A DNA stretch of 64,000 bases. Origin: Lewinella sp. IMCC34183 (GTDB lineage: Bacteria; Bacteroidota; Bacteroidia; Chitinophagales; Saprospiraceae). The notes under the pieces were generated by a model. It was not told where the DNA came from. It searched no databases and saw only the letters and a program-made list of their open reading frames with translations. The position numbers and the translations under genes are program-made. Shown here piece after piece: positions 1-64,000 of the stretch (position 1 is its first letter; every line of letters starts with the position of its first letter). Location: the NCBI RefSeq assembly GCF_003390915.1, contig NZ_QMEM01000005.1:248001-312000 (forward strand), written 5' to 3'.

Positions 1-647
1 TCCTCCCCGAAGGGCAGGAAGGCGCCGGTTATGCCCGCTGGTCGGAAACGGCTCAGCACGTACTGTGTCGTCGTCCGCCCCGTAGCGGCTTCCAGGACAT
101 CGTGGAGCAGCATATAGGGAGCGTTGTGGTACGCCCAGCGGGTACCGGCCTCGCTGCGGTAGCGCAGGCAGTCCGCATCCGTACAGAAAAAGTCATACTC
201 CTCGTCCAGCCCGGTTGTCATCCGCAACTGGTCGAGGACGGTGATGCGGTCTTCCTGCTCGGCGGTGGCGGCGGTCCAGCCGGTGCCCAGGTAGTCCGAA
301 ACCGGAGCCGAAAGATCGATGGCCCCCTCCCCCGCCGCGATACCGATAGCCGCGGCCAGCAGCGTTTTGCCGGCACTGGCCCAGTACCAGAGGCTGTCGC
401 GGCCGTGGCCGTTCATGTAGTGCTCCAGGACGATCTCGCCGTCGCGCAGCAGGATGAATGACTTGCTGTGGGTCCGCTCCAGGTAGGCGTACAGGTCCGC
501 CACGGCGGCCGGATCGTAGCCCGCCGCCGCGGGGCTGCGCGTTTTCCACTCCCCGTTCCCGGCCGGGGGCACGTAGGGCTGCTGCGCCGCTGCGGGGAGG
601 GCCACGAAAGAAAGAAGGAGCGCGAGCGCGCAACCAGGATAGGACAT
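1..647 (-). CDS. Serine hydrolase (class C beta-lactamase/PBP-like), C-terminus beyond window
   Basis: The reading frame opens at an ATG at 647 and runs without a stop to the window edge, so about 215 N-terminal residues are visible. A signal peptide (about residues 1-22, ending PAAAQQ) predicts export. The class C/AmpH-type nucleophile motif S-x-x-K is seen as SAGK at about 91-94, and a YHN tripeptide further on fits the Y-x-N motif. Family members are periplasmic or surface serine hydrolases acting on peptides, esters or peptidoglycan; the substrate cannot be told. The G/C-rich opposite frames are long but lack protein-like composition. A second enzyme of the same class lies at 44843-45982. 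Confidence 0.85.
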   Translation of the reverse strand, partial: MSYPGCALALLLSFVALPAAAQQPYVPPAGNGEWKTRSPAAAGYDPAAVADLYAYLERTHSKSFILLRDGEIVLEHYMNGHGRDSLWYWASAGKTLLAAAIGIAAGEGAIDLSAPVSDYLGTGWTAATAEQEDRITVLDQLRMTTGLDEEYDFFCTDADCLRYRSEAGTRWAYHNAPYMLLHDVLEAATGRTTTQYVLSRFRPAGITGAFLPFGE

Positions 648-752
648 GAAGGGCAACGGGTTACCCCAGGTCAACGTAGCACGGGCACTCGCTTAGTATG
701 GAAGCCCGCAGCACCGACCGCTTTTTAAGGAGCCCGGCACCCGCGTCCGCGC

Positions 753-1196
753 CTACTCGATGTACAGGGTTGTATCCGCGCCCGTGCCGTACAGGGTCAG
801 GTTGGTGGGCAGCAGGTCCTGGGTCAGGTAGTCCGACAGGTCGAAGGCATAGGTAACCGTAAAGTAGGCTTCGCAACTCGCGGCACCGTCCGGTACTCCG
901 TCGTTAAAAACGAGCCCGGCAAGGGTTGACGGGGGGAGGCTTCTCCCGGCGAAACCGTCGGTGTAGATGTCCATCGACCAGCCGTCCGACGAGCAACCGG
1001 ACGCGCCGACCTTCACCGAAAGGCAGGTACCGGAGGCTGCTACGTCAAGCAGGTGAAAGTCGTCCCCGTCGGGAAATTCCTCCCGATCCTGCAGAAAGAC
1101 GATATCCGGCCCGCAGTCTCGGTCGGCCCGCAGGTTATCCTTTTCACAGGCGGCAAGCAGCCACAGACACAGGGTAAACGGCAGGAATCGTTTCAT
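753..1196 (-). CDS. Hypothetical lipoprotein, 147 aa
   Basis: I do not recognise the family. The N-terminus is a lipoprotein signal: Lys-Arg, a hydrophobic stretch and a lipobox LLAAC with the acylated Cys at about 17. The mature part is acidic, has four further Cys (possible disulfides) and a beta-rich pattern, consistent with a small envelope protein. It lies between pyrophosphatase and the serine hydrolase on the same strand, with a gap of about 50 bases to the pyrophosphatase stop, so co-transcription is possible. Confidence 0.7.
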   Translation of the reverse strand: MKRFLPFTLCLWLLAACEKDNLRADRDCGPDIVFLQDREEFPDGDDFHLLDVAASGTCLSVKVGASGCSSDGWSMDIYTDGFAGRSLPPSTLAGLVFNDGVPDGAASCEAYFTVTYAFDLSDYLTQDLLPTNLTLYGTGADTTLYIE

Positions 1197-1247
1197 ACCA
1201 AGCAGACGCGATTCGTTCGTCCGGCCGTTGGCGGCCCGGGCAAGATT

Positions 1248-1973
1248 CTATAGGCTGTCCAGAATCCCGCGCTGCCGCTGGCCGAAGTTGAGGGCCTCCA
1301 TGAGGGTGGCGCTCATCACCTCCTCCAGGTTACCGTAGGCCGTGGCGTAGTCTTCCTGGCTGCGGCGGACCACCTCCTGGGCTTCCTTGCGGTCGTAGGT
1401 ATGCGTGATCTCGCACTTGGGGTCCGTGCCGGGCAGCTGCTTGTAGGTTAGGAAGTAGTGACGCAGCCGGTTCAGGATGGGCTCGGGGATGTCGTGGATG
1501 TCCTGCCAGCTGCCGTACACCTCGTCGTTGTCGAGAACGGCGATAATCTTATCGTCGGCCTCACCGCCGTCGAGCATCCGGAAGCCGCCGATGGGCTTGG
1601 CCTTCACGATGATGTTGCCGTGGGTAACTTCGCGCTCGGTAAGTACGCAGACGTCCAGGGGGTCGTCGTCGCCTTTGATGTCGGTCCGGCAGGTCTGGTC
1701 CATACAATACTGGGCGACCCGGTCCTTGCAGTAGGTCTGAGGGATGAAGCCGTACATCGCCGGCACGATGTTGGAGAATTTCTGCGGCCGGTCGATGATG
1801 AGGTAGCCGGATTTCTTGTCCACCTCGTACTTCACCGTATCCGAAGGAATCACTTCGATGAAGGCGCTCACTACCTCGGGGGCACGGCTGCCGATCTCGA
1901 TGCCGTGCCAGGGGTGGCTTTTGTACCGGAGACCGATTAGTTTCCAGAGCTTGTCGTAGGCTTCGTTGGCCAT
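1248..1973 (-). CDS. ppa: Inorganic pyrophosphatase (family I)
   Basis: Soluble family I pyrophosphatase hydrolyses PPi to two phosphates and pulls biosynthetic reactions forward in the cytosol. The signature D-D-D-P-L-D-V, with the metal-binding aspartates, is at about residues 102-108, and substrate-contact segments such as YEVDKKSGYLIIDR (49-62) are intact. At 241 aa it matches the longer Bacteroidota form. An upstream ATG (2003) would add ten Thr/Asn-rich residues and would lie within the -7 promoter core, so the ATG at 1973 is preferred. The gene ends in TAG, which shows that TAG is a normal stop in this genome. Confidence 0.96.
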   Translation of the reverse strand: MANEAYDKLWKLIGLRYKSHPWHGIEIGSRAPEVVSAFIEVIPSDTVKYEVDKKSGYLIIDRPQKFSNIVPAMYGFIPQTYCKDRVAQYCMDQTCRTDIKGDDDPLDVCVLTEREVTHGNIIVKAKPIGGFRMLDGGEADDKIIAVLDNDEVYGSWQDIHDIPEPILNRLRHYFLTYKQLPGTDPKCEITHTYDRKEAQEVVRRSQEDYATAYGNLEEVMSATLMEALNFGQRQRGILDSL

Positions 1974-2000
1974 AGGATTGGTCGTTGTGGTTGGTTGCCG

Positions 2001-2008
2001 CAAAGGTA
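2001..2008 (-). promoter_or_regulatory. Bacteroidota -7 promoter core upstream of ppa
   Basis: On the minus strand the sequence reads TACCTTTG, an exact match to TAnnTTTG, 27 bases before the ppa ATG. No convincing TTG -33 element is seen about 18 bases further upstream, where the DNA is very G/C-rich. Confidence 0.4.
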
Positions 2009-2148
2009 CTTCCTTACGGGCGGGGGGCCGCGGGTGCGGGGTCTTTTCCCGGGCGATGAGTCAATTACGGTCAATAAACCGTTAATATCCGCGGATTGCT
2101 TAACCTTGGTTAGCAAGCGCTTGTCACCTTAACGACCGTTTCCCAGCC

Positions 2149-2613
2149 ATGCGTATACTTATCCTGTACTGTCTTTTCCCCCTGATGGGTCTTTCCGCCC
2201 AGACCGACAGTCTGCTGCGCGCGGTCCACTGGGCCGAGGACAGTACGGCGCATCGCCTGCTCCTTACGCCCGATGGCACCTTCCAGCTCGACTACGGGCC
2301 CGCCGCCGGCCAGGGGCGCTACCTGCTGGGCCGCTATGCCCTGGACGGGGACAACCAGGAGATCACGCTGTCCGTCGACTACTTCCTTGGCAAGCGCCGT
2401 ATCCCGGGCAGGTACCGCCGCGGGCAGGACTTTTACCTCGTCTACGTTCTCCAGACCCTCACGCCTGAACGGCTGGTCCTCCGCGACGTCCTCACCGGCG
2501 AGGTACGCTCCTTCACGGCACAACCGCTGGACCCCGAAGACGATCCGGCCCGCCGTCGCGTCGATCCGCCCGTGGACGTCCGGATCAAGCTTCCCCCGGG
2601 CTGGGGCGGCTGA
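2149..2613 (+). CDS. Secreted hypothetical protein, 154 aa
   Basis: Unrecognised. It begins with a clear signal peptide (about residues 1-17, ending GLSAQ). The mature part reads like a small beta-sheet domain that describes a threshold or formatting pattern (LLTPDGTFQLDYG, GRYALDGDNQEITL), as in Bacteroidota lipocalin-like secreted proteins, but I cannot assign it. It is divergent from ppa, with a 175-base gap holding the ppa promoter core. It is convergent with the PepSY gene, and a terminator lies between them. Confidence 0.7.
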   Translation: MRILILYCLFPLMGLSAQTDSLLRAVHWAEDSTAHRLLLTPDGTFQLDYGPAAGQGRYLLGRYALDGDNQEITLSVDYFLGKRRIPGRYRRGQDFYLVYVLQTLTPERLVLRDVLTGEVRSFTAQPLDPEDDPARRRVDPPVDVRIKLPPGWGG

Positions 2614-2632
2614 GGGCCGGCCGCCGGCCACG

Positions 2633-2659
2633 AAAAAGGGAGAGCCGCTGGCCCTCCCT
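2633..2659 (-). terminator. Intrinsic terminator of the TonB receptor-PepSY unit
   Basis: On the minus strand a six-base stem AGGGAG/CTCCCT with an 11-base loop is followed by five T. It lies about 57 bases after the PepSY stop codon and converges with the gene ending at 2613. Confidence 0.5.
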
Positions 2660-2715
2660 GGATAACTGAATCAGTGAACAAAACATGGTTGTGATGGGCC
2701 GGTACGGGTGTCCGG

Positions 2716-3231
2716 CTAAACAAACAGCATCACCAGGGTAAGGACGATACCGCCCAGGGTGAAGTAGAGGCCCTTCCGCAGGATCGGTCCGCCGGGCAGG
2801 TACATCCAGAAGGCGGAAACGACGAAGAACAGCAGGGAGATTCCAAAGAACATATTCAGAAAATATAGCGGGTCGTTGGTTGTCGCTTTGTGCAGGTGAG
2901 TCATCCGGTCGAGTACGAAGGGCAGTGACTTCTTCACGTAGTGTGCTTCGCCGGTGGCGGTGTTGTAGCTGCCGTCGGCGAAGTACACCAGGTCCCCTTC
3001 GGTACGCTCGACGCGGAAGTCACGCAGCCGCAGCGTCCGGCCGATGTCATCCCCCTCCAGGCCCGGGCCTACCGTCTGTACGACGGGTTTCCCGACCTTC
3101 AGGTAATCCGTATTCCGGAAGATCATCACGATGCCGCTAATGGCGTATAGGGCCATAATACCGGCCAGAAAAAACCCCAGGTAGCGATGAATAACACGTA
3201 CCTGGCGGGCGCTGGAACTCGGTTTACTCAT
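2716..3231 (-). CDS. PepSY-associated transmembrane protein
   Basis: A 171-aa inner-membrane protein with three hydrophobic segments (about 17-38, 122-146, 154-171). The first is preceded by RVIHRYLGFF, the hallmark of PepSY-associated TM proteins. Such proteins often accompany TonB-dependent receptors and are thought to help iron reduction or uptake; that role here is inferred from context. The start is the ATG at 3231; the frame extends further upstream, but only through the coding region of the receptor and as low-complexity Ala/Pro/Arg. The ATG overlaps the receptor stop (ATGAGTAA, eight bases), so translation is probably coupled. Confidence 0.85.
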   Translation of the reverse strand: MSKPSSSARQVRVIHRYLGFFLAGIMALYAISGIVMIFRNTDYLKVGKPVVQTVGPGLEGDDIGRTLRLRDFRVERTEGDLVYFADGSYNTATGEAHYVKKSLPFVLDRMTHLHKATTNDPLYFLNMFFGISLLFFVVSAFWMYLPGGPILRKGLYFTLGGIVLTLVMLFV

Positions 3232-5779
3232 TATTCTTTTTGTTTTTGGTGGCCTTGGCCGGTTTGGCGGGCGTAGCGGAGCGGCGGGCGGCCCGGCGGC
3301 TGGAGCCGCTCGGCGTGGTCGCGTCAGCACCGCCGCCGCCATCGTCACCGCCGCCCATGAGGTCGTCGTTGCTGACGCCGCGCGTCTTGCGGCGGGCCCG
3401 GTCGGCTTCCAGCTCGCCAAATTTATAGCTGAACGTAAGCTTTACGTTGCGGTTGATGAGCAGGTCTTCGCGGTACTGGGTGAAGGTCGGCGTTTCAAGG
3501 CCCGACTTTAGCGTCCAGCCCCGCCCGGCGAAGTTCTCGGCGGAGAGGCCGATCGTTCCGCGGCCCTCGTTGAATTCCTTGCTGAAGCCCACGGCGTACA
3601 TACCGAAGCCACCCCGGTAGCCCTGCAGCTGTACGCGACGGCCGCGCATGAAGGTAAAGGCCTGGGCGCTCCAGCCGTTATCCATCTTCAGTTGGCTCAT
3701 CAGGCGTCCGCCATAGTTGATGCCGGAGTTGGTCGCGGTGACCGACAGGCCGTCGAGGCCGGTGACCTGTCCCTCCAGGCGGGCGTAGTCGAGGTCCACG
3801 CCCCCGTTGACGGTCCACCGGTTGGTCAGGTACAGGTTCAGGAAGAGGTTGACGCCCACGGCCTGCTCGCGGCCGATGTTTTCGTAGGTGGTCAGCAGCA
3901 CGCCGTCGAGCGAATCGATGGGGGTGCGGATCTCGTTGATGGCGTTGGCGGTGTTACGGCCGAAGACGGAGAGGTTGAGGTAGGTCTTGCCTAACATGTT
4001 GCTGTAGCCGACTTCGTAGTTGTCGGTCAGTTCGGGGCGCAACAGGGGGTTACCTACCTCGATGTTTTGGGTGTTTTGCAGGTTTACGTTAGGGTTCAGT
4101 TGCTGCAGCCAGGGCCGCTGAATGCGGCGGCTGTAGGCGGCCTTCACGGTGCTGCTCTCCCCCACCCGCTTGGAGAGGTTGAGGCTTGGCACGAAGTTGT
4201 TGTAGTCGGGGATGTCGATGCGCTCGTTGTTCTGGGTAGCGTCGATCATCGTTTGCTCGTAGCGCAGACCGGCCTTGACGGTCACGTCGCCGGGCAGCAA
4301 CAGGGTGTAGGCACCGTAGGCGGCGGCGATGTCCTGTGCGTAGTTCAGCGAACCGGCGGGGTTGAGGCCGTCGGCCGTGAAGGCGTCGGTACCTTCGGCA
4401 CTGAGGTAGCGGAAGTCGCTGTTCACGTTGCGGAGGATGCCCTTGGCGCCCACTTCGAAGATCTGGTTCTCACCGATGGGGTGAATGTAGTCCGTCTGCA
4501 GGGTGATCTCCTGGTTGTTGTTGTCGTTCAGGTTCTGGAGGCGGCGCTGGACGACCTCTTCCCCGTCGAGGTTGGCGGAGATGAAGTTGCTGTTCTGGTC
4601 GGTGGTGCTATAGAGGGTGGAGATGCTCAGTTCCCGGCCCGGCCGGATCACGTAGAGGTAATCGAGGTTGACGTCGATGCTGTTGCCCGTCCGCTCGCTC
4701 TCGATGTCCCGCAGGAAGGTCGACAGCAGGGCCTCTTCCCCATATACGCTGGTGGTCTGCCGCTCGTCGCGACCGAAGTTGCGGACACCGAAGCGGACGC
4801 CGCCGGAGAGGAACTGCTTATCGGTAAGGTCGTAATCCAGGCCCAGGCTGTAGCGGCCGAAAATGCCGTTGTCCGAAGCCTCACCGGATTGCTCGCTCCG
4901 GCTGTCCACGAACTGCTGCAGCAATGAGGTCTCTGCCTTGTTGTAAAACGCCCGGCCGAAGCCGCCGAGGGTAAGGCCGAATTTTCCCTTGCGGTAACTG
5001 CCGTTCAGGCCCAGGTTGGAGCCGCGCAGGCCTACGCCCGTATCGACGTTGAGAAAGTAGCCGGCCAGGCTGTTCTTCTTGGTGATGATGTTGATGATGC
5101 CGCCCGATCCTTCGGCGTCGTACTTGGCCGAGGGGCTGGTGATGACCTCCACGCTCTTGATCTGGTCGGCGGGGATCATCTTCATGGCGTCGGCCACGGT
5201 ACTGGCGATGATCGTCGAGGGCTTGTTGTTGATCAGGACGCGGATGTTACCGTTTCCGCGCAGGCTTACGTTTCCGTCCAGGTCGACCTGCAGCAGGGGT
5301 ACGCGCCGCAGTACGTCACTGGCATCGCCGCCCCGGCTAAGCTGGTCCTGCTCGGCGTTGTACACCAGGCGGTCCACTTTTTCCTCGATGAGCGCGCGCT
5401 GACCGGTGACGGTGACTTCCTCGAGCAGTTCCGCGGAGGCGCCCAGGTTCACGGTGCCCATGTCCGTAGGCCGGCCCCCGGCCACGACGACGTCGGAAAC
5501 CGACAGCTTCTCGTAGCCGATAAAGCTTACTTCAACACGGTAGGTGCCGTCGGCAACGTCGGTGACCTTGTAGGTGCCGTCGTCTTCGCTCACGGTTCCG
5601 TTCACGAGTTCCTCGGCGGTGGTGTACAGGCTTATGGTGGCGTAGCCTACGGGCGTGTTCGTCGCGGCGTCCATGACGGTACCGCTGATGGAGCCGGCCA
5701 CACCATCCGTCAACGGAGCGGCGGCCGCGGCCAGGGAGAAGAACAGGGAGAGAAGTAAAAGTGTGGTCTGGCGGAACAT
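3224..5779 (-). CDS. TonB-dependent outer-membrane receptor with CarboxypepD_reg domain
   Basis: An 851-aa outer-membrane transporter. Order: signal peptide (about 1-20), carboxypeptidase-regulatory-like beta-sandwich (about 28-110, starting SISGTVMDAATNTPVGYA), plug domain (about 125-237, with IRVLINNKP and the conserved end GSGGIINIITKK), then a beta-barrel of the outer-membrane beta-barrel family. It is shorter than SusC proteins and there is no SusD next to it, so a role in metal, peptide or siderophore uptake is more likely than glycan uptake. The C-terminus ends in a basic Ala/Lys/Arg/Gly-rich tail (about 800-851) instead of a terminal aromatic, which is unusual for an outer-membrane barrel. 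It is coupled to the PepSY gene downstream. Confidence 0.93.
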   Translation of the reverse strand: MFRQTTLLLLSLFFSLAAAAAPLTDGVAGSISGTVMDAATNTPVGYATISLYTTAEELVNGTVSEDDGTYKVTDVADGTYRVEVSFIGYEKLSVSDVVVAGGRPTDMGTVNLGASAELLEEVTVTGQRALIEEKVDRLVYNAEQDQLSRGGDASDVLRRVPLLQVDLDGNVSLRGNGNIRVLINNKPSTIIASTVADAMKMIPADQIKSVEVITSPSAKYDAEGSGGIINIITKKNSLAGYFLNVDTGVGLRGSNLGLNGSYRKGKFGLTLGGFGRAFYNKAETSLLQQFVDSRSEQSGEASDNGIFGRYSLGLDYDLTDKQFLSGGVRFGVRNFGRDERQTTSVYGEEALLSTFLRDIESERTGNSIDVNLDYLYVIRPGRELSISTLYSTTDQNSNFISANLDGEEVVQRRLQNLNDNNNQEITLQTDYIHPIGENQIFEVGAKGILRNVNSDFRYLSAEGTDAFTADGLNPAGSLNYAQDIAAAYGAYTLLLPGDVTVKAGLRYEQTMIDATQNNERIDIPDYNNFVPSLNLSKRVGESSTVKAAYSRRIQRPWLQQLNPNVNLQNTQNIEVGNPLLRPELTDNYEVGYSNMLGKTYLNLSVFGRNTANAINEIRTPIDSLDGVLLTTYENIGREQAVGVNLFLNLYLTNRWTVNGGVDLDYARLEGQVTGLDGLSVTATNSGINYGGRLMSQLKMDNGWSAQAFTFMRGRRVQLQGYRGGFGMYAVGFSKEFNEGRGTIGLSAENFAGRGWTLKSGLETPTFTQYREDLLINRNVKLTFSYKFGELEADRARRKTRGVSNDDLMGGGDDGGGGADATTPSGSSRRAARRSATPAKPAKATKNKKNNE

Positions 5780-5957
5780 GGGGGGTTATCGGAAGATTAG
5801 GACCGCAAATGAAGGGCCGGCCGGCGAGCCGTGGGGGGGTGTTCTACGATCCCGCCCTTTTGCTCGACGGTTCCCGCGTCGCGCCGGCCTGTCCCCCCGT
5901 ATTCATCGACGATCCGGTAGTGCCGCCGACGGGCCCACCGAACCAGGGTAATGCTTC

Positions 5958-6755
5958 TCAGGGGATCAGCGCGAGTGCCTCCTCCGTCAGCCAGGGCCGC
6001 AGGCTGTCGTAGGGTACGTCAAGGGCAATGTTACCGGACGCGTAGGGGCCAATGGCGTAGGGGTCGTAGAGGAAGCGCATGCCACCGGGCAGGGGGGCCA
6101 GGTTGGAGGTGACGGGCACGGTATCTACGTAGACGCGCTCCGGCATTTCCCGGTGGGCCAGACGGGTGAGCAGGTCACTCAGGGGGGCATCGGCACCGGG
6201 ACGGAACAGGTCGTCGTATGTCAGTTGGCGGGCGGGGTTCACCCGGAACGGGAGCAGATCGGTGCGGGTCATCCCGTGCGCTCCGCCGGTGTAAACGTAG
6301 ACGAGGTGGGACAGCACCAGCAGCCGGTCGTTGCGGTAGACCTCCTCGACCCGGTGTATTTCCTCCTGGGTGTAGGGGACCTCGGATTCCTCCAGCAACC
6401 CTTCGTCGACCGGCTGGTTACGGTAATCGGCGAACGCCGTAGCGAGGTGGCGGATCAGGGCAGTATCGAAGGGTACAATGGGGCCGGGCTGGTACCCCAG
6501 GATTTTCTCGTCCACTACCGTGTTGACGGTATCCCGCAGGGCGGCCGGACCGTCTATTGCACGTAACGTTTGCAACTCGAAGGTAAAGTAGGGTCCACCG
6601 GAGCGCAGCGCGGTAGAATCGGCGTAGGTATAGTCCGTCAACCGCAGGGGGGGTGCGGGTTCTTCCGATACGGCGGCAGTGGATTCCTCGGGCTCGGAAT
6701 CGGCTCCGCAGGAGGCGAGCGACAGGCATAAAAGGACGTACAGGAAGATGCGCAT
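5958..6755 (-). CDS. DUF3298 (RsiV-like) lipoprotein
   Basis: A 265-aa lipoprotein: signal with lipobox SLASC (Cys about 16), an acidic linker, then a DUF4163/DUF3298-type domain with the characteristic turn YTGGAHGMT and, later, QLTYDDLFRPG. Family members include the C-terminal domain of the anti-sigma factor RsiV, which binds lysozyme, and many Bacteroidota envelope lipoproteins of unknown role. The start at 6755 is chosen because it gives the signal peptide and has a well-placed promoter upstream; the longer frame to 6815 has no such signal. Confidence 0.85.
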   Translation of the reverse strand: MRIFLYVLLCLSLASCGADSEPEESTAAVSEEPAPPLRLTDYTYADSTALRSGGPYFTFELQTLRAIDGPAALRDTVNTVVDEKILGYQPGPIVPFDTALIRHLATAFADYRNQPVDEGLLEESEVPYTQEEIHRVEEVYRNDRLLVLSHLVYVYTGGAHGMTRTDLLPFRVNPARQLTYDDLFRPGADAPLSDLLTRLAHREMPERVYVDTVPVTSNLAPLPGGMRFLYDPYAIGPYASGNIALDVPYDSLRPWLTEEALALIP

Positions 6756-6778
6756 GGGCAGAGAGTAGCTTTGACGCG

Positions 6779-6807
6779 CAAAGGTACGTGTTAGGACCCC
6801 GCAGCAA
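6779..6807 (-). promoter_or_regulatory. Bacteroidota-type promoter of the DUF3298 lipoprotein
   Basis: On the minus strand TTG (6807-6805) is followed after 18 bases by TACCTTTG (6786-6779), an exact TAnnTTTG -7 element, 23 bases before the ATG at 6755. Spacing and sequence fit the Bacteroidota primary sigma factor. The promoter overlaps the 3' end of the DUF1206 gene (stop at 6812). Confidence 0.5.
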
Positions 6808-6811
6808 GGGC

Positions 6812-7603
6812 TCAACTCAGCTTCCGGTAGCGTGCCTTCACCAGTACGAAAGCACCGTAGGCGAAGAGGCCCAGGGCCACCACGGCGAGAAATACGCTGC
6901 CGGCTCCCTGACTGATCAGCTGCAGAATACCCCCGGTACCCTTGTACTGGCTGGCATCCTGGGCCAGGGTAGCCTGCACCAGATAGTAGGCGGTAATGAG
7001 GTAGATCACGGCACGGCTCCCGTAGCCCAGGCGCCCCATCCAGCGGTAGCTTTCCCGCTCCTCGGGGCGCATCCGGTCGGTGTGCAGGTCGTTCATGAAG
7101 CTTTCGTCGCGGGCGCGCTCGTACTGCCGGAAGGCGATATACAGGGCAGCCAGGGCCAGAAACCCCACGGCGACCCGGCCCAGGGGCTGCTGCATCAATT
7201 GCACCAGAAGCGCCTGCTTGTCGCCCTCGGTCTGTCCGCCGGTGACCAGGGTAAGGGTGTAGACCCCGAGCAAGCCGTAGAGCGTACCGCTGATGGCGTA
7301 ATGCCCGCGGTGCATGACCCCCTCCCGGTCGGTGCCCTCATCTCCCTCGTCGGTCACCGCCTTGAACCACCGCCAGGCGCAATAGGCGAACAGCCCCAGG
7401 GCGAGTACGACCAGGATCACTTTTCCGAAGGGTTCGTCGCGCAGGTAGGTCATGATACGCTGTGGCCCCTCCGGCCCGCCACTGGCCTGCCCGACGACGG
7501 TAGCCAGCGCCAGGCCGCCGACCATGAGGTAGACGATCCCCTTGGCCAGGTGCCCCCACAGGTAGAGGTGGTGGCGCCAGTCAGTAGTCGCGAGCTTGGT
7601 CAT
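6812..7603 (-). CDS. DUF1206 membrane protein
   Basis: A 263-aa polytopic inner-membrane protein with six hydrophobic segments arranged as three repeats of two helices (about 13-38/61-83, 98-119/143-164, 190-212/235-257). Each repeat has the DUF1206 pattern: an aromatic/Gly-rich first helix such as LAKGIVYLMVGG and a second ending in a basic turn. No biochemical role is established for the family. A charged loop between the second and third repeats (about 165-190) is rich in Arg/Glu. Monocistronic or co-transcribed with the sigma operon upstream. Confidence 0.88.
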   Translation of the reverse strand: MTKLATTDWRHHLYLWGHLAKGIVYLMVGGLALATVVGQASGGPEGPQRIMTYLRDEPFGKVILVVLALGLFAYCAWRWFKAVTDEGDEGTDREGVMHRGHYAISGTLYGLLGVYTLTLVTGGQTEGDKQALLVQLMQQPLGRVAVGFLALAALYIAFRQYERARDESFMNDLHTDRMRPEERESYRWMGRLGYGSRAVIYLITAYYLVQATLAQDASQYKGTGGILQLISQGAGSVFLAVVALGLFAYGAFVLVKARYRKLS

Positions 7604-7667
7604 GGAGGTCGGGGTTTGCCTAACAGTACGGTTACGGCCCCCGTCGGTTCACTCTGCCCGGAGCAGC

Positions 7668-8510
7668 CTATAATCCGCGCATACGACTCAGGAGCCCGGC
7701 GGCTTTCTCGTAGATCGGCGGATCGTCGGGCGTTATGGCTTCCAGGTAGGCACGGGCCGCCGCCGTATCGCTAGTCTGTAGTTCGGCCAGGGCGAGGTAG
7801 TAGCGCACGGTATTCGCGTACTCGGGAAAATCTCCGGAGGCGAGCACTTCGGTAAGTACGGTCCGGGCTTCCGCGGGCCGGTCGGCCCCCACGGCGGAGA
7901 CTCCGGCGTAGATGAGGTTGACCGGCTCCAGTATTTCGTTCCGGACGCCTTCCAGCAGCAGGGGGTAGGCCCGATCGTACTGGCGTGCGTCGTAGGCCTC
8001 GACACCTTCCTGGGCGCGATCGGACGGACTGAGTTTCATGCCGTCGCGGCCGAGAAACTCGAAGTACTCCCCGGCCAGGCGGGCGCCGGGGTCGGGTTGC
8101 TCGAGCAGGTAGCCGACGGCGAGGAAAATGACCGCGGCGGCCGCCGCGGCGATCCACCAGCGGCTGAGCACCCGCCGCGGGGCCCGGCGGCTGCGGCCCA
8201 GGCCGGGACCCGGGGCGGGGGCGGCGGGGGTCACCGGTACCGGAACCGGCTCGCCGGCATCTACCGGGGGCAGACCGCTTTCCAGGCGGTGGAAATGCCC
8301 GCGCATGCGCTCCCGTTCGGTAAGGGCCGCAGCGTCGGGCCGTACGCCGTGGCGGAGTATGGCTTCGTAGTCGGCAGCAAGGGAGGCAAGGGCGTGGTCT
8401 TGGTTCAGTTGGTGGCGAAGGGAGTCGGCGTCGGCGGGGGAAAGATCGCCCGCATAATACGCATCGATCTTTTCCTGTACGTCTTCCGGCAAATCAGCGT
8501 CCGCGTTCAT
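7668..8510 (-). CDS. Membrane-anchored TPR protein, probable anti-sigma partner
   Basis: A 280-aa protein with a cytosolic N-terminal part (1-115), one transmembrane helix (about 118-136) and a periplasmic C-terminal part with TPR-like helical repeats (about 150-280, for example VEAYDARQYDRAYPLLLEGV). The N-terminus (EDVQEKIDAYYAGDLSPADADSL, split here as EKIDAYYAGDL then SPADADSL) resembles the zinc-less anti-sigma regions seen in Bacteroidota, which start with a short helix and a D/E-rich segment. Its start overlaps the stop of the ECF sigma gene by 17 bases, which implies translational coupling and supports the anti-sigma reading. There is no zinc-binding H-x3-C-x2-C motif. Confidence 0.75.
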   Translation of the reverse strand: MNADADLPEDVQEKIDAYYAGDLSPADADSLRHQLNQDHALASLAADYEAILRHGVRPDAAALTERERMRGHFHRLESGLPPVDAGEPVPVPVTPAAPAPGPGLGRSRRAPRRVLSRWWIAAAAAAVIFLAVGYLLEQPDPGARLAGEYFEFLGRDGMKLSPSDRAQEGVEAYDARQYDRAYPLLLEGVRNEILEPVNLIYAGVSAVGADRPAEARTVLTEVLASGDFPEYANTVRYYLALAELQTSDTAAARAYLEAITPDDPPIYEKAAGLLSRMRGL

Positions 8511-9078
8511 CTTTTTCGGTTTTGCGGGTCAGCCCGTATGACGCACGTAGTCGGCGCATACACTTGGACTTATTGGTTTTGGCCGAGGCCGCGTTCTTGT
8601 ACCCCAGCAGCTCGGCACAGGTGGTCCAGTCGAGCTGCAGAAAGTAGAAGTGGGTCAGCAATTGCCGACAGCGTGGCCCCAAGGCACGGATTTTTTGGTG
8701 TATTTCCTGTCTGATCAATTCGGCGTCGTCGTCGGACGCCGGTGTTACGAGGGACTCCGGTAATTCTACGGGGTCCCGGTAAATTTCCCGGTTACGGCGG
8801 CGCAGCTTGCGGTACAAATTGCGCGCGATCGCATTCAAATAAGTATCCAGTCGGGAAGTAAGTTCGACGAGCCGGTCGGCACGGGCGTTTTCCCACAGGA
8901 TGATCAGCGCTTCCGTGAACAGCTCCGCCGCCAGCTCCTGGCGGTTGGGATAGTCAGGGGAGATGACCCTTCCGATGAGGTACCGCAAACAGGGTTCGCG
9001 GTACTTCAGGTATACCGGTTCTAACCCTGCAGCGTCTTCTGCCGTCCGGAGAGCGGCAAGTAAGTCCTCATCGGACAT
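8494..9078 (-). CDS. ECF-type RNA polymerase sigma factor
   Basis: A 194-aa sigma-70 family protein. Region 2 covers about 20-90 (ELFTEALIILWENA and the basic core-binding stretch LYRKLRRRNREIY). Region 4 covers about 125-175 (PRCRQLLTHFYF, then the helix-turn-helix TCAELLGYKNAASAKTNKSK). The Lys/Asn-rich recognition helix is typical of the Bacteroidota ECF group paired with TPR-bearing anti-sigma proteins. ATG 9078 is preferred; an in-frame ATG six codons upstream (9096) is possible. It probably directs transcription of its own operon with the downstream membrane protein. Confidence 0.88.
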   Translation of the reverse strand: MSDEDLLAALRTAEDAAGLEPVYLKYREPCLRYLIGRVISPDYPNRQELAAELFTEALIILWENARADRLVELTSRLDTYLNAIARNLYRKLRRRNREIYRDPVELPESLVTPASDDDAELIRQEIHQKIRALGPRCRQLLTHFYFLQLDWTTCAELLGYKNAASAKTNKSKCMRRLRASYGLTRKTEKDERGR

Positions 9079-9130
9079 TGTATAGGTGTTGATCAAGTGT
9101 GGCGAGTAAAAGTAACCCTACCAAGATAAA

Positions 9131-9138
9131 TAAATTTG
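9131..9138 (+). promoter_or_regulatory. Possible -7 element for the AsmA-like gene
   Basis: TAAATTTG matches TAnnTTTG exactly in the divergent gap between the sigma factor and the AsmA-like gene. No TTG lies at the expected distance upstream, and the resulting leader would be about 145 bases, so this is tentative. Confidence 0.25.
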
Positions 9139-9288
9139 TGGGGAGCAACACCTACTCCAGCCAATTATCTGCGCACCCGCGCACCCGCCCCCGCCTCCGA
9201 ACTGATCGTGCTCCGCGCCGGTTATATGACGTGGCGCACGTACCGCCCTGCCCCGGCGGTTCGTTGCGGTCAGGGGTAAGCCCAGCTT

Positions 9289-12200
9289 ATGGTAGGAAAA
9301 GTGATTCGGTGGAGCTTGGTGGTGGTCATGACCCTGGTGCTGCTCCTCGTTGGGGCGCTGGCGCTGCTTCACCAGTATCTGCAGTCGAACGAGGAAAAAC
9401 TGGTGCGCGAATACGCCTACCCCGCCGGACTGGACATCGTCTTCCGCGAGGTGGATATCACGGCCTGGTCCACCTTCCCCCGCATCAGCCTCTCCGTCGA
9501 CAGCCTGGTCATCCGCGACTCCCTGCGCACCACCGACGAGCCCGCCCTGCTCGCTACCGACAACTTGCACGCCGAGTTCTCCCTGACCTCCCTGTTTGGA
9601 GACACCATCAGCCTGCGCGCGATCACCCTTACGGGCGGCAACATCTTCCTGGACGCCGACTCCACCGGCACCTACAACGTCGGATCGCTGCTGGGCGGAC
9701 CGGAAGAGGAACCCGCCGACACGACCGCGCAATCGCCGAAAGAGATTAGCTGGGACGGGGTGCGCGTCAACCTGCTCGGCGTGGACTTCGCCTTCCGCAA
9801 CCCCACCAAGCGCAAGCGCATCGAGGCCTACCTGGACACCCTGCAGGCCGTGGCCACCCGCTCCGACTCCAACACCGTCGAGCTGACCGCCCTGCTGCGG
9901 ACCCACTTCGGGCAGCTGGGGCTCAACACCGACAAGGGGGCCTACCTCACCGACGTGCCCCTGAGCGGCACCCTCTCGGCCAGTTTCGGGGCGGAAACGA
10001 TCACGGTGCCCCCCGCCCGCCTCCATATCGGTACGCAGTGGTTCGATGCCTCGGCCGTGATCGACCGCGACGTGACCGCCCTCAGCCGCATCGAGGTGGC
10101 CGCCGATACCGCCGCCTACGCCGTCACCCAACAACTGCTGCCCGCGGACCTGCGGGCCAAACTGGACGACTTCTACGTGAGCGGGCAGTTTCCCGCCCGG
10201 GCCATCATCCTCACCCCGCTGAAGCGGGGCGGCGACCCGGAGGTCACGATCGATTTCCGCCTGACGGGGCAGGACGTCCGCGTAAAGGAATATGGCTTTA
10301 CCGACGTACATACGCGCGGGAGGATCGTCAACCGGCTGGAACCGTGGGAAGGCGGCATCCCCGGCAGCAAAAAGAACATGCGGGTCACGCTCGATTCCAC
10401 GAGTACCTACTACCTCGGTGCCCGCATCGAAGCCCCCCGGGCCACGGTGGCGGTCTTCGGCCGCGATGCCCGCCTACGGGCTCCCCTGACCATTTCCGGT
10501 CCGTCATCCGCGGTGAGCGATTACCTCGAGAACCGCGACTTTTTCTTCGATCGCGGGACCTTCGTCCTGCAAACCGAGATCGACGCTTCCCTGCTCTCGT
10601 TCGAGGAGATCGCTACCACCAGCGACGGAACGATGACCTTCGAAGACCTGGAAGTCGTCTACCAGCCCGCGAATGTCCGTTTCCCTTTCCGGAACATCCG
10701 GGTGACCAAGGACCGGCAGGACGTCGACTTCCGCATCCAGAGCTTTCCACTCAGCACCGGGGTATCCTTCGAGCTGCGGGGACAGATCGATAACCTCAAG
10801 CCCCTCCTGGTAGACGCCCCGGGCGAGACCATCCACTCCGACGTAACGCTGCTGTCGCCGCGGATCGACTGGAGCGACTTTCTCGGTTTCTTCGGTGAGG
10901 ACGGCTACTTCGCGCCGGACGAGACCGATTCCACCACCGCGGCAGTACTTACCGCGGCGGAGGTCGGCGAGCAGACCCGCGCCATGAAGTCGGCCATGCT
11001 CGGTGTCCGGTCGACCTTCCACCCCGACATCAGCGTTCACTTCGATACGGTCGCCTACTACGACGTACTGACCGTCACCGACTTCGCGACCGGCCTCAAC
11101 TTTGCCGGCGACACCCTCGTCCTGCAGGAAACGACCTTCAACTGGGCCGGCAGTGACCTGTTGCTCGGGGCGCAACTCGATCTGGGTATCACCGGACGGA
11201 CCCCCTTTCACCTCATGGTGGAGGGCGAGCACATCGACCTGAACGCCCTGCGCTCCTCGCTCGATTACTTTGGCGTACAGATCCCGGAGGGGATCGACGA
11301 GCTGCCCAGCGACCTCAGCATCGACTTCAACCACACCGGCCGCATTGCCGACAGCCTGGGCATCGAGCCGGGATACAATGCGGGGCGCCTGGTCTTCAAC
11401 GACGGTTACGATGACCTCTTCGACGGGTTGCTGCAGTATGAGCCCGGTCCCAATGGCCTGTCTACCGACCTCCACCTGGCCGGCGACCCCCAGCTGGTCA
11501 ATTACCTCTTCCGTTCCACCAACTTCTTCTTCGGATCGGGTACCTTCGCGATCGACCTCTGCGTAGAGGGCAATCCGGTCGACGTGCAGGAGCTGCTGAA
11601 CAACGGCGAACTGCACCTGCGGATCGACAGCAGCCGCGTAGACTACCGTCCCGGTCAGGTATTCGTGCCGGTGCAGGCCTTCGAGGTCAACGTCAAGGAC
11701 GGCAGCGCCGACTACCAGATGCACCTGCTGACCGAGCTCGGCCAGCGCTCGGTACGGTTCGACGGCGAGCTCGATCACTTCGCCGCCTTCCTCTACCCCG
11801 AAAACGGGGAAACCTTCACGATGCGCGCCGCGGCCACGGCCCCGATCCTACGCTGGTCCGACCTGCGCGGCTTCGTACAACTCAATACCGGCAACGAGCC
11901 GGACACCACCGACCAGGGCTTTGACCCCCAGACGCTGCTCTCGGCGACGACCGGGGTCTTCGAGTCGTTCCGCCCGGACGTGAGCCTGCGCATCGATACT
12001 TTCTGGGCGGGCAATCGCACCCCGCTGATCGATCTTCATTCCGGCTTCCGCCTGCGCGACTCCACCATGCTGCTGCTGGAAAAGTCGGGCTTTACGCTCG
12101 ACGGCGGCGACGTGGAATTCGAAGCCAGCTACGCCCTCGACACCACCGTTATTTCTCCCTTCACCGCCAACTGGCGGACGGACACCCTGGCGCTGGAGGA

Positions 12201-12828
12201 CGTGCTGGAGGAGCTTCGCTTCCTGGACGTGCCCATCCCGGAAAACGTCGGAGTACTGCGGGGACAACTCACCATGTCCGGCACCCTGGAGGGATTGCTC
12301 AACGAGGCCACCGGCATGCCCCTCATGGACAGCACCCACGGGCGGGTCACCTACCGGCTTTCCGACGCCGAGCTCACGGACTGGCCCATGCTGGCTCGGC
12401 TCGGCAAAAAGACCCGCATGCAAAAACGCTTCGAGCGACTGCACTTCGCGCCCCTGGAGGGTATCGTGCTCCTCGACAGCGGCCGGGTGGTGGTGCCGCG
12501 CACGGAGATTCAGTCTACGGCCCTGCAGCTCTTTATCGAGGGCAACTTCACTCCGGAGAACGGCGCGAATATGCTAATCTCCATTCCCCTGCGCAACATC
12601 GGTCGCGGCGTCCTGGAACGCGCGCCGGATCCCACCGGTTACGCCCTGGCGGGCTGGAAAGTATACCTGGTGCAGGAGACCGGCAAGGACGGCGAAACGA
12701 AGACCAAGTTCCGGCTGGGCCGCCGCCGCTACTTCAAGGAACGTGGTCGGCTGGAGGAGTGGCGGCAGCGGCGGGAGGCCTACCGGGAAGAGCGGCGGAA
12801 GGCCCGGCGGGAGCGGCGGAGAAACTGA
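9289..12828 (+). CDS. Large AsmA-like envelope protein
   Basis: A 1179-aa protein anchored by one N-terminal transmembrane helix (about 7-28), followed by an AsmA-type N-terminal region (about 40-130, with IVFREVDITAWSTFPRISL) and a very long beta-rich body. The C-terminal part (about 1020-1130) has the AsmA-like C-terminal pattern: a short helix-rich turn, EGIVLLDSGRVVVPRTEI and the final hydrophobic strand MLISIPLRNIGRG. The last 45 residues are Arg/Glu-rich. AsmA/TamB-like proteins are bridge-like lipid or protein transport or assembly factors spanning the periplasm; the cargo here is unknown. It is monocistronic and closed by a hairpin terminator. Its length is larger than E. coli AsmA (about 617 aa), in the range of Bacteroidota relatives. 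Confidence 0.9.
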   Translation: MVGKVIRWSLVVVMTLVLLLVGALALLHQYLQSNEEKLVREYAYPAGLDIVFREVDITAWSTFPRISLSVDSLVIRDSLRTTDEPALLATDNLHAEFSLTSLFGDTISLRAITLTGGNIFLDADSTGTYNVGSLLGGPEEEPADTTAQSPKEISWDGVRVNLLGVDFAFRNPTKRKRIEAYLDTLQAVATRSDSNTVELTALLRTHFGQLGLNTDKGAYLTDVPLSGTLSASFGAETITVPPARLHIGTQWFDASAVIDRDVTALSRIEVAADTAAYAVTQQLLPADLRAKLDDFYVSGQFPARAIILTPLKRGGDPEVTIDFRLTGQDVRVKEYGFTDVHTRGRIVNRLEPWEGGIPGSKKNMRVTLDSTSTYYLGARIEAPRATVAVFGRDARLRAPLTISGPSSAVSDYLENRDFFFDRGTFVLQTEIDASLLSFEEIATTSDGTMTFEDLEVVYQPANVRFPFRNIRVTKDRQDVDFRIQSFPLSTGVSFELRGQIDNLKPLLVDAPGETIHSDVTLLSPRIDWSDFLGFFGEDGYFAPDETDSTTAAVLTAAEVGEQTRAMKSAMLGVRSTFHPDISVHFDTVAYYDVLTVTDFATGLNFAGDTLVLQETTFNWAGSDLLLGAQLDLGITGRTPFHLMVEGEHIDLNALRSSLDYFGVQIPEGIDELPSDLSIDFNHTGRIADSLGIEPGYNAGRLVFNDGYDDLFDGLLQYEPGPNGLSTDLHLAGDPQLVNYLFRSTNFFFGSGTFAIDLCVEGNPVDVQELLNNGELHLRIDSSRVDYRPGQVFVPVQAFEVNVKDGSADYQMHLLTELGQRSVRFDGELDHFAAFLYPENGETFTMRAAATAPILRWSDLRGFVQLNTGNEPDTTDQGFDPQTLLSATTGVFESFRPDVSLRIDTFWAGNRTPLIDLHSGFRLRDSTMLLLEKSGFTLDGGDVEFEASYALDTTVISPFTANWRTDTLALEDVLEELRFLDVPIPENVGVLRGQLTMSGTLEGLLNEATGMPLMDSTHGRVTYRLSDAELTDWPMLARLGKKTRMQKRFERLHFAPLEGIVLLDSGRVVVPRTEIQSTALQLFIEGNFTPENGANMLISIPLRNIGRGVLERAPDPTGYALAGWKVYLVQETGKDGETKTKFRLGRRRYFKERGRLEEWRQRREAYREERRKARRERRRN

Positions 12829-12867
12829 GTGTTACTCCCTGATTTCCGTAGCAACCCTGGCCTAACG

Positions 12868-12907
12868 CAAAAAGCCCGTACCCCAATGCAGGAATACGGG
12901 CTTCATA
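12868..12907. terminator. Bidirectional terminator between convergent genes
   Basis: AAGCCCGTA (12872-12880) pairs with TACGGGCTT (12895-12903), a nine-base perfect stem with a 14-base loop. The A-run on the left gives a T-run for minus-strand transcripts. It separates the AsmA-like gene (+) and the DJ-1/PfpI gene (-). Confidence 0.75.
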
Positions 12908-12923
12908 AGTCAGTACCTACGCG

Positions 12924-13601
12924 TTACCGGAGCGCAGCATAGAGCGTCTCGGCCACCTTGGCCGAGCTGGCCGGATTCTGACCCGTGATCAGGTTTCCGT
13001 CTTCGATCACGTGGACGTTCCAGTCGTCCGCCTTGGAGTAGATACCGCCGTTTTGCTTTAGCATATCCTCCACCAGGAAGGGTACCACCTCGGTCAGTTG
13101 GACGGCCGCCTCCTCGCTGTTGGTGAAACCGGTGACCCGCTTGCCCTTGACGAGGGGATCGCCCGCGGCGTTCCTGACGTTCTTCAGGGCGGCCGGTGCG
13201 TGGCACACGAAGGCGATCGGCTTATTCTGCTGGTCGAACGCTTCGATGAGGGCAATGGACGTCTTGTCCTCCGCGAGGTCCCACAGGGGGCCGTGGCCGC
13301 CCGGGTAGAAGACGGCGTCGAAGTCGCCGGCGGATACTTCGCTCAGCTTCTTGGTGGTACGGATCACCTCCTGGGCGTTTTCGTCCCGCTTGAAGCGCTT
13401 GGTATCCTCGGTCTGGGCATCCTCCGTGTCGCTGCTGGGGTCGATCGGTGCCCGTCCGCCCTGGGGGGTGGCCACGGTGATCTCGGCGCCCTTGTCGAGC
13501 AGGGAGTAATAGGGAGCGGCGAACTCCTCGATCCAGAAGCCGGTCTGTTTGCCGGTGTCTCCCAGCTTGTCGTGGGAGGTAAGTACGAATAGGACTTTCA
13601 T
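12924..13601 (-). CDS. DJ-1/PfpI family protein (type 1 glutamine amidotransferase-like, Hsp31-type)
   Basis: A 225-aa cytosolic protein. The nucleophile elbow is intact: Cys133-His134 in FVCHAPA, the conserved Glu in WIEEF (about 25) and the PGGHG turn (about 100-104). The N-terminal length and the FWIEEFAAPYY segment fit the Hsp31/YDR533c-like branch, whose members act on glyoxal damage or as redox chaperones. It follows a tetR-oxidoreductase pair on the same strand with a gap of 134 bases, and probably belongs to the same electrophile or quinone stress response, which is inference. Confidence 0.9.
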   Translation of the reverse strand: MKVLFVLTSHDKLGDTGKQTGFWIEEFAAPYYSLLDKGAEITVATPQGGRAPIDPSSDTEDAQTEDTKRFKRDENAQEVIRTTKKLSEVSAGDFDAVFYPGGHGPLWDLAEDKTSIALIEAFDQQNKPIAFVCHAPAALKNVRNAAGDPLVKGKRVTGFTNSEEAAVQLTEVVPFLVEDMLKQNGGIYSKADDWNVHVIEDGNLITGQNPASSAKVAETLYAALR

Positions 13602-13735
13602 AAGCTTAGATTGATTATTTAGTGATTGATGGTCGGGAATGGCTCAGCAGCCCATTGTACCGACTGCCCGGGCGGTGCGGATGAATTCCGAACGGTTGGT
13701 GTCGATCCCGACTTGGTGGAAGAAGGCCGCCGTCC

Positions 13736-14737
13736 TCAGATCCTGACGACCATCTTGCCCTTATTCTTTCCGTCGAAGAGGTCAAGGAAGGCCTGGGGGA
13801 TATTGTCAAATCCTTCGCGCACCGTCTCGGTGTGCGTCAGCTTGTCCTGCCGCAGCCATTCGGCCAGCTGCCGGACGCCGGCGGGGAACTTGTCCGCGAA
13901 ATCCGAAACGATGAAGCCCTGCATCAGCGCGCTGTTCTTCACCAGGAAGGGCTGTACGCTCACGCCGCGCGGCAGTTCGGTGTCGTTGTAGACGGAGATC
14001 GCGCCGCAGTTGATCGTGCGGCTGAATTTGTTGATGTTGAAGAGGACCGCGTCGGAGATCGGTCCCCCGACATTGTCGAAGTAGATGTCGACGCCGTCCG
14101 GGCAGGCCGCGGCGATCGCCTTGCGCATGTTCTCCGTGGTGTTGTAGTTGATGCCCGCGTCGAAGCCGAATTCCGACTTGAGCATCTCCACCTTCTCGTC
14201 GGTACCGGCGATGCCGACTACCCGCAGCCCGAGGATCTTGCCGATCTGCCCGACCACGCTGCCCACCGCGCCGGCCGCTCCGGATACGACGAGGGTTTCT
14301 CCTGCTTTAGGCTTGCCGATCTCCGTCAGTCCCAGGTAGGCGGTGAGGCCGGTCATCCCCAGCACGCCTAAGTAGGCGGAGAGGGGAGCCTGCTCCGGAT
14401 CCACCCGCTGCAGCCCCTCGGCCCTGGCCACCTGCGTTTCCTTCCACTGCAGGGAGCCGGAGACGTGATCGCCCTTTTTGAATTTGTCACTCTTCGATTC
14501 CACCACTTCGGCAATCGCGCCGGAGATGATCGGCTGGCCAACCTGAAAGGGCGGTACGTAGGATTTGGCATCGCTCATGCGGCCGCGCAAATAGGGATCT
14601 ACCGATACGTAGGTAGCGCGGAGCAGAACCTGCCCGTCCTGCAGCGAACCGACATCCGATGTGGTCAGGTCGAAATTATCGAGTGTCGGCGTGCCGGTGG
14701 GGCGGCTTGCCAGGTTGATGGTTTTGGTAGTACTCAT
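13736..14737 (-). CDS. NADP-dependent alkenal/one oxidoreductase (MDR superfamily, CurA/YncB-like)
   Basis: A 333-aa zinc-independent medium-chain reductase. It has the N-terminal GroES-like fold with VSVDPYLRGRM (about 45-54), typical of the leukotriene B4 dehydrogenase/CurA branch, the nucleotide-binding GAAGAVGS (153-160), and FDNVGG later. Family members reduce the C=C bond of alpha,beta-unsaturated aldehydes and ketones with NADPH. It starts ten bases after the tetR stop, so it is almost certainly in the same transcript and controlled by that repressor. The coding sequence contains a copy of the dispersed CCACATCGGATGTC motif (reverse complement at 14651-14664). Confidence 0.92.
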   Translation of the reverse strand: MSTTKTINLASRPTGTPTLDNFDLTTSDVGSLQDGQVLLRATYVSVDPYLRGRMSDAKSYVPPFQVGQPIISGAIAEVVESKSDKFKKGDHVSGSLQWKETQVARAEGLQRVDPEQAPLSAYLGVLGMTGLTAYLGLTEIGKPKAGETLVVSGAAGAVGSVVGQIGKILGLRVVGIAGTDEKVEMLKSEFGFDAGINYNTTENMRKAIAAACPDGVDIYFDNVGGPISDAVLFNINKFSRTINCGAISVYNDTELPRGVSVQPFLVKNSALMQGFIVSDFADKFPAGVRQLAEWLRQDKLTHTETVREGFDNIPQAFLDLFDGKNKGKMVVRI

Positions 14738-14747
14738 GGTATAATGG

Positions 14748-15326
14748 TTAAATTTTGATGCTGTTCCAGGCCATTTCGTAGGCGGCGTCGACCCGTGCCG
14801 GAGTGAGCTCGCAGTAGCCCCGCTCCTGCATGTTCAGCAGGAAAGCGACGGGGTATACGGTGTAGGCGTACAGCAGGTAGGGCGACACCGGTCGAATGCT
14901 GCCCAGCTCCTGCCCCCGCTCCCAGAGGTCGAGTAGCGGTTTCAGGTGCCTCAGGCCCTCCTGCCGGCTGGCCTCGTCGATCATCGGCGTATTGTCGCAC
15001 TGGCTGAGGAAGAGGGCCTGTTCCACTTCCCGCAGCTTGAAGTCGGCGATGTTGTACCATATCTTCCGAAAGTCGGCTTCTACGGAATCCGTCTCTTCGT
15101 AATCCCGGAAGGCCGAGACGCTGAAGGCCGACTTTACCTCCAGGTAGACTTGGTTGATGAGGTCCTGCTTGCTCTCAAAATAGCGGTAGATCGTACCCGC
15201 CGACACCCCCGCCAGCTTGGCGATCCGGGCCATTGGTGCTGCGTGAAAGCCGCTGTTGTTGACCAGGGTGATCGTGGCGCGCACCAGGGCCGCTCGCTTC
15301 ACTTCGCCTTTTGGGGTGGTACTCAT
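14748..15326 (-). CDS. TetR/AcrR family transcriptional regulator
   Basis: A 192-aa repressor with an N-terminal helix-turn-helix (about 12-57, core MARIAKLAGVSAGTIYRYFE) and a divergent all-helical ligand-binding domain. ATG 15326 is chosen over the one at 15380 because the longer form would begin inside the palindromic operator and adds a segment without homology signs. It is the first gene of a unit with the CurA-like oxidoreductase and, further on, the DJ-1/PfpI gene. It probably represses the unit and is released by reactive electrophiles or quinones (inference). Confidence 0.92.
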   Translation of the reverse strand: MSTTPKGEVKRAALVRATITLVNNSGFHAAPMARIAKLAGVSAGTIYRYFESKQDLINQVYLEVKSAFSVSAFRDYEETDSVEADFRKIWYNIADFKLREVEQALFLSQCDNTPMIDEASRQEGLRHLKPLLDLWERGQELGSIRPVSPYLLYAYTVYPVAFLLNMQERGYCELTPARVDAAYEMAWNSIKI

Positions 15327-15352
15327 GGTTGCTGGTTGCTGGTTGCTTTCAG

Positions 15353-15381
15353 TAAACGTACAAAATGAATGAACGTTCATT
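15353..15381 (-). promoter_or_regulatory. TetR-type operator overlapping the tetR promoter
   Basis: A 14-bp perfect palindrome AATGAACGTTCATT lies at 15368-15381, 42 bases upstream of the tetR ATG. Just downstream on the minus strand TACGTTTA (15360-15353) matches seven of eight bases of the TAnnTTTG -7 element. The palindrome thus covers the promoter spacer or -33 area, as expected for an autorepressing TetR operator. Confidence 0.6.
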
Positions 15382-15510
15382 TTTTTATCGACGCGGCCGC
15401 AGGTGCGGGGAAGTACCGGAGCCCCCGGACCGAGCGGCCTCCCCCGGCGCGGGGTGTCCGCGATTGCTTCCGCCCGCCCGGCTAACTGCGGGATTAGCTA
15501 ACTTCGACGG

Positions 15511-17268
15511 ATGCGCTTCCTTCCCGTCTGCCTCTTGTTCTTGCTCTGTGTCTCTACTGGCTGCCGGCACGAGTCAGAGCACTCCGAAACTGACAACCTA
15601 GTCGCCTTCGGTCGACTCGTGGGATACGTCCGTTTCTTTCATCCGACGGAGGCCGCCGCGGAGCTGGACTGGGATAAGTTCATTGCGTACGGATGCGAGC
15701 AGGTTATCGGCTGCCGTACCTCCGAGGAACTGGAAGCTCGACTGAACCGGCTGTTTTTTCCCATTGCCCCTACCCTGGTGCTCGGATCTCCTGACCAGTT
15801 GGATGACGGCGCTCCCCCACCCCTGTCCGCCGATACGGTCTATACCTTCTGGCAGCACCAGGGGGTAGACCTGAAGACGGACCAAAACGGCGGAGCTTAC
15901 GCCAGCCGACGCGTTGAAGTCCGGCACGGAAGGCTGCAGGATAGCCTCTTCGCGGCCGTACCGCAGCGCCGCGTAGTGGTACGGCCGCTGAGCCGTGACC
16001 TGGTATGCCGCCTCCCCCTCGTTCTGCCCGTGGAGGAAACCGCCCCACCCAATTCAGCCGATTCACTGACCGCGCTCATGGCGAACATCGCGCCCTATTC
16101 GTTCGACGCCCGGCGACCGGAGAGCCGGTTTGCGAATGTCATTACGACCTATAACGTACTCCGGCATTTCTATCCCTACTTCGACGTCGTGGAGGTCGAT
16201 TGGCCGGAAGAGATGCGCCGGGCCCTCATCCGGAGTGTGGCGGACCGTACCAAAGCCGATCACGTAAATACGCTGCTCCGCATGACCGCGGCCCTGGACG
16301 ACGGGCACGTCCAGGTCAGGACGGAATCCCAGGAATACTTCCCCCCGATCTACTGGGAGTGGATCAACGATACCCTGACCATCACCCGCGTCGTGGATAC
16401 TACCCTTGACATCAGCGTCGGACAGGTAGTCACCGGCATCGAGGGGATGTCCGTCGACGAATACTTCAGTGACGTAATGTCCATCCTATCCGCCGGGACC
16501 GATGGCTGGCGGGCGTACCGGTCGCAGCGGCAATCCCTGAGCGGCGACCGCAGCAGCCCCTTTCCCATCGAAGTCGACGGGGTGCTCCGTAGACTAACCC
16601 GGCATATCCCGCTTTTCGAGTATTACCCATTGACCAAGGTGAATCAGACCCAGCATCGTTCCTATCCGGACGGGATCGAATACGTCAACCTGGACATGAT
16701 TTCAATGGAGGAGCTCACTGATCTACTCCCCGAGCTCAGCCGGGCCAGTGGCTTACTGTTCGACCTGCGGGGCTACCCGAACGGAAACCACGGGCTGATC
16801 AATCATTTAATGACCCAGCCCGATACGGTCAGCGCCTGGATGAAAATCCCACAGATCGTCTACCCGGATGGCGAAGAGCCGGTCGGCTACAGCCCCCGAA
16901 ACTGGATCGATTTCATGCAGCCCCAGGCTCCCTTCCTGGGCGAGCGGCCCGTAGTATTCCTGACCGACGGCCGGGCGGTCAGCTATGCGGAGAGCTTCCT
17001 CGGGTTTGTCAAAGGATATGGACTTGGGACCCTCATGGGTCAGCCCACGGCCGGCGCCAACGGGAACGTCAATACCCTCCATTTGCCCGGGGAGATATCA
17101 ATCACCTTCACGGGGATGCAGGTGACCCAGCACGACGGGAGTCGGTTGCACGGGGTGGGCATTCAGCCCGACGTATACCTGGAGCGGTCGGTGGCGGGAG
17201 TCCGGGAAGGACGGGATGAGTTCCTGGAAGCGGGGCTGAATTACCTGAGGGACCGGCGAAACAAATAG
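15511..17268 (+). CDS. S41 family (C-terminal processing-like) peptidase lipoprotein
   Basis: A 585-aa protein with a lipoprotein signal (lipobox VSTGC, Cys18). The middle part (about 215-330) resembles the N-terminal helical region of tricorn-like S41 peptidases, with MTAALDDGHVQV. The catalytic region contains VVFLTDGRAVSYAESF (about 481-496), which holds the probable serine nucleophile, followed by GTLMGQPTAGANGN and the end GVGIQPDV, typical of S41. It probably acts on proteins or peptides on the periplasmic side of the membrane. It is divergent from tetR; the gap contains a CGCAGGTGC motif. Confidence 0.88.
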   Translation: MRFLPVCLLFLLCVSTGCRHESEHSETDNLVAFGRLVGYVRFFHPTEAAAELDWDKFIAYGCEQVIGCRTSEELEARLNRLFFPIAPTLVLGSPDQLDDGAPPPLSADTVYTFWQHQGVDLKTDQNGGAYASRRVEVRHGRLQDSLFAAVPQRRVVVRPLSRDLVCRLPLVLPVEETAPPNSADSLTALMANIAPYSFDARRPESRFANVITTYNVLRHFYPYFDVVEVDWPEEMRRALIRSVADRTKADHVNTLLRMTAALDDGHVQVRTESQEYFPPIYWEWINDTLTITRVVDTTLDISVGQVVTGIEGMSVDEYFSDVMSILSAGTDGWRAYRSQRQSLSGDRSSPFPIEVDGVLRRLTRHIPLFEYYPLTKVNQTQHRSYPDGIEYVNLDMISMEELTDLLPELSRASGLLFDLRGYPNGNHGLINHLMTQPDTVSAWMKIPQIVYPDGEEPVGYSPRNWIDFMQPQAPFLGERPVVFLTDGRAVSYAESFLGFVKGYGLGTLMGQPTAGANGNVNTLHLPGEISITFTGMQVTQHDGSRLHGVGIQPDVYLERSVAGVREGRDEFLEAGLNYLRDRRNK

Positions 17269-17548
17269 AATCCGGCGGGCACGCAGGTGCGGTGGAGAAA
17301 ACCTACGAATACTTTGCGGCCGGGCACATTAGCCGCTTGATCACCTCTTTGCTGCTCTATCTACCCAATATTTTAGGGTAAAAGCGACAAAAATTCGGAG
17401 GAAAGCTCGCTAGTTTTTCTATTTTACATCGGTTGCACACCGGATCGGCCGGCCGGAATCGCGCGGTAGCGTACCGCACAGCCCGGACGGCATCCAGTGA
17501 ATAACAATTCGATCATTCCGATCCTACCATTCACTTAACCCAGTCATC

Positions 17549-20236
17549 ATGCACAACTTTTTTTACTCTCTACTGGCCTGCGCGCTGGTGGCGCTGGCCG
17601 GTTTGTCCGGCGTACAGGCGCAACAACTCGCCTTTCCCGGAGCGGAAGGCTTCGGCCGCTACGCGGTTGGCGGGCGCGGCGGCGAAATCTACCACGTCAC
17701 CAACCTCGACGACGCCGGGCCCGGCTCTTTCCGGGACGCCGTGAGTGAGCCCCACCGTATCGTGGTCTTCGACGTGGCCGGCATCATCAACATCTCCTCC
17801 CGCATCGTGGTGAAGCACCACGTCTACGTGGCCGGTCAGACGGCCCCCGGCGAGGGCATCACCGTCTACGGCAACGGCCTGGCCTTAAATGAAGACTCCG
17901 GCGACAACATCATACGCTACCTCCGCATACGGATGGGCAAGAACGGCGACAGCGAAAAAGACGCGGTAGCGGTGTCGGCCAACAAAAACTACATCTTCGA
18001 CCACGTATCCATCTCCTGGGGCCGTGACGGAACGCTCGACGTCAACGGCAACGGCATCGACAGCCTCACCTTTCAGGACTGCATCATCGCCCAGGGCATC
18101 AACAATACCAACCACTCGACCGGCGGGCTGATGCAGAGTGGAAAATGGTCGGTGATCCGGTCGCTCTACATCGACAACAAAACGCGCAATCCGAAGGCAC
18201 GGGGCAGCCACGAGTTCATCAACAGCGTACTCTACAACTGGGCGGAGAACGGCTACATCGCGGGCGACACCGAGGGCCGCTCGGAAGCCAACCTGCTGGG
18301 CAACTACTTCATCTACGGCCCGTCGAGCGACGCCAATTCCCACATCACCCGTACCACTCCGGCCTTCCACGTTTACGCGGAAGACAACTGGGTAGACCGC
18401 GACAGCAACGGCACCCTGGACGGCTCCCTCCTGACGGACTACTTCACGGCTACGGTAGTGGATACGCCCTTCGACTATCCCGGAGTCGACGAGTTACTGT
18501 CGGCGCAGGAGGCCGTGCACCACGTAGTAGATCACGTCGGTGCCTCGCTACGGCGGGACAGCGTCGACAAGTTCCTGATCGACGAGCTGACCTCCTACGG
18601 CACGAAGGGGCAGATCATCAACACCGAAGACGACAATGGCATCACCAACAACGTCGGCACCGTCAACGGCGGGCCCGTCCCCCCCGACACCGACCGCGAC
18701 GGCATGCCCGACGCGTGGGAGATCGAGCGCGGCCTCGACCCGAATACGCCCGACGATGCGGGCGACGACGACCAGGACGGCTACACCAACATCGAGGAAT
18801 ACCTGAGCTGTCTGGTCAGTGGCGACAGTGCCTGTGCTTTCAACGTGGTGGTGGACTGCAACGGCGACATGGACGGGACCGCCTACTACGACGAATGCAC
18901 GCGTTGCGTAGGCGGCAACACCGGCCTGGAGCCCTGCACCACCGACTGCAACGGCGACCAGAACGGAACCGCCACGATCGATGACTGCGGCGTATGCAGC
19001 GGCGGAAATACGGGCATCGTGGCCTGTACCGATGCCCTGCAGGCGGAGGATTTCTGTACGGCTACCGGAGTCGCGGAAGCGAGCAACGAGGGTTTTCTCG
19101 GTGACGGGTACCTCAACCTGGACAACGAGATGAACGCTACGGCCACCTGGTACGTGGTCGCGTCGGAAGCCCAGACCACCACCTTCCAGGTGCGTTACGC
19201 CAACGGTTCGGGCACGGCCCGGGGCCTGAACGTACTGGTCAACGGACTGCAGCAGGGGACCGTCAGCGGCGGCAAAACCCAGGGCTGGACCACCTGGCTG
19301 GAAGAAAGCGTGTTGCTCACCCTGCGGGAAGGGCCCAACGAGATTGCCCTCCAGGCCAATACGCCCGATGGAGGGCCGAACATCGACCTGATCGCCTTTG
19401 CCAGTCCCACCGTATCCGTATCCGCCTGTACGGACTGTAACGGCGACGTGGGCGGTACCGCTTTCTTTGACGACTGCGGCGAATGCATAGGCGGGTCGAC
19501 GGGAGCCACGGCCTGCGTTATCGACTGCAACGGCGACCCCGACGGCACGGCCTATGTCGACGAATGTGGCGTGTGCGTGGCCGGAAACACCCCCTACCTG
19601 CCATGCACTTCGTCGCGCGAAGCGGAGGAAGCCTGCTACGTAGACGGCATCACACTGGAGTCGGTCAACGAAGGATTTTCGGGCGAAGGCTACGTAAACA
19701 CCGATAATGAGACGGGCGCCGCGGTGGTGTGGCAAGTAGAAAGCGCCGTTGGCGACAGCACCACGCTCACCTTCGTGTTTGCCAACGGCGGTTCGGGCAA
19801 CCGGGACGGAGAACTGTACATCAACGGCGACAGCATCGGCGTGGTAGCCCTGCCCGCTACGGGGGGCTGGACAAACTGGACCACCGTAAGTACCAACGTC
19901 TACCTACGGGCGGGAACCAACGTCATCGAACTGGTGGCCACCTCCGGTGGCGGCCTCGCCAACCTGGACGTACTACACTTCTCGCAGGCGGTAGCGAACG
20001 CGCCCTGTGACCTCACGTCCGTAACGTCGGGCAGTGACGACTACCCCCTCGAGCTATACCCCAACCCCACGGACGGGACGGTCACCTTCTCCGCCGCTAC
20101 CCGCTGGGAGATCCACACGATTGACGGCCGGCGCCTCGCCACGGGACAGGGCACCCAGGCGGACCTGGCCGACTTTGCTGCCGGACTGTACATTATCCGC
20201 ACCCCATTCCGGGCGTATAAGGTGGTAAAACGATAG
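17549..20236 (+). CDS. Secreted pectate lyase (PL1-like) with calcium-binding, CBM-like and T9SS domains
   Basis: An 895-aa secreted enzyme. Order: signal peptide (about 1-24), a right-handed beta-helix lyase domain (about 26-365, starting AFPGAEGFGRYAVGGRGGE), a thrombospondin-3/EF-hand-like calcium stretch (about 380-418, DTDRDGMPDAWE), Cys-containing DCNGDxDGTA linker repeats, a carbohydrate-binding module-like beta-sandwich (about 497-620), more linker repeats, a second similar module (about 690-815), and a T9SS type A sorting domain (about 830-895, PLELYPNPTDGTV). The lyase should cleave pectate or related polyuronans outside the cell by beta-elimination. It is followed by a GH92 mannosidase, which suggests joint use of an algal or plant cell-wall glycan, though no SusCD pair is present. 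Confidence 0.9.
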   Translation: MHNFFYSLLACALVALAGLSGVQAQQLAFPGAEGFGRYAVGGRGGEIYHVTNLDDAGPGSFRDAVSEPHRIVVFDVAGIINISSRIVVKHHVYVAGQTAPGEGITVYGNGLALNEDSGDNIIRYLRIRMGKNGDSEKDAVAVSANKNYIFDHVSISWGRDGTLDVNGNGIDSLTFQDCIIAQGINNTNHSTGGLMQSGKWSVIRSLYIDNKTRNPKARGSHEFINSVLYNWAENGYIAGDTEGRSEANLLGNYFIYGPSSDANSHITRTTPAFHVYAEDNWVDRDSNGTLDGSLLTDYFTATVVDTPFDYPGVDELLSAQEAVHHVVDHVGASLRRDSVDKFLIDELTSYGTKGQIINTEDDNGITNNVGTVNGGPVPPDTDRDGMPDAWEIERGLDPNTPDDAGDDDQDGYTNIEEYLSCLVSGDSACAFNVVVDCNGDMDGTAYYDECTRCVGGNTGLEPCTTDCNGDQNGTATIDDCGVCSGGNTGIVACTDALQAEDFCTATGVAEASNEGFLGDGYLNLDNEMNATATWYVVASEAQTTTFQVRYANGSGTARGLNVLVNGLQQGTVSGGKTQGWTTWLEESVLLTLREGPNEIALQANTPDGGPNIDLIAFASPTVSVSACTDCNGDVGGTAFFDDCGECIGGSTGATACVIDCNGDPDGTAYVDECGVCVAGNTPYLPCTSSREAEEACYVDGITLESVNEGFSGEGYVNTDNETGAAVVWQVESAVGDSTTLTFVFANGGSGNRDGELYINGDSIGVVALPATGGWTNWTTVSTNVYLRAGTNVIELVATSGGGLANLDVLHFSQAVANAPCDLTSVTSGSDDYPLELYPNPTDGTVTFSAATRWEIHTIDGRRLATGQGTQADLADFAAGLYIIRTPFRAYKVVKR

Positions 20237-20244
20237 GGTACCGA

Positions 20245-20270
20245 CGGGGGGCGCCTCCCGGCGCCCCCCG
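20245..20270 (+). terminator. Strong hairpin after the pectate lyase gene
   Basis: An 11-bp perfect stem CGGGGGGCGCC/GGCGCCCCCCG with a TCCC loop begins eight bases after the stop codon. There is no T-run, but the stem is very stable. Confidence 0.6.
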
Positions 20271-20550
20271 CTACCTATAACGCTCCCGTACCGGGCCGGT
20301 ACTCATCCCGCGGTTGCAGATCGAACGGTAGTTCCTGGACCTGCCGCCGCGGCGTGGTTCAGCACTATGCCCGTGCGGCGGTACGCCGGGATCCGGTCGC
20401 GGTGCCCCGGGCCGACATTCCCGAAGGCACGGACACACCTACCGACCGCGGTACGCGTCTGGTCATTCCCGCCGCCAACCAGACGCTTTGTCGCTTAGTC
20501 TGCTTGATTAGCCGCGGGCTCACGCTATTTTAGCCGTCCACGCTTACAAT
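20271..20550 (+). other. Intergenic, no gene seen
   Basis: About 280 bases between the pectate lyase terminator and the GH92 gene. A short open plus-strand stretch (about 20340-20530) ends in a stop and has no start or recognisable domain. TATTTTAG close to the GH92 start resembles a weak -7 element. Nothing else is seen. Confidence 0.4.
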
Positions 20551-22935
20551 ATGTCGTTCATGAACTATTCCTTTCCGGCGGTTTTGCTGGTTCTGGCCGC
20601 GTTGCTGATCCCGGAAGCACCCCACGCGCAGGACGTACTCTCCTACGTAGACCCCAACATCGGTACGGCGCACAGCCGCTGGTTCTTTTACACCCCGGCG
20701 GCCGTACCCTATGGCATGGCCAAACTGGCCCCCTCCACCAACGGCCACTACGGCAATGCCTCGGGCTGGGAAGCCGTGGGCTACGACACCCGGCATACCT
20801 CGATCGAGGGCTTCGTACACTTTCACGAGTGGCAGGTGGGCGGCGTGAGCTTCATGCCCACCGTCGGCGATCTCCAGGTGACGCCCGGCGACCTCGAGGA
20901 CCCCGCCAGCGGCTACCGCTCCAACTTCGATCCGAGTAATCAGGTGGCCGAGCCCGGCTACTACCGCGTGCGGCTCGATGACTACGGCATCACCGCCGAA
21001 CTGACGGCCACCCAGCGAGTTGGCTTTCACCGCTACACCTTTCCCGCGAGCGACCGGGCACACATCCTGCTCGACATCGGCAACACCCAGGGAGAAAGCG
21101 GAGAAGTGAAAGGCGCCAGCGTCCGGATGGTGGACGCGACCCACGTGGAAGGCTTCGTAAGTACCTACCCCAAGTACGTAAATACCTACGACCCCGGTGG
21201 CGAGGTGAATATGTACTTCTTCGCGGAGCTCAGCAAAGCCCCGGCCAGCGTCGACGCCTTCTCGGCCACGGGCACCCACCCCGCCGGTCGGGAGGCCACC
21301 GGTAAGGGAGCGGGGCTCGCCCTGAACTACCAGACCACGGAGGGGGAAACGATCGAACTGAAGGTCGGCCTTTCCTACACCTCCGTCGCCAATGCCCGGG
21401 CCAACCTGCTCGCCGAGGCCCCTGCCCTCACCTTCGACCAGGCCCGTAGCGCGGCCCAGGCTACCTGGACGCGCGAACTGGGCAAGATCGCGGTCGAAGG
21501 TCCCGACGAGCAGGACAAGACCAAATTCTATACGGGCCTGTACCATGCCCTGCTGGGCCGCGGCGTCGCCAGCGACGTCAACGGCGACTACCCCCGCCAC
21601 GGCGGCGGGATCGGTCGCCTCGAGGCCCACGGCTCCGGGCCCCGCCCCGAATTCATCAATACCGACGCCATCTGGGGGGGGTTCTGGAACATCACCCAAC
21701 TCTGGGCCCTGTCGTACCCCGAGTGGTACGGCAACTACGTGAATACCGAGCTGCAGGTATACCGCGACAAAGGATGGTTCGGCGACGGACTGGCCAACAG
21801 CGAGTACGTCTCTGGGGTCGGCACCAACTTCGTGGGCCTGGCCGTCGCGGCGGCTTACCAGGTAGGTATCCGCAACTACGACGTAGACCTGGCTTACGAA
21901 GCCGTTCGCGCGAACGAACTGAATTACCGCGACCGGGCCTTCGGCTCGGGCAAGATGGACGTGAAGGCCTTCACCGAATACGGATACGTCCCCTTCAGGG
22001 ACGAATACAGGACGTACGAAGGGGAATGGTTCCGGACGGACTCCACCGGCTCCTACTTCGCCAACTCCCACACCCTGGAATACAGCTTCAGTGCCTTCGC
22101 CGCCGCCCAGATGGCCAAGTCCCTGGGCAAAACCGAGGATTACCAGCGACTGCGTGAGCTTTCCGAGGGCTGGAAGCTGATCCTGAACCCGGAAAACCAG
22201 CTTATGCAGCCCCGGTTGGCAGACGGCAGCTTCGCGCGCAACTTCGACCCCTACGAGCCGTGGCGCGGTTTCCAGGAGGGTAACGCCATGCAGTACACCT
22301 TCTACGTACCGCACGACCCGGCCGGACTCGTAGGAGCCCTGGGCCGCGAGACCTTCAACGAACGCCTCGACAGCATCTTTACGGCCTCCGCCAAGACGGG
22401 ATTCGGTGGCGGCAAGGAGATCGATGCCTTTGCCGGGATCAAGGCCATCTACAACCACGGCAACCAGCCCTGCCTGCACATCAGCTGGCTGTTCAATTTC
22501 TCGGGCCGGCCCTGGCTCACCCAGAAGTGGACGCGCCGGATCTGTGACGAATTTTACGGTACCGAGCCCATCCACGGCTACGGCTACGGTCAGGACGAGG
22601 ACCAGGGCCAACTCGGTGCCTGGTACGTCATCACGTCCCTCGGTCTGTTCGATGTGAAAGGCTTTGCCGATACCCGGCCTACTGTGCAGTTGGGCAGCCC
22701 GCTGTTCAGCAAGGCGACCATCCAGCTGGGCACCGGAAACGAGTTGGTAATCGAAGCCCGAAATACCGCCAAGGAAAACGTCTACGTACAGTCGGCCGAG
22801 TTCAACGGCGCGCCGCTAGACAATTGCTGGCTCTACCGCGACCAGCTGATGGAGGGCGGCCGGCTCGTCTTCACGATGGGCAACCAGCCCAACAAAAACT
22901 GGGGCACGGAGACGCCGCCGCCTTCGGCGCAGTAA
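20551..22935 (+). CDS. GH92 family alpha-mannosidase
   Basis: A 794-aa exported enzyme with a signal peptide (about 1-26, ending PHAQ). It begins the mature part with VLSYVDPNIGTAHSRWFFY, as in GH92, and shows the family blocks HEWQVGG, IWGGFWNITQLWALSYPEW, EGNAMQYTFYVPHD (about 576-589) and GYGYGQDEDQGQLGAWYV (about 677-694), which carry calcium ligands and acidic catalytic residues. GH92 enzymes are calcium-dependent exo-alpha-mannosidases that act on N-glycan or yeast/algal mannans. Starts at 20551 and 20560 are both possible. It probably works in the periplasm downstream of extracellular glycan cleavage. Confidence 0.93.
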   Translation: MSFMNYSFPAVLLVLAALLIPEAPHAQDVLSYVDPNIGTAHSRWFFYTPAAVPYGMAKLAPSTNGHYGNASGWEAVGYDTRHTSIEGFVHFHEWQVGGVSFMPTVGDLQVTPGDLEDPASGYRSNFDPSNQVAEPGYYRVRLDDYGITAELTATQRVGFHRYTFPASDRAHILLDIGNTQGESGEVKGASVRMVDATHVEGFVSTYPKYVNTYDPGGEVNMYFFAELSKAPASVDAFSATGTHPAGREATGKGAGLALNYQTTEGETIELKVGLSYTSVANARANLLAEAPALTFDQARSAAQATWTRELGKIAVEGPDEQDKTKFYTGLYHALLGRGVASDVNGDYPRHGGGIGRLEAHGSGPRPEFINTDAIWGGFWNITQLWALSYPEWYGNYVNTELQVYRDKGWFGDGLANSEYVSGVGTNFVGLAVAAAYQVGIRNYDVDLAYEAVRANELNYRDRAFGSGKMDVKAFTEYGYVPFRDEYRTYEGEWFRTDSTGSYFANSHTLEYSFSAFAAAQMAKSLGKTEDYQRLRELSEGWKLILNPENQLMQPRLADGSFARNFDPYEPWRGFQEGNAMQYTFYVPHDPAGLVGALGRETFNERLDSIFTASAKTGFGGGKEIDAFAGIKAIYNHGNQPCLHISWLFNFSGRPWLTQKWTRRICDEFYGTEPIHGYGYGQDEDQGQLGAWYVITSLGLFDVKGFADTRPTVQLGSPLFSKATIQLGTGNELVIEARNTAKENVYVQSAEFNGAPLDNCWLYRDQLMEGGRLVFTMGNQPNKNWGTETPPPSAQ

Positions 22936-23149
22936 CGGACAGGGTTACGGAGCGTACCGGTCCGCCAACCTTGGCCGCTGTTGCAGGATTTGCACCGCAT
23001 CCCGCGTGCGCGACAACCAGGTAAAACGCTTGACCGACCGACATCTGGAGTCCGGCCGATTTGCGTTTGGCCGGATCCCGAAATATACCAGGGTGGAGCA
23101 GCACTATCCTGCTGGAATACCCGGTCTTATACAGGAAAATACTCCGATC

Positions 23150-23808
23150 ATGCGAGATCAATTTCGGCTCTTACTCCTGTCGATTACCCTACTGGTCTTG
23201 CACAACGGAGCGGCCGGGCAAACCGTGGTCTTCCACGACGTAAGCGTCGGTCTCAACCACACCCGCGTCCCCCATACCGGCGCACTTGGCCGCGGAGGAT
23301 TTTACACTTCCAGTTCAACCTCAATCCCCTCCGGGACGATTCCACGCCGCAAAAATTCTGCCTCGCCTCCTCGGTACGGTACGCCAGACGAAATTTCATC
23401 CTTGCGCAGGACGGTTCGGGCCGGTTCGGCACCTCCTTTATCGACTTGGGCCTCGGCCCTAAATTTTCGGGCCAGGCTATTGACGTACAATTGAAGGGGC
23501 AACTGGCCGTACCGATCAGTAACTCGGCGGATAAATCCCCGTCCCTGTACACGAGCGATGACCCGGACGGAGCATTCGCCGCGCTGCTCGTAGAGATTTA
23601 CCTGAAGGTTTCCGAGCGCGTGCACGTGGGCGGCGAAGTCAGTTTGCTATCGACGGTATACATGTCGCACACCAGCCCGGGATCCCTTGATTCGAACGGC
23701 CGGCCCGGCCTGCCGTCCACCTTCGGTCATAAGCTTTAGTGGGTGGGCGTCAACGTGAAGTACGTGCTGCAACCTACGTCCGTAGCGCCCCGGCTGGGCG
23801 TGCTGTAG
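23150..23808 (+). pseudogene. Broken outer-membrane beta-barrel-like protein (frameshift plus amber codon)
   Basis: The frame starts at an ATG (23150) with a good signal peptide (MRDQFRLLLLSITLL...AAGQ) and reads protein-like up to GALGRGGFYT (about 23305). Then the protein-like reading moves to another frame (FQFNLNPLRDDSTPQ...), so one base is missing near 23306. That frame runs through beta-strand-like segments (VEIYLKVSERVHVGGEVSLL) to a TAG at 23737-23739, after which the same frame goes on with WVGVNVKYVLQ to a stop at 23806. Restored, it would be about 219 aa, the size of small Bacteroidota porin-family proteins. The family is inferred from the strand pattern only. Confidence 0.6.
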
Positions 23809-24075
23809 CTATTCCGCCTGCATCGGTCTTGCCAAGTAGCGGAATCGCATCGGGGTGGGTCGCCGATCTGCGGACGGGCCGGAAGATCCGAGAACTTTTC
23901 ATTTACTACACGTGTGGTATACGTTGTAGTAGCCCGCTACCCCGATACTTTCCGACGCCGAATTACGGATCCTGCAGTACCTCCGGAAGTGCCGTGCCGT
24001 GTGCCTTATAAGCGCGGCCGCAGTGTTACTAAAGGCCACTCCGAACTAATGGGCTAAGTACCACCGCAATGCACT

Positions 24076-24309
24076 CTACTCCTCAACTTTCCAAACGACC
24101 GCATTCCCGTCCGCGTCCGTAACGACCACTCCGGCGGGCAACGAAGGAAGGGCCTCGGAACTTACCGTCCCGATCGGTTCCATCTTCAGCGGCCGGACAT
24201 TTTGCGTATCTCCATTGCTTGCCTCAACGCCGGGGGGCGGGGTCGACATCCGGAAGGCCAGGAGGGAAAAGGCGGTTAGTGATATCGATAGGTAGTGGAA
24301 GCGGTTCAT
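24076..24309 (-). CDS. Small exported hypothetical protein, 77 aa
   Basis: A short reading frame with an N-terminal hydrophobic stretch (MNRFHYLSISLTAFSLLAF) and a polar mature part ending VVVTDADGNAVVWKVEE. No family is recognised. It may be a real small secreted or membrane-anchored protein. The ATG at 24309 is preferred over one five codons upstream. Its downstream flank (23809-24075) holds no gene that I can see. Confidence 0.45.
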   Translation of the reverse strand: MNRFHYLSISLTAFSLLAFRMSTPPPGVEASNGDTQNVRPLKMEPIGTVSSEALPSLPAGVVVTDADGNAVVWKVEE

Positions 24310-24388
24310 ACGGGTAATATACAACCTGTTACGCGCTCCTCAGGCCACCGAATTGTCTGCGGTTGGCCGTGACCACTGTATCCCGGGC

Positions 24389-25513
24389 TTATTTCCCGTC
24401 CATAAAGGGCCGCAGGTGAAAGAGTTGTCCGTTGTCCGCGTCGGTCAGCACGTACAGGGTGCCGTCCGGCGCCTGCACCACGTCGCGTACGCGGGCCCCG
24501 ATAGGGATGCGCTCGAGTTCCTCGGCCTCGTCTCCGTTCACGGCCACCCGAACAAGGCCGCCGGCGGTCAGGCCGCCGATGAGGGCGTTGCCCCGCCAGG
24601 CCGCGAATACGTCGCCGGTGTAGAACACCATTCCGGAAGGAGAAATCGTGGGCGACCAGTACAGGGCCGCGTCCGCAAATTCCGGGCGGGTGGTCGGGTC
24701 GGGGATGTTCGTATCGTCGTAGTTCTTGCCCCAGCTGACCACGGGCCAGCCGTAGTTTTCACCGGCATGGACCTGATTCAATTCGTCGCCACCCATCGGG
24801 CCCATCTCCGTCACCCACAACTGGCCGGTGGCCGGATCGATGGCCGCGGCCTGGATGTTACGGTGGCCGTAGGAGTAGATCTCGGGCAGCGCGCCGTCCT
24901 CGTCGGCGAAGGGGTTGTCTTGCGGTACGGTGCCGTCGTTGTTCAGCCGTACCACGGTACCGAGGTGATTGCTCAGGTCCTGGGCGGGCTCGAACTGAAA
25001 GCGCTCGCCCATGGTGAAGTAAACCATGCCGTCCCCGGTGAATTCCATGCGTCCGCCGAAGTGATTGGGCCCCTTCATCTTGTAGTCCTGCACGAAGAGC
25101 GTCTCGAAGTCCTCGATGTGGTCATCCACCCACCGGCCACGACCGAAGGCGGAGGAAACCATCGAGTCCTGCCCCGGATCGGAAAAGGACAGGTACACAT
25201 ACTGGTTATCGGCAAAGTCGGGGTCGAGGGCCACGTCCAGCAGTCCCCCCTGCCCGTAGGCCAGTAGCTCCGGCAGTCCCGCCACGGGTTCCGACAGCGT
25301 CGAGTCGGCCTCCAGGATGCGCAGGCGGCCCGGCCGTTCGGTGATGAGCATGCGCCCGTCGGGCAGGAAGGCCATCCCCCAGGGGTGCTCGAGACCATCG
25401 ACGATGGGGACGATCTTGATGGCACCGGCTTCCGTCAGTGCCTGCCCTTTCTGGGCGAGGAGGGTACCCGATAGCAGGCAAAGGAACAGCGGAAGGACTC
25501 GTAGGATGTGCAT
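24389..25513 (-). CDS. PQQ-dependent aldose sugar dehydrogenase (soluble GDH/YliI family)
   Basis: A 374-aa exported beta-propeller enzyme with a signal peptide (about 1-21, GTLLAQ). Family blocks are present: LEHPWGMAFLPDGRMLITER (about 40-59) with the PQQ-contact His, NHFGGRMEFTGDGMVYFT, YSYGHRNIQAAAIDP and WVTEMGPMGGDELNQVHAG. Such enzymes oxidise aldose sugars to lactones in the periplasm using PQQ and calcium. The start at 25513 gives the signal peptide; an in-frame ATG ten codons upstream does not. A GH13 enzyme lies upstream on the same strand with a gap of about 110 bases that contains one of the repeated CGCGGGTRC motifs. Confidence 0.92.
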   Translation of the reverse strand: MHILRVLPLFLCLLSGTLLAQKGQALTEAGAIKIVPIVDGLEHPWGMAFLPDGRMLITERPGRLRILEADSTLSEPVAGLPELLAYGQGGLLDVALDPDFADNQYVYLSFSDPGQDSMVSSAFGRGRWVDDHIEDFETLFVQDYKMKGPNHFGGRMEFTGDGMVYFTMGERFQFEPAQDLSNHLGTVVRLNNDGTVPQDNPFADEDGALPEIYSYGHRNIQAAAIDPATGQLWVTEMGPMGGDELNQVHAGENYGWPVVSWGKNYDDTNIPDPTTRPEFADAALYWSPTISPSGMVFYTGDVFAAWRGNALIGGLTAGGLVRVAVNGDEAEELERIPIGARVRDVVQAPDGTLYVLTDADNGQLFHLRPFMDGK

Positions 25514-25624
25514 AGCTAACTTTCCTATACAATAGCAATCCACCCAAAGGGTTCAGGAGAGGCGGGGCCGCGGGTACGGTGCCCCCGGCTTGTGGCAGGA
25601 GCGTGGGCGGGTGGCACGGTCACG

Positions 25625-27262
25625 CTACACCTTCCGTAACCGGAACCACCGGTAGCCGTAGGAACCCAGCCGCACCTGGTGTCCCCCCTTCTCGCCGGGT
25701 TCCAGTTCGATCACTTCCCGCAGGTCGAGCAGGTTGGCCTCCGCTTCGGGCCCCTTCTTAAGGGTCACCACGATCGGGCGGTTGCTGAAGTTGTGGAATA
25801 CGACGACCACTTTCCCGCGAAAGGTGTAGCGCAGGCCGAGTACCGCGGGTTCTTTCGTCTCGATCAGTTCCCATTCCCCGTAGCCGATCTCGGGGGTTTC
25901 CTTGCGCAGGCGTACAATCTTCTTTGTCCAGTTCAGCAGGCTGTCGGCGTCCCGCATCTGGTTCTCGACGTTAAGCAACGGGTAGGCGTAGGCGCCGTCT
26001 CCGATGACGGGGTGGACGAGCTGTTTCTCAGCGGCCCGGCTAAATCCTCCGTTGGCTTCGTCGCTCCACTGCATGGGCGTGCGCACGGCGTCGCGCTCGT
26101 TCAGGCTCAGGTCGTCGCCCATACCCAGTTCGTCGCCGTAGCGCATCACGGGCGTTCCGGGCAGGCTGAACATCAGGCTGTAGGCCAGTTCGATGCGTGG
26201 CCGCTCGCCGAGCATGGGGGCCAGGCGGCGACGGATACCCCGGTCGTAGAGCTGCATGTCCTTTTCCGGACCGAAATGAGCGAACACTTGCTGCCGCTGT
26301 TCCTCGGTGAGCCGGCCGAGGTCGAGCTCGTCGTGGTTACGCAGGAAGTTGCCCCACTGCGCCATGGGCAGGTCGGTACGGGTATCCTCCAGCGCCTCAC
26401 GCAGGGCGGTCGTGTCTTCACTGGCCAGGGCATGGAAGAGGAACTGATTGACGTAGAAGTTGAACATCATGTGCAGCCCGCCTCCGCCCTCCCCGAAGTA
26501 CTTCTTGGCCTGCCTGGGGGCCACGTTGGCCTCGCCGAGCAGGATGGCGTCGCCCCGGTGCCACTGCAGGAAACGGCGCAGGTCCTCCAGGATCTCGAAG
26601 CGGATTTCGGCCTCATCCAGTTTGCCGGGCCCCTGGGTTTCCAGCACGAAGGGTACGGCGTCTACCCGGAAGCCCGCCACGCCCAGGGCGAGGTAGTAGC
26701 CGATCACGCGGTGGAGCTCCTCCCGTACGGCGGGATTGCTCACGTTGAGGTCGGGCTGAAATTCGTAGAAGCGGTGGAAGTAATACTGCTGCGCCTTGCG
26801 GTCGTACGTCCAGGTACGCTCCTGTACGCCCGGGAAAATGATACCGTCCTCGGCGTCCGAGGGCTTCTTGTCGCTCCACACGTACCAGTCGTGGTAGGGG
26901 TTGTCCTTCCCCTTCCGCGCCTCCTGGAACCAGGGGTGCTGATCGCTCGTATGATTGATGACCAGATCGATGATCACCTTGATGCCCCGGTCATTGGCCA
27001 AGTCCATAAACTCGGCGAAGTCGCCCGGCGTCCCGTGGCGGTGGTCCACGCCGTAATAGTCGCTGATGTCGTAGCCGTTGTCCCGGTTCGGCGTCGGCTG
27101 GAAGGGTGCCAGCCAGATTACATCTACACCTAGCCCCTGCAGGTAATCAAGCCGCGCGCTGAGGCCACGAAAGTCCCCTACCCCGTCGCCGTTGCCGTCC
27201 ATGAAGGTTTCCAGGTCGAGGCTGTAGATGGTGGCGTTCTTGTACCAGTAGTCGTCTATCAT
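25625..27262 (-). CDS. GH13 alpha-amylase family protein, trehalose synthase-like
   Basis: A 545-aa cytosolic enzyme without a signal peptide. The (beta/alpha)8 catalytic core shows DVIWLAPFQPTP, DLVINHTSDQHPWF, the nucleophile Asp in GFRVDAVPF (about 200), the acid/base Glu in LLGEAN (about 243) and the transition-state Asp in RNHDELDL (about 310). The start DYWYKNATIYSLDLETF and the overall order fit the maltose glucosyltransferase (trehalose synthase) group, which interconverts maltose and trehalose. A hydrolytic specificity cannot be excluded. C-terminal beta domain about 450-545. Confidence 0.9.
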   Translation of the reverse strand: MIDDYWYKNATIYSLDLETFMDGNGDGVGDFRGLSARLDYLQGLGVDVIWLAPFQPTPNRDNGYDISDYYGVDHRHGTPGDFAEFMDLANDRGIKVIIDLVINHTSDQHPWFQEARKGKDNPYHDWYVWSDKKPSDAEDGIIFPGVQERTWTYDRKAQQYYFHRFYEFQPDLNVSNPAVREELHRVIGYYLALGVAGFRVDAVPFVLETQGPGKLDEAEIRFEILEDLRRFLQWHRGDAILLGEANVAPRQAKKYFGEGGGGLHMMFNFYVNQFLFHALASEDTTALREALEDTRTDLPMAQWGNFLRNHDELDLGRLTEEQRQQVFAHFGPEKDMQLYDRGIRRRLAPMLGERPRIELAYSLMFSLPGTPVMRYGDELGMGDDLSLNERDAVRTPMQWSDEANGGFSRAAEKQLVHPVIGDGAYAYPLLNVENQMRDADSLLNWTKKIVRLRKETPEIGYGEWELIETKEPAVLGLRYTFRGKVVVVFHNFSNRPIVVTLKKGPEAEANLLDLREVIELEPGEKGGHQVRLGSYGYRWFRLRKV

Positions 27263-27360
27263 GGGTGAATTGGTGCGTCGCTAAATGGGTGGTCTACCGT
27301 GTTACCTGTAGAACCGGTGGCCCGCGGGGCGGGAGACGGCCCGGGGAATGATGAAACGAA

Positions 27361-27545
27361 GGATTGGTGCGTTGGTGCGTTAGTGCATTACTGAATTGCT
27401 GCGTTGCCCGGCGGGTGGGTGTCCCTCGCTTCCCGCGGCCCGGGGCGGCAACGCAAACCCATAGCGCTCCGAACCTACCCGAGCGAAGCGGGGGGCAACT
27501 GCCACGCAACGCAGCAATTCACCAACGCAGCAATACACCAACCCC
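27361..27545. repeat. Long imperfect hairpin made of degenerate short repeats
   Basis: The left arm is built of TTGGTGCGTT-like units and ends GAATTGCTGCGTTGC (27393-27407); the right arm contains its exact reverse complement GCAACGCAGCAATTC (27506-27520) and then TTCACCAACGCAGCAAT. Inside the arms, CCTCGCTTCCCG on the left faces GAGCGAAGCGGGG on the right. No reading frame of note lies in the loop. The architecture resembles the termini of the element at 36321-36928 (arms of degenerate short repeats followed inward by a CTCGCTTCGCTCG-like block), so this may be a gene-less relative. The rest of the gap 27263-27590 holds nothing else. Confidence 0.6.
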
Positions 27546-27590
27546 AAACAAATCCCCACCCCCCTTGCTTACTAAGCAAACCCTTCTCCC

Positions 27591-28550
27591 TTGGCCACCT
27601 TCGGATACCAGATCTCCCAGGAACAATTCGACCCCCGACACCTCCTACAACTCGCCAAACGTGCGGAAGCCGCCGGTTTTACGGAGCTCGCCACCTCCGA
27701 TCACCTCTTCCCGTGGAGCAACGCCCAGGGACATTCCGGCTTCTCCTGGAGCTGGCTCGGCGCGGCCCTGGAAGCCACCGACCTGCCCTGCGGCATCGTA
27801 AATTGCCCCTACGAGCGCTATCACCCGGTCATCATCGCCCAGGCGGTAGCTACCCTCTGTCAGATGTATCCCGGCCGCTTCTGGCCCTGCTTCGGCAGCG
27901 GCGAGTTCCTGAATGAGCATATTACCGGCAACCACTGGCCCGAAAAGGACGCCCGCAACCGGAAGCTGGCGGAGGCCGTCTCCATCATGAAGCGGCTCTG
28001 GGCCGGCGAACGGTTCACCCACCGCGGCGAGTTCATCACGGCGGAAGAAGTGCGCCTGTTCACGCTGCCCGAGGAGACGCCCCTGGCCGTCGGGGCAGCC
28101 ATCACCGCCCGTACCGCGGCCGAGATCGCGCCCTGGGCCGATGCCCTATACACCGTCTGGAAACCGCACAACAAGCTGGACGACGTAATCGATGCCTTCC
28201 GCAACAACGGCGGCGCGGGCAAGCCCCTATACCTGAAAGTCGACCTCTGCGTGGCCCCCACCGAGACGGAAGCCCGCAAGCTCGCCCACGAGCAGTGGCG
28301 CACCAACATCGGCACCGGATCGGTACACGGGGAACTGCGGACGCCCGAGCAATTCGAGGCGGCCAGCCAGTTCATCGGCGAGCAGGAGGTAGCCGACAAC
28401 ATCCGGATCACCCTCGACCCCGAGGAACACGTCGAACTCATCAAAAAGGATATCGGTCTGGGCTTCGACAAGATCATCTTCCACAACGTGGGCCTGAATC
28501 AGGACTACTTCCTCGACTTCTTTGGTAAGGAGGTACTACCCCGCTTGTAG
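27591..28550 (+). CDS. LLM-class flavin-dependent oxidoreductase, probable non-F420 type
   Basis: A 319-aa luciferase-like TIM-barrel protein: MATFGYQISQEQFDPRHLL at the N-terminus, AEAAGFTELATSDHLFPW, GSGEFLNEHITGNHWP and the C-terminal DKIIFHNVGLNQ. It resembles the subgroup called probable non-F420 flavinoid oxidoreductases in organisms that lack F420 synthesis; substrate unknown. The start is a TTG codon at 27591, since the conserved N-terminus begins there and no ATG or GTG precedes it in frame. The TTG lies about 45 bases after the hairpin element, which may affect its transcription. Confidence 0.87.
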   Translation: MATFGYQISQEQFDPRHLLQLAKRAEAAGFTELATSDHLFPWSNAQGHSGFSWSWLGAALEATDLPCGIVNCPYERYHPVIIAQAVATLCQMYPGRFWPCFGSGEFLNEHITGNHWPEKDARNRKLAEAVSIMKRLWAGERFTHRGEFITAEEVRLFTLPEETPLAVGAAITARTAAEIAPWADALYTVWKPHNKLDDVIDAFRNNGGAGKPLYLKVDLCVAPTETEARKLAHEQWRTNIGTGSVHGELRTPEQFEAASQFIGEQEVADNIRITLDPEEHVELIKKDIGLGFDKIIFHNVGLNQDYFLDFFGKEVLPRL

Positions 28551-28608
28551 CGCCCCCTCGTTTACCGCCTTACGACGCGGCCGGGCGGCAGCCCCGTTCG
28601 GTCGGTCT

Positions 28609-28870
28609 TCAGCGTACAGGAAGATTCGTGCAGCCGAAGGCAACCGTGGCGTTTGACACGCCCTCCGGCAGCCTACCCTGGTGGGGCAGGACGTCGTAGG
28701 TAGCCACCGGCCAGCAGCCGGATCTTCAGCCTGGTAGTGAGCAGGTCAGGGCATTCCCCTGCGGCCAGTTGGCGCCGAGTAGGGGAACATGATACGTTGC
28801 TTCGGAACCCTGCAGGCCCGGTGCCCCGAGAATGACGGTGCTGCTTCCGGTTCGGTTCCTTACCTGCCCC
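28609..28870 (-). pseudogene. Possible remnant of a secreted-protein gene
   Basis: On the minus strand one frame reads like protein over about 85 codons (STVILGAPGLQGSEATYHVP, then ATYDVLPHQGRLPEGVSNAT) but is split by a TGA at 28726-28728 and has no start. I do not recognise a family. It lies just downstream of the T9SS protein gene and may be the decayed end of a neighbouring secreted-protein gene, or chance. Confidence 0.25.
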
Positions 28871-28900
28871 GTGGTGGGCGCGGGCGCAGGTGCAGGGGGA

Positions 28901-31159
28901 TCAGAACACGGTGATGCGCTTGCGGACAATACCGCGTTCCGTGCTCTCCAACCGGAGCACGTATACACCTGCGGCCAGGCCGGCGATCGCGATCGGGTTG
29001 TTGGACGCGTGGGGGTCCAGACGCCCCTCGCTCACCGCACTACCCGAGCTGTTGAAGAGCTGGTAGCGGGCCGTACCTCCGGAGAAGCCGGCGGCCAGCT
29101 CGTGGTCCATGGAAACGTAAACCACCCCGCGGGCCGGCACCGGATGCACACTGACGCGCGCACTGACGGCATCGTCGTGTACGGAAGTGGTTACCCCCTC
29201 CACGCTGACCATGTTGCTCGGCCCGGAAGGACAGTCGGCGCCCTTCACCCGTGCCGTGTAGAAGCCGTTGCGCAGTGGCTGGTAGTACCGTCCGGAGCTT
29301 TCGCCTTCCAGCTCGTCCTGGTAGTACCAGAGCAGCGGGCCGGGCCGGGAGGCGGCCAGCGTGGTAGTGGATTCGTTGTACTGGATCACCGGCGCGTCGG
29401 GCGGCGTAAGGAAGGTCAGCCGGCCCACGGTGGCGGGGCTCAGGCAGTCGTTGAAGCCCTTCGTACGGACCGTAAACCGGGTGGGCTCGTAGGTCGGATA
29501 TACCCGTACCACGTCGTCGGCCGTAGAGCGTTGCTCGTAGTAAGCGTATTCAAAGGTCCAGAAGTACTCCTGGGCGAAATCGCTGACCGATAGCTCGACA
29601 ATATCCGTCGTGCAGGTATCGATCCGGAGGCCCTGATCGACCGTCGGGGCCGGGGGTGCCGGCGCGTCCACCGCATACAGTTCCAGGGGCGCGGAAGGCT
29701 CGGAGAGGCACTCGCTGTTCGGCTCCGTGGCGTACGCCACGTAGGTACCGGGCTCGGTCACGATCAGTACCGGCGTCGTATCGCCCGTGTTCCACACGAT
29801 CGGGGTGCCATAGGGAGATTCGGCGCGTAGTTCCACCGATCCGCCGGTACAGATCGCGCGCGTCAGGGGATCGATGATGTAGGGGATACCTCCGTAGTAG
29901 CTCTCGTTCAGGTAGAAGGGCGGGCTCACCGGCCCGGGGCAGCCCGTGGCGTCCTCGATCCGGTAGGTGTACTCACCGCTCTGCGTCACGTAGATCGTGT
30001 CGCCGATCTGCCCGTTCGACCAGCGTACCGTCCCGCCCTCCGGTACGCTGCCTGCGGGCAGCGTTACCAGCAGGGGTTGCCCGGTGCAGATCGTCGTAGG
30101 CCCGCTGTAGGCCGGGGGTACCGCGCCGCCGGGGCAGAGGTACAGCAGACGCAGCAGGTTGTCGGTGGTGAGGTAGGCAAGTCCTTCCCCGCCCACCTTC
30201 TCCAGTTCGCGTACACTCTCACCGTTGTAGGAGGGGGTAGCGTAGGGATTGATGGTCTGAACGGACAAGGGGGCCAGGGTGGTCAGTTCGAAGGTGTAAA
30301 GGTTAAGCCGACCGTTGTAGTATTCGCGGGCCAGGTAGTACAGCCGGTCACCGATGGCGTCGGGTTCGACCCCCACCGGAGCGTACTGATCTACCCCCTC
30401 CAGGTAAAGGGTGGTCAGCGGAGTGGGTACGCCGCTCTCCACCATGGCGATCTCGCCACTGGGCGCGTAGAGGCGCTGGTTCATGTACTCCAGGCGGCCG
30501 ACCGGGAGGTAAATCCCGCCGTAATAGGTGCTATCCGCCAGTCCGGTGTTCGTCACCCACAGTTGCTGCAGCTGGTACATGGCTTCCTGATCGATTCCCA
30601 GCAGGACGTTGTCCAGGTCGGTGTACACCAAGCTACTGGCGGCCGGGTATCCGGTAGCCAGGTCGGGCAGCTGCCGCCCCTCATCAAAGAGCACCGTACC
30701 GGTGGAGCGGGGGTAAAAGTCGAAGAGGTGACGGCGCGCCACCGCGAGCAGGTCGTCGCTACCGCGTACGGGCAGCAGGTCGGCGGCGTAATAGGGGCCG
30801 TCGTTCGCCTCTTCCCCGCCCACGCTGAATTCCAGGTCGATCCGGTTGGTCAGCAGGCTGAACCGCCGGATCAGGTTCTCTCCCCGCAGGGAGATGTAGA
30901 GGTAGTCGCCCGAGGTGGTGGCGACCACCTGCACCGGATCGGCACCGATCGGGTAGCTTTCCACGACCGCACCGGTCTGCAGATCGATCCGGCAAAGCGT
31001 ATTTCCGTCCGCTGCCCCAGCGGACCGGACGGCGTACAGGGCGTCCCGGGCGGGGACGTATTCCAGATCGGCGAAGGTTCCGGGAGCCTCGACTATTCGT
31101 TGTGCGGTGAGGGGCGTAAAGAGCAGGAAAATACCGAACAGTGCGGCGACGTGCTTCAT
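28901..31159 (-). CDS. Secreted beta-propeller/Ig-like surface protein with T9SS sorting domain
   Basis: A 752-aa secreted protein: signal peptide (about 1-20, FTPLTAQ), an N-terminal YncE-like propeller region (about 22-330, with repeats such as FADLEYVPARDALYAV and LVYTDLDNVLLGIDQ), then PKD/Ig-like modules that have the wording of Bacteroidota adhesins (GGTVRWSNGQIGDTIYVTQS, GEYTYRI; SVELRAESPYGTPIVWNTGD), and a C-terminal T9SS sorting domain (about 680-752, SVHPVPARGVVYV ... AAGVYVLRLES). Probably displayed at or released from the cell surface; ligand unknown. The start at 31159 gives the signal peptide; the frame open to 31243 does not. Confidence 0.88.
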   Translation of the reverse strand: MKHVAALFGIFLLFTPLTAQRIVEAPGTFADLEYVPARDALYAVRSAGAADGNTLCRIDLQTGAVVESYPIGADPVQVVATTSGDYLYISLRGENLIRRFSLLTNRIDLEFSVGGEEANDGPYYAADLLPVRGSDDLLAVARRHLFDFYPRSTGTVLFDEGRQLPDLATGYPAASSLVYTDLDNVLLGIDQEAMYQLQQLWVTNTGLADSTYYGGIYLPVGRLEYMNQRLYAPSGEIAMVESGVPTPLTTLYLEGVDQYAPVGVEPDAIGDRLYYLAREYYNGRLNLYTFELTTLAPLSVQTINPYATPSYNGESVRELEKVGGEGLAYLTTDNLLRLLYLCPGGAVPPAYSGPTTICTGQPLLVTLPAGSVPEGGTVRWSNGQIGDTIYVTQSGEYTYRIEDATGCPGPVSPPFYLNESYYGGIPYIIDPLTRAICTGGSVELRAESPYGTPIVWNTGDTTPVLIVTEPGTYVAYATEPNSECLSEPSAPLELYAVDAPAPPAPTVDQGLRIDTCTTDIVELSVSDFAQEYFWTFEYAYYEQRSTADDVVRVYPTYEPTRFTVRTKGFNDCLSPATVGRLTFLTPPDAPVIQYNESTTTLAASRPGPLLWYYQDELEGESSGRYYQPLRNGFYTARVKGADCPSGPSNMVSVEGVTTSVHDDAVSARVSVHPVPARGVVYVSMDHELAAGFSGGTARYQLFNSSGSAVSEGRLDPHASNNPIAIAGLAAGVYVLRLESTERGIVRKRITVF

Positions 31160-31379
31160 AGTGTGCGTAGTGGGTTGGTGGATGTGAGGGTACGAAAATA
31201 TCTCCCCGCCCCACGCCACGCACAAGAATATTGCGTACCACAAAACTTTAACTAAACCACTGAAGCCGTGGGTTATGCGGCGGGGCCGCGGGTGCAGGGC
31301 CGGGGTAGGTAAATCGACTCCTTTGGTAGCGTAGCCTCAGTCACGATCCCGCCCTAACTTACAGGTCACTCCACCCGCT

Positions 31380-32658
31380 ATGCTACTCCGCCTGCCCCCC
31401 CTGCTGGTCCTACTATCGGTGCTGCTCGCCTGCTCCCCCGATCCGCCGCCGTCCGACGTCCCTTATGACCACACCCTGGTCGACTCCCTGGCCTCCCTGC
31501 GCGCGGATTACGCCGCGCTCCGCCGGCCCCAGGCCCTGGCCCGCGCCCGCCGGCTGCGCCCTCTACTACATGCGGCCGGTGTACCCTGCCCGATCCGCTA
31601 CGGGCCGAGGGTTACCAGTACCTAGCGATGCTCCACTTCGACCGGGGACTGTACGTAGACAGTATCGGGCTGTTCGCGGAGCTCAGTACCGCCCTCCTCA
31701 GTCCGTAAAGCCCCCTGTCAACCGGGCCCGGCAACTCCTGTTGAGGACCTACGAGGGATACTTTCAGCGCAAGTGGGTCGAGATCGACATGACCGCCGCC
31801 CTCACGATGGACCTTCTTGAAGCGGACGGACGGGAGTGGACGGATCTGTATCCGCAGCTGTTGGTAAGCCAGGGAATAGCCAGAAAAAAGTACGCCGATC
31901 AACTGTTCCGGCAGGATCCCGCCGGTACCGGGCACGCAGCGGTTTGGCGGGAAGCCGGAGACATCTTCCGCCGGGCCCTGGCCGTATACGGCGACAACGG
32001 TTCATCACGCCTTCGGCAGGCCTACGAAGAACTGATCGTGCTGGCGGCCCGCCCCTGGGCCATCGATTCCGACGCCCCTACCCTCCTGGCCGGCTTTCCC
32101 TGCGGCCCCGATACCACGGAAGCTTAGGTCGGAGACTGTACTCGCCTCCGGGGCTACGTGTACCTATTCACTTCCCAACCGGACAGCGCTACCCACTACT
32201 ACCAGGAGGTCCTCAACCGCTCCCGCGTCTTTAATTACAAGTACTACGGTGAAGCAGTGTACTACCTGATGACGAACGCGCGGGCCCACGGCACCTTTGG
32301 ATACGCACGCGATCTTGTGCGCTCAGGCATGGTAGCGTCGGGCTGCTGCCCGGACGATCGCCTGACCACCGACGAACTGTGCCTGGAGAGTAGCGGCTGC
32401 ATTTACTCCCTCTCCGCGCTGGCCGACCTACACCTGGAAGAATATACTGCTAGCCGCGACCCGGAGAACCTGGCCACCGCCGCCAGCCTCAGCGATTTGG
32501 CGCTGCAGAGTTACGTAGCTTCCTTTCCCAGCCTGCGGGAAGAGGCCGCCCTGAACCAGTTGCTCGTCATCAGCCAGCGCCTGCTGGACGTAGTGCTGGA
32601 AGTGGCCGTCGCGGGAGCGGCCAACACGCCCGGCCCCACTGCACCAGTACATCCATAG
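31380..32658 (+). pseudogene. Decayed TPR lipoprotein, paralogue of the CHAT lipoprotein at 39720-42458, CHAT domain missing
   Basis: The frame starts at ATG 31380 with a lipoprotein signal (lipobox VLLAC). Protein-like reading then shifts: a second frame at about 31583-31705 (EGYQYLAMLHFDRGLYVDS), a third from about 31720 (VNRARQLLLRTYEGYFQRKW) to a TAG at 32125-32127, and the same third frame on from GYVYLFTSQPDSATHYY to a stop at 32656. The pieces align in order with the TPR part of the intact CHAT lipoprotein: CMHLLAELHFDHQAYEDS; RYPDKYARLLVAEGLALKKY facing LYPQLLVSQGIARKKYAD; DRLRGYFHRQAGLYPDS facing TRLRGYVYLFTSQPDS. Nothing matching the CHAT protease domain follows. At least two frameshifts, one amber codon and a C-terminal truncation make it non-functional as read. 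Confidence 0.75.
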
Positions 32659-32990
32659 GGTTTGTTCCGCCCGTAGCGGAAGTAGCGAATGCCCGCGCGC
32701 AAGGATATAGTACGCCACCGAAATAGTGGCGGGTGCAGAAGTCTGTGAGCGTAGCAATGCTGTCCGTCGTATCCGCTTCGACCGTTTCGGTGAGGGGGGG
32801 AGCCGGTTGAGAGCGGATCGATATCGTAGATGAGGTGAAGGAAAAAGGGTTCTTCCGCGGAGGCCGGAGCGGCCAGTGGGGTGCCATAGCCCTGGATCGT
32901 GGGCGGGAGCGTGCTGTACACTTCCACCTCCAATACGCGCCGCATACCCGGGGGGACCAGGAGCGTGGTCACGTTACACTCATACGGCCG
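32650..32990 (-). pseudogene. Gene remnant abutting the long palindrome
   Basis: On the minus strand the frame ending at the palindrome reads NVTTLLVPPGMRRVLEVEV and FFLHLIYDIDPLS (about 32980-32815), then protein-like reading continues in the next frame (PPLTETVEADTTDSIATLTD; HYFGGVLYPCARAF) to about 32650, so one frameshift lies near 32812. No start is present; its 5' side ends at the palindrome at 32994. Family not recognised. It overlaps the end of the opposite-strand TPR remnant. Confidence 0.35.
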
Positions 32991-32993
32991 GCT

Positions 32994-33063
32994 GCCACGC
33001 AGCGGCTCTCGTCGCACATCGGATGTCCGGACATCCGATGTGCGACGAGAGCCGCTGCGTGGC
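32994..33063. repeat. 70-bp perfect palindrome without a spacer
   Basis: All 35 base pairs around the centre 33028/33029 match. The core is CACATCGGATGTCC|GGACATCCGATGTG and the outer arms contain GCAGCGGCTCTCGTCG. The 17-mer GCACATCGGATGTCCGG in it (33014-33030) is found again exactly at 60418-60434 in another hairpin. Confidence 0.95.
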
Positions 33064-33099
33064 GACAGATAAGCAGGACGGTAGCGGGGCGGCACCGGA

Positions 33100-33531
33100 T
33101 CAGTTGGGCTGGCTCTGGATCCGCAGGCCATACGCGCAGGGACCCCGGGTACAGGAGTACATCTTGACCTGGGTGACGTACGCTCCGCTGATTTCAGGCG
33201 TGAAGGTGATGATGGGAAAGGAGTCATCCTTGCCATCGTACTTCAGCAGGGTTCCCGAACCATCGTACAGGCTCAGATCGAGGTCGGGGCAATCCTCGTC
33301 GCAGACCGCGTAAATCTGGTAGGTGTAGCCGAAGTTCAAGTAGACCTGATCGTAGTCAGAGGCCCCCTCTTGGAGATTGCCGCAGTCGGTGAATGCCGTA
33401 AAGGGATACCCACCGCTGACGAGGGTGGCGGTGTAGGAGATCAACTGGTCGTTGACGGAGGAGCCGGAGCACTGGCCGTGGCCGCGCACGCAGGCCCCCA
33501 GCACTAGTAGGACTGAAAACAAGGTTTTCAT
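33100..33531 (-). CDS. Secreted protein with PPC-like (pre-peptidase C-terminal-like) domain
   Basis: A 143-aa secreted protein with a signal peptide (MKTLFSVLLVLGACVRGHGQ). The mature part reads like a bacterial pre-peptidase C-terminal beta-sandwich: DQVYLNFGYTYQIYAVCDE, PDLDLSLYDGSGTLLKYDG and FTPEISGAYVTQVKMYS. Six Cys suggest disulfides. These domains usually sit on peptidases or surface proteins; a free-standing copy is unusual but known. It may be a secreted binding protein. The start at 33531 gives the signal peptide; the upstream frame is low-complexity. Confidence 0.75.
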   Translation of the reverse strand: MKTLFSVLLVLGACVRGHGQCSGSSVNDQLISYTATLVSGGYPFTAFTDCGNLQEGASDYDQVYLNFGYTYQIYAVCDEDCPDLDLSLYDGSGTLLKYDGKDDSFPIITFTPEISGAYVTQVKMYSCTRGPCAYGLRIQSQPN

Positions 33532-33700
33532 AGGATAAGACATAGTACGGTGAACGGGATGCAGCAGGGAGGGCCGCGGCAGCGGGTCGGGGTATTGGGC
33601 TGGGGCGGATCGGCACCGGCTGTCTGCCCCGGTGCGCGCGTAGTGATTAATCCCCGCGCAGCACCTGGGTAACCCGGCCACAAAAAACATTCCCGGGCAC

Positions 33701-33729
33701 AAAAAAACCCGCGGCGATTACGCCGCGGG
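33701..33729 (-). terminator. Intrinsic terminator of the nrd operon
   Basis: On the minus strand CCCGCGGCG and CGCCGCGGG form a nine-base perfect stem with a four-base loop, followed by seven T. It begins about 53 bases after the nrdA stop. Confidence 0.9.
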
Positions 33730-33781
33730 CTGAGAATGTGGAGTCAAGAAAATGTCCTAGTGTCTATCTAAAAATACTTCG

Positions 33782-36313
33782 TTAGGCGCTGCAGGCGATG
33801 CAGTCCGGATCGTCCAGGCTGCACGTCTTACCGACGGCGGCGGTCTGCTCGGCGCTCAGTTCCTCGAATCCCTTCGCGGCCGCGGCGGCCTTGGGGGCGA
33901 CGGTCTGGGTTTGCGGTACGTCACCGGCTACGGTAGCCACGGGGGTATCATCCTGGGTGGCGGCGTCCGGGGATTGGCCCTGCACCTGCGCGCGCGCACC
34001 CTGCTTGACCTGTCCGTCACCGTCGTCGCTCTGGCGGACGAGCTGGTCCTTGTCGACGGTGAACTTGATGGCATCGCGGGCGGCCTTGGTGCGCAGGTAG
34101 TACATGCCGGTCTTCAGGCCCTTCTGCCAGGCGTAGAAGTGCATGCTGGAGAGCTTGCCGAAGTTGACGTTCTCGACGAAGAGGTTCATCGACTGGCTCT
34201 GGCAGACGAAGGCGCCGCGGTCGGCGGCCATATCGATGACGACCTTCTGGCTTACTTCCCAGACCGTCTTGTAGAGGTCGCGGAGGTGCTGGGGTACGTC
34301 GTCGAAGTCCTGGATGGATCCGTTGCTCTGCATGAGGCGGTTGCGCATCTGGTTGTCCCAGAGGCCGAGGCCGATGAGGTCGTGCAGCAGGTGCTTGTTG
34401 ACCACCACGAACTCGCCGGAAAGGGTGCGGCGGGTGTACATGTTCGAGCTGTAGGGCTCGAAGCACTCGTTGTTGCCAAGGATCTGGCTGGTGCTGGCGG
34501 TGGGCATCGGCGCTACGAGGAGGCTGTTGCGCATGCCGTACTTGGCGAGGTCCTCCTTGAGGCCGGCCCAATCCCAGCGGTCGCTCGGGGTGACGCCCCA
34601 CAGGTCGAACTGCAGGTTGCCCTTGCTGGCGGGGCTGCCGGGGTAGCTTTCGTAGTGGCCGAGCTCCTTGGCCAGGGCGATCGATTCGGTACAGGCGGCG
34701 AAGTAGATGGCCTCGAAGATGTCCTTGTTGAGCTGCCGCGCCTCGTCGCTGTCGAAGGGCATGCGCAGCATGATGAAGGCGTCGGCGAGTCCCTGCACGC
34801 CAAGCCCGATGGGGCGGTGGCGCATGTTGGAGTTACGGGCCTGCTCGATCGGGTAGTAGTTGCGATCGATCACCTTGTTGAGGTTGCGGGTGACCACGCG
34901 GGTCACTTCGACCAGCTTATCGAGGTCGTACGCGCGGGTATCCTCCTTGACGTACTTGGGCAGCGCCAGGCTGGCGAGGTTACACACGGCTACCTCGTCG
35001 GGGCTGGTGTACTCCAGGATCTCGGTGCAGAGGTTGGAGCTGCGGATGGTGCCGAGGTTCTGCTGGTTGCTCTTGCGGTTGGCGGCGTCCTTGTAGAGGA
35101 TATAGGGGGTGCCGGTCTCGATCTGGCTGTCGAGGATGGCGAACCACAGCTCCTGCGCCTTGACGACGCGGCGGGCGCGGCCGTCCTGCTCGTATTGGTG
35201 GTAGAGCGCTTCGAACTCGCCGCTGTGGGCGTCGCAGAGGCCGGGGGCCTCGTTGGGGTCGAAGAGGCTCCACTCGGCGTCGTCCTTGACGCGCTGCATG
35301 AAGAGGTCGTTCATCCACATGGCGTAGAAGAGGTCGCGGGCGCGCATCTCCTCCTTACCGTGGTTCTTTTTCAGGTCGAGGAACTCGAAGATGTCGGCGT
35401 GCCAGGGCTCCAGGTAGACCGCGAAGGCGCCCTTGCGCTTGCCGCCGCCCTGGTCCACGTAGCGGGCCGTATCGTTGAAGACCTTCAGCATCGGCACGAT
35501 GCCGTTGGAGGTACCGCCGGTGCCCTTGATGTAGCTGCCGGTAGCGCGGATGTTGTGGATGCTCAGGCCGATGCCGCCGGCGCTCTGGCTGATGCGGGCG
35601 CAGCGGCGCAGGGTTTCGAAGATGCCCTCGATGGAATCGTCGGTCATGCTCAGCAGAAAGCAGGAGCTCATCTGCGGCTTGGGCGTACCCGAGTTGAAGA
35701 GCGTGGGGGTGGCGTGGATGAACCACTTCTCGCTCATCAGCTGGTAGGTCTGGATGGCGCTATCGATATCGTCGAGGTGGATGCCGACGGCCACACGCAT
35801 GAGCATGTGCTGGGGGCGTTCCACCACGGCACCGTCGCGGCGCATCAGGTAGCTGCGCTCCAGGGTCTTGTAGCCGAAGTAGTCGAACTCGAAGTCGCGG
35901 TCGTAGATGATGGCCGCGTCGAGCTTGCGCTTGTTCTTGCGGATCACCTCCATGGTATCGTCGCCGATGAGGCCGGCGGGGTCGCCGGTCTTGGGATCGA
36001 CGTAGGCGTACAGGCCTTCCATGGTGGCGCTGAAGCTCTTGTCGGTTTCCTTGTGCAGGTTACTGATGGCGATGCGGGCGGCGAGCTGGGCGTAGTCCGG
36101 GTGGACGGTGCTCATCGAGGCGGCGGTTTCCGCGGCCAGGTTGTCGAGCTCCACGGTGGTGACGCCGTCGTACAGGCCCTGGATCACCTTTTTCGAGACC
36201 GTGATGTGGTCGACGAAGTTTTCATCCAGCCCGTAGCAGAGCTTTTTGATGCGGGCGGTGATCTTGTCGAAGGAGACGTCTTCTTTGCGTCCGGAGCGTT
36301 TTATTACTTGCAT
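33782..36313 (-). CDS. nrdA: Ribonucleoside-diphosphate reductase, class Ia, alpha subunit
   Basis: An 843-aa catalytic subunit that reduces NDPs to dNDPs with NrdB. Order: ATP-cone allosteric domain (about 1-95, [20 protein letters not shown]), then the ten-stranded barrel with the redox Cys in MSSCFLL (about 218), the N-x-C-x-E radical site in NLCTEIL (Cys about 429) and the partner Cys in AVCNLA (about 443). The tail ends [13 protein letters not shown], where the last C-x2-C pair passes reducing power from thioredoxin. The Ala/Gln/Thr-rich linker (about 760-825) before that tail is longer than in most relatives. It follows nrdB and an inserted four-helix-bundle gene in one operon, closed by a strong terminator. 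Confidence 0.97.
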
Positions 36314-36320
36314 TGTTTAT

Positions 36321-36928
36321 TTGATATGCGATAGACGATAGGCGATACTCGATTTTTGATTTGGCTACCGCACGGCTCTGCTCGCTTCGCTCGTTTTACC
36401 GTCGGATGTTTGCCAGGGTTAAATCATGTCATCGCGTCGTGCTATCCTATGGGTGTTTGATTTTAGCTTCCATTGTCCGTACGGTGCGGACGAAGATGCT
36501 GATGAGTTGGTTGTTTTCGTCCAGGAGAGCCGCCAGGCGTTCGGCGGCGTACAATTCGGACTGCTGGATGATTTTTAGGTTGATATATGTTTCTCTGAGT
36601 TCCTTCAGGACTATGCTGCACTTGTGCCGAAAGTCCTTATCGGATTCCGCGGCCCGAGCTTCTCCGTACAGCAAGGCGGGTGCGCTGCCCGAGCGGAGAA
36701 TCTGCTTGCCAAAATGCGCGCCGGCGAAACTGCTGGGTAGGTCAGCGGAGAGCCGGACGATCCGGACGGCAAAGTCAATGAGCCGTTGCTCCAGTTGAGC
36801 AGACTGCGATTGCGAGGGCTTCACGTTATGCAGGTACATCAGTTGCCCCCCCAAGACGAGCGCAGCGAGCATCCCCGTGCGGCAGCCAAATCAAGAATCG
36901 AGAATCGAGAATCACATATCGCATATCA
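36321..36928 (-). mobile_element. Inverted-repeat element carrying a four-helix-bundle (IVP) gene, filling the nrdB-nrdA gap
   Basis: The two ends form an imperfect terminal inverted repeat of about 72 bases. Left end (36321-36394): TTGATATGCGATAGACGATA..., then CTCGATTTTTGATTTGGCT, ACCGCACGG and GCTCGCTTCGCTCG. Right end (36928-36857, reverse complement): ATGATATGCGATATGTGATT..., CTCGATTCTTGATTTGGCT, GCCGCACGG and GCTCGCTGCGCTCG. The outer 30 bases are degenerate GATA/ATTCTCG-type short repeats. The single gene inside (36447-36839) belongs to the family of 23S rRNA intervening-sequence proteins. In the nrd transcript the ends would pair to a long hairpin. The nrdB stop codon lies directly at the right border and the nrdA start eight bases beyond the left border. 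No transposase is present. Confidence 0.75.
36447..36839 (-). CDS. Four helix bundle protein (23S rRNA intervening-sequence protein family)
   Basis: A 130-aa protein composed of four amphipathic helices (about 8-32, 40-62, 66-95, 100-127). Motifs typical of the family are LEQRLIDFAVRIVRLSADLP, the IxRSGxSxxxxYGEA-like stretch ILRSGSAPALLYGEARAAES, and FRHKCSIVLKELRETYINL. The fold is shared with the accessory protein Avd of diversity-generating retroelements; free-standing copies are abundant in Bacteroidota, with no proven function. It lies inside the inverted-repeat element, in the same orientation as nrdB and nrdA. ATG 36839 is chosen; one eleven codons upstream would read into the inner repeat. 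Confidence 0.88.
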   Translation of the reverse strand: MYLHNVKPSQSQSAQLEQRLIDFAVRIVRLSADLPSSFAGAHFGKQILRSGSAPALLYGEARAAESDKDFRHKCSIVLKELRETYINLKIIQQSELYAAERLAALLDENNQLISIFVRTVRTMEAKIKHP

Positions 36929-37906
36929 TTAGAAGTCTTCATCCAGCGTAAACACCTGCTTGTCGCGGTCGGAGGTGACACCAGCTTTCTGGTATTCGCC
37001 GACGCGCTTTTCGAAGAAGTTGGTCTTGCCCTGCAGGTTGATCATGTCCATCCAGGGGAAGGGATTTTCGACCCTCCACACCTTTTCCTGGCCGAGCTCG
37101 ACGAGCAGGCGGTCGGCGACGTACTCGATGTACTGGCACATCATCTCGGCGTTCATGCCGATGAGGTTGACGGGCAGGGAGTCGCTCACGAACTCCTTCT
37201 CGATCTCGACGGCATCCTTGATGATCTTGGTCACCACGCCCTCGCCCAGCTTGTGGACGATGTGGTCGTTGTAGAGCAGGCAGGCGAAGTCGCAGTGCAT
37301 GCCTTCGTCGCGGCTGATCAGCTCGTTGCTGAAGGTCAGTCCGGGCATCAGGCCCCGCTTCTTGAGCCAGAAGATGGAACAGAACGAGCCGCTGAAGAAG
37401 ATGCCCTCCACGGCGGCGAAGGCGACGATGCGTTCGGCGAAGCTGCCGTTGTCGATCCAGCGCAGGGCCCATTCGGCCTTCTTCTGTACGCAGGGCATCG
37501 TCTCGATGGCGTTAAATAAGTGGTCTTTCTCGGCCCCGTCGCTGATGTAGGTATCGATCAGCAGGCTATAGGTTTCGGAGTGGATGTTCTCCATCATGAT
37601 CTGGAAGCCGTAGAAAAACTTGGCTTCCGTGTACTGTACCTCGGCCACGAAGTTCTCGGCGAGGTTCTCGTTGACGATGCCGTCGCTGGCGGCGAAGAAG
37701 GCCAGCACGTGCTTGATAAAGTAGCGCTCGTTGTCGTTGAGCTTGTTGTTCCAGTCGTTCAGGTCGGCGCTCAGGTCGATCTCCTCGGCGGTCCAGAAAC
37801 AGGCCTCGTTGTCCTTGTAGTACTTCCAGATGTCGTCGTGCTGGATGGGAAAAAGGACGAAGCGGTTGGGGTTCTCGACCAGGATCGGTTCTTGTTTGGC
37901 GTTCAT
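36929..37906 (-). CDS. nrdB: Ribonucleoside-diphosphate reductase, class Ia, beta subunit
   Basis: A 325-aa ferritin-like di-iron/tyrosyl-radical subunit. Ligand and radical residues are seen as EEIDL (about 41-45, Asp44), EAKFFYG (Glu94), ENIHSETY (Glu106, His109 and the radical Tyr113, same spacing as in E. coli) and the second-half [11 protein letters not shown]. The C-terminal tail ends VFTLDEDF, the acidic/aromatic peptide that docks on NrdA. The start is ATG 37906, which gives the usual N-terminus [16 protein letters not shown]; an in-frame extension to 38008 with [13 protein letters not shown] is judged untranslated. First gene of the nrd operon; a DnaA-box cluster lies 275-465 bases upstream. 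Confidence 0.96.
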
Positions 37907-38181
37907 TTCAGGACAGTTTTGCCGGCAGCTAATGCACTCCGGGTGGTTATGTAAGGGCACGCGTGGGTCGGTTCCCGACCGGTACAGTTGGTCGGGAATC
38001 GGCGGCACGGGCCGTATCGTTGTGGTTGTCAGTGTACTAAGGCGGCTCCCCTATTGGAAAGACGCCGCCCTAGTCTAAGTGGTATCAGCAAGCCGGAACT
38101 CGCGGGAGCAACAACCAAATTGTTGTTTTCCCTCGTATAAGGGCCAAGATAGGGCTCCTGTTGCCCCCCTGCGCACCCCTT

Positions 38182-38370
38182 TTATCCACAATATGTGGAA
38201 AACACAAATCACCGTATTGACTATCAGTTAGTTGCGATGTTAACTCTATTTATCCACAATGTTAATAAGGTTATTCACATTGTGGAAAACGAGGTGTGTT
38301 TTCCACACTTACCCGGTGGAAAGGCAGCGGGGGCGCGGCCGCGGGTGCCGTGTTATGTGGAAAATCCACA
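38182..38370. other. DnaA-box cluster: candidate oriC, or DnaA-responsive nrd control region
   Basis: Eight DnaA-box-like nonamers lie in 189 bases. Perfect TTATCCACA: 38182-38190 and 38250-38258. One mismatch: TTATTCACA at 38271-38279, TTTTCCACA at 38299-38307, and TGTGGAAAA (reverse strand) at 38194-38202, 38281-38289 and 38356-38364. A two-mismatch box AAATCCACA is at 38362-38370. The sequence is visibly A/T-rich in a G/C-rich window, and an A/T stretch (AATTTTGGTATTTTGG) follows at 38371-38386, fitting an unwinding element. Alternatively the boxes control the nrd operon, since nrdAB of E. coli is DnaA-regulated. Confidence 0.7.
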
Positions 38371-38386
38371 AATTTTGGTATTTTGG

Positions 38387-38929
38387 TTTGGTCCGCCGGT
38401 TGAATGGCGCGGACGTACCCGGCCTGGTCCTTCCCGGAAGAGCGACAAGCCCTATGGCGTGACGGATAGGGTTCTGCAGCCGTTCCATCAGTACCGCCCG
38501 GTCACCCGACGCCCCGCAAGCGGATGGAACCCGATGGCCGGGTCGGCATCCCCAACGAGCGGCCGGCAGGCCGGGCTAACTTCCGGGATCGATCACGGCC
38601 CAGGCAACGGGCAAGGTTCAGGACCAGTTCCGGGGTCATTGATCGATTTGGCGGGCGGGTAAACTGACTTTCGCGGAGTAACTTGACAGGCAGGCAAGCG
38701 GTTGAGCACCCCACACCGCGGCAAGCCCTGTGCTAAATTTCAGCAGACGAAAGGTTTGCTCCATTATCCCCACAAATGGGTAGCAAAATTCTATAGCAGA
38801 AACAGGTTGTAAGAGAGAATTATGTAAGTTACGTTGTGCATTTCCATACCACCGTGCGCTGGTAAAGTGGTCAGAAAATTCCAACTTACCGGCGACTAAT
38901 CTTCATTGAACAACCACTAGGACATCCTC
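38387..38929 (+). other. Intergenic, no gene seen
   Basis: About 540 bases between the DnaA-box cluster and the unrecognised gene at 38930. Short frames on both strands show no protein-like composition. The last 150 bases are less G/C-rich and probably contain the promoter of the 38930 gene, but I see no exact -7/-33 pair. Confidence 0.4.
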
Positions 38930-39694
38930 ATGCAAACCAGAACCATCAGTGCTTCCACGATCAAACTCGAAAAGTGGCAAAAACCCAAAAAGATCACCGA
39001 GGACGTCGCGCTGGAGCTTTCCGCTTCGGGGCTTCACTGTGTCTGCTTTGATACGACAAAGGAACCCCAGGTGAGGTCCAAACCGGAAGTAACGACCGAT
39101 CTTCTTTCCACCGTGATTCCCGCCAACCTAAAATGGGTAAAGAATCCCTTCGGCAATACTCCGGAAGCGTACGCGGACCGGGGGTTGGTTCCGGTGCTCA
39201 AGGGAAACAAGAGTATCGCGACGTACTTCGTGGACGGCTTTCTAACCGAGGAGGAAAAGAACGAGGCCAGCCAACAGGTCGACGATCTAGCCGTCGCCGA
39301 CCCCTGTTGCGGCTCGGACGAATACGACGAGAAGGTTACAAGAGGTGGTAATAAACGGGGCGGCGGCAGGACCTGCTCGACCCTATTCTTTCAGTCCGAG
39401 GATTCCGAAGTACCACTCACGTTTCACCTCACGCTGAGTGATGTCTGGAACGGCGGCAAATCGCCGGTACGGGGTGAGCTGGACAATGGTATGGATCACT
39501 TCCTGATCCCGTCGAAGACACCGGGTAACTCGGTCGTCTGGTTGGCCTTCCCCAGATCTAAGGATCCTAAAGCAAACTTTGAAATGCTTGAAAAGTGGAA
39601 AAGAGGCGGACATAAGTTCGCGGCTTTCAGTGGCGCGATGTACACTTCGGATACGCTGAAGATTTCCATTGTGCTAGATGCGGTCCCGGCCTGA
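38930..39694 (+). CDS. Unrecognised cytosolic protein, 254 aa
   Basis: No family is recognised. There is no signal peptide or membrane segment. The protein is Lys-rich at the N-terminus (IKLEKWQKPKKI), has Cys pairs (HCVCF about 37-41; DPCCGS about 125-130), a Gly-rich basic loop (TRGGNKRGGGRTCSTLFF, about 138-155) and a hydrophobic beta-type C-terminal half (ETF-like strands PLTFHLTLSDVW, NSVVWLAFP, KISIVLDAVPA). Codon use is less G/C-rich than in the housekeeping genes around it. It is convergent with the TPR-CHAT lipoprotein, 25 bases apart, and opens the accessory island that also holds an EAD-CHAT protease and a Trypco1 protein. It could be an effector or a protease target there; that is a guess from context. 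Confidence 0.65.
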   Translation: MQTRTISASTIKLEKWQKPKKITEDVALELSASGLHCVCFDTTKEPQVRSKPEVTTDLLSTVIPANLKWVKNPFGNTPEAYADRGLVPVLKGNKSIATYFVDGFLTEEEKNEASQQVDDLAVADPCCGSDEYDEKVTRGGNKRGGGRTCSTLFFQSEDSEVPLTFHLTLSDVWNGGKSPVRGELDNGMDHFLIPSKTPGNSVVWLAFPRSKDPKANFEMLEKWKRGGHKFAAFSGAMYTSDTLKISIVLDAVPA

Positions 39695-39719
39695 CCAGAC
39701 TGACTGACGGCCGGGTTGG

Positions 39720-42458
39720 TCAACCCTTGACCAGCCCGGCCCAGTTTCCCGGAAACGCGTACCAGGACATCTCCTTGCCACTTATCAAATCCCTTTTGGC
39801 CTTGACCAGGGACGAGGAAATACTCTCCCCCCTAAATAAATACTGGTAAAAGCGGGCGTGGACCGTCGCGGAGGCCTTGGCCGGAATCCTCCACAGGGAG
39901 TAGACAACGTGTGGAACCCCGATTTGCTGAAAACTTCTTGCAATACTGAAGTTCCCCTCCCCGATCGCCCCACCGCCGACGCCACCCTCGCAGGCGTTCA
40001 GGAACACCAGATCTGCCTGACATTTGAGCTCGGCTACGGACGCGCCGTTTAAGCTATCCCCTTTCGCAAAGTGAAGGTAATTCTGGTAAGCACTGAAGCG
40101 ATCGCCCTGGGCGTGCACCATGATATTGATGATCTTGAAGTGCCGAATGTCCTGCCTGAAAGTAGCCGAACGGCATTCCGCTCCGTCGAAGATCCGACTT
40201 CCCGCGGGGGCGTTGGAGAGCTTGTCCTCGACTTCGGCAAAATAGCCCGACAACTCCGGGTGAATCCAACTGCCCACCTTTGCCGAAGCGGGATTGAGAA
40301 CGGGACGCTGCCGGTTGAGCAATTCGAGCCGCAAGCTCGGCGCGTACGTTACCTCCAGGTCTCGGGCGAGAAAACCGAGGGACCCCCAGTCGGCCGGATC
40401 AGGGGCAGGATCACGGACCAGTGCATCCACGGGAAGGCTCCTGAGTGGCCCTTCGGGGACCACCAACAACTGGTTCATCCTGGTAAGTGGGCCGGCCACC
40501 GGTCCCAGCACATCGTCAAAAAGCTTGCGGGCCAGCGCCTGGTATTCTGCAACTTTCACCTTCCTGTATCCGCCACCCATCATGGTGAGCAGCGCATCTA
40601 TGTCGGCAGTGAGCGAGTCGACGGAGGGGGTAGCATAGACGATGACCGTATCCGGATCGACATACTGAGCAAGGAGCCGCTCCTCTCCCTCGGCGAATAT
40701 GATTGTCGCTTGCTGCCGCCCGCTTCGTTGCCTTAGTTCGGAAATGCTGGGTGGTTCGTCACGTTTGCCACCGTAAATCCCCGCCCCGGCGTGTTGGGCC
40801 GAAAGATTAAGTTCCCTGTACCGGGTTTGTAACTCTATGAGCTGATTGCGGTCGCTACGGTTGAGTTGCCCCGTGCGCATTTCCAAATCAGCCAGTAAGT
40901 TCATTTGCGTTTGTAAATGAGGCAGGGAATCGAGGCTGGGCGTTAAGTCTGTATCGTCCGAATCCCACAAGCGGTCTTTCAGCAGAAGGAAGGCTTTGGT
41001 TTTCTCCAGCGTTCGGAGCATCTGGTCGGCCCGGCCTGGATCGGGACGGTTCCGGTAAGCCAGCCAGGCCGCTTCATTCGCGTTGATAATAATTTTGCGC
41101 GTGATGTCTTTGAGTTGAGCGATCGCGGTTTCTTCCTCTCCGGTGGTGAAGAGGTCCTCCCACTCTTGCAGAATGTAATCGAAGATCAGCAACGCATCGT
41201 CCAGCGCATCCGTGGCGGCTCCCCTTCTGTACTCCGCCAGTTTTAATCGCCCGTAGTCGGACAATGGATACTTGCAGCTGTAGGAGGGAGAGAGCGTCTT
41301 GAGTAAATCCACCACCGGCCGACCCGCCTCCTCCTTGCTGCAACAGCGGTAGAGCACCAATTGCGCTCGGATACTTCGCTGTACAAGGTCCAGGTCCTTC
41401 TCTTGTAAACCGTACTGGATGAAGGTCCAGTACGTCTCATCCTGAAGGTGAAAATCAAAGGGCGGAATCTGGTCTTGGAATCGCCGATAATAGTAGAGTA
41501 CGCTATCGGGATAAAGACCGGCCTGCCGATGAAAATATCCGCGTAACCGATCGGCAAAGCCGAAATTAGGTGTCGCTGAGGGTTGCAGACCAGTCGCCGG
41601 CAGTTCCGCTTTGGGCGTCGTCAGCCGGGCCAATTCCTGCTCGAATCGAGCCCGGTCACCGAACCTGCAAAGAATGATGATCTTTTCGCGTTGCGCTTCC
41701 CGCCAGCGAATCGAGCCGGCAGCTTGGTACAGGTCTACCGCTTCGGTCATTATCTCGCAGGCCTGATTCAGGAGGTCCTCCCGTTTGAATTCGGGTTGGT
41801 TATCCGCGTATTTCTTTAGGGCTAACCCCTCAGCGACGAGCAAGCGAGCGTACTTATCGGGGTATCGTTGTGGCAGATCGTCGAGGATCGTCCTACCCAA
41901 CCGGGCCGCAGCGGCCTGGGTGGAATACGCATGGTTTTCGATCTGGTGCAGTGCCAGTCCTATCTGGTTCTCTGCCAGGATCGGTTCTGGCGTATCCTCC
42001 GTGATCAGGCTAGCCGCCCACCTCTGGTATATCCCCGTGGAATCTTCGTACGCCTGGTGATCAAAGTGCAGCTCGGCCAGCAGATGCATGCACTGGATGA
42101 CCGTAGTAATGTTTACCGAATCCTGGTGCCGTACCAGCGCGTCAAGCGCTTGCCGGGCCTGTTCCATCGCGGTCGGAAAATCCCCCTCCTGGTAGGTGAT
42201 CCGGGCCCGGAAATACTGAAGCTCGCCATCCAGGTAGCGGCAGCCGCCATCATCCGATCGCTCACGGTAAGCTGCCAAAAGAGCGGCCGCCTCCGCGAAG
42301 CGTTCGTCCACTAAAAGCTGATCGATGCACGGGTTGGCATCCGGGACATCGATCCTGAACGTACCTGGCCCACGGTCCGGCGAGCGCTGCTCCTCACCGG
42401 CGCACCCTGACAAGTGGAGAAGCTGCAACAGGAGTGTCAGGAGGGTGAGTAGACGCAA
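39720..42458 (-). CDS. TPR-CHAT lipoprotein (caspase-like peptidase)
   Basis: A 912-aa protein with a lipoprotein signal (lipobox LSGC, Cys19), a long all-helical TPR region (about 35-560), a coiled-coil-prone segment (about 500-560) and a C-terminal CHAT domain (about 620-912). The caspase-like dyad appears intact: His in IMVHAQGD (about 781) and Cys in LNACEGG (about 822). Downstream segments IGVPHVVYSLWRIPAKAS and FYQYLFRGESIS are typical of CHAT. CHAT peptidases are clan CD proteases; TPR parts sense or bind proteins. The lipoprotein anchor puts this one in the periplasm or outer membrane, not with the cytosolic EAD-CHAT protease. A decayed paralogue lacking the CHAT domain is at 31380-32658. 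Confidence 0.88.
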   Translation of the reverse strand: MRLLTLLTLLLQLLHLSGCAGEEQRSPDRGPGTFRIDVPDANPCIDQLLVDERFAEAAALLAAYRERSDDGGCRYLDGELQYFRARITYQEGDFPTAMEQARQALDALVRHQDSVNITTVIQCMHLLAELHFDHQAYEDSTGIYQRWAASLITEDTPEPILAENQIGLALHQIENHAYSTQAAAARLGRTILDDLPQRYPDKYARLLVAEGLALKKYADNQPEFKREDLLNQACEIMTEAVDLYQAAGSIRWREAQREKIIILCRFGDRARFEQELARLTTPKAELPATGLQPSATPNFGFADRLRGYFHRQAGLYPDSVLYYYRRFQDQIPPFDFHLQDETYWTFIQYGLQEKDLDLVQRSIRAQLVLYRCCSKEEAGRPVVDLLKTLSPSYSCKYPLSDYGRLKLAEYRRGAATDALDDALLIFDYILQEWEDLFTTGEEETAIAQLKDITRKIIINANEAAWLAYRNRPDPGRADQMLRTLEKTKAFLLLKDRLWDSDDTDLTPSLDSLPHLQTQMNLLADLEMRTGQLNRSDRNQLIELQTRYRELNLSAQHAGAGIYGGKRDEPPSISELRQRSGRQQATIIFAEGEERLLAQYVDPDTVIVYATPSVDSLTADIDALLTMMGGGYRKVKVAEYQALARKLFDDVLGPVAGPLTRMNQLLVVPEGPLRSLPVDALVRDPAPDPADWGSLGFLARDLEVTYAPSLRLELLNRQRPVLNPASAKVGSWIHPELSGYFAEVEDKLSNAPAGSRIFDGAECRSATFRQDIRHFKIINIMVHAQGDRFSAYQNYLHFAKGDSLNGASVAELKCQADLVFLNACEGGVGGGAIGEGNFSIARSFQQIGVPHVVYSLWRIPAKASATVHARFYQYLFRGESISSSLVKAKRDLISGKEMSWYAFPGNWAGLVKG

Positions 42459-42784
42459 GGCGATCGGGGTTGAGCGTTAGCTAAGATAGTGGAGTTGCCC
42501 CGGGGATCAACGACTAGGGACGAACACCTGCGGTGAATCGACCAACGCCGCCGCCTCCCACCCCGATAGATGCCGGCACTCCAATCCCTGACCGAGCAGG
42601 GCCAGGCTACCATTATCGCTGGGTCGCAAGGTTACCAATCCGTTCCCCAAGGGATATACACTTCGTAGCCCGGCCCCCCGGTAGTGTACGGGCAGCTATG
42701 ACCAGATGGAAAGCAATGATTTATATTAGAGCCCTTACCGCTGGTTACCGGAATAGCCTGAACACGTAAAGCACTCACACCACT
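42459..42784. other. Divergent intergenic region between two CHAT genes
   Basis: The gap must hold the promoters of the TPR-CHAT lipoprotein (-) and the EAD-CHAT protein (+). An A/T-rich stretch TGATTTATATTAGAG (about 42717-42731) could be part of the plus-strand promoter; no exact TAnnTTTG is seen. No gene is supported. Confidence 0.35.
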
Positions 42785-43657
42785 ATGGAAGACATTCGTA
42801 AACTCATTCAGCAGGGCAAATTGGGAGAAGCCCTGGATGCCATCCTCTCCTGCCTGGAGGGCAAGAACAGCGGCCTCTACAACACCGCTATCCTGCACAA
42901 GGCCTCCTTCAGTAGAATCCAGCGTAGTTCAATGACGGGCACCATTGCGCCCGGGGAAGAAACCATAAACACGAATAGAATAACCCTGGCAGCTCTGTCC
43001 CTCCTGACGGAGATGGAACGGGATGGGATCGTATGTGCAACCAATGGCGGGCAGGACAGGAAGAAAGGCCAGGTCAACGACTTCGAGCGGAAGGGCATCA
43101 AGATTCTGGTAACCGCCGCTGCCCCCAAGGATCTGAGTAGGCTCCGGCTTGACGAGGAAGTCAAGGGAATCCAGGAGGGCATTCAGATCTCGAAAGAGAG
43201 AGACAAGATCAAGCTCGTTCAGCGATGGGCGGTGACCGCCATAAGTTTTCAACAAGCCTTACTTGACGAAGAACCTAACGTCGTCCACTTCAGCGGGCAC
43301 GGCGAGGAGGACGGGATTTACCTGGAAAACGCCCAGGGGAAATACCAACTGGTCCCGGATGAGGCCCTGGAGGAGCTGTTTGAACTATTTGCTCCTTCCA
43401 TTGAGTGCGTCGTACTGAATGCCTGCTATTCCGAACACCAGGCCGGACTGATCAGTAAGCATATTCCGTACGTTATTGGCATGAACGAAGCGATACCCGA
43501 TCAGGCGGCCATCGCCTTCTCGGTGGGTTTTTACCGCGCACTGGGGGCGGGCAGAGATATTCCGTTTGCTTACAAGTCAGGCGTGGTGGCGATTAAGACG
43601 CAGGGTATTGAGGGGGGGATAATTCCTCAGTTGATTACGCAAGACGCTAAGCGATAA
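42785..43657 (+). CDS. EAD11-like domain fused to a CHAT (caspase-like) protease
   Basis: A 290-aa cytosolic protein. Residues about 1-80 form a small helical domain (IRKLIQQGKLGEALDAIL, then LHKASFSRIQRSSMTGTIAP and a closing helix) that matches the pattern of effector-associated domain 11: a G-x-ALD helix pair, an Ile/Arg-rich middle helix, a GxIxxxE turn and an NRITLAALSLL helix. Residues about 100-285 form a CHAT domain: KILVTAAAPKDLSRLRLDEE, catalytic His172 in HFSGHG and Cys214 in NACYS, followed by YVIGMNEAIPDQAAIAFS. EADs are adaptors that tie effectors such as CHAT, trypsin or TIR to NTPase sensors in conflict systems. No NTPase is near, so its EAD partner may lie elsewhere. Less G/C-rich than its neighbours. 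Confidence 0.85.
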   Translation: MEDIRKLIQQGKLGEALDAILSCLEGKNSGLYNTAILHKASFSRIQRSSMTGTIAPGEETINTNRITLAALSLLTEMERDGIVCATNGGQDRKKGQVNDFERKGIKILVTAAAPKDLSRLRLDEEVKGIQEGIQISKERDKIKLVQRWAVTAISFQQALLDEEPNVVHFSGHGEEDGIYLENAQGKYQLVPDEALEELFELFAPSIECVVLNACYSEHQAGLISKHIPYVIGMNEAIPDQAAIAFSVGFYRALGAGRDIPFAYKSGVVAIKTQGIEGGIIPQLITQDAKR

Positions 43658-43840
43658 GATTCATCTTGGATCTATATCATCTCACGATCTTGATTGCGGC
43701 GAGATGCCACCGTAGCATAGGCCTGCTGCCCGCAGCAGTCGACGTAATGAATATCCGGGGCGGGGGCGCAGGTGCAAGGTTCTTTCCGGACACCGGCTGC
43801 CGGGGTGTGAAGCTTTAGGCGAAGGCTTGCTTCACCCTAT

Positions 43841-44173
43841 TTACGATGTCGCCGAGGTTTTGTCCTTCGTCCAACTCAACTTCAGTACCAGATTTCCCTC
43901 CGCGCTGGAGCTGGCAATCACCGCATTGGCTTCCGCCGTAAACTTGATCCCCAATTCCACCGATACCTGATCCGGAGAATCGCTGATCTTCTGCACCTTG
44001 TCTACTATCGCATTGCCAACGGACTCAATGAGCCCCAGGGCCTGTTCGAAACGGCCCTGTACCCGTTCTACGGTATCGCTGCCCCTGTCACCGCGGGTCG
44101 GGTTGCGTGGGGACTTAGGTACCTCTATCTGGATGGGGCCGTAGTCGGATTGGAAGGTGATGGTTTCTGGCAT
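43841..44173 (-). CDS. Trypco1-type protein (CU044_2847 family)
   Basis: A 110-aa cytosolic protein. It fits the trypsin-co-occurring domain 1: an N-terminal strand pair (ITFQSDYGPIQIEVP), a linker, a long helix (RFEQALGLIESVGNAIVDKV), and then the most conserved part PDQVSVELGIKFTAEANAVI followed by a strand EGNLVLKLSW. Trypco domains occur with trypsin-like, CHAT and STAND-type proteins in predicted conflict systems; the molecular role is not known. ATG 44173 is chosen; the frame is open further upstream but without family match. It is convergent with the EAD-CHAT gene, 183 bases apart; the gap contains one CGCAGGTGC motif (43767-43775). Confidence 0.8.
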   Translation of the reverse strand: MPETITFQSDYGPIQIEVPKSPRNPTRGDRGSDTVERVQGRFEQALGLIESVGNAIVDKVQKISDSPDQVSVELGIKFTAEANAVIASSSAEGNLVLKLSWTKDKTSATS

Positions 44174-44842
44174 TTTACTGAGTTTGCGAGTCTGCTGCCG
44201 GCCAATACTTCCGCTATACCGTAACGCTACCTGGCCTGCGTCGACTCCTATTCGCTGCACCTTGACGGTCCCGGCAGTTCGCGTAGCACGGCTAAGGGGG
44301 ACAACAGACCTTCAGTCTCCCGCTACGACTCGCTACTGGTCCGGGGATTTTGCGGTCCGACTCTCGTCAACCTCGCGTACGGTCGGCATAATGTTCGGGT
44401 TACCATAAATATAATGAGGTGTATCCAAATATATCCGCCTAAACTAATCCTTCCCAGGACAGAAGCAGTCCGAATTGAAAAGTGGCACCCGCGCCACCTT
44501 CGCCGAGATAATTCCATCGGCTTTCAACCTCCTACAAGACGGGTAGTCCGTATTCGCCCGTGGTGGATTAATGACGTCCGCGACCCGAGCGGGTCCGCCC
44601 CTCTTAGCGCCCTGGACGCCGGCGCCCGATCCGCCCGGCAATACTTGGAACGGGAGCCGGCAATGGGGTTAAGCGGTAACGGGAGCTAGATCGTTTCACC
44701 CCGCAAACCCGACCGATCCGGTACGTGAATCCCGGCTTGTCGGCACCGATACTTTCTTTACAGGACCTGATATAGGGTGGTACAAAGAGTAATCCTCCGT
44801 GCTGATTTCCCGGCGCCGGCGTGCAGGAAGTATTTTACCGCC
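44174..44842. other. Intergenic, no gene supported
   Basis: About 670 bases after the Trypco1 gene. Several short frames exist but none has protein-like composition or a start with context. It contains a reverse-oriented CGCGGGTGC motif (44485-44493) and a stretch that is locally A/T-richer (44400-44480). It may be the right boundary of the accessory island. Confidence 0.4.
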
Positions 44843-45982
44843 ATGAACCGTATTCTCCCCTCCCTCCTAGCGGTACTCTTCAGCACCTGCGCACGCGCCC
44901 AGTACTACCCCACCCCCACGGAGTGGGATACCCACACCGCCGCCAAAGCCGGCTTCACCGAGGCCGGACTCGACTCCGTAGTCCAGTTCGCGCGCGACCA
45001 CGAGTACTCCGGCGCCCGCGACCTGCGCCTGGCCATCCTCGAAGGCTTCCGCCGGGAGCCCGGCCACACCCTGCGCGGCCCCACCAAGGAACGGGGCGGC
45101 CCCGCCGGCATGATCCTCAAGGACGGCTACCTCGTCACCGCCTGGGGCGATACCGAGCGGGTCGACATGACCTTCAGCGTCACCAAGAGCTACCTCTCCA
45201 CCACGGCCGGGCTGGCCCTCGACGACGGATTGATCCGTTCGGTGCAGGACCCGGTCGACGAATATGTCTGGGACGGCACCTTCTCCGGCGACCACAACTC
45301 CGCGATCACCTGGGAGCACCTGCTGCAGCAGACCTCCGACTGGTCCGGCACCCTCTTCGGCCTCGAAGACTGGACCGACCGCCCCGCCCCCGACGGAACC
45401 TATGACAGCTGGAAGAACCGCGAGCTGCACATACCCGGCACCCACTTCAAGTACAACGACGTGCGCGTCAATATCCTAGCCTACTCCCTGCTGCAGGTCT
45501 GGCGGCGGCCCCTGCCCCGGGTGCTGAAGGAGCGGATCATGGACCCCATCGGTGCCAGTACCACCTGGCGCTGGTACGGCTACGACGACAGCTGGGTCGA
45601 CCTGGATGGCCTGCGGATGCAGTCGGTCAGCGGCGGCGGCCACCACGGCGGCGGTCTTTTCATCAACACCGAGGATCACGCCCGCCTGGGCCTCCTCTTC
45701 GCCCGGAAGGGAAAGTGGAACGACGAACAACTTATCTCCGAGCGTTGGGTCGAAATGGTCCGCACCCCCGCCGCGGCCAACGCCAGCTACGGCTACATGT
45801 GGTGGCTCAACGCCGGCGACCGCGCCTGGGAAGGAGTGCCCGACCACGTCTACTACGCCGCCGGCTTCGGCGGCAACTTCATCGTCATCGATGAGGAGCG
45901 CGACCTGGTCGTCGTCATCCGCTGGCTCGAGCCGGACCGGATCGGCGAATTCATGCGGCGGGTCTACGCGGCCCTCGAGTAA
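44843..45982 (+). CDS. Exported serine hydrolase (class C beta-lactamase/PBP-like)
   Basis: A 379-aa protein with a signal peptide (about 1-20, STCARAQ). Nucleophile motif S-V-T-K at 112-115 (FSVTKSY), Y-N-D in FKYNDVRVN (about 204-206) and a late GGG-type motif HHGGGLF (about 268-274) match the class C/esterase fold. Such Bacteroidota proteins are mostly peptidases or esterases, not resistance enzymes. ATG 44843 is chosen because the signal peptide starts there; a GTG 22 codons upstream does not help. The window also has a partial relative at 1-647. Confidence 0.88.
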   Translation: MNRILPSLLAVLFSTCARAQYYPTPTEWDTHTAAKAGFTEAGLDSVVQFARDHEYSGARDLRLAILEGFRREPGHTLRGPTKERGGPAGMILKDGYLVTAWGDTERVDMTFSVTKSYLSTTAGLALDDGLIRSVQDPVDEYVWDGTFSGDHNSAITWEHLLQQTSDWSGTLFGLEDWTDRPAPDGTYDSWKNRELHIPGTHFKYNDVRVNILAYSLLQVWRRPLPRVLKERIMDPIGASTTWRWYGYDDSWVDLDGLRMQSVSGGGHHGGGLFINTEDHARLGLLFARKGKWNDEQLISERWVEMVRTPAAANASYGYMWWLNAGDRAWEGVPDHVYYAAGFGGNFIVIDEERDLVVVIRWLEPDRIGEFMRRVYAALE

Positions 45983-45997
45983 GCCGCCAAGCCCCCC

Positions 45998-47125
45998 CTA
46001 TTCGCCACGGGCGGCGATCTGCTCCAGCACCCGCCGGTGGGAGTAGTCCGTACAGTGCCCCTTCATCGGCGCGAACTCGATGACGGCATCGGAGGTCGGG
46101 TTGGTGGCCGACTTCAGGTAGGTGTCGAAGTCGCGCATCGCGTTATTTAGGTAGTAGTTGTCCATGTCACCCATCCAGACGTAGATCTTGCCGGCGACCT
46201 TAGGTCCGAGTTCCGCCCAGTTTTCCTTCGCCAGCAGTAGCAGGTCGTACTTTTTCCAGTGCTCGACCACGGTAGGATCGATCGTACCGGTGACGCCGTC
46301 GTAGGCCGCCAGCGGCTTGCCGTCTTCACCCCGCGGACTGTACAGCGCGTTCCATGCCCCCCACTGTCCGCCTGCGGTCACGTAGGTGCCGTCAGTACCC
46401 TCCGCGTTCTCCTCCGCGAATTCATCGCGAATCAGCAGGTTGGGCTCGCCGTAGATGTCGCGGCGGCTGGGGCGCTGCAGTCCGGCCTTGTTGACGAACG
46501 CATTGGTGTCGGCGTACATATCGATCAACTGCATGCGGTGGAAGCTGACCGGGTCGGGGCTGTAGGAATAGGTCGCGGCAAATTCGTCGGGATAGAACAG
46601 CTGTAGCGCCAGCGACACCCACCCGCCCGTGGAGCAGCCGTCGACGTAGCGCTCCGCCACGCCGCGGGTGCGGTAGCGGGCGTCGATGGCCGGGATGATC
46701 TCCTCGATCAGCACGTCGCCGTAGGGACCGCTGCTGGCGGAATTGAGCTGGTAGGAATCGCCGAAGGGGCCGCTGCCGTCCAGGAATACCGTGATGATGC
46801 CGGGGGCCACATCGGATGTCCACCAGTCGGCAAACTCCCGGTTACCCATGAGGCGGTTCACGCGGTTGTAGCGCCCCCCGTACCCGGCGACGTTGTAGCG
46901 TACGGGGTAGCGGCGGTCGGTAGCGGTCGCGTAGTCGCGCGGCAGCAGGACCGACACCGCCACGGACACGGGCTTGCCCCAAAATTCGGTCAGGGCCGCG
47001 CTCTCCAGCCGCAGGGTATCCACCAGGGGGTGGGCGCTTACGCTTGCCGGCTGCGGAAAGACTTGGCTGCGGAGTGTGGCACCGCAAACGGTCAGCAAGG
47101 CGAGGAATAGCAGGGTACGGGTCAT
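45998..47125 (-). CDS. Exported alpha/beta-hydrolase esterase (EstD-like)
   Basis: A 375-aa secreted protein with a signal peptide (about 1-20, TLRSQVF). The fold is read from YPVRYNVAGYGG (oxyanion region), the nucleophile elbow DGCSTGGW (Ser about 165) and a late His in FAPMKGHCTDYSH (about 353). It belongs to the putative esterase/feruloyl-esterase-like group. It probably de-esterifies glycans or other extracellular esters; substrate not known. The coding part WWTSDVAPG contains one copy of the dispersed CCACATCGGATGTCC motif (46807-46821). Convergent with the serine hydrolase, 15 bases apart. Confidence 0.82.
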   Translation of the reverse strand: MTRTLLFLALLTVCGATLRSQVFPQPASVSAHPLVDTLRLESAALTEFWGKPVSVAVSVLLPRDYATATDRRYPVRYNVAGYGGRYNRVNRLMGNREFADWWTSDVAPGIITVFLDGSGPFGDSYQLNSASSGPYGDVLIEEIIPAIDARYRTRGVAERYVDGCSTGGWVSLALQLFYPDEFAATYSYSPDPVSFHRMQLIDMYADTNAFVNKAGLQRPSRRDIYGEPNLLIRDEFAEENAEGTDGTYVTAGGQWGAWNALYSPRGEDGKPLAAYDGVTGTIDPTVVEHWKKYDLLLLAKENWAELGPKVAGKIYVWMGDMDNYYLNNAMRDFDTYLKSATNPTSDAVIEFAPMKGHCTDYSHRRVLEQIAARGE

Positions 47126-47274
47126 GAGCGGGGCGGTTTAGCGCGGGCAAGATAGCGGCTGGACCGCGTCGGAGTGCCCGGGACTGCGTACGACATTGCG
47201 GGTTGTTCCCGAAAAAACCCCGTACCTGCGCGCCCGCGGCCTAACCTTTTTCCCCCTCCGTGTTTATACACACT

Positions 47275-48084
47275 ATGGATATACGCTTCGTACCCCAGGC
47301 CGAGATCGACAAGCAACTCTACAACAGCTGCGTCCACTTCGCCACCAACGGCAGCCTCTACGGATACGACTGGTACCTCAACGCCACGGCCAAGGAGTGG
47401 GACCTGCTCGTGGAGGGCGACAACTACGTCACCGCCATGCCCCTGCCCAAGCGCCGCAACTGGCTGGGCCGCACCTACCTCACCCAGCCGCTGCTGGTGC
47501 CCGACCTGGCCGTGTACAGCGTCAAGCCCCTGAGCCCCAAACGTATCCAGTCCTTCTGGGATGCCATCCCCGACGACTACCGGGGCGGGGAGCTCACCGT
47601 GGAGCCGGCCAGCGTACCGCGGGAGCCCGGCCGCTTCACCGTCAGCACGGCGGAGGGGACTGCGCTCTTCCTCGACCGCCCCTACGAGGAGATCACAGAC
47701 GACTTTCCCAGCACCTACTACGAACGGCTGGCCCGGGCGGAGGCCGCCGACCTGCTGCCGGTGCCCGTGCTCAAGCCGGAGGCCTTCGCCGACTTCTGGC
47801 TGAAGGTCCACGGTACCGGCGGCGACAACGAGTGGCGGTTTCACGCCATGCAGCGCATCATGTACCAAGTACTGCACCGCAGCTGGGGCAACGCCGCCGC
47901 CGTACAGACGCGCGACGGTGAACTACTGGCGGTGTCCTTTAATGCCTACAGCCACGGGCGCATCTTCCCGCTGTTCCGGGCCGAAAGCGAGGCGGGCGCG
48001 GCCGCGGGTGCCATGACGCTACTGTACGATTCCGTCCTGCGGAGTCACGCCGGGCGCAAGCTCAAGGTGGAGCTGCTTCCCTAG
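47275..48084 (+). CDS. FemAB/GNAT-like protein
   Basis: A 269-aa cytosolic protein that matches a common Bacteroidota family annotated as GNAT or FemAB-like: IDKQLYNSCVHFATNGSLYG at the N-terminus with YGYDWYLNATAKEWDLLV, AMPLPKRRNWLGRTYLTQP, and a second half with an acetyltransferase-like core. FemAB relatives transfer amino acids to peptidoglycan; that activity is not proven here. ATG 47275 is chosen over an upstream in-frame GTG. It precedes pyruvate kinase with a hairpin in between. Confidence 0.75.
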   Translation: MDIRFVPQAEIDKQLYNSCVHFATNGSLYGYDWYLNATAKEWDLLVEGDNYVTAMPLPKRRNWLGRTYLTQPLLVPDLAVYSVKPLSPKRIQSFWDAIPDDYRGGELTVEPASVPREPGRFTVSTAEGTALFLDRPYEEITDDFPSTYYERLARAEAADLLPVPVLKPEAFADFWLKVHGTGGDNEWRFHAMQRIMYQVLHRSWGNAAAVQTRDGELLAVSFNAYSHGRIFPLFRAESEAGAAAGAMTLLYDSVLRSHAGRKLKVELLP

Positions 48085-48098
48085 GGACCGACGGGGGG

Positions 48099-48134
48099 GC
48101 CAGGCCCATACAGCGGGAGCGATCGGGGCCTGGC
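48099..48134 (+). terminator. Hairpin after the FemAB-like gene
   Basis: GCCAGGCCC (48099-48107) pairs with GGGCCTGGC (48126-48134), a nine-base perfect stem, 15 bases after the stop. No T-run follows, so termination efficiency is uncertain. Confidence 0.35.
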
Positions 48135-48249
48135 AGGCGGCGGAAATACCTTGCCGCCGCGAAAGACGGGTGGCGTGTCGACCCGTAAGTTCCTACCTTA
48201 GCGTATTATTGTACGATATACACTATCCCATAACTTAAGCTACCCTTCC

Positions 48250-49680
48250 ATGACCGACCACCAGAATACCAAGATCGTAGCTACCGTAGGCCCCGCCTGT
48301 AACTCCCGCGAGGGTCTCAAGAGCCTGATCGAGGCCGGCGTTGATGTTTTCCGCCTCAATTTCAGCCACGGTAGCCACGAAGACCACAGGAAGGTGGTCG
48401 ACCACGTCATCGCCCTCAACACGGAACTGGGTACCCACTGCAGCATCATGGCCGACCTGCAGGGCCCCAAATTGCGCGTCGGAAAGATGGAGGGCGACGG
48501 ACTGGAGCTCAGCGAAGGGCAGGTGATCACGTTCATCAACGAGGAATGCATCGGCAACGCCGAAAAGATCTACATGAGCTACCCCCAGTTCGCCCAAGAC
48601 GTACGGGTCGGGGAACGCGTGCTGGTCGACGACGGCACCCTGGTATTTGAGGTCGTCGACACCAACGGGATAGATACCGTCAAGCTCAAGGCGCTCTTTC
48701 CCGGCAAGCTCAAGTCGAACAAGGGCGTCAACCTGCCCGCTACCAAGATCAGCTTACCCAGCCTGACGGAGAAGGACCTCGAGGACCTGCAGTACATCCT
48801 GACGATTCCCGAGATCAACTGGATCGCCCTGAGTTTCGTACGCCAGGCGCAGGACTGTAAGGAACTCCGGTCGCACATCGACCGCGCCGGCCACCAGGCC
48901 AAGATCATCTCGAAGATCGAGAAGCCGGAGGCCATCGAGAACCTCGACAAGATCATCAAGCACTCCAACGCCATCATGGTCGCCCGCGGCGACCTCGGCA
49001 TCGAGATGCCCATGGAGCGGCTGCCGATCATCCAGAAGGAGATCATCCGTAAATGCATCCAGCGGGCCCGCCCCGTCATCGTGGCTACCCAGATGATGGA
49101 TTCCATGATCACCAACCCCGGCCCTACCCGCGCCGAGGTGACCGACGTAGCCAACGCCGTACTGGACGGTACCGATGCCGTGATGCTGAGCGGCGAGACC
49201 AGCGTCGGCCGCCACCCGGCCCTGGTGGTCAAGTGGATGAACAACATTATCGAGGAAGCCGAAAAGATCTACGAGATCGGCGTGCGCCGCCCCAAGGCGA
49301 ACGACAAGAGCGGCACCTTCGTCAGCGACGTGGTCAGCTCCGCCGCTACCTGGGCCGCCCAGAGCGTCGGCGCCCGTGCCATCACCGGTATGACGCGCTC
49401 CGGCTATACGGCCTTCAAGCTGTCGAGCTTCCGCCCCAGCTCCAAGATCTACATCTTCAGCGACATCCCCCAGATGCTGGCTACCCTTAACCTCTGCTGG
49501 GGCGTGCGCTGCTACCACTACGACAAGTTCCAGACGACCGACGACACCGTCGACGATATCGTTGACATCCTCAAGTCCAACAACCACGTGCAGGCCGGCG
49601 ACATGATCGTCAATACCGCCAGCATGCCCCTGGAGAAGCGGGGCCGGATGAATATGATGAAGATCACGGTAGTGGAATAG
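48250..49680 (+). CDS. pyk: Pyruvate kinase
   Basis: A 476-aa cytosolic glycolytic enzyme converting phosphoenolpyruvate and ADP to pyruvate and ATP. Conserved blocks: TKIVATVGPACNSREGLKSL at the N-terminus, FRLNFSHGSHEDH, the Lys-containing signature ISKIEKPEAIENLDKI, MVARGDLGIEMP, ATQMMDSMITNPGPTRAEV, DAVMLSGETSVGRHP. The ADP-binding C-terminal domain is complete. The leader (48200-48249) has TACCTTAG, a weak -7 candidate. Length is usual for the family. Confidence 0.97.
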   Translation: MTDHQNTKIVATVGPACNSREGLKSLIEAGVDVFRLNFSHGSHEDHRKVVDHVIALNTELGTHCSIMADLQGPKLRVGKMEGDGLELSEGQVITFINEECIGNAEKIYMSYPQFAQDVRVGERVLVDDGTLVFEVVDTNGIDTVKLKALFPGKLKSNKGVNLPATKISLPSLTEKDLEDLQYILTIPEINWIALSFVRQAQDCKELRSHIDRAGHQAKIISKIEKPEAIENLDKIIKHSNAIMVARGDLGIEMPMERLPIIQKEIIRKCIQRARPVIVATQMMDSMITNPGPTRAEVTDVANAVLDGTDAVMLSGETSVGRHPALVVKWMNNIIEEAEKIYEIGVRRPKANDKSGTFVSDVVSSAATWAAQSVGARAITGMTRSGYTAFKLSSFRPSSKIYIFSDIPQMLATLNLCWGVRCYHYDKFQTTDDTVDDIVDILKSNNHVQAGDMIVNTASMPLEKRGRMNMMKITVVE

Positions 49681-49729
49681 TACGGTAGTTCTGTAGTTCT
49701 GTAGGGGGCAAATGCGGTAGCCGGGGTGC

Positions 49730-49782
49730 AACCCGCAACCCGTAACCCGTAACCCGTAACCCGCAACCCGCAACCCGCAACC
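49730..49782. repeat. Heptamer tandem repeat AACCCGY
   Basis: Seven and a half head-to-tail copies of AACCCGC or AACCCGT fill the gap after pyruvate kinase; just before lies a short GTAGTTCT repeat (49685-49703). Similar degenerate short repeats form the arms of the hairpin elements at 27.4 and 36.3 kb, so this may be a single arm of such an element. Confidence 0.85.
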
Positions 49783-49855
49783 GCCCTCCCCCCCACCCCG
49801 CACTACTTGGGTACTCATAACGTTAGTAAGGGGTAAGCCTACTTTCTACTGCCCC

Positions 49856-51409
49856 ATGCGTACCCTGTTCCTATCCGCCTTTCTTTGCTCTTCCGCGCTT
49901 GTCTTCGCCCAGGCGGAGATGACCGAACGGGAAGTCAAGCAGGAGGAGCGCTTCATCGAAGCCAAGCGGGAAGCCTTGCTGGGAAAGACCGATGAGGCCA
50001 TCGCCCGCTTTGAGACCATCGCCGAGGAGGCCCCCGACAACGATCCCGCCCGCTTCGAGCTGGCGCGGCTGCGGTACGCGGCCGGCAATACCGCCGGGGC
50101 CATCAAGGCCATGGAGGAAGCCTACGGGCTGCGCCCCAACGACGTGTACGCGGCCTATCTCGCGGAGCTCTACCAGGCGGCCGGCCGGTATACGGATGGA
50201 GCGGAGTTGTACGCCAACCTGATCCGGCAAAACCCGTCCTACGCGGAAAATTACCTGCAGCAAGCGGCCTTCCTCGTTCGGGCCCAGGATATCAAGGGCG
50301 CCCTCAAGGTGTACGAATCCCTGGAAGCCCGCACCGGTGTCAACGCCGAGCTCTCGCGCCGCAAGCACGCGCTGTACCTCGGGAGCGGCGATACGAAGCG
50401 CGCCGAGCGTGAGCTGGAGGCACTGGTCGATGCCTTCCCCGACCGCATCGAGTACCGCCACCTGCTCGCCGGCTTCTACAACAGCCAGGACGATACGAAG
50501 AGCGCCCGTCGCGTCTACGAGGAGATCCTGCGCCGGCAGCCCGCCGACGTACGCGCCCAGCTGGCTCTGCAGGACGCCAGTCCCGCCGCCGGCCCGGCCG
50601 GCAACGACGACGAATTACTGGCCATCCTGGCCCGCACCGACGTGGACCTCGACCTCAAGGTCGGCAAGCTGCTGCCGCTCATCCAGCAGGTAGCCGCTAC
50701 CCATGACCGTGCCCTGGCCGACCGCGCCCTGGCGCTGGCCGCCGAGCTGCGCCGCGTCCACCCCGACGCGGCCAAGGCCGCCGCGATCTCCGGTGACCTG
50801 TACTACCACTCCGGCCGTTTGGCGGAGGCCGCCACGGCCTACCGCGAGACGCTGGAGCTCGACGATACGGTCTATCCCGTATGGGAACAACTCCTATCTA
50901 CCCTCTACCTCGACAACCAGATGGCCGACCTGCGCCGCTACGCCGAGGAAGCGCTGGACATCTTTCCGAATCGTCCCTCCGTTTATCTCCACTACGCCCT
51001 CGGCGAAGCCTTCCGGGGCGACTACGACGAAGCCGACAACCTGCTCCAGCAGGCGCAGCTGATGGTCAGCGGCGTCCCCGAGGCCGCGGCGGCCCTGGAG
51101 GAGATCGCTTCCGCCATTACCCGTCTCCGCGATGGCGGCGACGGTTCCGGCCTCGATACCGACCAGTTTCCCGGCGGTGCGCAGGGGCCCCTCAGTTTTT
51201 ACCTGCAACAGCGGGCCGACCCCGACCCGGCGGCCCTGACCGCGGCGGACAGCCCCGAAAATACCAACGCCCTGCTGCTGGAGCTGATGGGCGACGCCCG
51301 CAGCGCCACCGGCGACCGGGAAGCGGCCACCCGGTTCTATACCCGGGCCCGGGAGGCGGGCAGCAAGTCCTCCACCCTCGCACGCAAGATTTCCCAGCTA
51401 AAAAGCTAA
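49856..51409 (+). CDS. Exported TPR-repeat protein
   Basis: A 517-aa periplasmic protein with a signal peptide (about 1-18, LVFAQ) and TPR repeats from about 30 to 510, for example DEAIARFETIAEEAPDNDPA, GRYTDGAELYANLIRQNPSY and GRLAEAATAYRETLELDDTV. It precedes a DUF4292 lipoprotein with only six bases between, a pairing common in Bacteroidota, so both act together in envelope or outer-membrane maintenance (inference). Confidence 0.9.
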   Translation: MRTLFLSAFLCSSALVFAQAEMTEREVKQEERFIEAKREALLGKTDEAIARFETIAEEAPDNDPARFELARLRYAAGNTAGAIKAMEEAYGLRPNDVYAAYLAELYQAAGRYTDGAELYANLIRQNPSYAENYLQQAAFLVRAQDIKGALKVYESLEARTGVNAELSRRKHALYLGSGDTKRAERELEALVDAFPDRIEYRHLLAGFYNSQDDTKSARRVYEEILRRQPADVRAQLALQDASPAAGPAGNDDELLAILARTDVDLDLKVGKLLPLIQQVAATHDRALADRALALAAELRRVHPDAAKAAAISGDLYYHSGRLAEAATAYRETLELDDTVYPVWEQLLSTLYLDNQMADLRRYAEEALDIFPNRPSVYLHYALGEAFRGDYDEADNLLQQAQLMVSGVPEAAAALEEIASAITRLRDGGDGSGLDTDQFPGGAQGPLSFYLQQRADPDPAALTAADSPENTNALLLELMGDARSATGDREAATRFYTRAREAGSKSSTLARKISQLKS

Positions 51410-51415
51410 GCATAC

Positions 51416-52174
51416 ATGCGCCTATATCTGCTGGCCCTCGTGGCCGTACTTACCCTGTCGTACTGCACCCGCAAGACGGGTGGCCCCACGGCCGGCGACG
51501 GCACCGCCGTGACAACCAACAAACTGCGCCTGCCCCAGGTACTGCGCTCGATCGACGATAACCGTGCCGCGCCCGAATGGATGAACGCCAAGGCCCGGGT
51601 AGACCTCAAAAGCGAGAAACTCTCCATTGGCGGGACGGCCTACATCCGCGTACACCGGGACGAGGCCATCTGGATGAGCGTCAAGAAATTCGGGATCGAG
51701 GGCGCGCGGGCGCTCATCCGGCCCGACAGCTTTTTTCTCTTCAACCGGCTGGAGGGCGAATACATCGCCGAGCCGCTGAGCTACGTAGAGGAAAAGTATA
51801 AGATCCCCGCCCGCTTCGAACTGCTGCAGGAGATCTTCTTCGGCAACGCCGTATTTCTGACCGACGACCTGGAACTGGGCCGGGCCGAAGGCTCGATCCA
51901 GCTGACCGGTCGGAGCCCCGACTTCGCCGTGGACTACCGCTACGATCCCGCCACTTTCCAGCTGTCCTCCATGGAACTCGAGGAGCTAGGGCAGAGCCGT
52001 ACCCTGAACGTGTCGAATGCCGACTACGGCTCCGTGGAGGGACTGCCCGTAGCCTTCGCCAAGCGCCGGCGTGTCCTGGTAGACGGTGCCTCCGAAGGTG
52101 CAGGGCAAATGGACCTGGAGTTTACCGATCTCCGGTTCGAGGGGCCCGTGGACATGCCCTTCAGCTTCCGCTAA
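51416..52174 (+). CDS. DUF4292 lipoprotein
   Basis: A 252-aa lipoprotein: signal with lipobox TLSYC (Cys17), then a LolA/LolB-like half-barrel of antiparallel strands with the DUF4292 phrases MNAKARVDLKSEKLSIGGTA, AIWMSVKKFGIEGARALI and FFGNAVFL. DUF4292 is thought to bind lipid or lipoprotein by its similarity to LolB. It is co-transcribed with the TPR protein upstream, and a small hairpin follows the stop. Confidence 0.88.
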   Translation: MRLYLLALVAVLTLSYCTRKTGGPTAGDGTAVTTNKLRLPQVLRSIDDNRAAPEWMNAKARVDLKSEKLSIGGTAYIRVHRDEAIWMSVKKFGIEGARALIRPDSFFLFNRLEGEYIAEPLSYVEEKYKIPARFELLQEIFFGNAVFLTDDLELGRAEGSIQLTGRSPDFAVDYRYDPATFQLSSMELEELGQSRTLNVSNADYGSVEGLPVAFAKRRRVLVDGASEGAGQMDLEFTDLRFEGPVDMPFSFR

Positions 52175-52184
52175 CCCAGTACAA

Positions 52185-52201
52185 CGCTGCTTCCAGCAGC
52201 G
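52185..52201 (+). repeat. Short hairpin of a repeated post-stop family
   Basis: CGCTGCTTCCAGCAGCG forms a seven-base stem with a TCC loop, 11 bases after the DUF4292 stop and preceded by CCCAGTACAA. A near copy stands twice after the M28 gene at 56086 and 56111. Confidence 0.6.
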
Positions 52202-52231
52202 AAGTCCCCACTCACTCCCCCTGCAGAAGCA

Positions 52232-53842
52232 CTACAACTCCACCTCCAACGCCCCCGGAAACCGCCGCAGCAAAAAGTCCGCCACTCCCTCCGCCATACG
52301 TACCCGGAAGGGCGCGCCCCCGTAGCGCTCCCGCGATACGCGATATACCCGTGCACCAGGTGTCTCCGATGCCGGCCTACCAGGGAAGCAGCTCAGGAGC
52401 CCCGCCAGTCCCTCTACCGTACCGGCTTCGGTACAGTCCCCGCCCGTCTCCCATTCGGCATCCGACAGCCCGGCGAAATAGCCCAGCTGCCGCAGCGAAT
52501 CCCGCACCAGCATCACTTCGGCCGGCGAGAGGAAGGCGCGGGCATTCGGCCCCCGCAGACCGGACACGGCGTCCGCCAGCCGGTAATCGGTCAGCGCGCG
52601 GGCGGCGGGGGACGTCAGGGGGAGCAGGGGCACCTCGACCGGTCCGGCGGGGTCATCCGGCGTACGGACACGCGGAGCGTACAGCCGGTAGGGCGCGTTG
52701 TCGGCGTCCAGGAAGGCGTTGATCGTAGCCAGTAGTACCTCCCATTCGTAAGCGTAAAACCACGACATCCCCCCGGCTTCAAACGGAGCGTACTGCGGCA
52801 CGGAACGGTCGATGAGGGTATCCGCCGAGCGGGCTACCCAGTAAAATCGCCCCTCCTCCTCCGCGGGCTCGGCGCGCAATACGAGGGTGGCAAAGCGAGG
52901 ATCATATTCCTGCAGGTTGCGGAGCAGATCATCGGCAAAATCCATGGGGCCGTCCGGGCGCGGCAGGCTGAGCGTGAAGCGTGGTTCCACGTAGGTGTAG
53001 AGCATTTCGTTGTCCACCGCGCCGAGCCGGTCGGGGTGGCGGCGCAGGGAATCAGCGACCAATTCAGGCACCACGCCCCGGAACTGCAGAAAATCGAGGG
53101 CCCGGAGGCGGGCGGCGGTGCGCAGGTGCCGGGCCTCCCGTTCCCCGGCGGCGGTTGCGAGGCTGCGGACCAGGATGTAGTCGGGAAAGAGCCGGCCGGT
53201 ATCCAGCCGGGCAGTGTAGGCCGTCAGGGAGTCGGCGGAGATCAGTTCCGTACGCTGGAGGCCCGCCAGTGTCTGGCGCAGATCGTATCCGAAAACACTA
53301 CGGCCGGGTGCCACGAGCGTGTCGGTGTACGTGGCATTACCGAAGGGATAGAGGGAGAGACCTTCGCTGCGCGGCGGCAGTTGTCCCCGGGACCGGGCGG
53401 CGGCCTCGGCGGCCAGTTCCAGTTGGAAGCCGGGCAGGCGTTGCACGCGGAGGGCTATCTCCCGTTCGAGGGCGGGGGATTGCAGCAGGTCGGCATTGAA
53501 GTCGGACCGCTGTTGCCACTCCCGCGCCACCGCCAGCCGTACGCCGATACCCAACCGGTGCAAATAGGCCGAGGAATACGCCTCCTGTAAGAAACCCAAC
53601 ACCTGGCCGGCGGAAATGCTGTCCCCGTAGTCGACCGTACGCACGGCGCGGGGGGTGTAGATCGGCAGCTCGCCGGTGCGCACCAGCTTTTGCAGACTAT
53701 CGCGGCCGGTGGCGGAAAGCAGCTCTGCGGCGTATAGGCTGTCGGCCAGCCCCACCGCCTCCGGCGGGGTGTAGAACTGCGCATCGGCGGGCTGCGCCAG
53801 CAGGAACAGGAAAAGGGGAAACAGGCGGGCGGCTAGCGGCAC
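52232..53842 (-). CDS. Large exported hypothetical protein
   Basis: A 536-aa protein with a signal peptide if it starts at the GTG at 53842 (MPLAARLFPLFLFLLAQPADAQ). No family is recognised. It is acidic, rich in Leu, Arg and Asp, mostly helical in appearance; a pair of Cys near the C-terminus (GGDCTEAG and LLSCFPG, about 480-500) may form a disulfide. A TTG at 53866 would add eight residues. The gene is divergent from the GNAT gene with only 35 bases between the starts, so the promoters must overlap the coding ends. Confidence 0.7.
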   Translation of the reverse strand: MPLAARLFPLFLFLLAQPADAQFYTPPEAVGLADSLYAAELLSATGRDSLQKLVRTGELPIYTPRAVRTVDYGDSISAGQVLGFLQEAYSSAYLHRLGIGVRLAVAREWQQRSDFNADLLQSPALEREIALRVQRLPGFQLELAAEAAARSRGQLPPRSEGLSLYPFGNATYTDTLVAPGRSVFGYDLRQTLAGLQRTELISADSLTAYTARLDTGRLFPDYILVRSLATAAGEREARHLRTAARLRALDFLQFRGVVPELVADSLRRHPDRLGAVDNEMLYTYVEPRFTLSLPRPDGPMDFADDLLRNLQEYDPRFATLVLRAEPAEEEGRFYWVARSADTLIDRSVPQYAPFEAGGMSWFYAYEWEVLLATINAFLDADNAPYRLYAPRVRTPDDPAGPVEVPLLPLTSPAARALTDYRLADAVSGLRGPNARAFLSPAEVMLVRDSLRQLGYFAGLSDAEWETGGDCTEAGTVEGLAGLLSCFPGRPASETPGARVYRVSRERYGGAPFRVRMAEGVADFLLRRFPGALEVEL

Positions 53843-53877
53843 GGAAACGATCTTTACCGGGCACAAGATACCCCGCG

Positions 53878-54402
53878 ATGGCTCCCCCCGCCGGCGCGCG
53901 CCTGCGGCTCCGACGCGCCGTGGTGACCGACGCCCCCTTCTTCCTGACCCTGTTCAACAGCCCCGGCTGGCTCCGGTACATCGGCGACCGGGGGGTATAT
54001 ACCGAAGCGCAGGCCGGGGAGTACATCGTTAGCCGCATCGTGCCCAGCTACGCTACCCCCGGCCACGGCAGCTACGTGGCGGTGCTGACAAAAACGAGGG
54101 GGGCTATCGGCTTCGTGGGGGTCTTCCAGCGGGAAGGCCTCGCCGCTCCCGATTTCGGATTCGCCTTTCTTCCGGAGGCGCAGGGGCAGGGCTACGCCCT
54201 CGAGGCCGCCCGGACCGTCCTGGCCCGCCCCGCGGTGGCCGCCCTCCGGGAGCTGCTGGCCATCGTGCGCCCCGACAACGTCCGCAGCCGACGATTACTG
54301 GAAAAACTTGGCTTCGAGGTGACCGACCGGACATACCCAGCGGGGGATGCGGACCTGCTGGTTTATCGGCGGGAGTCACGGCGACTACCACACCCAACGT
54401 AA
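53878..54402 (+). CDS. GNAT family N-acetyltransferase (RimJ/RimL-like)
   Basis: A 174-aa cytosolic acetyltransferase. It has LRLRRAVVTDAPFFLTLFNS at the N-terminus, the acetyl-CoA loop FLPEAQGQGYALEA (about 99-112; Q-G-Q-G-Y) and IVRPDNVRSRRLLEKLGFE, the classic RimJ/RimL end. It probably acetylates a protein N-terminus or a small amine. The M28 peptidase gene starts eight bases after its stop, so the two are one operon. Confidence 0.88.
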   Translation: MAPPAGARLRLRRAVVTDAPFFLTLFNSPGWLRYIGDRGVYTEAQAGEYIVSRIVPSYATPGHGSYVAVLTKTRGAIGFVGVFQREGLAAPDFGFAFLPEAQGQGYALEAARTVLARPAVAALRELLAIVRPDNVRSRRLLEKLGFEVTDRTYPAGDADLLVYRRESRRLPHPT

Positions 54403-54410
54403 ATTGCAGC

Positions 54411-56066
54411 ATGCTCCCCACCCCCACCCCCACCCCTACCCTGCCGCTCTTTCTCTTCGTCGCCCTGCTGTTTGCCGGCTGCCAGGCAGATACCGCCCCC
54501 GGAGCGGCCACCGCACCCGCGGCCGCGCCCGTTGATTCCGCCACCATCGACCGCCACCTCACCGAGCTGGCCAGCGACCGCTACGGCGGGCGGCTGCCCT
54601 TCTCCCCCGGCGAGGCCCTGACCCTTGACTACCTCGAAGCCCAGCTGAAGGCCCTCGGCCTCGCCCCCGGCAACGGAACGAGCTACCGACAGGAGGTGCC
54701 GATGGTAGAGATCACCGGCCACCCCGACGAAACGATCACTCTGGACCTGCCCGGCGGCGAAGTAGACTGGACGCTGGGTACCGACTACATCACCTTCAGC
54801 GAGCGCGCGGAGGAACGGACGGCCGTGGAAAACGCCGAGGTGGTCTTTGCCGGCTTCGGGATCGTGGCCCCGGAGTACGGGTGGGATGACTACGCAGGAC
54901 TGGACGTGGCGGGCAAGACCGTCGTGGTGATGGTCAACGACCCCGGCTATTACCTGGAAGACAGCACCCTGTTCAACGGCAGCACGATGACGTACTACGG
55001 CCGCTACACCTACAAATTCGAGGAGGCGGCCCGGCAGGGCGCCGCAGCCTGCTTGGTGATCCACGAGACCGGCGCGGCCGGCTACCCCTGGTTCGTGGTG
55101 CAAAGTAGCTGGACCGGTGCCCGCCTCGGCCTGGCGGACGACGCCCAGCCCAAGGTCGACGTGGCCGGCTGGATCACCCTTGACGCGGCACGGAAACTTT
55201 TCACCCATTCCGGCGTGGAGAACGTGCGGTGGTTCGAAGCGGCGGCCAGCCCCGATTTCGATCCCATCCCGCTGAATACCACGCTGACCACCGCCGTACG
55301 CAACGACCTGCGCTTCGATAAAAGCTACAACATCATCGCCGAGTTGCCCGGCCGCGAACGCCCCGACGAGCACGTGATCTATACCGCCCACTGGGACCAC
55401 ATCGGTACCGGCCCGGCCGTCGACGGCGACAGCATCTACAACGGTGCCCTGGACAACGCCAGCGGCGTGGCTCAGCTACTGGCGATGGCCGAGGCGCTGA
55501 CCCAGCTCGAGGAACGGCCGGAGCGATCCATTGATTTCCTGTTCGTCACGGCCGAGGAGCAGGGGCTGTGGGGCAGCGCCTACTATGTCAACAACCCGAT
55601 CTTCCCCCTGAGCAAGACCGTCGCCAACATCAACATCGACGGCGTCAACCCCATTGGCCCCGCCGCCGACCTGACCATCACCGGCATGGGCCACAGCGAG
55701 ATGGACGACATCGCCACCGCGGCGGCCGAACGGCAGGGGCGCTATGTACAGGGTGGCCAGGAGCCGGAAAAGGGCTACTTCTACCGCAGCGACCACTTCA
55801 ACTTCGCCAAAAAGGGCGTACCCGTCCTCTACGCCGACGGCGGCTACGAACACCAGACGCTGGGCAAGGAATACGCCCAACAACAGAAGGACGACTTCGT
55901 CGCCACCCGCTACCACCAGCCGGCCGACGAGTACACCTCCGGTGCCTGGCCCCTCGGCGGTGCCGTCCAGGACGCGGAGCTGATGCTCGACATCGGCCTG
56001 CAGCTGGCCAACTCCGAGCGGTGGCCCAAGTGGCGTACTTCCTCCGAATTCTACGCCGAGCGGTAA
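54411..56066 (+). CDS. M28 family zinc aminopeptidase lipoprotein
   Basis: A 551-aa lipoprotein peptidase: signal with a Thr-Pro repeat at the start and lipobox LFAGC (Cys about 24). A PA (protease-associated) insert spans about 150-290 (FAGFGIVAPEYGWDDYAGLD). Zinc ligands of M28 are seen as AHWDHIG (about 326-332), LDNASG (about 346-351), TAEEQGLWGS (about 380-389) and NINIDGVN (about 406-413), with YEHQTLGKEY late. It should remove N-terminal amino acids from peptides in the periplasm or at the surface. Confidence 0.93.
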   Translation: MLPTPTPTPTLPLFLFVALLFAGCQADTAPGAATAPAAAPVDSATIDRHLTELASDRYGGRLPFSPGEALTLDYLEAQLKALGLAPGNGTSYRQEVPMVEITGHPDETITLDLPGGEVDWTLGTDYITFSERAEERTAVENAEVVFAGFGIVAPEYGWDDYAGLDVAGKTVVVMVNDPGYYLEDSTLFNGSTMTYYGRYTYKFEEAARQGAAACLVIHETGAAGYPWFVVQSSWTGARLGLADDAQPKVDVAGWITLDAARKLFTHSGVENVRWFEAAASPDFDPIPLNTTLTTAVRNDLRFDKSYNIIAELPGRERPDEHVIYTAHWDHIGTGPAVDGDSIYNGALDNASGVAQLLAMAEALTQLEERPERSIDFLFVTAEEQGLWGSAYYVNNPIFPLSKTVANINIDGVNPIGPAADLTITGMGHSEMDDIATAAAERQGRYVQGGQEPEKGYFYRSDHFNFAKKGVPVLYADGGYEHQTLGKEYAQQQKDDFVATRYHQPADEYTSGAWPLGGAVQDAELMLDIGLQLANSERWPKWRTSSEFYAER

Positions 56067-56085
56067 CCCGCTGCCCCAGTAAAAT

Positions 56086-56125
56086 GCTGCCTCCGGCAGC
56101 GCAATAGAATGCTGCCTCCGGCAGC
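56086..56125 (+). repeat. Two copies of a short post-stop hairpin
   Basis: GCTGCCTCCGGCAGC occurs at 56086-56100 and 56111-56125, each a six-base stem with a TCC loop, separated by GCAATAGAAT. The first is preceded by CCCCAGTAAAAT, nearly the same as before the hairpin at 52185. Confidence 0.7.
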
Positions 56126-56142
56126 GGCCTCCCCCAAACCAA

Positions 56143-56178
56143 AAGCGCCACCCCCGACCAGGTCGGAGGTGGCGCCTT
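56143..56178. terminator. Bidirectional terminator between M28 and fasciclin genes
   Basis: AGCGCCACC and CCGAC on the left pair with GTCGG and GGTGGCGCC on the right around one mismatch, with A-rich sequence on the left that becomes T-rich for the minus strand. It separates the convergent genes. Confidence 0.75.
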
Positions 56179-56197
56179 CAATTAGTAGAAACGGCGG

Positions 56198-57346
56198 TTA
56201 CCGCTGCACCATGATCTTCCGTTGGATCACGCCTTCCGAGGCACGGATTTCCAGCAGGTAGGCACCGGCGGGCAGGCGACCCAATTGCAGGGGCTCGCGG
56301 TCGCTGCTGGCCCGGCGGGTCAGTACGGTACGGCCGTTGAAGTCACGCAGGGTCAGCGTCGTGTTGTTCAATATGGAGTACGGCAGGTTGACGGTCACCA
56401 GGCTGGTGGCCGGGTTCGGGGCAATGCTCACTTCGCTGGCGAAGGCCGGCTCGCGGGTGCTGGTCAGGGAAGGCGGGATCAGGACGCCGTCGATCACGTG
56501 CACAACGCCGTTGTCGGCCATCATGTCGGGCATGCTGACGTAGTAGTCGTTGACGAAAACGGAGTCGTTACTCACGGTCACCATCAGATCCTCTCCCTGT
56601 ACTGTGGTGACGGTCATGCCGTCCATCAGGTCGCCGGAGTAGATAGCACCGGGTACCACGTGGTACTGCAGGATAGTGGCGAGGTCTCCGGAGGGATTTG
56701 CCAGCAGCGCATTGAGTTGGTCTTCGGGCAGTGCCATCAGGGCTCCATCGTTGGGAGCGAAGACGGTGTAGGGGCCGGCCATCGATAGTACGGGGCCGAT
56801 ACCGGCGGCCGTGATCGCGTCGGAGAGCATGCTCAGGGTGTCGGTTTCCATGATCACCATGCCGATGTCGCCAGCGGGCGGCATGAGTACGGCGTCAATC
56901 ACGTGTACCGTACCGTTGGTGGCTTCCAGGTCGGTCATGGTCACCAGGGCACCGTTGATCATGACCATTTCACCGATAACGCGGACGTAGAGGCTGTCCT
57001 GGTTATTCAGCGTAGGCAGGGTCATGTTGTCCATGAGGTCAGCGGCCATGGTGTCACCCGGGACGACGTGGTACTGCAGGATAGCGATGAGGCTATCGCG
57101 GTTGTCTTCGTCCAGCAGGTATTCCAGCGCGCCGTCGGGCAGGGCGTCGAAGGCCGCGTCGGTGGGCGCGAAGACCGTGAAGGGACCGGTTCCCGACAGG
57201 GTACCGGCGAGTTCGGCGGTAGTGATTGCCGTTTCCAGCGTGGTGTGGTTTTCGCTGTCGGCGATGATCTGGACAACGGTTTGGCCCTGGGCGCCCAGGT
57301 GAGCACCGAGTAGCAGAAAGAGGCAAAGGGGTAGAAGTCTGTACAT
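56198..57346 (-). CDS. Secreted protein with two fasciclin (FAS1) domains and a T9SS sorting domain
   Basis: A 382-aa secreted protein: signal peptide (about 1-22), FAS1 domain 1 (about 24-150, with GPFTVFAPTDAAFDALP and YHVVPG), FAS1 domain 2 (about 160-285, with GPYTVFAPNDGALMALP and LQYHVVPGAIYSGDL), and a C-terminal T9SS type A sorting domain (about 305-382, IAPNPATSLVTVNLP ... PAGAYLLEI). FAS1 domains mediate adhesion. Exported by T9SS to the surface or medium. ATG 57346 is chosen for the signal peptide. Confidence 0.93.
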   Translation of the reverse strand: MYRLLPLCLFLLLGAHLGAQGQTVVQIIADSENHTTLETAITTAELAGTLSGTGPFTVFAPTDAAFDALPDGALEYLLDEDNRDSLIAILQYHVVPGDTMAADLMDNMTLPTLNNQDSLYVRVIGEMVMINGALVTMTDLEATNGTVHVIDAVLMPPAGDIGMVIMETDTLSMLSDAITAAGIGPVLSMAGPYTVFAPNDGALMALPEDQLNALLANPSGDLATILQYHVVPGAIYSGDLMDGMTVTTVQGEDLMVTVSNDSVFVNDYYVSMPDMMADNGVVHVIDGVLIPPSLTSTREPAFASEVSIAPNPATSLVTVNLPYSILNNTTLTLRDFNGRTVLTRRASSDREPLQLGRLPAGAYLLEIRASEGVIQRKIMVQR

Positions 57347-57511
57347 AAAGAATTGATTTAAAGGGGCGGGCAACACGTACCCGTGAGCGATACCCTTTGA
57401 TCAATTCTTTTTACATTGAGTTTACGAGTATAGTATGTTAGGTATCTGGAACCCCCAAAAAGGTATCCCAACAATCTACATACGCACGATATAGTTTATT
57501 CCTATATACGA

Positions 57512-58819
57512 TCAGGAGACCTTTTCACTCCGTAGCTCCTCCTCCAGCGAGGGTTCGAGCACCAGGCGTACGGCGCGGTTGTAGGTAATGTAATTCCCCG
57601 TCCAGCTGAGGAAGGTGAATACCCGGTTGCGGAAACCGATCAGGTAAAAGATGTGCACGAAGGCCCAGACGAACCAGGCCGGGATTCCGTTGAAGTGGAT
57701 ATTCTTCGGCAGGTCCGCCACGGCGCGGTTGCGGCCGATGATGGCGAGGTTCCCCTTGTCGAAGTATTCGAAGGCTTCCGGCTGCTTACCCGCGGCGGCG
57801 CGGTTCAGGTTTTCGGCCAGCCGCTTGCCCATCTGGATGGCTACCTGCGCCACCCCGGGGTGGCCCTTAGGCCAGGCATCGCTGGTGAGGTAGGCCACGT
57901 CGCCGAGGGCGTAGACGTTCTCGTAGCCCGCCACCCGGAGCCGGTCGTCGACTACGTATTGTCCCCTGCGGACGCTGTCGTCCCGCAGGCCGACCACCAC
58001 CTCACCCGTCACGCCGGCGCCCCAGATCACGGTACCGCTGGCTATCGTACTGCCGTCCTTGAAGGTCGCCGTACGGCCGTCGTAGCCGGTGATGAGCTGG
58101 CCGAAGTGCAGCTCGATGCCCATATCCTCCAGGTTGCGGCGGGCATCGTCGCTGGACTTATCGGAGAACGCCGACAGCAGCTGGTCGCCGCCCTCCACCA
58201 GCACGAAGCGGAGGCGGTCGATGGGGGTGTCCGGGTAATCCTTGGAGAGCACGTGCTTGCGCAGCTCGCTCAGCGCTCCGGCCACCTCGACGCCGGACGG
58301 ACCGCCGCCGACGATGATGAAGGTCATCAGCCGTTCGCGCTCGGCGGGGTCGTCGGTCAGGTCGGCCCGCTCCAGGGTCTGGAAAATGTGGTTGCGCAGC
58401 CTGCGGGCGTCGGGCACGGTCTTGAGGGGAAAGGCGTGGTGCTCGATGCTGTCGTTGCCGAAGAAGTTGGCGCGGGTGCCGGTGGCCAGTACGAGGTGAT
58501 CGTAGCGGATGGTGCCCGCCTCGGTGCTGACGTGGCCGGCCGCCGGGTCGATGCCGTGGACCACGAGCATACGGAAGTGAAAATCCTGCTTACTGCGGAA
58601 GGTCTTGCGCAGGGGGCCGCAGATGTCGGGCGCCTCCAGCCCGGCGGTGGCTACCTGGTACAGCAGCGGGGCGAAGGTGTGGTAGTTGTGGCGGTCGAGG
58701 AGCACCACCTGATAATTGTCGGTGTCGAGCTTATTCACGAAGTTGAGCCCGGCGAACCCGCCGCCGATCACCACGACGCGGGCTTTGTTTTTGGGGTCAG
58801 GCAGGTTCAGCGCATCCAT
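57512..58819 (-). CDS. ndh: Type II NADH:quinone oxidoreductase (NDH-2)
   Basis: A 435-aa flavoprotein that passes electrons from NADH to menaquinone without pumping protons, bound to the inner membrane. FAD-binding VVVIGGGFAGLNF (about 15-27), NADH-binding FIIVGGGPSGVEVAGA (about 170-185), ENVYALGDVAYL and the C-terminal amphipathic region with AWFVWAFVHIFYLIGFRNR (about 385-405), as in the alternative NDH-2 group of Bacteroidota. ATG 58819 gives the usual N-terminus. Its upstream gap contains a CGCAGGTGC motif (58861-58869). Confidence 0.94.
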   Translation of the reverse strand: MDALNLPDPKNKARVVVIGGGFAGLNFVNKLDTDNYQVVLLDRHNYHTFAPLLYQVATAGLEAPDICGPLRKTFRSKQDFHFRMLVVHGIDPAAGHVSTEAGTIRYDHLVLATGTRANFFGNDSIEHHAFPLKTVPDARRLRNHIFQTLERADLTDDPAERERLMTFIIVGGGPSGVEVAGALSELRKHVLSKDYPDTPIDRLRFVLVEGGDQLLSAFSDKSSDDARRNLEDMGIELHFGQLITGYDGRTATFKDGSTIASGTVIWGAGVTGEVVVGLRDDSVRRGQYVVDDRLRVAGYENVYALGDVAYLTSDAWPKGHPGVAQVAIQMGKRLAENLNRAAAGKQPEAFEYFDKGNLAIIGRNRAVADLPKNIHFNGIPAWFVWAFVHIFYLIGFRNRVFTFLSWTGNYITYNRAVRLVLEPSLEEELRSEKVS

Positions 58820-58982
58820 AGCAATCGGAGTAGGTACACGGTAAAACAAGTAGACGCGCACGCAGGTGCGAAGTTTTCCCGGGCGGGTCCGGATCGTGCC
58901 ATATTATCCCGCCCGCCCGCGCGACCTCGCACACGCGGCGAAGCGGTTCCGTTACCCGTACACACCCCTTAATCCGCCCCCC

Positions 58983-59339
58983 ATGGTACACATCACAGAA
59001 GAACCCGGCACCAACATCCTCTACACCACCGCCGTCGGCGAACTCGACCACGACGACTACGACCGCCTGCTGCCCGTCGCCCAGAAGATCATCCAGCGGG
59101 AAGGCGACATCCGCTGGTACTTTGAGATGGAAGACTTCGACGGCTGGACCGCCGGTACCGCTTGGCGCGACCTCAAGTTCGACGTCAGGCACCTGGGCGA
59201 CTTCGAGAAAGTAGCCGTAGTCGGGCAGAAAGAATGGATGGAGTGGGCCACCGCCTTTATGAAACCCTTCGCCGAAGACACCGTCAAGTACTTCACGCTG
59301 GAGCAGCAGGCCGACGCCCGCGAGTGGGTGCGGGCCTAG
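58983..59339 (+). CDS. SpoIIAA-like (STAS) protein
   Basis: A 118-aa cytosolic protein with the small alpha/beta fold of SpoIIAA-like proteins: a strand pair, then LDHDDYDRLLPVAQKIIQRE, IRWYFEMEDFDGW, and the C-terminal helix. The Trp-rich W-T-A-x2-W segment is typical of the family. A role in stress or membrane-lipid binding has been proposed for relatives; not known here. ATG 58983 is chosen, since the upstream open frame is low-complexity. Confidence 0.85.
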   Translation: MVHITEEPGTNILYTTAVGELDHDDYDRLLPVAQKIIQREGDIRWYFEMEDFDGWTAGTAWRDLKFDVRHLGDFEKVAVVGQKEWMEWATAFMKPFAEDTVKYFTLEQQADAREWVRA

Positions 59340-59365
59340 GCTTCGGCCTACCCTACCGGCGACGC

Positions 59366-60157
59366 TTACTGTTCCGGGGTAGGTAAGCTGCGGCTGGAAA
59401 GCAGGCGGGCCGGCACCGGCGTGGTGGTCCCGTGTACCGTCTCGGCGAGGGCGGGCAGCCAGCCGGCATCCTTTTCCAGGCCGTTGCCGACGACGATCAG
59501 GTCGGCGCCGGCATCGAGGGCGTGGCGGGCGCACTCCTGGGTACGGATACCGCCGCCCACCACGAGCGGCAGGTCGATCTCGGCCCGTACGGCGCGGATG
59601 GTGGCCGGGGATACGGCATTGAGGGCCCCGCTCCCGGCGTCGAGGTAGATGAGGCGCAGGCCCAGCTGCTCGCCCGCCAGGGCGGTGGCGGCGGCAATGG
59701 CGGGCTTATCGGCCGGGATGGGCATAGTGCCGCTCATGTACGATACGGAGGTGGGCTTGCCGCCGTCGATGAGGATGTACCCGGTGGGCACGGTGGGCAG
59801 CCCCATCTGCTTGATGCGGCCGGCTACGGTGACGTGGTGTCCGATGAGGAGTTCAGGATTCCGGCCCGAGATGAGCGAAAGCAGCAGGAGGCCGTCGGCC
59901 TGCTCGTCCAGCTGGTACACCGAGCCGGGAAACAGCAGTACGGGAACCTCCGTCACCGACTTCAGGTAGCGCAGGTAATAAGCCGACTGCGGCTGGTTGA
60001 CGAGGCTGCCCCCCCAGAAGAAAAAATCTACGCGCCCCCGGGCCGCCTGCTCGCCCAGGGTGCGCAGGCTGCTGCGGGAAGCCTTGTCCGGATCGACCAG
60101 TACGGCCAGCAACTTGCGGCCCGCCTGGCGGGCCCGGGACAGGAGGGGTAGAATCAT
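59366..60157 (-). CDS. pcrB: Geranylgeranylglyceryl phosphate synthase (PcrB-type TIM barrel)
   Basis: A 263-aa cytosolic TIM-barrel prenyltransferase. The N-terminal AVLVDPDK, FFFWGGSLVN, LLFPGSVYQL, the GYILIDGGKPTSV stretch and the phosphate-binding VVGGGIRTQ (about 215-222) and VVGNGLEK (about 239-246) fit the group II GGGPS of Bacteroidota. The enzyme makes an ether bond between sn-glycerol-1-phosphate and a polyprenyl diphosphate. ATG 60157 gives the family N-terminus. Its gene follows tRNA-Leu on the same strand, separated by a terminator. Confidence 0.9.
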   Translation of the reverse strand: MILPLLSRARQAGRKLLAVLVDPDKASRSSLRTLGEQAARGRVDFFFWGGSLVNQPQSAYYLRYLKSVTEVPVLLFPGSVYQLDEQADGLLLLSLISGRNPELLIGHHVTVAGRIKQMGLPTVPTGYILIDGGKPTSVSYMSGTMPIPADKPAIAAATALAGEQLGLRLIYLDAGSGALNAVSPATIRAVRAEIDLPLVVGGGIRTQECARHALDAGADLIVVGNGLEKDAGWLPALAETVHGTTTPVPARLLSSRSLPTPEQ

Positions 60158-60188
60158 GCCCCAAAGGTAGGACCGCGACGCGGCAACT

Positions 60189-60230
60189 AAAAACGACGGC
60201 GGCCCCGCTGCCGAAGCAACGGGGCCGCCG
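60189..60230 (-). terminator. Intrinsic terminator after tRNA-Leu
   Basis: On the minus strand CGGCGGCCCCG (60230-60220) pairs with CGGGGCCGCCG (60207-60197), an 11-base perfect stem with a 12-base loop, followed by TCG and five T. Confidence 0.85.
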
Positions 60231-60235
60231 TATCG

Positions 60236-60320
60236 TGCCCAGGACAGGAGTCGAACCTGCACGTCCGCAATGGACACCAGCCCCTCAAGCTGGCGTGTCT
60301 ACCAATTCCACCACCTGGGC
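60236..60320 (-). tRNA. tRNA-Leu, anticodon GAG
   Basis: The minus strand forms a complete type II cloverleaf: acceptor GCCCAGG/CCTGGGC, D-arm with GGTGGAATTGGTAGA, anticodon stem CCAGC/GCTGG around TTGAGGG (anticodon GAG), a long variable arm, and T-arm with GGTTCGACTCC. The discriminator base is A; CCA is not encoded. Confidence 0.97.
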
Positions 60321-60399
60321 AGGCAGTGCGCGAAGCGGACGCAAAAGTAAGACGAAGGGGTGAGATATACAAAGGGTACACTAATATTTCCCGCCGAAA

Positions 60400-60456
60400 C
60401 CCCACATCGGATGTGCGGCACATCGGATGTCCGGGCGCCGCACATCCGATGTGGGG
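60400..60456. repeat. 20-bp perfect inverted repeat with an internal third motif copy
   Basis: CCCCACATCGGATGTGCGGC (60400-60419) is the exact reverse complement of 60437-60456. The 17-base loop itself begins ACATCGGATGTCC. The 17-mer GCACATCGGATGTCCGG at 60418-60434 is identical to one in the palindrome at 32994-33063. It lies between tRNA-Leu and the nitroreductase. Confidence 0.95.
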
Positions 60457-60520
60457 CCGCCCACGCGCCCGCAAAACTATTTGCCCGATCGCGAATTAAT
60501 GTATGTACAATAATATCCGT

Positions 60521-61150
60521 ATGAACCTGATTGAAAATCTGAAGTGGCGCTACGCCACCAAACGTTTCAACCCCGACCGCAAAGTGGGGGCCGACGACCT
60601 CCGCTACCTCAAGGAGGCCGTCAATCTGTCGGCTACCAGTTTCGGGCTCCAGCCCTACCGCGTGATCGTCGTCAGCGACCCCGACGTGCAGGAGCAACTC
60701 CGTGCCGCGAGCTACAACCAGCCGCAGCTGACCGAAAGCTCCCACGTATTTGTCTTCTGTGCAATGACCGACATGCCGGCCGCCCACATCGATACGTACG
60801 TAGACCGCGCCGCGGAAGTGCAGCAGGTACCGCGCGAGCAACTGAACGACTTCGCCAACTACATGAAGGGCTCCGTAGCCGGCCGCCCCGAGGAGACGAT
60901 CGAACCCTGGAACAAGCGGCAGGCCTACATCGGCCTCGGAACCCTGCTGGCCGCCGCCGCCGAGCTGAAGATCGACGCCTGCCCCATGGAGGGCTTCGAG
61001 GTCGGCGAGTACGACCGCATCCTCGGACTGACCGACCGGGGCCTCACCGCCACCGTCATCGCCCCCGTCGGCTACCGCTCCGAAGAGGACGCCACCCAGC
61101 ACCGCGCCAAAGTGCGGATGCCGCTGGACGTGATGTTTGAGGAAGTGTAG
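60521..61150 (+). CDS. Nitroreductase family NAD(P)H-dependent oxidoreductase (NfsB-like)
   Basis: A 209-aa FMN protein. It has the NfsB-type start LIENLKWRYATKRFNPDR with the FMN-contact Arg and Thr, then NLSATSFGLQPYRVIVVSD, TLLAAAAELKIDACPMEGF and the final VGYRSEEDATQHRAKVRMPL. Such enzymes reduce nitro-compounds or quinones with NAD(P)H. ATG 60521 is preferred over one six codons upstream. It is followed by a near-perfect terminator and by tandem copies of it. Confidence 0.92.
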   Translation: MNLIENLKWRYATKRFNPDRKVGADDLRYLKEAVNLSATSFGLQPYRVIVVSDPDVQEQLRAASYNQPQLTESSHVFVFCAMTDMPAAHIDTYVDRAAEVQQVPREQLNDFANYMKGSVAGRPEETIEPWNKRQAYIGLGTLLAAAAELKIDACPMEGFEVGEYDRILGLTDRGLTATVIAPVGYRSEEDATQHRAKVRMPLDVMFEEV

Positions 61151-61160
61151 AACTTACAAT

Positions 61161-61500
61161 TTACCAGCTACTATTTGGCCCGCAGGACTAGTCTCCGCGG
61201 GCCATTTTTTTGTGTAACGGAGCCGTACCCGTGTCGACAGGTCCGTGGTACATGAGGAAGTCCGGAAAGTACGATTTACCAGCTACCAAATACCAGCTAC
61301 CATTTGGCCCGCAGGACTGATGTACGCAGGCCGTTTTTGTTTCTCGTGTAGCGGAGCTGAACCCGCTTTGACAGGGCCGTGGTAGATGAGGAAGTTGGGA
61401 AAGTACGATTTACTATCTACCAAGTACCATCTACGATTTGGCCCGCAGGACTGATGTACGCAGGCCGTTTTTGTTTCTCGTGTAGCGATGCTGAACCTGC
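61161..61500 (+). repeat. Three tandem copies of a ~130-bp unit carrying a terminator-like hairpin
   Basis: The block TTTGGCCCGCAGGACT starts at 61174, 61303 and 61437, giving periods of 129 and 134 bases. Each unit holds, in order, a TACCAGCTACCA-like stretch, GGCCCGCAGGACT, a G/C-rich right arm with T-run, and GTGTAGCGGAGCTGAACCC. The first hairpin is the perfect terminator of the nitroreductase; the next two are decayed but keep the T-run. Confidence 0.85.
61177..61211 (+). terminator. Intrinsic terminator of the nitroreductase gene
   Basis: GGCCCGC (61177-61183) pairs with GCGGGCC (61197-61203), followed by A and seven T. It starts 27 bases after the stop. Confidence 0.9.
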
Positions 61501-61711
61501 TTCAACAGGTGCGTGGCAGATTTCAAATGTAAAAATTAAAATTGCTCCCAAACTGGAGCCCTGCGCGAAATAATAACTGGTACTTCGTAAATGGTATATC
61601 CTCAGCGTCCTGCGCGAAATAGTAAATAGTACTTGGCACTTCGTAAATGGTACATCCCCAGCGTCTTACGCGCAAATTTTAAATCTGAAATTTTGAATTT
61701 TCAATTCAACC
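61501..61711. repeat. A/T-rich repeat region, decayed hairpin element
   Basis: Two direct copies of a unit CCTGCGCGAAATARTAA ... ACTTCGTAAATGGTAYATCC lie at about 61560-61606 and 61611-61660. Parts such as CTTCGTAAATGGTA are inverted relative to TACCATCTACGA in the third tandem copy (about 61425-61437). A run of AAATTTTAAATCTGAAATTT follows. No gene is seen. The pattern fits the remains of an inverted-repeat element like the one at 36321-36928. Confidence 0.55.
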
Positions 61712-62761
61712 CTACTCCTCATAAAACCGAATCTCCCGTTCCCCGCCGGCCTTGAGGTAGCCGCGGTACATGCCCGGGGTATTGAAGGGCATGGCCACGT
61801 TGCCCCGGGCGTCCAGCGCGATCAGGCCGCCGGTGCCGCCTTTTTCGACCAGCGTCTGGTGGATCACCGCATCGGCGGCCTCCTGCAGGCTCGAACCGGC
61901 GTAGGCCATCCGCGCGTGCACGTCGTAGGCCACGGCGTAGCGGATGAAGAACTCGCCCCAGCCGGTGCAGCTCACACCGCAGGTGGCGTTGTCGGCGTAG
62001 GTACCGGCACCGATAATGGGGCTGTCGCCGAGGCGGTTGTATCGCTTGTTGGTCATACCGCCGGTACTGGTGCCCGCGGCGAGGTTGCCGTCCTTGTCCA
62101 GGGCCACGCAGCCCACGGTGCCGTGCTTCTTGTCTACGTCGATCTTTTCCTGCTCGACCTTTTCGCCCTCCAGCGCGCGCTGCAGGCTCTGGTAGCGCTC
62201 TTCGGTGTAGAAGTAGGAGGGATCGACCACCTCCAATCCCTGGCCGGCGGCGAATTCCTCGGCGCCCTTGCCGGTGAGGAGTACGTGCTCGGACTTTTCC
62301 ATCACGGCCCGGGCCGCGCTGATGGGGTGCTTGAGGTTGGTCACCCCGCCTACGGCCCCGGCGTTCTGGTCAGCCCCGTTCATGAAGCTGGCGTCGAGCT
62401 CGTTGATGCCGGCGTTGGTAAATACGGCCCCCTTACCGGAGTTGAAGTAAGGACTGTCCTCCATCACCCAGATCGTAGCTTCGACGGCGTCGGCCGCGCT
62501 GCCCCCTTGTTGCAGCACCTGCTCGCCCGCGTCCATCGCCGCGTTCATGGCGGCGGTAATGGCGGCGGCCCGCTCGTCGGTCATATTTTCCTTCAGGATG
62601 GTACCCGCGCCGCCGTGAATGACCAGGGCGTACTCCGGACGCTCCGTGGAGGAGGCGCCGGACGCGGGTGCGGTGGCTTCCGGGGAAGCCGCGGAGGCCT
62701 CCTGGCAGGCATACAGGAAGAGGACGAGGCAGAGATTCAGCAGGACGGGCAGCAAGCGCAT
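61712..62761 (-). CDS. iaaA: Isoaspartyl peptidase/L-asparaginase (Ntn-hydrolase) lipoprotein
   Basis: A 349-aa autoprocessing Ntn-hydrolase. It has a lipoprotein signal (LFLYAC, Cys about 19), LVIHGGAGTI at the start of the fold, YFNSGKGAVFTNAG, and the cleavage site HGTVGCVALD (Thr about 215), where cleavage frees the catalytic Thr. GNLAAGTSTGGMTNKRYNRL follows, as in plant-type asparaginases. It hydrolyses isoaspartyl dipeptides and asparagine in the periplasm. Length and motifs are complete. Confidence 0.94.
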   Translation of the reverse strand: MRLLPVLLNLCLVLFLYACQEASAASPEATAPASGASSTERPEYALVIHGGAGTILKENMTDERAAAITAAMNAAMDAGEQVLQQGGSAADAVEATIWVMEDSPYFNSGKGAVFTNAGINELDASFMNGADQNAGAVGGVTNLKHPISAARAVMEKSEHVLLTGKGAEEFAAGQGLEVVDPSYFYTEERYQSLQRALEGEKVEQEKIDVDKKHGTVGCVALDKDGNLAAGTSTGGMTNKRYNRLGDSPIIGAGTYADNATCGVSCTGWGEFFIRYAVAYDVHARMAYAGSSLQEAADAVIHQTLVEKGGTGGLIALDARGNVAMPFNTPGMYRGYLKAGGEREIRFYEE

Positions 62762-62819
62762 AGCGGTCGGTTAGGTTACGCACTAAAGGTAGAACCAATC
62801 GCCGGAGAATAACAATCTG

Positions 62820-63541
62820 CTATGCGACGGCGGCCCGTACCTCCTCGCTGGTGCGCGGGTTGGCCGCCCCCTGGTGCAGGTAGTCCGGCAGCGCCCGCAG
62901 CTTCGCCAAATTGCAAAAGGAAAATCCGGCCTTGGAAACGATCGGAAGAAGGATGAACAGAACCGAGGTCACTTCAGCCCCGAGGATGCCCGCCCCCGTA
63001 ACCCCAATGCCCAGACCAGGGGATACAGCAACCACTGGATACTCAGGTAATTTGCTGACGCCCGGTGGGCGGCGGTCAGTTTCGGCCCCTGGATCTTGGC
63101 CTGCTGGTAAAGTTCCCGCCACATCAGGCGGTAGACCGCGAGCAACGCCACGCAGCCCGCGATGTACCAGAACTACCTGGTATCGCCGGCGGACAGATCC
63201 GCCACCAGCCCCGTCAGGATCATAATCACCTGACTGCCGAGCAGGCCGGCGGTGATGGAGCCCTCCAGCTTCAGGGTATACTTTCCGGTTAGCACCAGGG
63301 AAAGCAGGAGCAATAGCGTACTGACCACCCAATCCACGTAGCGGGCGAAGTAAACGGTCTTGCCCCCCACTTCTACCGATCCCTGACCGAGGGTAATGGC
63401 TGAGTATACCAGTCCCGACCAAATGACCATGAATGCGTGGATCAGGTAGTTATACTGCGGCGCGCCCTTCGGCTTGCGCGACATGATCAGAATTGCCATC
63501 GCACTTCCAGCCATGACGGCTACGTAGGCCCAGCGAATCAT
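62820..63541 (-). pseudogene. Xenorhodopsin-type microbial rhodopsin, interrupted by an amber codon and a frameshift
   Basis: Read from ATG 63541, helices A-D are intact: WAYVAVMAGSAMAILIMSRK, then YFARYVDWVVSTLLLLLSL with Asp70, Ser74 and Ser81 at the three positions that are D-T-S in Anabaena sensory rhodopsin (ASR). GLVADLSAGDTR is followed by TAG (63175-63173), where ASR has Tyr, and the same frame goes on FWYIAGCVALLAVYRLMW to IQWLLYPLVWALG. There a G is missing from a GGGG run (63005-63002); after adding it the frame reads GVTGAGILGAEVTSVLF, then LLPIVSKAGFSF with the retinal Lys (62933-62931). Pro (62945-62943) stands four residues before that Lys, where bacteriorhodopsin has Asp212, a xenorhodopsin mark. 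Restored length is about 240 aa. Xenorhodopsins include inward proton pumps and ASR-like sensors. No retinal synthesis gene is in the window. Confidence 0.88.
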
Positions 63542-63754
63542 AACGTCGAAATCACTCACAGGGTGCTTTATGTTCCCAACCCGGGTTGCAGGAGAAAGCA
63601 AACCAAGCAGATAGATGGTCGGGTTTGTCCGTGACGTCACTGGAGGGGGCGGGGAACGCGGGTGCTGGGGTGTGCGGTACCGGGAGGCCGGTACACGGTG
63701 GGAAGCGTCGGGTGGATTCCCGCGTTGCTACGTAGCGCTACCCACCGATCCGGT
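63542..63754. other. Intergenic, upstream of the rhodopsin gene
   Basis: The rhodopsin frame stays open to 63640 with ATG and other starts further upstream, but the ASR-like N-terminus begins at 63541. The gap contains a CGCGGGTGC motif (63657-63665). Nothing else is supported. Confidence 0.4.
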
Positions 63755-64000
63755 TTACTCCTGCACGACGGTAAAGCTAATGCAGTAGTCCGCCTGGGGG
63801 ATTTGCGCCGGATCACACGCTCCGGGAAAAACCCCGACGGTATCGATGGAGATCGTGAACCCCCGGTACGCGACATGGGTCATCAAGTCGGGGCTACCGC
63901 CGGACAAGCGATCCGCAACGAAGCGTTTACCCTCCGCGTCATCCAGTTCGGCAACCAGGTTGCCCTCCCAGACACAGTTTGCGTTGCAGGGGCAGTAGCC
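63755..64000 (-). CDS. Hypothetical secreted protein, N-terminus beyond window
   Basis: The last 81 codons of a gene that starts outside the window. The visible part has YCPCNANCVWEGNLVAEL, a Cys-rich turn seen in small Bacteroidota lipoproteins or secreted proteins, and ends DYCISFTVVQE. Five Cys are visible. No function can be assigned. Confidence 0.65.
   Translation of the reverse strand, partial: GYCPCNANCVWEGNLVAELDDAEGKRFVADRLSGGSPDLMTHVAYRGFTISIDTVGVFPGACDPAQIPQADYCISFTVVQE

Follow-up and report, generated by a model that had tools for sequence, protein, structure and literature searches.

Do the EAD11-CHAT gene, which encodes a protein with a caspase-like protease domain, and the gene for a small protein of the Trypco1 family that lie next to each other near nrdB in Lewinella sp. 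IMCC34183 belong together? Both lie in a 64,000-nucleotide stretch of contig NZ_QMEM01000005.1 (hereafter the window). EADs and Trypco were defined by Kaur et al. 2020 (PMC7159879), whose text, in the sections covered here, ties Trypco to trypsin and caspases to alpha/beta hydrolases, and describes EAD systems in which another copy of the same EAD is fused to the core component; neither CHAT nor EAD11 (0 occurrences) is named in its main text as covered here. The pair is unusual because the energy-using switch gene that is normal in such systems was not found with it. The usual neighbour of Trypco1 is trypsin, the caspase-like CHAT found here being a different type of protease.

Table 1. Features of the insertion and of the nearby nrdB/nrdA gap, in window positions.
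Feature	Position	Strand	Description
Inserted segment	38385..44862		flanked by conserved DNA upstream of nrdB on one side, conserved serine-hydrolase gene on the other
254-aa orphan protein	38930..39694	+	no family
TPR-CHAT lipoprotein, 912 aa	39720..42458	-	LSGC lipobox by eye; His782, Cys823
EAD11-CHAT gene, 290 aa	42785..43657	+	EAD11 ~2-78, low-confidence linker 88-100, caspase-like CHAT ~105-285
Trypco1 gene, 110 aa	43841..44173	-	Pfam Trypco1 7e-23, NCBIfam CU044_2847 1e-19
IVP gene	36447..36872	-	23S_rRNA_IVP / TIGR02436, four-helix bundle
IVP element	36322..36928		IVP gene with its inverted repeats

Four genes in inserted DNA

The four genes sit in inserted DNA of unlike composition. 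In blastn comparisons with seven syntenic sites of the genus, the window ceases to be homologous at 38307-38384, and homology is back at 44863-44903 in the six sites that retain the serine-hydrolase gene, the seventh being without that gene too. Two of the seven sites (G006 and G371) have no ORF longer than 125 aa at the insertion spot, and four have other large genes there, of 862-1297 aa. As the preliminary description had noticed, the island is lower in G/C than its neighbours, with GC3 of 0.65-0.69 in its four genes against 0.84-0.92 in seven flanking genes (nrdA, nrdB, serine hydrolase, esterase, acetyltransferase-like, pyk and TPR); in 1-kb windows the fall in G+C starts over the nrdA-nrdB junction already, and it is in GC3 that the per-gene contrast is clear.

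The gap between nrdB and nrdA is exactly where the small IVP gene sits, with a GC3 of 0.70 and bracketed by 76-nt inverted repeats that are 82% complementary. The gene occupies this gap in 9 of the 20 genus genomes with nrdB, the present one among them; in the other 11 no copy was found there. The element looks like one of the IVS type whose host is an mRNA operon instead of 23S rRNA.

The strands of the four island genes alternate (+, -, +, -), so they do not form an operon. Nor are they a conserved unit, since tblastn (1e-5) found none of the four in the nrdB flanks retrieved from 19 relatives in the genus, a result that covers those flanks alone, G006 and G116 having EAD11-CHAT-like matches elsewhere in their genomes. 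Behind nrdB, 7 of these 19 flanks continue with the same genes as the window; these genes were not found in 12, and several flanks end at contig ends (1.8-10.4 kb). The 254-aa gene is likewise absent from all 397 other family genomes, and we have rejected the four-gene module that had been put forward.

Earlier called unrecognised, the 254-aa protein indeed has no match in Pfam, NCBIfam or PADLOC. Two homologues are 68% and 55% identical to it, pattern scans of genome contigs and viral contigs gave no relatives, and its structure model, built from three sequences only, has a pLDDT of 29. The TPR-CHAT lipoprotein was correctly described as having an intact dyad, and its C-terminal CHAT domain (Pfam E=7.9e-33) follows a TPR-like region (TPR_MalT, under cut-off). 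We read both proteins as passengers, in place of the part of target or effector that had been suggested for the 254-aa protein and for which no evidence emerged.

The EAD11-CHAT protein

All four ORFs lie where the preliminary description had placed them, and its EAD11-like-CHAT protease is recovered by Pfam, which finds EAD11 (E=4.1e-15), CHAT (E=2.4e-8) and no other domain. His172 and Cys214 are in place and invariant in 38 aligned EAD11-CHAT rows (own included), and the predicted fold of the CHAT part is caspase-like. Profile, fold and His-Cys dyad make this a CHAT-family protein with an intact dyad and a predicted protease; it also matches the PADLOC profile 'chat' at 6e-18, a sequence match that says nothing of function. 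The closest solved CHAT domain is that of the SAVED-CHAT protease of type III-B CRISPR (PDB 8tl0), which has a SAVED sensor where the window protein has EAD11, and Pfam finds no SAVED in the latter.

With EAD11 fused in front of a peptidase, the protein resembles the EAD-coupled NTP-dependent conflict systems as treated in PMC7159879, in having a small all-helical adaptor on the peptidase and several copies of one EAD in the genome; it differs in that no core NTPase with EAD11 was found in its own genome. That assembly, which is 98% complete, has five EAD11 matches including the window protein. The other four are a protein with a weak carboxypeptidase-regulatory-like match, EAD11 alone (97 aa), a 630-aa protein with a weak methyltransferase match (both weak matches being under Pfam cut-offs) and a 218-aa protein. 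Pfam at E<=0.1 finds an NTPase domain in none of them, about 330 residues of the 630-aa protein being without match, and the genome has a single nSTAND1 match by profile, below cut-off. Since none of the four carries an NTPase by Pfam, the rule of one EAD copy on the core component does not hold for EAD11 here, and the EAD11-bearing NTPase that had been suggested elsewhere in the genome did not appear. The EAD11 domains of the four are 13-21% identical to that of the window protein, so none is a clear partner for it.

At L012:1999-8166 in the same genome, an EAD11-only gene heads a same-strand run that holds, as judged by eye, one gene resembling a methyltransferase and several resembling hydrolases; two of the latter were scanned and gave no Pfam match. 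This run of genes is possibly a trans effector set.

EAD11-CHAT loci in relatives

EAD11 occurs in 75 of 150 family genomes, and 67 of the 150 have a match to the EAD11-CHAT protein, many of them to CHAT alone. From the top matches we drew 18 EAD11-CHAT loci, omitting two with long ORFs (G058, 1054 aa; G107, 1168 aa), with neighbours assigned by Pfam for selected genes and by eye for others. Three loci from three genera (L064, L069 and L073) have an Endonuclease_NS gene directly upstream, at gaps of 13, 14 and 2 nt, which is likely, from this arrangement, to form a nuclease-protease pair with EAD11-CHAT. An alpha/beta-hydrolase-like gene accompanies EAD11-CHAT in two (gaps of 21 and 153 nt), one just above the Pfam cut-offs and one below. 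Single loci have a tandem EAD11-CHAT, a second protein with a CHAT-like match, adjoining EAD11 genes (L071, one by Pfam and the adjacent one by eye) or, in G006 of the same genus, a SIR2-EAD11 gene at 222 nt and then nSTAND1-LRR. No recognised partner gene was seen in 9 of the 18; among these nine, the L063 stretch has TPR and CHAT genes, and L074 has a PARG-like gene 219 nt off.

Trypco1 and its partners

The Trypco1-type protein, identified as such from the outset, is a clear match to its family (Table 1) and by profile search the sole Trypco1 of its genome. Its gene is convergent with EAD11-CHAT, 183 nt separating the two stop codons, so that co-expression is not implied. The arrangement is like the Trypco1-trypsin pairs dealt with in PMC7159879 in that the same Trypco1 family stands beside a peptidase gene, and unlike them in that this peptidase is a caspase-like CHAT; Pfam finds no trypsin among the four insertion genes. 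All six Trypsin_2 matches of the genome are off the window contig (C53), and four of the six frames (L179, L180, L182 and L184) start with a hydrophobic segment by eye, the other two matches being L181 and L183.

In a first sample of 150 family genomes, 8 of the 10 other Trypco1 matches precede a trypsin gene, and the remaining two are one before EAD11-NACHT (G033) and one with no recognised partner, at G018 C11. Taken alone this sample would count against the pair; extension to 398 family genomes altered the picture. Trypco1 is found there in 22 genomes with 24 matches, partnered by trypsin in 16, CHAT in 4 (own included) and EAD11-NACHT in 1, with no recognised partner in 2 and 1 unclassified, the classes being assigned by local profiles and Pfam and eight of the 16 trypsins by local profile only. 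Among plasmids, 38 records match Trypco1, and both cyanobacterial ones inspected have trypsin-NTPase partners.

Besides the window, then, 3 of 23 Trypco1 matches adjoin a CHAT gene, and one of the three is EAD11-CHAT. In G164 the two genes stand side by side on one strand, EAD11-CHAT then Trypco1 with a 7 nt gap, at a contig start that leaves the upstream side out of view; the EAD11-CHAT/Trypco1 link drawn in the preliminary description is thereby supported. G270 has LRR-Roc-COR-CHAT, then Trypco1 (15 nt), then an FGE-sulfatase-like gene. In G276, of the same genus, the gene that Trypco1 overlaps encodes solute-binding-like and deaminase domains together with a CHAT, which scores 22.4 bits against a Pfam cut-off of 24, and 3e-61 with a profile of the window-type CHAT.

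Two of these arrangements have features of their own. FGE-sulfatase-like genes lie on both sides of LRR-Roc-COR-CHAT/Trypco1 at L209:836-5571, one by Pfam and the other by eye. The CHAT-type protein behind Trypco1 at L210:1993-3951, in a same-genus genome, has solute-binding-like and nucleoside-deaminase domains, and could possibly be a self-contained sensor, protease and effector.

The Trypco1 proteins of G164 and G270 are sisters in the tree (99/97), and the CHAT domains beside them are 67% identical, the remainder of the two CHAT proteins being different. Read together, sister Trypco1 proteins that keep a like CHAT, with other domains exchanged around it, suggest that Trypco1 tracks the peptidase domain. 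G033, where Trypco1 is with EAD11-NACHT, can be fitted to this, its EAD11-CHAT genes lying on other contigs; but it is also the one case of Trypco1 beside an NTPase without a peptidase domain. The window Trypco1 itself has no settled tree position and groups with no other CHAT-linked Trypco1; it is 25% identical to that of G164 and closest (37%) to the one preceding EAD11-NACHT and to a trypsin-linked one.

Pairing with CHAT is rare, since Trypco1 is absent from the 18 EAD11-CHAT loci (L060-L077) and from the best 80 CHAT loci among the matches listed (L099-L178, mostly cyanobacterial, L099 repeating the L062 contig). These 80 loci have 55 close same-strand neighbours, and the 48 longest, scanned with the seven shortest (70-168 aa) omitted, include AAA_35 in 9, iSTAND in 5 and WD40 in 4. 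It is a possibility to be taken seriously, if less than an even one, that the two window genes are chance neighbours in an accessory hotspot which arrived separately and do not work together, EAD11-CHAT serving EAD11 effectors encoded elsewhere and Trypco1 being an orphan. Their convergence, the absence of Trypco1 from the 18 loci, the varied occupancy of the site in relatives (other large genes in four of seven, no ORF above 125 aa in two) and the partnerless Trypco1 of G018 are all consistent with this. Against it, few genomes have Trypco1 at all (22 of 398), yet 3 of its 23 other matches touch CHAT, for which the rough chance is 2e-5 to 1e-3 with the window itself, which prompted the question, not counted, on an estimate that assumes random gene order and 5-20 CHAT genes among 4,500, and that ignores defence-gene clustering.

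A Trypco gene at a CHAT-protein locus is also recorded in PMC10907252, which in the part covered here describes Trypco2 beside a CHAT-TIR target at the Thiohalocapsa DGR 2 locus and notes that some retroelements have Trypco1 or Trypco2 in their vicinity along with peptidases resembling trypsin or caspases; a Trypco-caspase neighbourhood is therefore not wholly new. The Thiohalocapsa case differs in having Trypco2 rather than Trypco1 and in being a diversity-generating retroelement locus. Openly licensed PMC papers, supplements aside, gave neither the Trypco1/EAD11-CHAT pair nor a tested role for Trypco1.

Discussion

We propose, with belief and doubt about equally weighted, that EAD11-CHAT and Trypco1 are a predicted pair of protease and cofactor acting in cell death or phage defence, a role that we infer from relatives. 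Of the preliminary description, the domains, the inserted DNA and the EAD11-CHAT/Trypco1 link have stood, and the four-gene module and the EAD11-NTPase in trans have not. In such a pair EAD11 would collect the protease on a platform of other EAD11 proteins; as no EAD11-bearing NTPase was found in the genome, the part of platform would fall to one of the four further EAD11 proteins or to an NTPase linked in some other way. In the SAVED-CHAT filament, CHAT domains are reportedly turned on by proximity, and by analogy those gathered here may be switched on through induced proximity. Trypco1 would act directly on the peptidase domain, binding and regulating it in the way expected with trypsin, and the active protease would cleave and free effectors, feeding the dispersed EAD11 effectors.

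The pair might instead be what is left of a larger system, without its former NTPase or trypsin gene and either inert or riding on other EAD11 systems. We consider this unlikely: in its favour are that no EAD11-bearing NTPase was found in the genome, that G033 has Trypco1 directly before EAD11-NACHT, and that G006 has SIR2-EAD11 and nSTAND1-LRR at its EAD11-CHAT locus, but both window ORFs are full length, the protease retains its invariant residues, and the insertion has no NTPase gene in its list of open reading frames, which would not show degraded fragments. Very improbable is a system like the NucA-peptidase systems (system 3) described in Kaur et al. 2020 (PMC7159879, as covered here), in which the protease would free a nuclease encoded in trans, for while 3 of the 18 relatives recall those systems, with an Endonuclease_NS gene 2-14 nt before EAD11-CHAT, the four genes of the insertion include no nuclease gene and have a CHAT in place of trypsin. 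The genome's one Endonuclease_NS match lies on a different contig, looks by eye to have a hydrophobic N-terminal segment and is absent from the EAD11 matches.

A broader and more doubtful suggestion along the same lines is that Trypco1 may be a general cofactor of death-signalling peptidases, CHAT and trypsins alike, and that EAD11-CHAT/Trypco1 may be an NTPase-free two-protein death switch triggered via scattered EAD11 proteins. Trypco1 was named for trypsin; its adjacency to CHAT, and the retention of the same CHAT amid swapped domains, point to the peptidase as its partner. As a pair that lacks a recognised NTPase, EAD11-CHAT/Trypco1 would also demonstrate that dispersed parts suffice for EAD signalling to run.
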